A model generated the notes under the pieces. That model saw nothing but the letters and a program-made list of their open reading frames with translations, did not search any database and had not been told where the DNA came from. Shown one piece after another: positions 1-10,285 of a stretch of DNA of 10,285 nt. Source of the DNA: Bacillota bacterium (GTDB lineage: Bacteria > Bacillota > Syntrophomonadia > Syntrophomonadales > Syntrophomonadaceae); contig JAGFXV010000024.1 in the NCBI GenBank assembly GCA_017861475.1, forward strand, positions 1 through 10,285, given 5' to 3'. Both the position numbers and the translations under genes were made by a program. Numbering within the stretch: position 1 is the stretch's first letter; each line of letters opens with the position of its first letter.

Positions 1-160
1 GATGAAGATATAAATAGGCCAGGTCGGTCGGGTAAAAAACCGGTGAATAAAAACCACAGCAACCTTTGTCATCCTGCCGGGGACATTCGGCGCAGAGATC
101 CACTTCGATATAGGTGCGCAAACCCAGATTATGAAAAATGAGATTGATTTCCTTGTCCAT
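1..160 (-). CDS. N-terminal part of a small Cys-rich protein, possibly metal-binding (truncated by window edge)
   Basis: The first 53 codons of a minus-strand gene are present and the rest lies beyond base 1. The start ATG (158-160) follows a good ribosome binding site, GGAAGG on the minus strand (bases 169-174), 8 bases away. The peptide starts MDKEINLIFHNLGLRTYIEV and has four cysteines, C23, C26, C34 and C35, in the pattern C-x2-C-x7-CC, followed by an aromatic stretch and a P-T-D-L motif. No signal peptide or membrane segment is visible. The spacing recalls the Cys-rich metal-binding proteins of the YkgJ/UPF0153 type, which carry clustered C-x2-C and CC pairs; that assignment is an inference from a fragment. 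The gene is divergent from nadD, and obg, often found near nadD in this phylum, is not seen. That the reading frame is coding is fairly likely; the function is unknown. Confidence 0.6.
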   Translation of the reverse strand, partial: MDKEINLIFHNLGLRTYIEVDLCAECPRQDDKGCCGFYSPVFYPTDLAYLYLH

Positions 161-178
161 CGTTACATCCTTCCGGGA

Positions 179-192
179 TCATGCATGCATGA
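179..192. promoter_or_regulatory. 14-bp perfect palindrome between divergent genes (candidate operator)
   Basis: TCATGCATGCATGA is a perfect inverted repeat without spacer. It lies 18 bases before the Cys-rich gene's start on the minus strand and just upstream of the plus-strand -35 element at 198-203. A dimeric repressor here could affect both directions. It is partly a simple ATGC repeat, so chance is possible and no known consensus is recognised. Confidence 0.3.
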
Positions 193-197
193 ATTTG

Positions 198-225
198 TTT
201 GCAATTAGTTTCTACTATATATAAT
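198..225 (+). promoter_or_regulatory. Candidate sigma-A promoter for nadD-yqeK-rsfS
   Basis: A TTTGCA box (198-203, 4 of 6 to TTGACA) stands 16 bases before a perfect TATAAT (220-225). Transcription would start near 232, giving a leader of about 170 bases before nadD. The surrounding run of alternating T and A (214-229) is nearly symmetrical and could also serve as the -10 region for the divergent minus-strand gene, though I see no good -35 for that direction. Confidence 0.45.
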
Positions 226-340
226 ATATGAATTTATTTCATCCTGGATAAAAGCTTATAGCATTTTAGGCTTTGATTCAATCGTTAGGGGAGCCGATTT
301 GCAATTTCGCCGTTTTATCGTTATCATTAAATTTAGGTTA

Positions 341-370
341 AATTCCCCAATCCAGCAGGATCGGGGATTT
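341..370 (+). promoter_or_regulatory. Stable hairpin in the nadD leader
   Basis: Bases 341-353 pair with 358-370 around an AGCA loop. The inner stem is 4 bp (ATCC/GGAT), then one A-C mismatch, then 5 bp (TCCCC/GGGGA), then a T-T mismatch and two A-T pairs. It ends 32 bases before the nadD ATG. A TTTT run occurs at 377-380 but 6 bases after the stem, so it is a poor intrinsic terminator as written. No plus-strand gene precedes it, so it belongs to the nadD leader. An upstream segment (285-292) can pair with its 5' arm, which raises the possibility of a switch. Function unknown. Confidence 0.35.
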
Positions 371-402
371 GATCGCTTTTGAAAGCTGGCGGGGATGAAA
401 GC

Positions 403-1038
403 ATGGCAGACAAAAAATCACTTGGTATTTTGGGAGGAACCTTTGATCCCATCCATTACGGACACTTGCTGGCGGCTGAATGGGTAGGAGAAGCGTTCGG
501 ACTGGATGAACTGGTGTTTATCCCGGCTGCTCGTCCGCCCCATAAGGATCCGTCCGGCGTTATCAACGGTCAGCATCGCTACCGGATGGTGGCACTGGCC
601 ATCGAGGATAACCCTGCTTTTTCAGTATCTTCCCTGGAGCTTGAGCGCAGCGGTTATTCCTATACGATTGATACGATCAGGCATTATCTGCAATCTGATC
701 CGCAGCTTGATATCCGCTTTATCATGGGGGTCGACGCGCTGCAATTGATCTATACCTGGAAAGATGTTGCGCAGTTGATCGGATTATGCAGATTTATTGT
801 GGTGACTCGTCCCGGCTATGAACTGGACCGGGCCGACCCGGTATTTGCGACCGTACCGGAAGAGCTTTGGGACAGGATAGAATTGTTCTCCATACCGGGA
901 CTGGAGATATCTTCTTCGGAAATCCGCCGCCGGGCAGCCGCCGGCCGATCGATTCGTTATCTGCTGCCGCCGGCCGTGGCTGACTATATTGAAAAGAATC
1001 ATTTATACAGGAATGAAACCAATGATCAACATGACTGA
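403..1038 (+). CDS. nadD: Nicotinate-nucleotide adenylyltransferase NadD
   Basis: NadD transfers AMP from ATP to nicotinate mononucleotide, making deamido-NAD, the last step but one of NAD synthesis; it is cytosolic. The 211-residue product starts MADKKSLGILGGTFDPIHYG, containing the nucleotidyltransferase signature G-G-T-F-D-P and the H-x-G-H motif (H18, H21). Near the C-terminus is I-S-S-S-E-I-R (169-175), the family's second ATP-binding motif. Length is typical (about 190-215). I chose ATG 403, preceded by GGGG at 391-394 with 8 bases spacing; an in-frame TTG at 379 would add eight residues outside the fold and lacks a comparable site. Its end overlaps yqeK, so the two are probably translationally coupled. 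The nadD-yqeK-rsfS order is common in Bacillota and supports the call. Confidence 0.95.
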   Translation: MADKKSLGILGGTFDPIHYGHLLAAEWVGEAFGLDELVFIPAARPPHKDPSGVINGQHRYRMVALAIEDNPAFSVSSLELERSGYSYTIDTIRHYLQSDPQLDIRFIMGVDALQLIYTWKDVAQLIGLCRFIVVTRPGYELDRADPVFATVPEELWDRIELFSIPGLEISSSEIRRRAAAGRSIRYLLPPAVADYIEKNHLYRNETNDQHD

Positions 1039-1621
1039 GAATGAGATTGTGGCCATTTTAGAGCGCCGCTTGTCGGAGCACCGTTTTCAGCACAGTCTGG
1101 CGGTTGCACAGGCGGCCAGGGAACTGGCGCAAATATTTGGTGAAGATACCGATCTGGCATATAAAACGGGTCTTTTGCATGACTATGCCAAAGGTATCCC
1201 TGCCCCTGAGCTGATTGCCATTGCCAATGACCATGACCTTATTGAAAATGAAATTGAAAAAAAGGTGCCAGATCTGCTGCATGCTCCGGTGGGAGCCTGG
1301 CAGTTGCGGATCGAACTGGGGATCGAAGATCCTGCCGTCTTGGAAGCCGTAAAGGTGCACACCATGGGTTCGCTTCAAATGTCCAAATTGGATAAAATCA
1401 TTTTCCTGGCTGATATGATTGAGCCGGGCCGTGATTATCCGGGACAGCAGCGTTTGGATTGTCTGGCCAGACGTGATCTCGACCAGGCCATGCTGTATGG
1501 ATTGGATGCAACCATCCGTTATTGCTTGGATCAAGGCAGAATCCTGCATCCCCGCACCATAATGGTCAGAAATCATTTTTTGGAAATGATTAACGATACA
1601 AATCAAATCACCGAACAATAA
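1022..1621 (+). CDS. yqeK: YqeK, HD-domain Ap4A hydrolase (symmetrical)
   Basis: This is the YqeK family of HD-domain phosphohydrolases, which split diadenosine tetraphosphate symmetrically into two ADP and are thought to clear this stress-related nucleotide. The metal ligands of the fold are visible: H24, the H53-D54 pair in L-L-H-D-Y-A-K-G, H87, H113 in V-K-V-H-T, and D131 in I-I-F-L-A-D-M-I-E-P. The segment M-S-K-L-D-K-I-I-F-L-A-D is strongly typical of YqeK. The product is 199 residues from ATG 1022, which has AGGA (1009-1012) 9 bases upstream. In-frame ATGs at 1013 and 1031 and a TTG at 989 are alternatives; 1013 is too close to the AGGA. The gene overlaps the end of nadD by 17 bases. 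It is followed after 26 bases by rsfS, completing the housekeeping operon. Confidence 0.92.
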   Translation: MINMTENEIVAILERRLSEHRFQHSLAVAQAARELAQIFGEDTDLAYKTGLLHDYAKGIPAPELIAIANDHDLIENEIEKKVPDLLHAPVGAWQLRIELGIEDPAVLEAVKVHTMGSLQMSKLDKIIFLADMIEPGRDYPGQQRLDCLARRDLDQAMLYGLDATIRYCLDQGRILHPRTIMVRNHFLEMINDTNQITEQ

Positions 1622-1647
1622 TAAATAAGGATTTAGGAGGGCTGTTT

Positions 1648-2010
1648 TTGGAAAAAGAGGAGCGTTATGCACGGCTGATTGCTGAAGCCGCACTGGAAGA
1701 AAATGCACTGGATATGGTTGTTTTGAATGTCCATGAACTAACCATCATAGCAGATTACTTTATTATTTGTAACGGCAGAAGCACCGTCCAGATCAGGAGT
1801 ATTGCCGAAAATGTGGAAAAGGTCATGCAGGAAAAAGAAGGGGTGCTCCCCTTGCGGCGGGACGGCCTGGACCAGGGCAAATGGGTCATCCTCGATTATG
1901 GCTCCGTGATCGTGCATATCTTCCGTCAGGAAGAAAGGGATTATTACAAGCTGGAAAAACTGTGGGGAGATGCCCCGGAAATAACGGTCACCCCGGAAAT
2001 GCAGTTATAA
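1648..2010 (+). CDS. rsfS: Ribosomal silencing factor RsfS
   Basis: RsfS (formerly the YbeB/Iojap, DUF143 family) binds protein L14 on the large ribosomal subunit and blocks subunit joining, lowering translation during starvation. The 120-residue product matches the family along its length: A-D-Y-F-I-I-C-N-G-R-S-T (35-46), then Q-I-R-S-I-A-E-N-V (48-56), W-V-I-L-D-Y-G (79-85), V-I-V-H-I-F (87-92), and a final Y-Y-K-L-E-K-L-W (99-106). The start is TTG 1648, fixed by a perfect AGGAGG at 1635-1640 with 7 bases spacing; no ATG lies near. It closes the nadD-yqeK-rsfS set. The methyltransferase gene that often follows it in Bacillus is not present; a 232-base gap leads to a nitrogen locus instead. 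Confidence 0.93.
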   Translation: MEKEERYARLIAEAALEENALDMVVLNVHELTIIADYFIICNGRSTVQIRSIAENVEKVMQEKEGVLPLRRDGLDQGKWVILDYGSVIVHIFRQEERDYYKLEKLWGDAPEITVTPEMQL

Positions 2011-2115
2011 ACGGGCGATCCACACATGCCTTGAAATGAATGATGTATTGTTCAACATTACCATCTCTGCTGGAAAACCAAAACGCAGGTATACAGTATT
2101 TATGATGCGGTTTGC

Positions 2116-2144
2116 TTGCGCAAGCCTGGCGGGATGAATATACT
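2116..2144 (+). promoter_or_regulatory. Candidate promoter for the ANTAR regulator-glnA operon
   Basis: TTGCGC (2116-2121, only the TTG core matches) stands 17 bases before TATACT (2139-2144, 5 of 6 to TATAAT). Transcription would start near 2151, giving a leader of about 90 bases that would contain only the 2168-2183 hairpin, the terminator and the ribosome binding site. The -35 lies inside a 12-bp perfect palindrome, GCTTGCGCAAGC (2114-2125), a possible operator. Other weak -10 boxes (TATGAT at 2101) exist, so the choice is tentative. Confidence 0.35.
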
Positions 2145-2167
2145 AAAGAAGTAAAAATCATATGAAT

Positions 2168-2183
2168 TGGACGCAGATGTCCA
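2168..2183 (+). promoter_or_regulatory. Candidate antiterminator hairpin with a six-base loop
   Basis: TGGAC (2168-2172) pairs with GTCCA (2179-2183) around the hexaloop GCAGAT. Its 3' arm occupies bases 2177-2183, which also form the start of the terminator stem at 2177-2189, so the two structures exclude each other. The loop has G at position 4, as ANTAR target RNAs do, but G instead of the usual A at position 1. The stem GGAC/GUCC is the same as that of the second hairpin before gltB. No convincing first hexaloop hairpin was found upstream. Confidence 0.4.
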
Positions 2184-2223
2184 TGGTATGCTAACGATAA
2201 GGGTATGCCATGGGCATTTTTTT
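2177..2223 (+). terminator. Intrinsic terminator immediately before the ANTAR gene (probable attenuator)
   Basis: Bases 2177-2189 pair with 2205-2217 in a 13-bp stem with only two G-U wobbles, and a further G-U, C-G and U-G extend it inward. A run of seven Ts (2217-2223) follows directly. Only 19 bases separate the T-run from the GTG start at 2243, and they hold the ribosome binding site, so no promoter fits between. Transcription of the ANTAR gene and glnA must therefore read through this terminator, which points to attenuation. It would also end read-through from rsfS. Confidence 0.75.
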
Positions 2224-2242
2224 AAAGGCAGGTGATGAGGAT

Positions 2243-2806
2243 GTGACGCGAGCAAATATTATTATCGGAGATGGCAACAGCAACAACCGACGGCGGCTGA
2301 AAGATTTACTTACCCGGGCCGGATATTTGGTTGAGGCGGAAGCTACCAATGCTCCGGAACTGCTGCGAAAAACCCGTAATATGTACCCTGATCTGGTGGT
2401 TATGGATGCTGGCCTTGAAGGCGGCAGTGTTGCTGAGATTGCCGGTATTATTCAGGGAGACGATATCAGCAATGTCCTGGTTTTGGCCCAGGGCAGCAAA
2501 GGCTGGGTGCCGGAGGATATCGCGCAGATCCAGAAGCCGTATACCGAAGAAACCATACTGTCGGTCATAGAAGTAATTCTGGTTTATCAAAACCGTTTGG
2601 CCTCATCCCGGCAGGAAGTTACGGCCTTGAAAGAGAGCCTGCAAAGCCGGAAGAGTGTCGAACAGGCCAAGGGCATACTAATGAAACAGTTGGGGATTGA
2701 CGAAGCTGAGGCCTATCGCACCATGCAAAAAGAAAGCATGAATCGCAGCATGTCCATGAAGGATCTTGCCCGGGCGATCATCGCGGCTTACAAAGATAAT
2801 GATTGA
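2243..2806 (+). CDS. ANTAR-domain response regulator, probable RNA-binding transcription antiterminator (NitR-like)
   Basis: The product has a receiver-like N-terminal domain (about 3-115), a linking helix (about 113-135) and a C-terminal ANTAR domain (about 130-182) with the family signature A-K-G-I-L-M (142-147) and L-A-R-A-I-I (175-180). ANTAR proteins bind paired hexaloop hairpins in nascent RNA and prevent terminator formation; clostridial relatives beside glnA act on nitrogen genes. I start it at GTG 2243, with AGGTGAT (2230-2236) 6 bases upstream, giving 187 residues; an ATG at 2210 lies inside the terminator stem and is unlikely. The receiver keeps a candidate phosphoacceptor D55 and the K98-P99 pair, but the acidic pair is reduced to G9-D10 and the usual Thr/Ser after strand 4 is A82, so phosphorylation may not be the input. 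It sits 17 bases before glnA, surely in one operon. No histidine kinase is in the window. Confidence 0.9.
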   Translation: MTRANIIIGDGNSNNRRRLKDLLTRAGYLVEAEATNAPELLRKTRNMYPDLVVMDAGLEGGSVAEIAGIIQGDDISNVLVLAQGSKGWVPEDIAQIQKPYTEETILSVIEVILVYQNRLASSRQEVTALKESLQSRKSVEQAKGILMKQLGIDEAEAYRTMQKESMNRSMSMKDLARAIIAAYKDND

Positions 2807-2823
2807 TAAAGGAGTGAGTGTAA

Positions 2824-4155
2824 ATGAGTGATAAAAAGAAATTGGAATTGATGAAAAAAATCAAGGATAATGATGTGAGATTTCTGAGACTGCAGTTTAC
2901 CGATATTGCCGGAGTTATGAAAAATCTGGCCGTGCCGTTCAGTCAGGTGGAAAAGGTCCTGGATGGTGAGATCATGTTTGACGGTTCTTCTATCAATGGG
3001 TTTGCTGATATTTCCGAATCGGATATGTATCTGGTGCCGGATATGGATACTTTTGTGATATTTCCCTGGCGTTCTGCCAACGGTAAAGTGGCCCGGTTGA
3101 TCTGTGATATTTATCTGCCCGATGGCACACCTTTCCCCGGCTGTCCCCGTAACAATCTGAAGCGGGCGCTGAAGGAAGCCAATGATCTGGGCTATACCAT
3201 GCATGTAGGTCCGGAAGCTGAATTCTTCTTATTCCTATCGGATGAAAAAGGCCATGCCACCACTCAGGTCCAGGATGAGGCCGGTTATTTCGATCTGGCT
3301 CCGATCGATCTGGGAGAAAATGCCCGTCGGGATATGGATACTACGCTGGAAGAGATGGGATTTGAGATCGAGGCATCGCATCATGAGGTAGCGCCCGGAC
3401 AGCACGAAATCGATTTTAAATACGGAGATGCCTTGCATGTGGCCGATGCCATCATGACCTTTAAACTGGTAGTACGCTCCATTGCCCAGCGCCATGGTTT
3501 GCATGCTTCCTTCATGCCCAAACCGATTTTTGGTATAAACGGCTCGGGTATGCATACTCACCAGTCCTTGTTCAAGGATGGCCAGAATGCTTTTTATGAT
3601 CCCAATGGCCCGGATCAGCTGAGTGAAACGGCCAGATATTATATGGGCGGCATATTGAAACATGCCCGTTCTTTTGCAGCCATCACCAATCCAACCGTAA
3701 ATTCTTACAAAAGACTGGTTCCCGGTTATGAAGCCCCGGTCAATATTGCCTGGTCCGGCGCCAACCGCAGTTGTCTGGTAAGGATTCCGGCTAAAAGAGG
3801 AGCCAGCACTCGTGTCGAAGTGCGCAACCCGGATCCAACCTGCAACCCCTATCTGGCCCTGGCAGTGATGCTCAAAGCAGGTATGGACGGGATCAAAAAC
3901 AAGATTGAGCCACCCGCGGCAGTCGATCGCAACATCTACAAAATGGATGACGAGGAGCGTGCTGCGCTGGGGATCGGCAGTCTGCCCGGCAACCTGTTGG
4001 AAGCGTTGGTTGAACTGGAGAAGAGTGAATTGATCAAAGGGGCTTTGGGAAACCATATATATGAAAAGTTCCGTCAAGGCAAGCTGGATGAATGGAACGA
4101 ATACAACATTCAGGTTACTCCCTGGGAAGTGAGCAGCTATCTCACCAAGTTCTAG
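2824..4155 (+). CDS. glnA: Glutamine synthetase, type I-alpha
   Basis: GlnA condenses glutamate and ammonium with ATP to glutamine as a cytosolic dodecamer. The 443-residue length fits the GSI-alpha class, which lacks the insertion of the adenylylated GSI-beta enzymes. Signatures in order: M-F-D-G-S-S-I (51-57), metal ligands E131 and E133 in [16 protein letters not shown] (187-195), G-S-G-M-H-T-H (240-246), [11 protein letters not shown] (293-303, including the flap Glu E303) and [10 protein letters not shown] (325-334). All catalytic residues appear intact. Position 62 is Asp; in B. subtilis GlnA the aligned residue is Arg62, needed for glutamine feedback inhibition. Start ATG 2824 has GGAG (2811-2814) 9 bases upstream. 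It follows the ANTAR gene by 17 bases, so it shares its promoter and attenuator. GltBD downstream completes the GS-GOGAT cycle. Confidence 0.97.
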
Positions 4156-4178
4156 GCATTGTATACATTATATCTGCT

Positions 4179-4206
4179 CTGCACGTCTTGCATACAAGAC
4201 GTGCAG
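4179..4206 (+). terminator. Perfect 12-bp dyad after glnA: terminator or operator
   Basis: CTGCACGTCTTG (4179-4190) is exactly repeated in inverse at 4195-4206 around CATA, 23 bases after the glnA stop. As RNA it is a very stable hairpin, but the tail has only three Ts (CGTTTAAAATT), so termination would be weak. As DNA it overlaps the -35 box of a possible promoter at 4188-4216, and its core CTTGCATACAAG resembles GntR-type operators. Both uses are possible; the sequence alone does not decide. Confidence 0.45.
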
Positions 4207-4216
4207 CGTTTAAAAT
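4188..4216 (+). promoter_or_regulatory. Candidate promoter for gltBD
   Basis: TTGCAT (4188-4193) stands 17 bases before TAAAAT (4211-4216, 5 of 6 to TATAAT). Transcription would start near 4223, just 3 bases before the first hexaloop hairpin at 4226, which is where a leader regulated by antitermination would be expected to begin. The -35 matches only in its TTG core and lies in the dyad at 4179-4206, suggesting a regulated promoter. Read-through from glnA is the alternative source of gltBD transcript. Confidence 0.35.
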
Positions 4217-4225
4217 TACCGTGAT

Positions 4226-4286
4226 GGATGCAATGGAGTGTCCTCCTTGGGGTGTACTCAATATTTACTTATGGACAATGGGGTCC
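4226..4286 (+). promoter_or_regulatory. Dual hexaloop RNA element, probable ANTAR protein target, in the gltB leader
   Basis: First hairpin: GGATGC (4226-4231) pairs with GTGTCC (4238-4243), including two G-U pairs, around the six-base loop AATGGA. Second hairpin: GGAC (4273-4276) pairs with GTCC (4283-4286) around AATGGG. Both loops have A at position 1 and G at position 4, the hallmark of ANTAR-binding RNAs, and share the core AATGG. The second hairpin's 3' arm is used again by the terminator at 4282-4310, so binding to the hairpins would block termination. The 29-base linker is long for the motif. An ANTAR gene lies 1.4 kb upstream in the same cluster. Confidence 0.72.
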
Positions 4287-4314
4287 TCGCACTTGCCAGT
4301 GTTGAGGACCTTTT
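4282..4314 (+). terminator. Intrinsic terminator in the gltB leader (attenuator)
   Basis: GGTCCTC (4282-4288) pairs with GAGGACC (4304-4310); inside, CACT (4290-4293) pairs with AGTG (4298-4301) around TGCC, with a small internal G/TT loop. Four Ts (4311-4314) follow. It lies about 70 bases after the glnA-side dyad and 93 bases before the gltB start, and its first arm overlaps the second hexaloop hairpin at 4273-4286. The short T-run makes it moderately strong, which suits regulation. Confidence 0.7.
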
Positions 4315-4407
4315 CATGTCTGTATAAAAATACATTTAGGGGAAAAAATCTCCAATGAAGAATGTCAGGAATAAATTTATATAATGACGACCAATGAGGG
4401 TGGTAAT

Positions 4408-7400
4408 ATGAAAAACTATGGGTTGCCAGGCAAACAGGGACTATACGATCCGGCTTTCGAGCATGATGCATGCGGGATGGGATTTGTAGCCCATATCAAG
4501 GGAGAAAAATCTCATCAGATCATAGATGACGCTTTGACCGTTTTGGAGAATCTTAGTCACCGAGGTGCCAGCGGTGCAGATGAAAACACCGGTGACGGAG
4601 CCGGCATCATGCTGCAGATCCCCCATGATTTCTTTCAACGGGAATGCAGCGTGCTGGGCTTTGATTTGCCGGAAGCAGGCAGTTACGGGGTGGGCATGAT
4701 ATTTGCCCATCGTTATGTTGATTTCAGAAATACACAGATGGCAGCCTTTGAACAGATCGTGGAAGAAGAAGGGCAGCGGATCCTGGGCTGGAGAGAAGTC
4801 CCTATTGACAAGTCCGGCATCGGGGCTAGTGCCCAATCCGTTATGCCTCGTTTCATCCAGGTTTTTATTGCCAGAGATGAGGGATTGTCTGATGATATGG
4901 ATTTTGAAAGAAAGCTCTACATCATTCGTAAAAGGGCGGAAAAAATCATTATTCCCATGTGCGAGGACAAGGGAGGCTCATTTTATATTGCCAGTCTTTC
5001 GTCGAAAACCATTGTCTATAAAGGGATGCTAACGGCTGAGCAGCTGCGCAGCTTTTACCTGGATTTGTCCGATCTGGATTTTGAATCTGCTTTGGCCATG
5101 GTGCATTCAAGGTTCAGCACCAATACTTTCCCCAGCTGGGAAAGAGCGCATCCCAACCGTTATATCGTCCACAACGGTGAAATCAACACGGTGCGCGGCA
5201 ACGTCAACTGGATGAAGGCGCGCCAGAAGGTGATCGACTCACCGCTTTTTGAAGACATCACCAAGGTATATCCGATCATTGATGAGAGCGGAAGTGATTC
5301 CGCCATGTTTGACAACTGTCTGGAATTTCTCTGCCTTACCGGACGGTCGCTGCCCCACGGTGTAATGATGATGATCCCGGAACCATGGGAAGCCAATCAT
5401 CTTATGGCTGCAGAGAGAAAAGAATTCTATAAATTCAATAACTTTTTAATGGAACCCTGGGACGGACCTGCCGCGATCGGCTTTTCTGACGGGACGGTGA
5501 TTGGTGCCGTTCTGGACCGCAACGGTCTGCGGCCCGCCCGTTATTATGTAACCAAAGACGACCGGGTGATCCTGGCTTCAGAAGTAGGCGTAATCGACAT
5601 CAATCAGGAGAACGTTGTCTACAAGGGGCGGCTCGAACCCGGCAAGATGCTGCTGATCGATACCCAGGCGCAAAGGATCATCAGCAATGATGAAATTAAA
5701 AGCGAGGTTGCCCGGCTGCATCCCTACCAGGAGTGGAATCAACAGCACATTGTAAATCTGGCTGATATTCCGGCTGCCCCTGTGGCAGAAGAAACTGATA
5801 AAACCGATCTGGTCGAGCAGCAGAAAGCCTTTGGCTATACGTTTGAAGATATTTATCAGACCATACAGCCTATGGCGGCTGAAGGTCACGACCCGGTCGG
5901 ATCGATGGGGATGGACTCGCCGCTGGCAGTTCTTTCCGAGCAGCCGCAGATGCTTTACCTGTATTTTAAACAGCTTTTTGCCCAGGTCACCAATCCTCCC
6001 ATCGATGGGATCAGGGAAGAAATCGTGACCTCAAGCAGTCTGCCGCTGGGCAGTACCGGGAACCTGCTGGATCCCAACCGCTGCAAGGCGGCCTGTATTT
6101 ATCTGGAACATCCGATCCTTTCGAACGAACAGCTTCATAACCTGAAGTATTTGCATAATGACCGCTTCAAGTCGGCTACGATTTCCATCCTGTATAAGGC
6201 TTCGGAAGGTGCCAGAGCCATGAACCGGGCATTGGAACGTATTTTCCGCGAAGCGGATCAGGCCATCGCCGGCGGTGTCAATATCGTGATCCTTTCCGAT
6301 CGGGGCGTTAATGAAACGCTGGCTCCGATTCCGGCTTTGCTGGCTTCGTCCGGTTTGCATCATCATCTGACCAGAAAAGAGATCCGCACCAAAGTGGGCA
6401 TCGTGTTGGAATCAGGTGAGCCACGCGAGGTGCATCACTTTTGTACACTGGTTGGTTACGGTGTTACGGCCATCAATCCTTATCTGGCCTTTGATACCAT
6501 CCGCCAGCTTGGTGAACAGGACGCGCTGGGAGATCTTAGCTTTGAAGATGCGCAAAAGAATTTCATCAAAGCATCCGTTAAAGGCATGATGAAAGTAATC
6601 AGTAAAATGGGCATTTCAACCATGCGGGGCTATCATGGCGCGCAGGTATTTGAAGCCGTGGGACTGAAGCGGGAACTGGTGGATAAGTATTTTACCATGA
6701 CCCCTTCCCGCCTGGAAGGGATCGGACTGGAGGAAATCGCCCGGGAAAGCAGGATGCGTCACGATAGTGCCTTCAATAGAAATGATCCGGGACGGGAGAC
6801 GCTGGAGACCGGCGGCTATTTTCAGTGCAAGGAAAATGGAGAAATCCATCTTTATCATCCAGAAACGATCTATTTGCTGCAGCGTGCCTGCCGGGAGGGT
6901 GACTATCAGCTTTTCAAGGAGTTTTCCCGCAAGATCAATGAGGAAAAAGTATATACGCTGAGAAATTTGCTGGAGTTCAATATCATCCCCGGTGATACCA
7001 TCCCCATCGAAGAAGTTGAACCGGTGGATTCGATTGTTAGAAGGTTTAAGACGGGTGCCATGTCCTATGGCTCCATCAGCAAGGAAGCGCATGAATGTCT
7101 CGCCATCGCCATGAACCGGTTGGGCGGTAAAAGCAACAGCGGGGAGGGTGGAGAAGACCCTGACCGTTACAAGAAAGATAAAAAGGGAGATTCCAGGAGC
7201 AGTGCCATCAAACAGGTTGCCTCAGGACGTTTCGGAGTGACCAGCAACTATCTGGTGCATGCTACGGAAATTCAGATAAAAATGGCGCAGGGCGCCAAAC
7301 CGGGTGAGGGTGGTCAACTGCCCGGCGAAAAAGTATACCCGGCCATTGCCAAGGTCAGGCACTCAACGCCCGGCGTAGATTTGATTTCTCCGCCGCCCCA

Positions 7401-8976
7401 CCATGATATTTATTCAATTGAAGATCTGGGAGAACTGATCCACGATTTGAAAAATGCCAACCGGGATGCCGGCATTAGCGTAAAACTGGTATCTGAAGTG
7501 GGTGTCGGGACAATTGCGGCCGGGGTTGCCAAAGGCAAGGCTGATGTCATTCTGATCAGCGGTTATGACGGCGGGACAGGTGCAGCGCCCCGGACCAGCA
7601 TCAGGAATGCCGGCCTCCCCTGGGAACTTGGTCTGGCGGAAACACACCAGACATTAGTCCTTAACCGCTTGAGGGACCGGGTCACCCTGGAGACCGACGG
7701 CAAACTGATGTCAGGTCGCGATGTGGTGATTGCCGCCATGCTGGGAGCAGAGGAATTTGGCTTTGCTACTACTCCGCTCATTACATTGGGTTGTGTGATG
7801 ATGCGGGTTTGTGACCTGAATACCTGCCCGGTAGGGATAGCGACCCAGAATGAAAAACTGCGTAAAAATTTCGTTGGTCAACCCGAACATGTGGAGAACT
7901 TTATGCGCTTTGTGGCCCAGGAAATGCGGGAGATCATGGCCCGATTGGGTTTTAGGACCGTAAAAGAAATGGTCGGTCGCACCGACAAGCTGAAAAATAA
8001 AGACATCAAGCACTGGAAGGCTTCTCATTTGGATCTTTCGCCGATCCTGTATCAGCCGTATGCCGGTTCAAATGTAGGCCGCAGTAAAATGCTGCCCCAG
8101 AACCATCTGCTGGAGAAATCACTGGATGCCCGCAAGCTGTTGCGGATGTGCAAGCCGGCGCTGGAAAAAGAGAAGCCGATCCGGGCGAAGTTGAAGATAA
8201 ACAATGTGGACCGGGTGGTAGGAACCATGACCGGCAGTGAGATAACCAAAAAATACGGGGAAAATGGACTGCCCGATGATACCATAAAACTTACCTTTGT
8301 GGGGTCAGCCGGCCAGAGTTTCGGCGCTTTTACCCCCCGGGGCATGACCTTGGAACTGGAAGGGGATGCCAATGATTATATCGGCAAAGGTTTGTCGGGC
8401 AGCAAGATCATCGTTTATCCTCCCCGGGGATCAGGATTGGAACCGGATAAAAATATCCTGGTCGGCAATGTTGCGTTCTATGGCGCTACTTCCGGAGAAG
8501 CTTATATCAACGGGATTGCCGGGGAAAGATTCTGTGTGAGGAACAGCGGGATCCATGCCGTAGTGGAAGGCGTCGGCGAACATGGCTGCGAATACATGAC
8601 CGGTGGGAAAGTCGTTATTCTTGGTGATACCAGTCGTAATTTTGCGGCGGGCATGTCAGGCGGCATCGCCTATGTGCTTGATTTCAATGAGGCACACTGT
8701 AATAAAGCCATGGTACTTCTGGAGAAACTTGAATCTCCGGAAGAAATAGATGAAGTCAAAATGATGATCCGCAATCATGTAAATTATACGGCAAGTCCGC
8801 TGGGACAGAAGGTACTTGAAGATTGGGAAAATTACCTGCCCCGCTTTACAAAAGTAATACCGACCGTGTATAAAAACATTTTGCAGGATATGGCCCTAAA
8901 TCTTCCCAAACCAAAGAAAAAACCGACGGCAAAGTCGGCAACAGGTTGGCAGGCAGACAGGCAGAAAAGGAATTAA
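4408..8976 (+). CDS. gltB: Glutamate synthase (NADPH-type), large subunit
   Basis: The alpha subunit of glutamate synthase splits glutamine, channels the ammonia to 2-oxoglutarate and reduces the iminoglutarate on FMN to glutamate. Domains in order: a short propeptide ending before the nucleophile C22 in H-D-A-C-G-M-G-F; the class II amidotransferase (about 22-430); a central domain (about 450-750); the FMN synthase domain (about 800-1190), with [11 protein letters not shown] (906-916) and the 3Fe-4S cysteines C1129, C1135 and C1140 (C-x5-C-x4-C); and the C-terminal beta-helix domain with [10 protein letters not shown] from 1299. At 1522 residues it is full length, with a basic Lys/Pro-rich tail. 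I start at ATG 4408, where GAGGG (4396-4400) is 7 bases upstream; the earlier ATG 4384 has no good site. Bacillus calls this gene gltA. It is coupled to gltD 14 bases on and controlled by the leader switch upstream. Confidence 0.97.
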
Positions 8977-8990
8977 GGTGGGCGTTAGTT

Positions 8991-10285
8991 ATGGGAAAAG
9001 CAACTGGATTTATGGAATACCCCAGAGTTGAATCAGCCCAACGGGCTCCTGAAGAACGGATCAAGGATTGGAATGATATCAGGATGCCGCAGGATCAGAT
9101 TGCGCTGCAAAAGCAAGGAGCCAGATGCATGAATTGCGGCATTCCTTTCTGTCACAGCGGCATCCTGTTAAACGGGATGACTTCCGGTTGTCCGCTGCAT
9201 AATTTAATTCCCGAGTGGAATGATCTGGTTTACAAAGGACGCTGGAAGGAAGCTTACCAGAGACTGACCCGTACCAACCCGTTCCCGGAATTTACCGGCC
9301 GGGTATGTCCTGCACCCTGTGAAGGGGCCTGTACCGTTGGTTATCTTTGGGATGCAGTGACGATAAAAAGTATCGAATACGAAATTATCGAGATGGCTTT
9401 CTCGGAAGGATGGGTCAAACCGGTGCAGGGAATTCCCACCGGCTACAAAGTGGCGGTGGTGGGATCGGGTCCGGCCGGATTGGCCGCAGCCCATTATTTG
9501 AATGCGGTCGGCCATGATGTAACCGTTTTCGAACGTGACGACCGTCCCGGCGGTTTATTGGTTTACGGAATCCCCAACATGAAACTGGACAAAGCAGTTA
9601 TTGCCAGACGAATTGAAGTGATGCAGGCGGCCGGGATCAAATTCGTGCTCAATACGGAAATCGGCACAGATTTGCCAGCCGATGATCTGACCGCCAACTT
9701 TGATGCAGTACTTTTGTGCGCCGGTGCAGGCAAGCCCAGACATCTGCAGGCGGAAGGCCATGATCTCAAGGGAGTTCACTTCGCGCTCGATTTTCTGAAG
9801 GGCGGTACCCGAAGTATTCTGGATGAAAATGAAGATGACAGCTTCTTTATCAATGCCCGCAATAAAAATGTGATCGTGATCGGCGGCGGAGATACCGGAA
9901 CAGACTGTGTGGCCACCGCCATTCGTCAGAACTGCAAAAGTGTTTATCAGTTTGAAATCCAGCCGGAGCCCCCTGACCGGCGTATCAAACCATCCAACCC
10001 CTGGCCGGAATGGCCGCGTAAACAAAAAGTAGACTACGGCCAGGCAGAGGCCATCAGCATCAGCGGTGAAGATCCCCGTCATTATTTGCTCGCCACTAAA
10101 AAGATCGAGGGCGACAAGCAAGGCCGGGTACGGGCAGTGCATACCGTAGGGGTCAATTGGTTTAAAAATGCTTCCGGACGTCTGGAACCCATGGAAGTAC
10201 CCGGCAGCGAAAAAGTATGGCCTGCCGATCTGGTACTGCTGGCTCTGGGTTTTGTCGGACCGGAAGATATACTGCCGGAAGAGAT
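8991..10285 (+). CDS. gltD: Glutamate synthase small subunit (3' end beyond window)
   Basis: The beta subunit passes electrons from NAD(P)H through FAD and 4Fe-4S clusters to the large subunit. 431 codons are present out of an expected total near 490; the frame is open to the edge. The N-terminal cluster-binding cysteines are visible: C46, C49 and C54 in C-M-N-C-G-I-P-F-C, C67, then C106, C110 and C114 in C-P-A-P-C-E-G-A-C. The FAD-binding motif G-S-G-P-A-G is at 158-163 and the NAD(P)-binding motif G-G-G-D-T-G at 298-303. The segment N-P-W-P-E-W-P (336-342) is typical of the bacterial subunit. The start ATG 8991 is preceded by AAGGTGG (8975-8981), which overlaps the gltB stop codon, so translation is probably coupled to gltB. 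No disruption is seen. Confidence 0.96.
   Translation, partial: MGKATGFMEYPRVESAQRAPEERIKDWNDIRMPQDQIALQKQGARCMNCGIPFCHSGILLNGMTSGCPLHNLIPEWNDLVYKGRWKEAYQRLTRTNPFPEFTGRVCPAPCEGACTVGYLWDAVTIKSIEYEIIEMAFSEGWVKPVQGIPTGYKVAVVGSGPAGLAAAHYLNAVGHDVTVFERDDRPGGLLVYGIPNMKLDKAVIARRIEVMQAAGIKFVLNTEIGTDLPADDLTANFDAVLLCAGAGKPRHLQAEGHDLKGVHFALDFLKGGTRSILDENEDDSFFINARNKNVIVIGGGDTGTDCVATAIRQNCKSVYQFEIQPEPPDRRIKPSNPWPEWPRKQKVDYGQAEAISISGEDPRHYLLATKKIEGDKQGRVRAVHTVGVNWFKNASGRLEPMEVPGSEKVWPADLVLLALGFVGPEDILPEE

Follow-up and report, generated by a model that had tools for sequence, protein, structure and literature searches.

Gene content of the analysed region

The analysed stretch of DNA (10,285 nucleotides, contig JAGFXV010000024.1 of assembly GCA_017861475.1; hereafter the window) comes from a Bacillota bacterium of the family Syntrophomonadaceae, class Syntrophomonadia (hereafter the class). 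The forward strand of the window contained a gene for an ANTAR response-regulator-like protein that presumably reads the leader described below (2243-2806), glnA for glutamine synthetase (2824-4155), gltB for the large subunit of glutamate synthase (4408-8976) and gltD for its small subunit (8991-10285, continuing past the end of the window). The open reading frame of gltB opens at 4384, and the ATG at 4408 was preferred by eye from relatives. The initial annotation had placed an ANTAR gene in the same cluster as gltBD, and this was borne out. The other window genes were nadD (a name that we take from its family and from recall), an HD-domain gene and rsfS, and no kinase was found among the seven window proteins scanned.

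In a NitR-type cluster, glnA and the glutamate-synthase genes adjoin the ANTAR gene, as they do in the window. The NitR gene itself reportedly clusters with glnA, which fits the title of the paper on it. The organism's own assembly (77% complete) yielded one ANTAR domain, that of the window gene. Among the matches listed, the best named match to the window ANTAR protein was in the HGW-Firmicutes-15 assembly (locus L062, 64%). Most of the 20 relative loci fetched for the ANTAR gene (18) had glnA at most 0.4 kb from it; the exceptions were L036 of genome G010, where the distance was 2.4 kb, and L043, where glnA was absent.

Structure of the gltBD leader

The leader upstream of gltB, on the forward strand, contained two hairpins and an intrinsic terminator. 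The first hairpin, P1 (4226-4243), seen in sequence and alignment, has arms GGATGC and GTGTCC (6 bp, two of them G-U) around the hexaloop AATGGA. It is followed by a linker of 29 nt (4244-4272) and by P2, the antiterminator hairpin (4273-4286), with arms GGAC and GTCC (4 bp) around the hexaloop AATGGG. The terminator (4282-4314) consists of a stem from GGTCCTC to GAGGACC (4282-4310) and the tail TTTT (4311-4314), and its 5' arm overlaps the 3' arm of P2 at bases 4282-4286. The initial annotation had described both hexaloop hairpins, the terminator, the shared bases and the gap between the hairpins, and its positions proved correct to the base. The features of a published ANTAR target were thus present, namely two hairpins of at least 3 bp, hexaloops with A at position 1 and G at position 4, and a P2 that overlaps an intrinsic terminator.

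A promoter is proposed at 4188-4216 (forward strand; TTGCAT-N17-TAAAAT), with the same geometry in relatives, and transcription of gltBD would be expected to start near 4223. Its -35 element TTGCAT matched the consensus at three of six positions, and a simple consensus scanner listed neither this promoter nor the leader terminator. A GTATAC box (GTATACATTATATC, 4161-4174, forward strand) begins 27 nt upstream of the proposed -35. A perfect 12-bp inverted repeat (CTGCACGTCTTG/CAAGACGTGCAG, 4179-4206) without a T run lies across the proposed -35; it was absent from the G010 leader.

Chance expectation and folding

The full combination (an A1/G4 hexaloop hairpin of at least 5 bp, a gap of 3-40 nt, an R1/G4 hexaloop hairpin of at least 4 bp and an overlapping terminator with a T tail) occurred once in the window; 300 dinucleotide shuffles gave 0.017 on average. 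Hairpin pairs lacking the terminator were not rare (4 in the window versus 0.92 in shuffles). Over 105 fetched loci (1.33 Mb, four loci that overlapped others being excluded), with at least two G-C pairs required in P1, the scan gave 26 combinations versus 0.67 per shuffled set; the G-C filter removed L112 (gap 30) and a second pairing in L057.

The minimum-energy fold of 4216-4320 contained the terminator, with both P1 and P2 absent. Taken singly, the terminator (-16.7 kcal/mol) was far stronger than P2 (-3.9 kcal/mol), and the two-hairpin state would therefore need help. With the terminator removed, 6 of 12 leaders had P1 in its assigned register when folded to minimum energy; in the window leader this required the removal of P2 as well. 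A search with Rfam 15 at E<=5 gave no match at the gltBD leader and one weak match elsewhere in the window, so that a glutamine riboswitch or T-box at the leader was not supported.

Conservation of the leader

Seven further class genomes had comparable dual-hairpin leaders ahead of genes for glutamate synthase. They precede gltB in G010, G032, G043 and G068, and split-type glutamate synthase genes (in which a gene with an amidotransferase domain is followed by a gltB-like domain downstream) in G031, where gene identity was established by domain search, and in G016 and G040, where it was assigned by eye. P2 of G068 was irregular and had no clean hexaloop, and the P2 loop had G at position 1 ahead of gltB in G010 and G043.

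In the eight aligned sequences, both-side changes occurred in four of the six pairs of P1, with 93.8% of cells paired. P2 had none in its four pairs, two being invariant and two altered on one side. The initial annotation had named the lack of covariation in the two stems as a result that would speak against it; half of this came about, both-side changes being present in P1 and absent from P2. For P1 and P2 jointly, 95% of cells paired versus 34-54% when slid; the covariation score was reached by none of 500 shuffles and the number of both-side pairs by 29 of 500. The terminator stem had both-side changes in two of seven pairs.

In the window, G010 and G068, the leader is placed in the glnA-gltB intergenic region. 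In G032 and G043, gltB with its leader is on a contig separate from that of the ANTAR gene and glnA, and the leader is therefore not simply a glnA terminator. No such leader was present before gltB in G011 and G029, despite the same glnA-gltBD order and ANTAR proteins 61% and 60% identical to the window protein, respectively; the dependence of GltBD on the ANTAR protein proposed by the initial annotation would therefore not be universal. In G038 (L039), which was left out of the leader alignment (A4), two closer A1/G4 hairpins follow glnA, and the scan found no terminator there.

Linker length

The gap between the hairpins had been described as longer than expected and perhaps a variant of the motif, and it turned out to be a real variant common to relatives. 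Linkers of 28-32 nt were found in five glutamate-synthase leaders (window 29, G010 29, G032 32, G043 28 and G031 30 nt), and shorter ones in the split-type leaders of G016 (19 nt) and G040 (13 nt). Other long linkers of the class were 28 nt in the gltD leader of G043 and 34 nt in a leader of G020. In the 105-locus scan, class gaps were 9, 13, 28, 29, 30, 32 and 38 nt; those of 9 and 13 nt were both from G040, and that of 38 nt (L038) had a poor P1 and was excluded as support. Nineteen dual elements from loci taken to be outside the class, with the kinship of the named ones assumed, had gaps of 3-20 nt; about 0.7 chance matches are expected in the scan as a whole. The out-of-class model match in G096 had a gap of 23 nt, and in G278 a P1 separated from P2 by 51 nt is probably due to chance.

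In the original search model for ANTAR targets the linker was left variable, so its range is an empirical one (PMC3369931). The linkers of the eut leaders of Enterococcus faecalis measure 5-12 nt and are sensitive to length, since in the eutP leader a 14-nt linker drastically cut induction in vivo, and lengthening by 20 nt left no antitermination in vitro (PMC3369931, PMC8934654). The 29 nt of the window lie outside this range and outside the 2-25 nt to which actinobacterial ANTAR RNAs were curated (PMC8164766). No conserved structure was found within the linker, which the consensus fold of six leaders leaves unpaired. An extended P1, suggested by some folds, in which the 5' end would pair with the start of the linker and so shorten it, was rejected, since nine leaders did not differ clearly from versions with shuffled flanks (mean z -0.57, range -2.07 to 1.36).

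Association with ANTAR genes and features of the ANTAR protein

A model of P1 plus terminator (R1), built from eight leaders, and the ANTAR domain were searched for in the same 63 class genomes, 35 of which contained an ANTAR domain. At E<=0.3, a cut-off set afterwards, all 23 matched genomes had an ANTAR domain versus 12 of 40 others. Without the eight seed genomes the counts were 15 of 15 versus 12 of 40 (Fisher p 1.5e-6), and at E<=1, again without seeds, 19 of 21 versus 8 of 34; all these counts are uncorrected for kinship. The matches in the two matched genomes that lacked an ANTAR domain (E 0.32 and 0.6), where the scan sees no P2, are probably due to chance. In a sample of 249 genomes of the phylum, 21 had a match at E<=0.05, and 4 of these 21 belong to the class. 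Of 16 out-of-class loci examined, three had no downstream frame, and the remaining frames, named by eye, included ANTAR, glnA-like, ammonium-transporter-like, asparagine-synthase-like and PPDK_N-like ones.

An intact receiver pocket has an acidic pair, an Asp, a Thr or Ser and a Lys. In the receiver of the window protein, aligned by eye, Asp55 and Lys98 were kept, the acidic pair was reduced to one residue and Ala stood at the Thr/Ser position, so that the pocket was not the intact one of a EutV-type regulator. With its receiver pocket degenerate, control of the window ANTAR protein by phosphorylation as in EutV is doubtful. The ANTAR protein at L036 of G010 had its phospho-acceptor Asp replaced by Ala. 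Ten residues of EutV are reported to touch RNA or to affect binding (PMC3369931, PMC8934654), and 7 of the 10 were identical in the window protein, on an inferred numbering offset of 2; K147, R175 and R177 of EutV were Q, S and S, respectively.

Candidate nitrogen regulon and GTATAC box

More than half of the 43 model matches in the class (25) preceded nitrogen-assimilation or ANTAR genes, the next gene being named by domain search for part of the matches and by similarity by eye for the rest. These next genes were ANTAR (8), gltB (5), carA (4), split-type glutamate synthase (3), and gltD, gdhA, P-II, amtB and type I glnA (1 each). The other 18 matches had a next gene without a clear nitrogen role or no frame: PPDK_N-type (7), FAD oxidase (2), nifV-like (1) and other or no frame (8). 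A recurrent target of the leader (L150, L152, L153, L160, L163, L171 and L179) was a protein with an N-terminal stretch resembling STGLxxLD...GDNVVWQ, and the PPDK_N domain was found in all three of these that were scanned (L152, L163 and L179).

The ANTAR-glnA unit of the window has its own GTATAC box (2089-2102) with a proposed promoter, TTGCGC-N17-TATACT (box and promoter 2089-2144, forward strand), and here too the box begins exactly 27 nt before the proposed -35. A single hexaloop hairpin follows before the ANTAR gene (2168-2183, forward strand), with arms TGGAC and GTCCA around GCAGAT, whose first position is G instead of A. A strong terminator overlaps it (2181-2213 plus a T run, forward strand; whole element 2168-2223), and this arrangement suggests possible autoregulation. 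A box, a single hexaloop and a terminator were also observed on contig 84 of the own assembly, G000 (5799-5928; L176 and L189), before a gene similar to nifV or homocitrate synthase. The product of this nifV-like gene scored below the NifV cut-off, and it may be a Re-citrate synthase feeding glutamate synthesis. The own assembly thus had three units with box, hexaloop and terminator (ANTAR-glnA, gltBD and the nifV-like gene), and P1 was found in gltBD only, the other two having a single hexaloop.

Of the 43 class matches, 26 had a GTATAC at most 150 nt before the hairpin, versus 1.6 expected by simple arithmetic; R1 begins at P1, so the upstream GTATAC lies outside the modelled part. After removal of duplicates by their first 40 bases and addition of the window ANTAR leader, 25 distinct box leaders were compared. 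In 18, the distance from box start to TTG was exactly 27 nt, with about 0.4 expected by arithmetic; the other seven lacked it there, two of them having TTG at +26. GTATAC also lay upstream in 3 of the 16 out-of-class loci examined. The box is probably the site of a DNA-binding regulator. As a genome-wide signal it was not enriched, the own assembly having 24 sites with at most one mismatch to GTATACAGTAT versus 45 for the reversed pattern. Three of the 24 sites were followed, in the range scanned, by a hexaloop overlapping a terminator, those before the ANTAR gene, gltB and the nifV-like gene.

Comparison with known systems

For Desulfotomaculum reducens, ANTAR targets ahead of glutamate-synthase genes have already been published (PMC3369931, section 10). 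The Desulfotomaculum RNAs share with the window the dual A1/G4 hexaloop, the overlap of P2 with a terminator, the position before glutamate-synthase and other nitrogen genes and the occurrence of several elements per genome, whereas the GTATAC promoter box and the single-hexaloop relatives of the window group are not mentioned in the consulted parts of that account (PMC3369931). The EutV/eut system likewise has hexaloops, terminator overlap and a REC-ANTAR protein with the RNA-contact residues compared above; it differs in linker length and in that EutV is activated by the kinase EutW, whereas the window receiver has lost part of its acidic pocket (PMC3369931, PMC8934654).

In function, the closest system is NitR of Clostridium saccharobutylicum. 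It shares an ANTAR protein, antitermination and the induction of GS/GOGAT genes under nitrogen limitation, and an antisense RNA has been reported in it (PMC6316151). Actinobacterial ANTAR RNAs also have dual A1/G4 hexaloops but, apart from their curated linkers, few lie upstream of a terminator (PMC8164766). In a literature search that was shallow for most papers and had subscription journals mostly beyond its reach, no account of ANTAR targets with a long linker or a single hexaloop, or of the GTATAC box, was recognised. Within the reach of this search, the linker length, the leaders with one hexaloop and the GTATAC box at its fixed position would be new.

Proposed mechanism and alternative explanations

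The proposal of an ANTAR-type target gained support from the conserved leader, the both-side changes in P1 and the co-occurrence with ANTAR genes, and the gltBD leader very probably belongs to the published kind of ANTAR antitermination targets. The best-supported model, which we hold with considerable confidence, is default termination relieved by a P2 that the ANTAR protein would stabilise. The gltBD transcript would begin just upstream of P1, at the promoter with the GTATAC box, and by default the strong terminator would form and end transcription before gltB. In its active state, which probably reflects a need for nitrogen, the product of the ANTAR gene ahead of glnA would bind the hexaloop of P1 on its exit from RNA polymerase, would reach or be handed to P2 over the 29-nt linker, and by stabilising P2 would prevent the terminator from forming.

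A reading in which only P2 matters, with the ANTAR protein acting on the terminator-overlapping hexaloop and P1 being a recruiting or leftover element, is rather unlikely although it deserves weight, and its odds overlap those of the best-supported model. It would account for the single-hexaloop leaders of carA, the nifV-like gene and the ANTAR gene, and several box-promoter leaders carry a P2-type hairpin with an overlapping terminator and no P1 by the scan. From box to P2 loop, the four carA leaders whose box was measured span 84-94 nt and six single leaders 80-95 nt, versus 106-123 nt in eight dual ones. However, other leaders in which no P1 was found have box distances of 101-114 nt, the scan may miss weak P1 forms, the both-side changes in the hairpins of gltB leaders fall in P1, and EutV needs P1 in vivo (PMC3369931, PMC8934654).

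Two further readings dispense with the ANTAR protein or with gltB. An ordinary terminator or attenuator unread by ANTAR, with incidental hexaloops and read-through under another factor or none, would fit the preference of the free RNA for the terminator and other pairings, the second regulator to which the GTATAC box points, and the retention of an ANTAR gene without a gltB leader in G011 and G029. It is nevertheless improbable in view of the low chance expectation (0.017), the P1 pairs that change on both sides, the co-occurrence of leader and ANTAR genes and the lack of an Rfam riboswitch or T-box match at the leader. Far less probable still is that the hairpin terminates glnA transcription and does not belong to gltB: in the window, G010 and G068 its position downstream of glnA and ahead of gltB suits such a role, but the leader is kept where gltB and ANTAR-glnA are on different contigs (G032 and G043), and a proposed promoter with a conserved box lies directly upstream of P1.

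Beyond the preferred model of ANTAR-relieved termination at gltBD, a nitrogen regulon of the class that is controlled twice is put forward tentatively, at less than even confidence. One control would be a DNA-binding regulator at the GTATAC box; the other would be one ANTAR protein, with a degenerate receiver and probably independent of phosphorylation, that antiterminates long-linker dual leaders and single-hexaloop leaders, its own included.

Biological significance

Whether the two hexaloops need to be close to each other, and whether a dimer has to use both of them, is pivotal to the EutV model. This can be tested directly on the natural set formed by leaders whose linkers measure 28-32 nt and by single-hexaloop leaders that carry the same promoter box. 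If the reading of double control is true, close hexaloop spacing, essential in EutV, would be no general requirement of ANTAR antitermination. For a group represented here mostly by fragmented assemblies, these leaders provide a concrete candidate nitrogen regulon.
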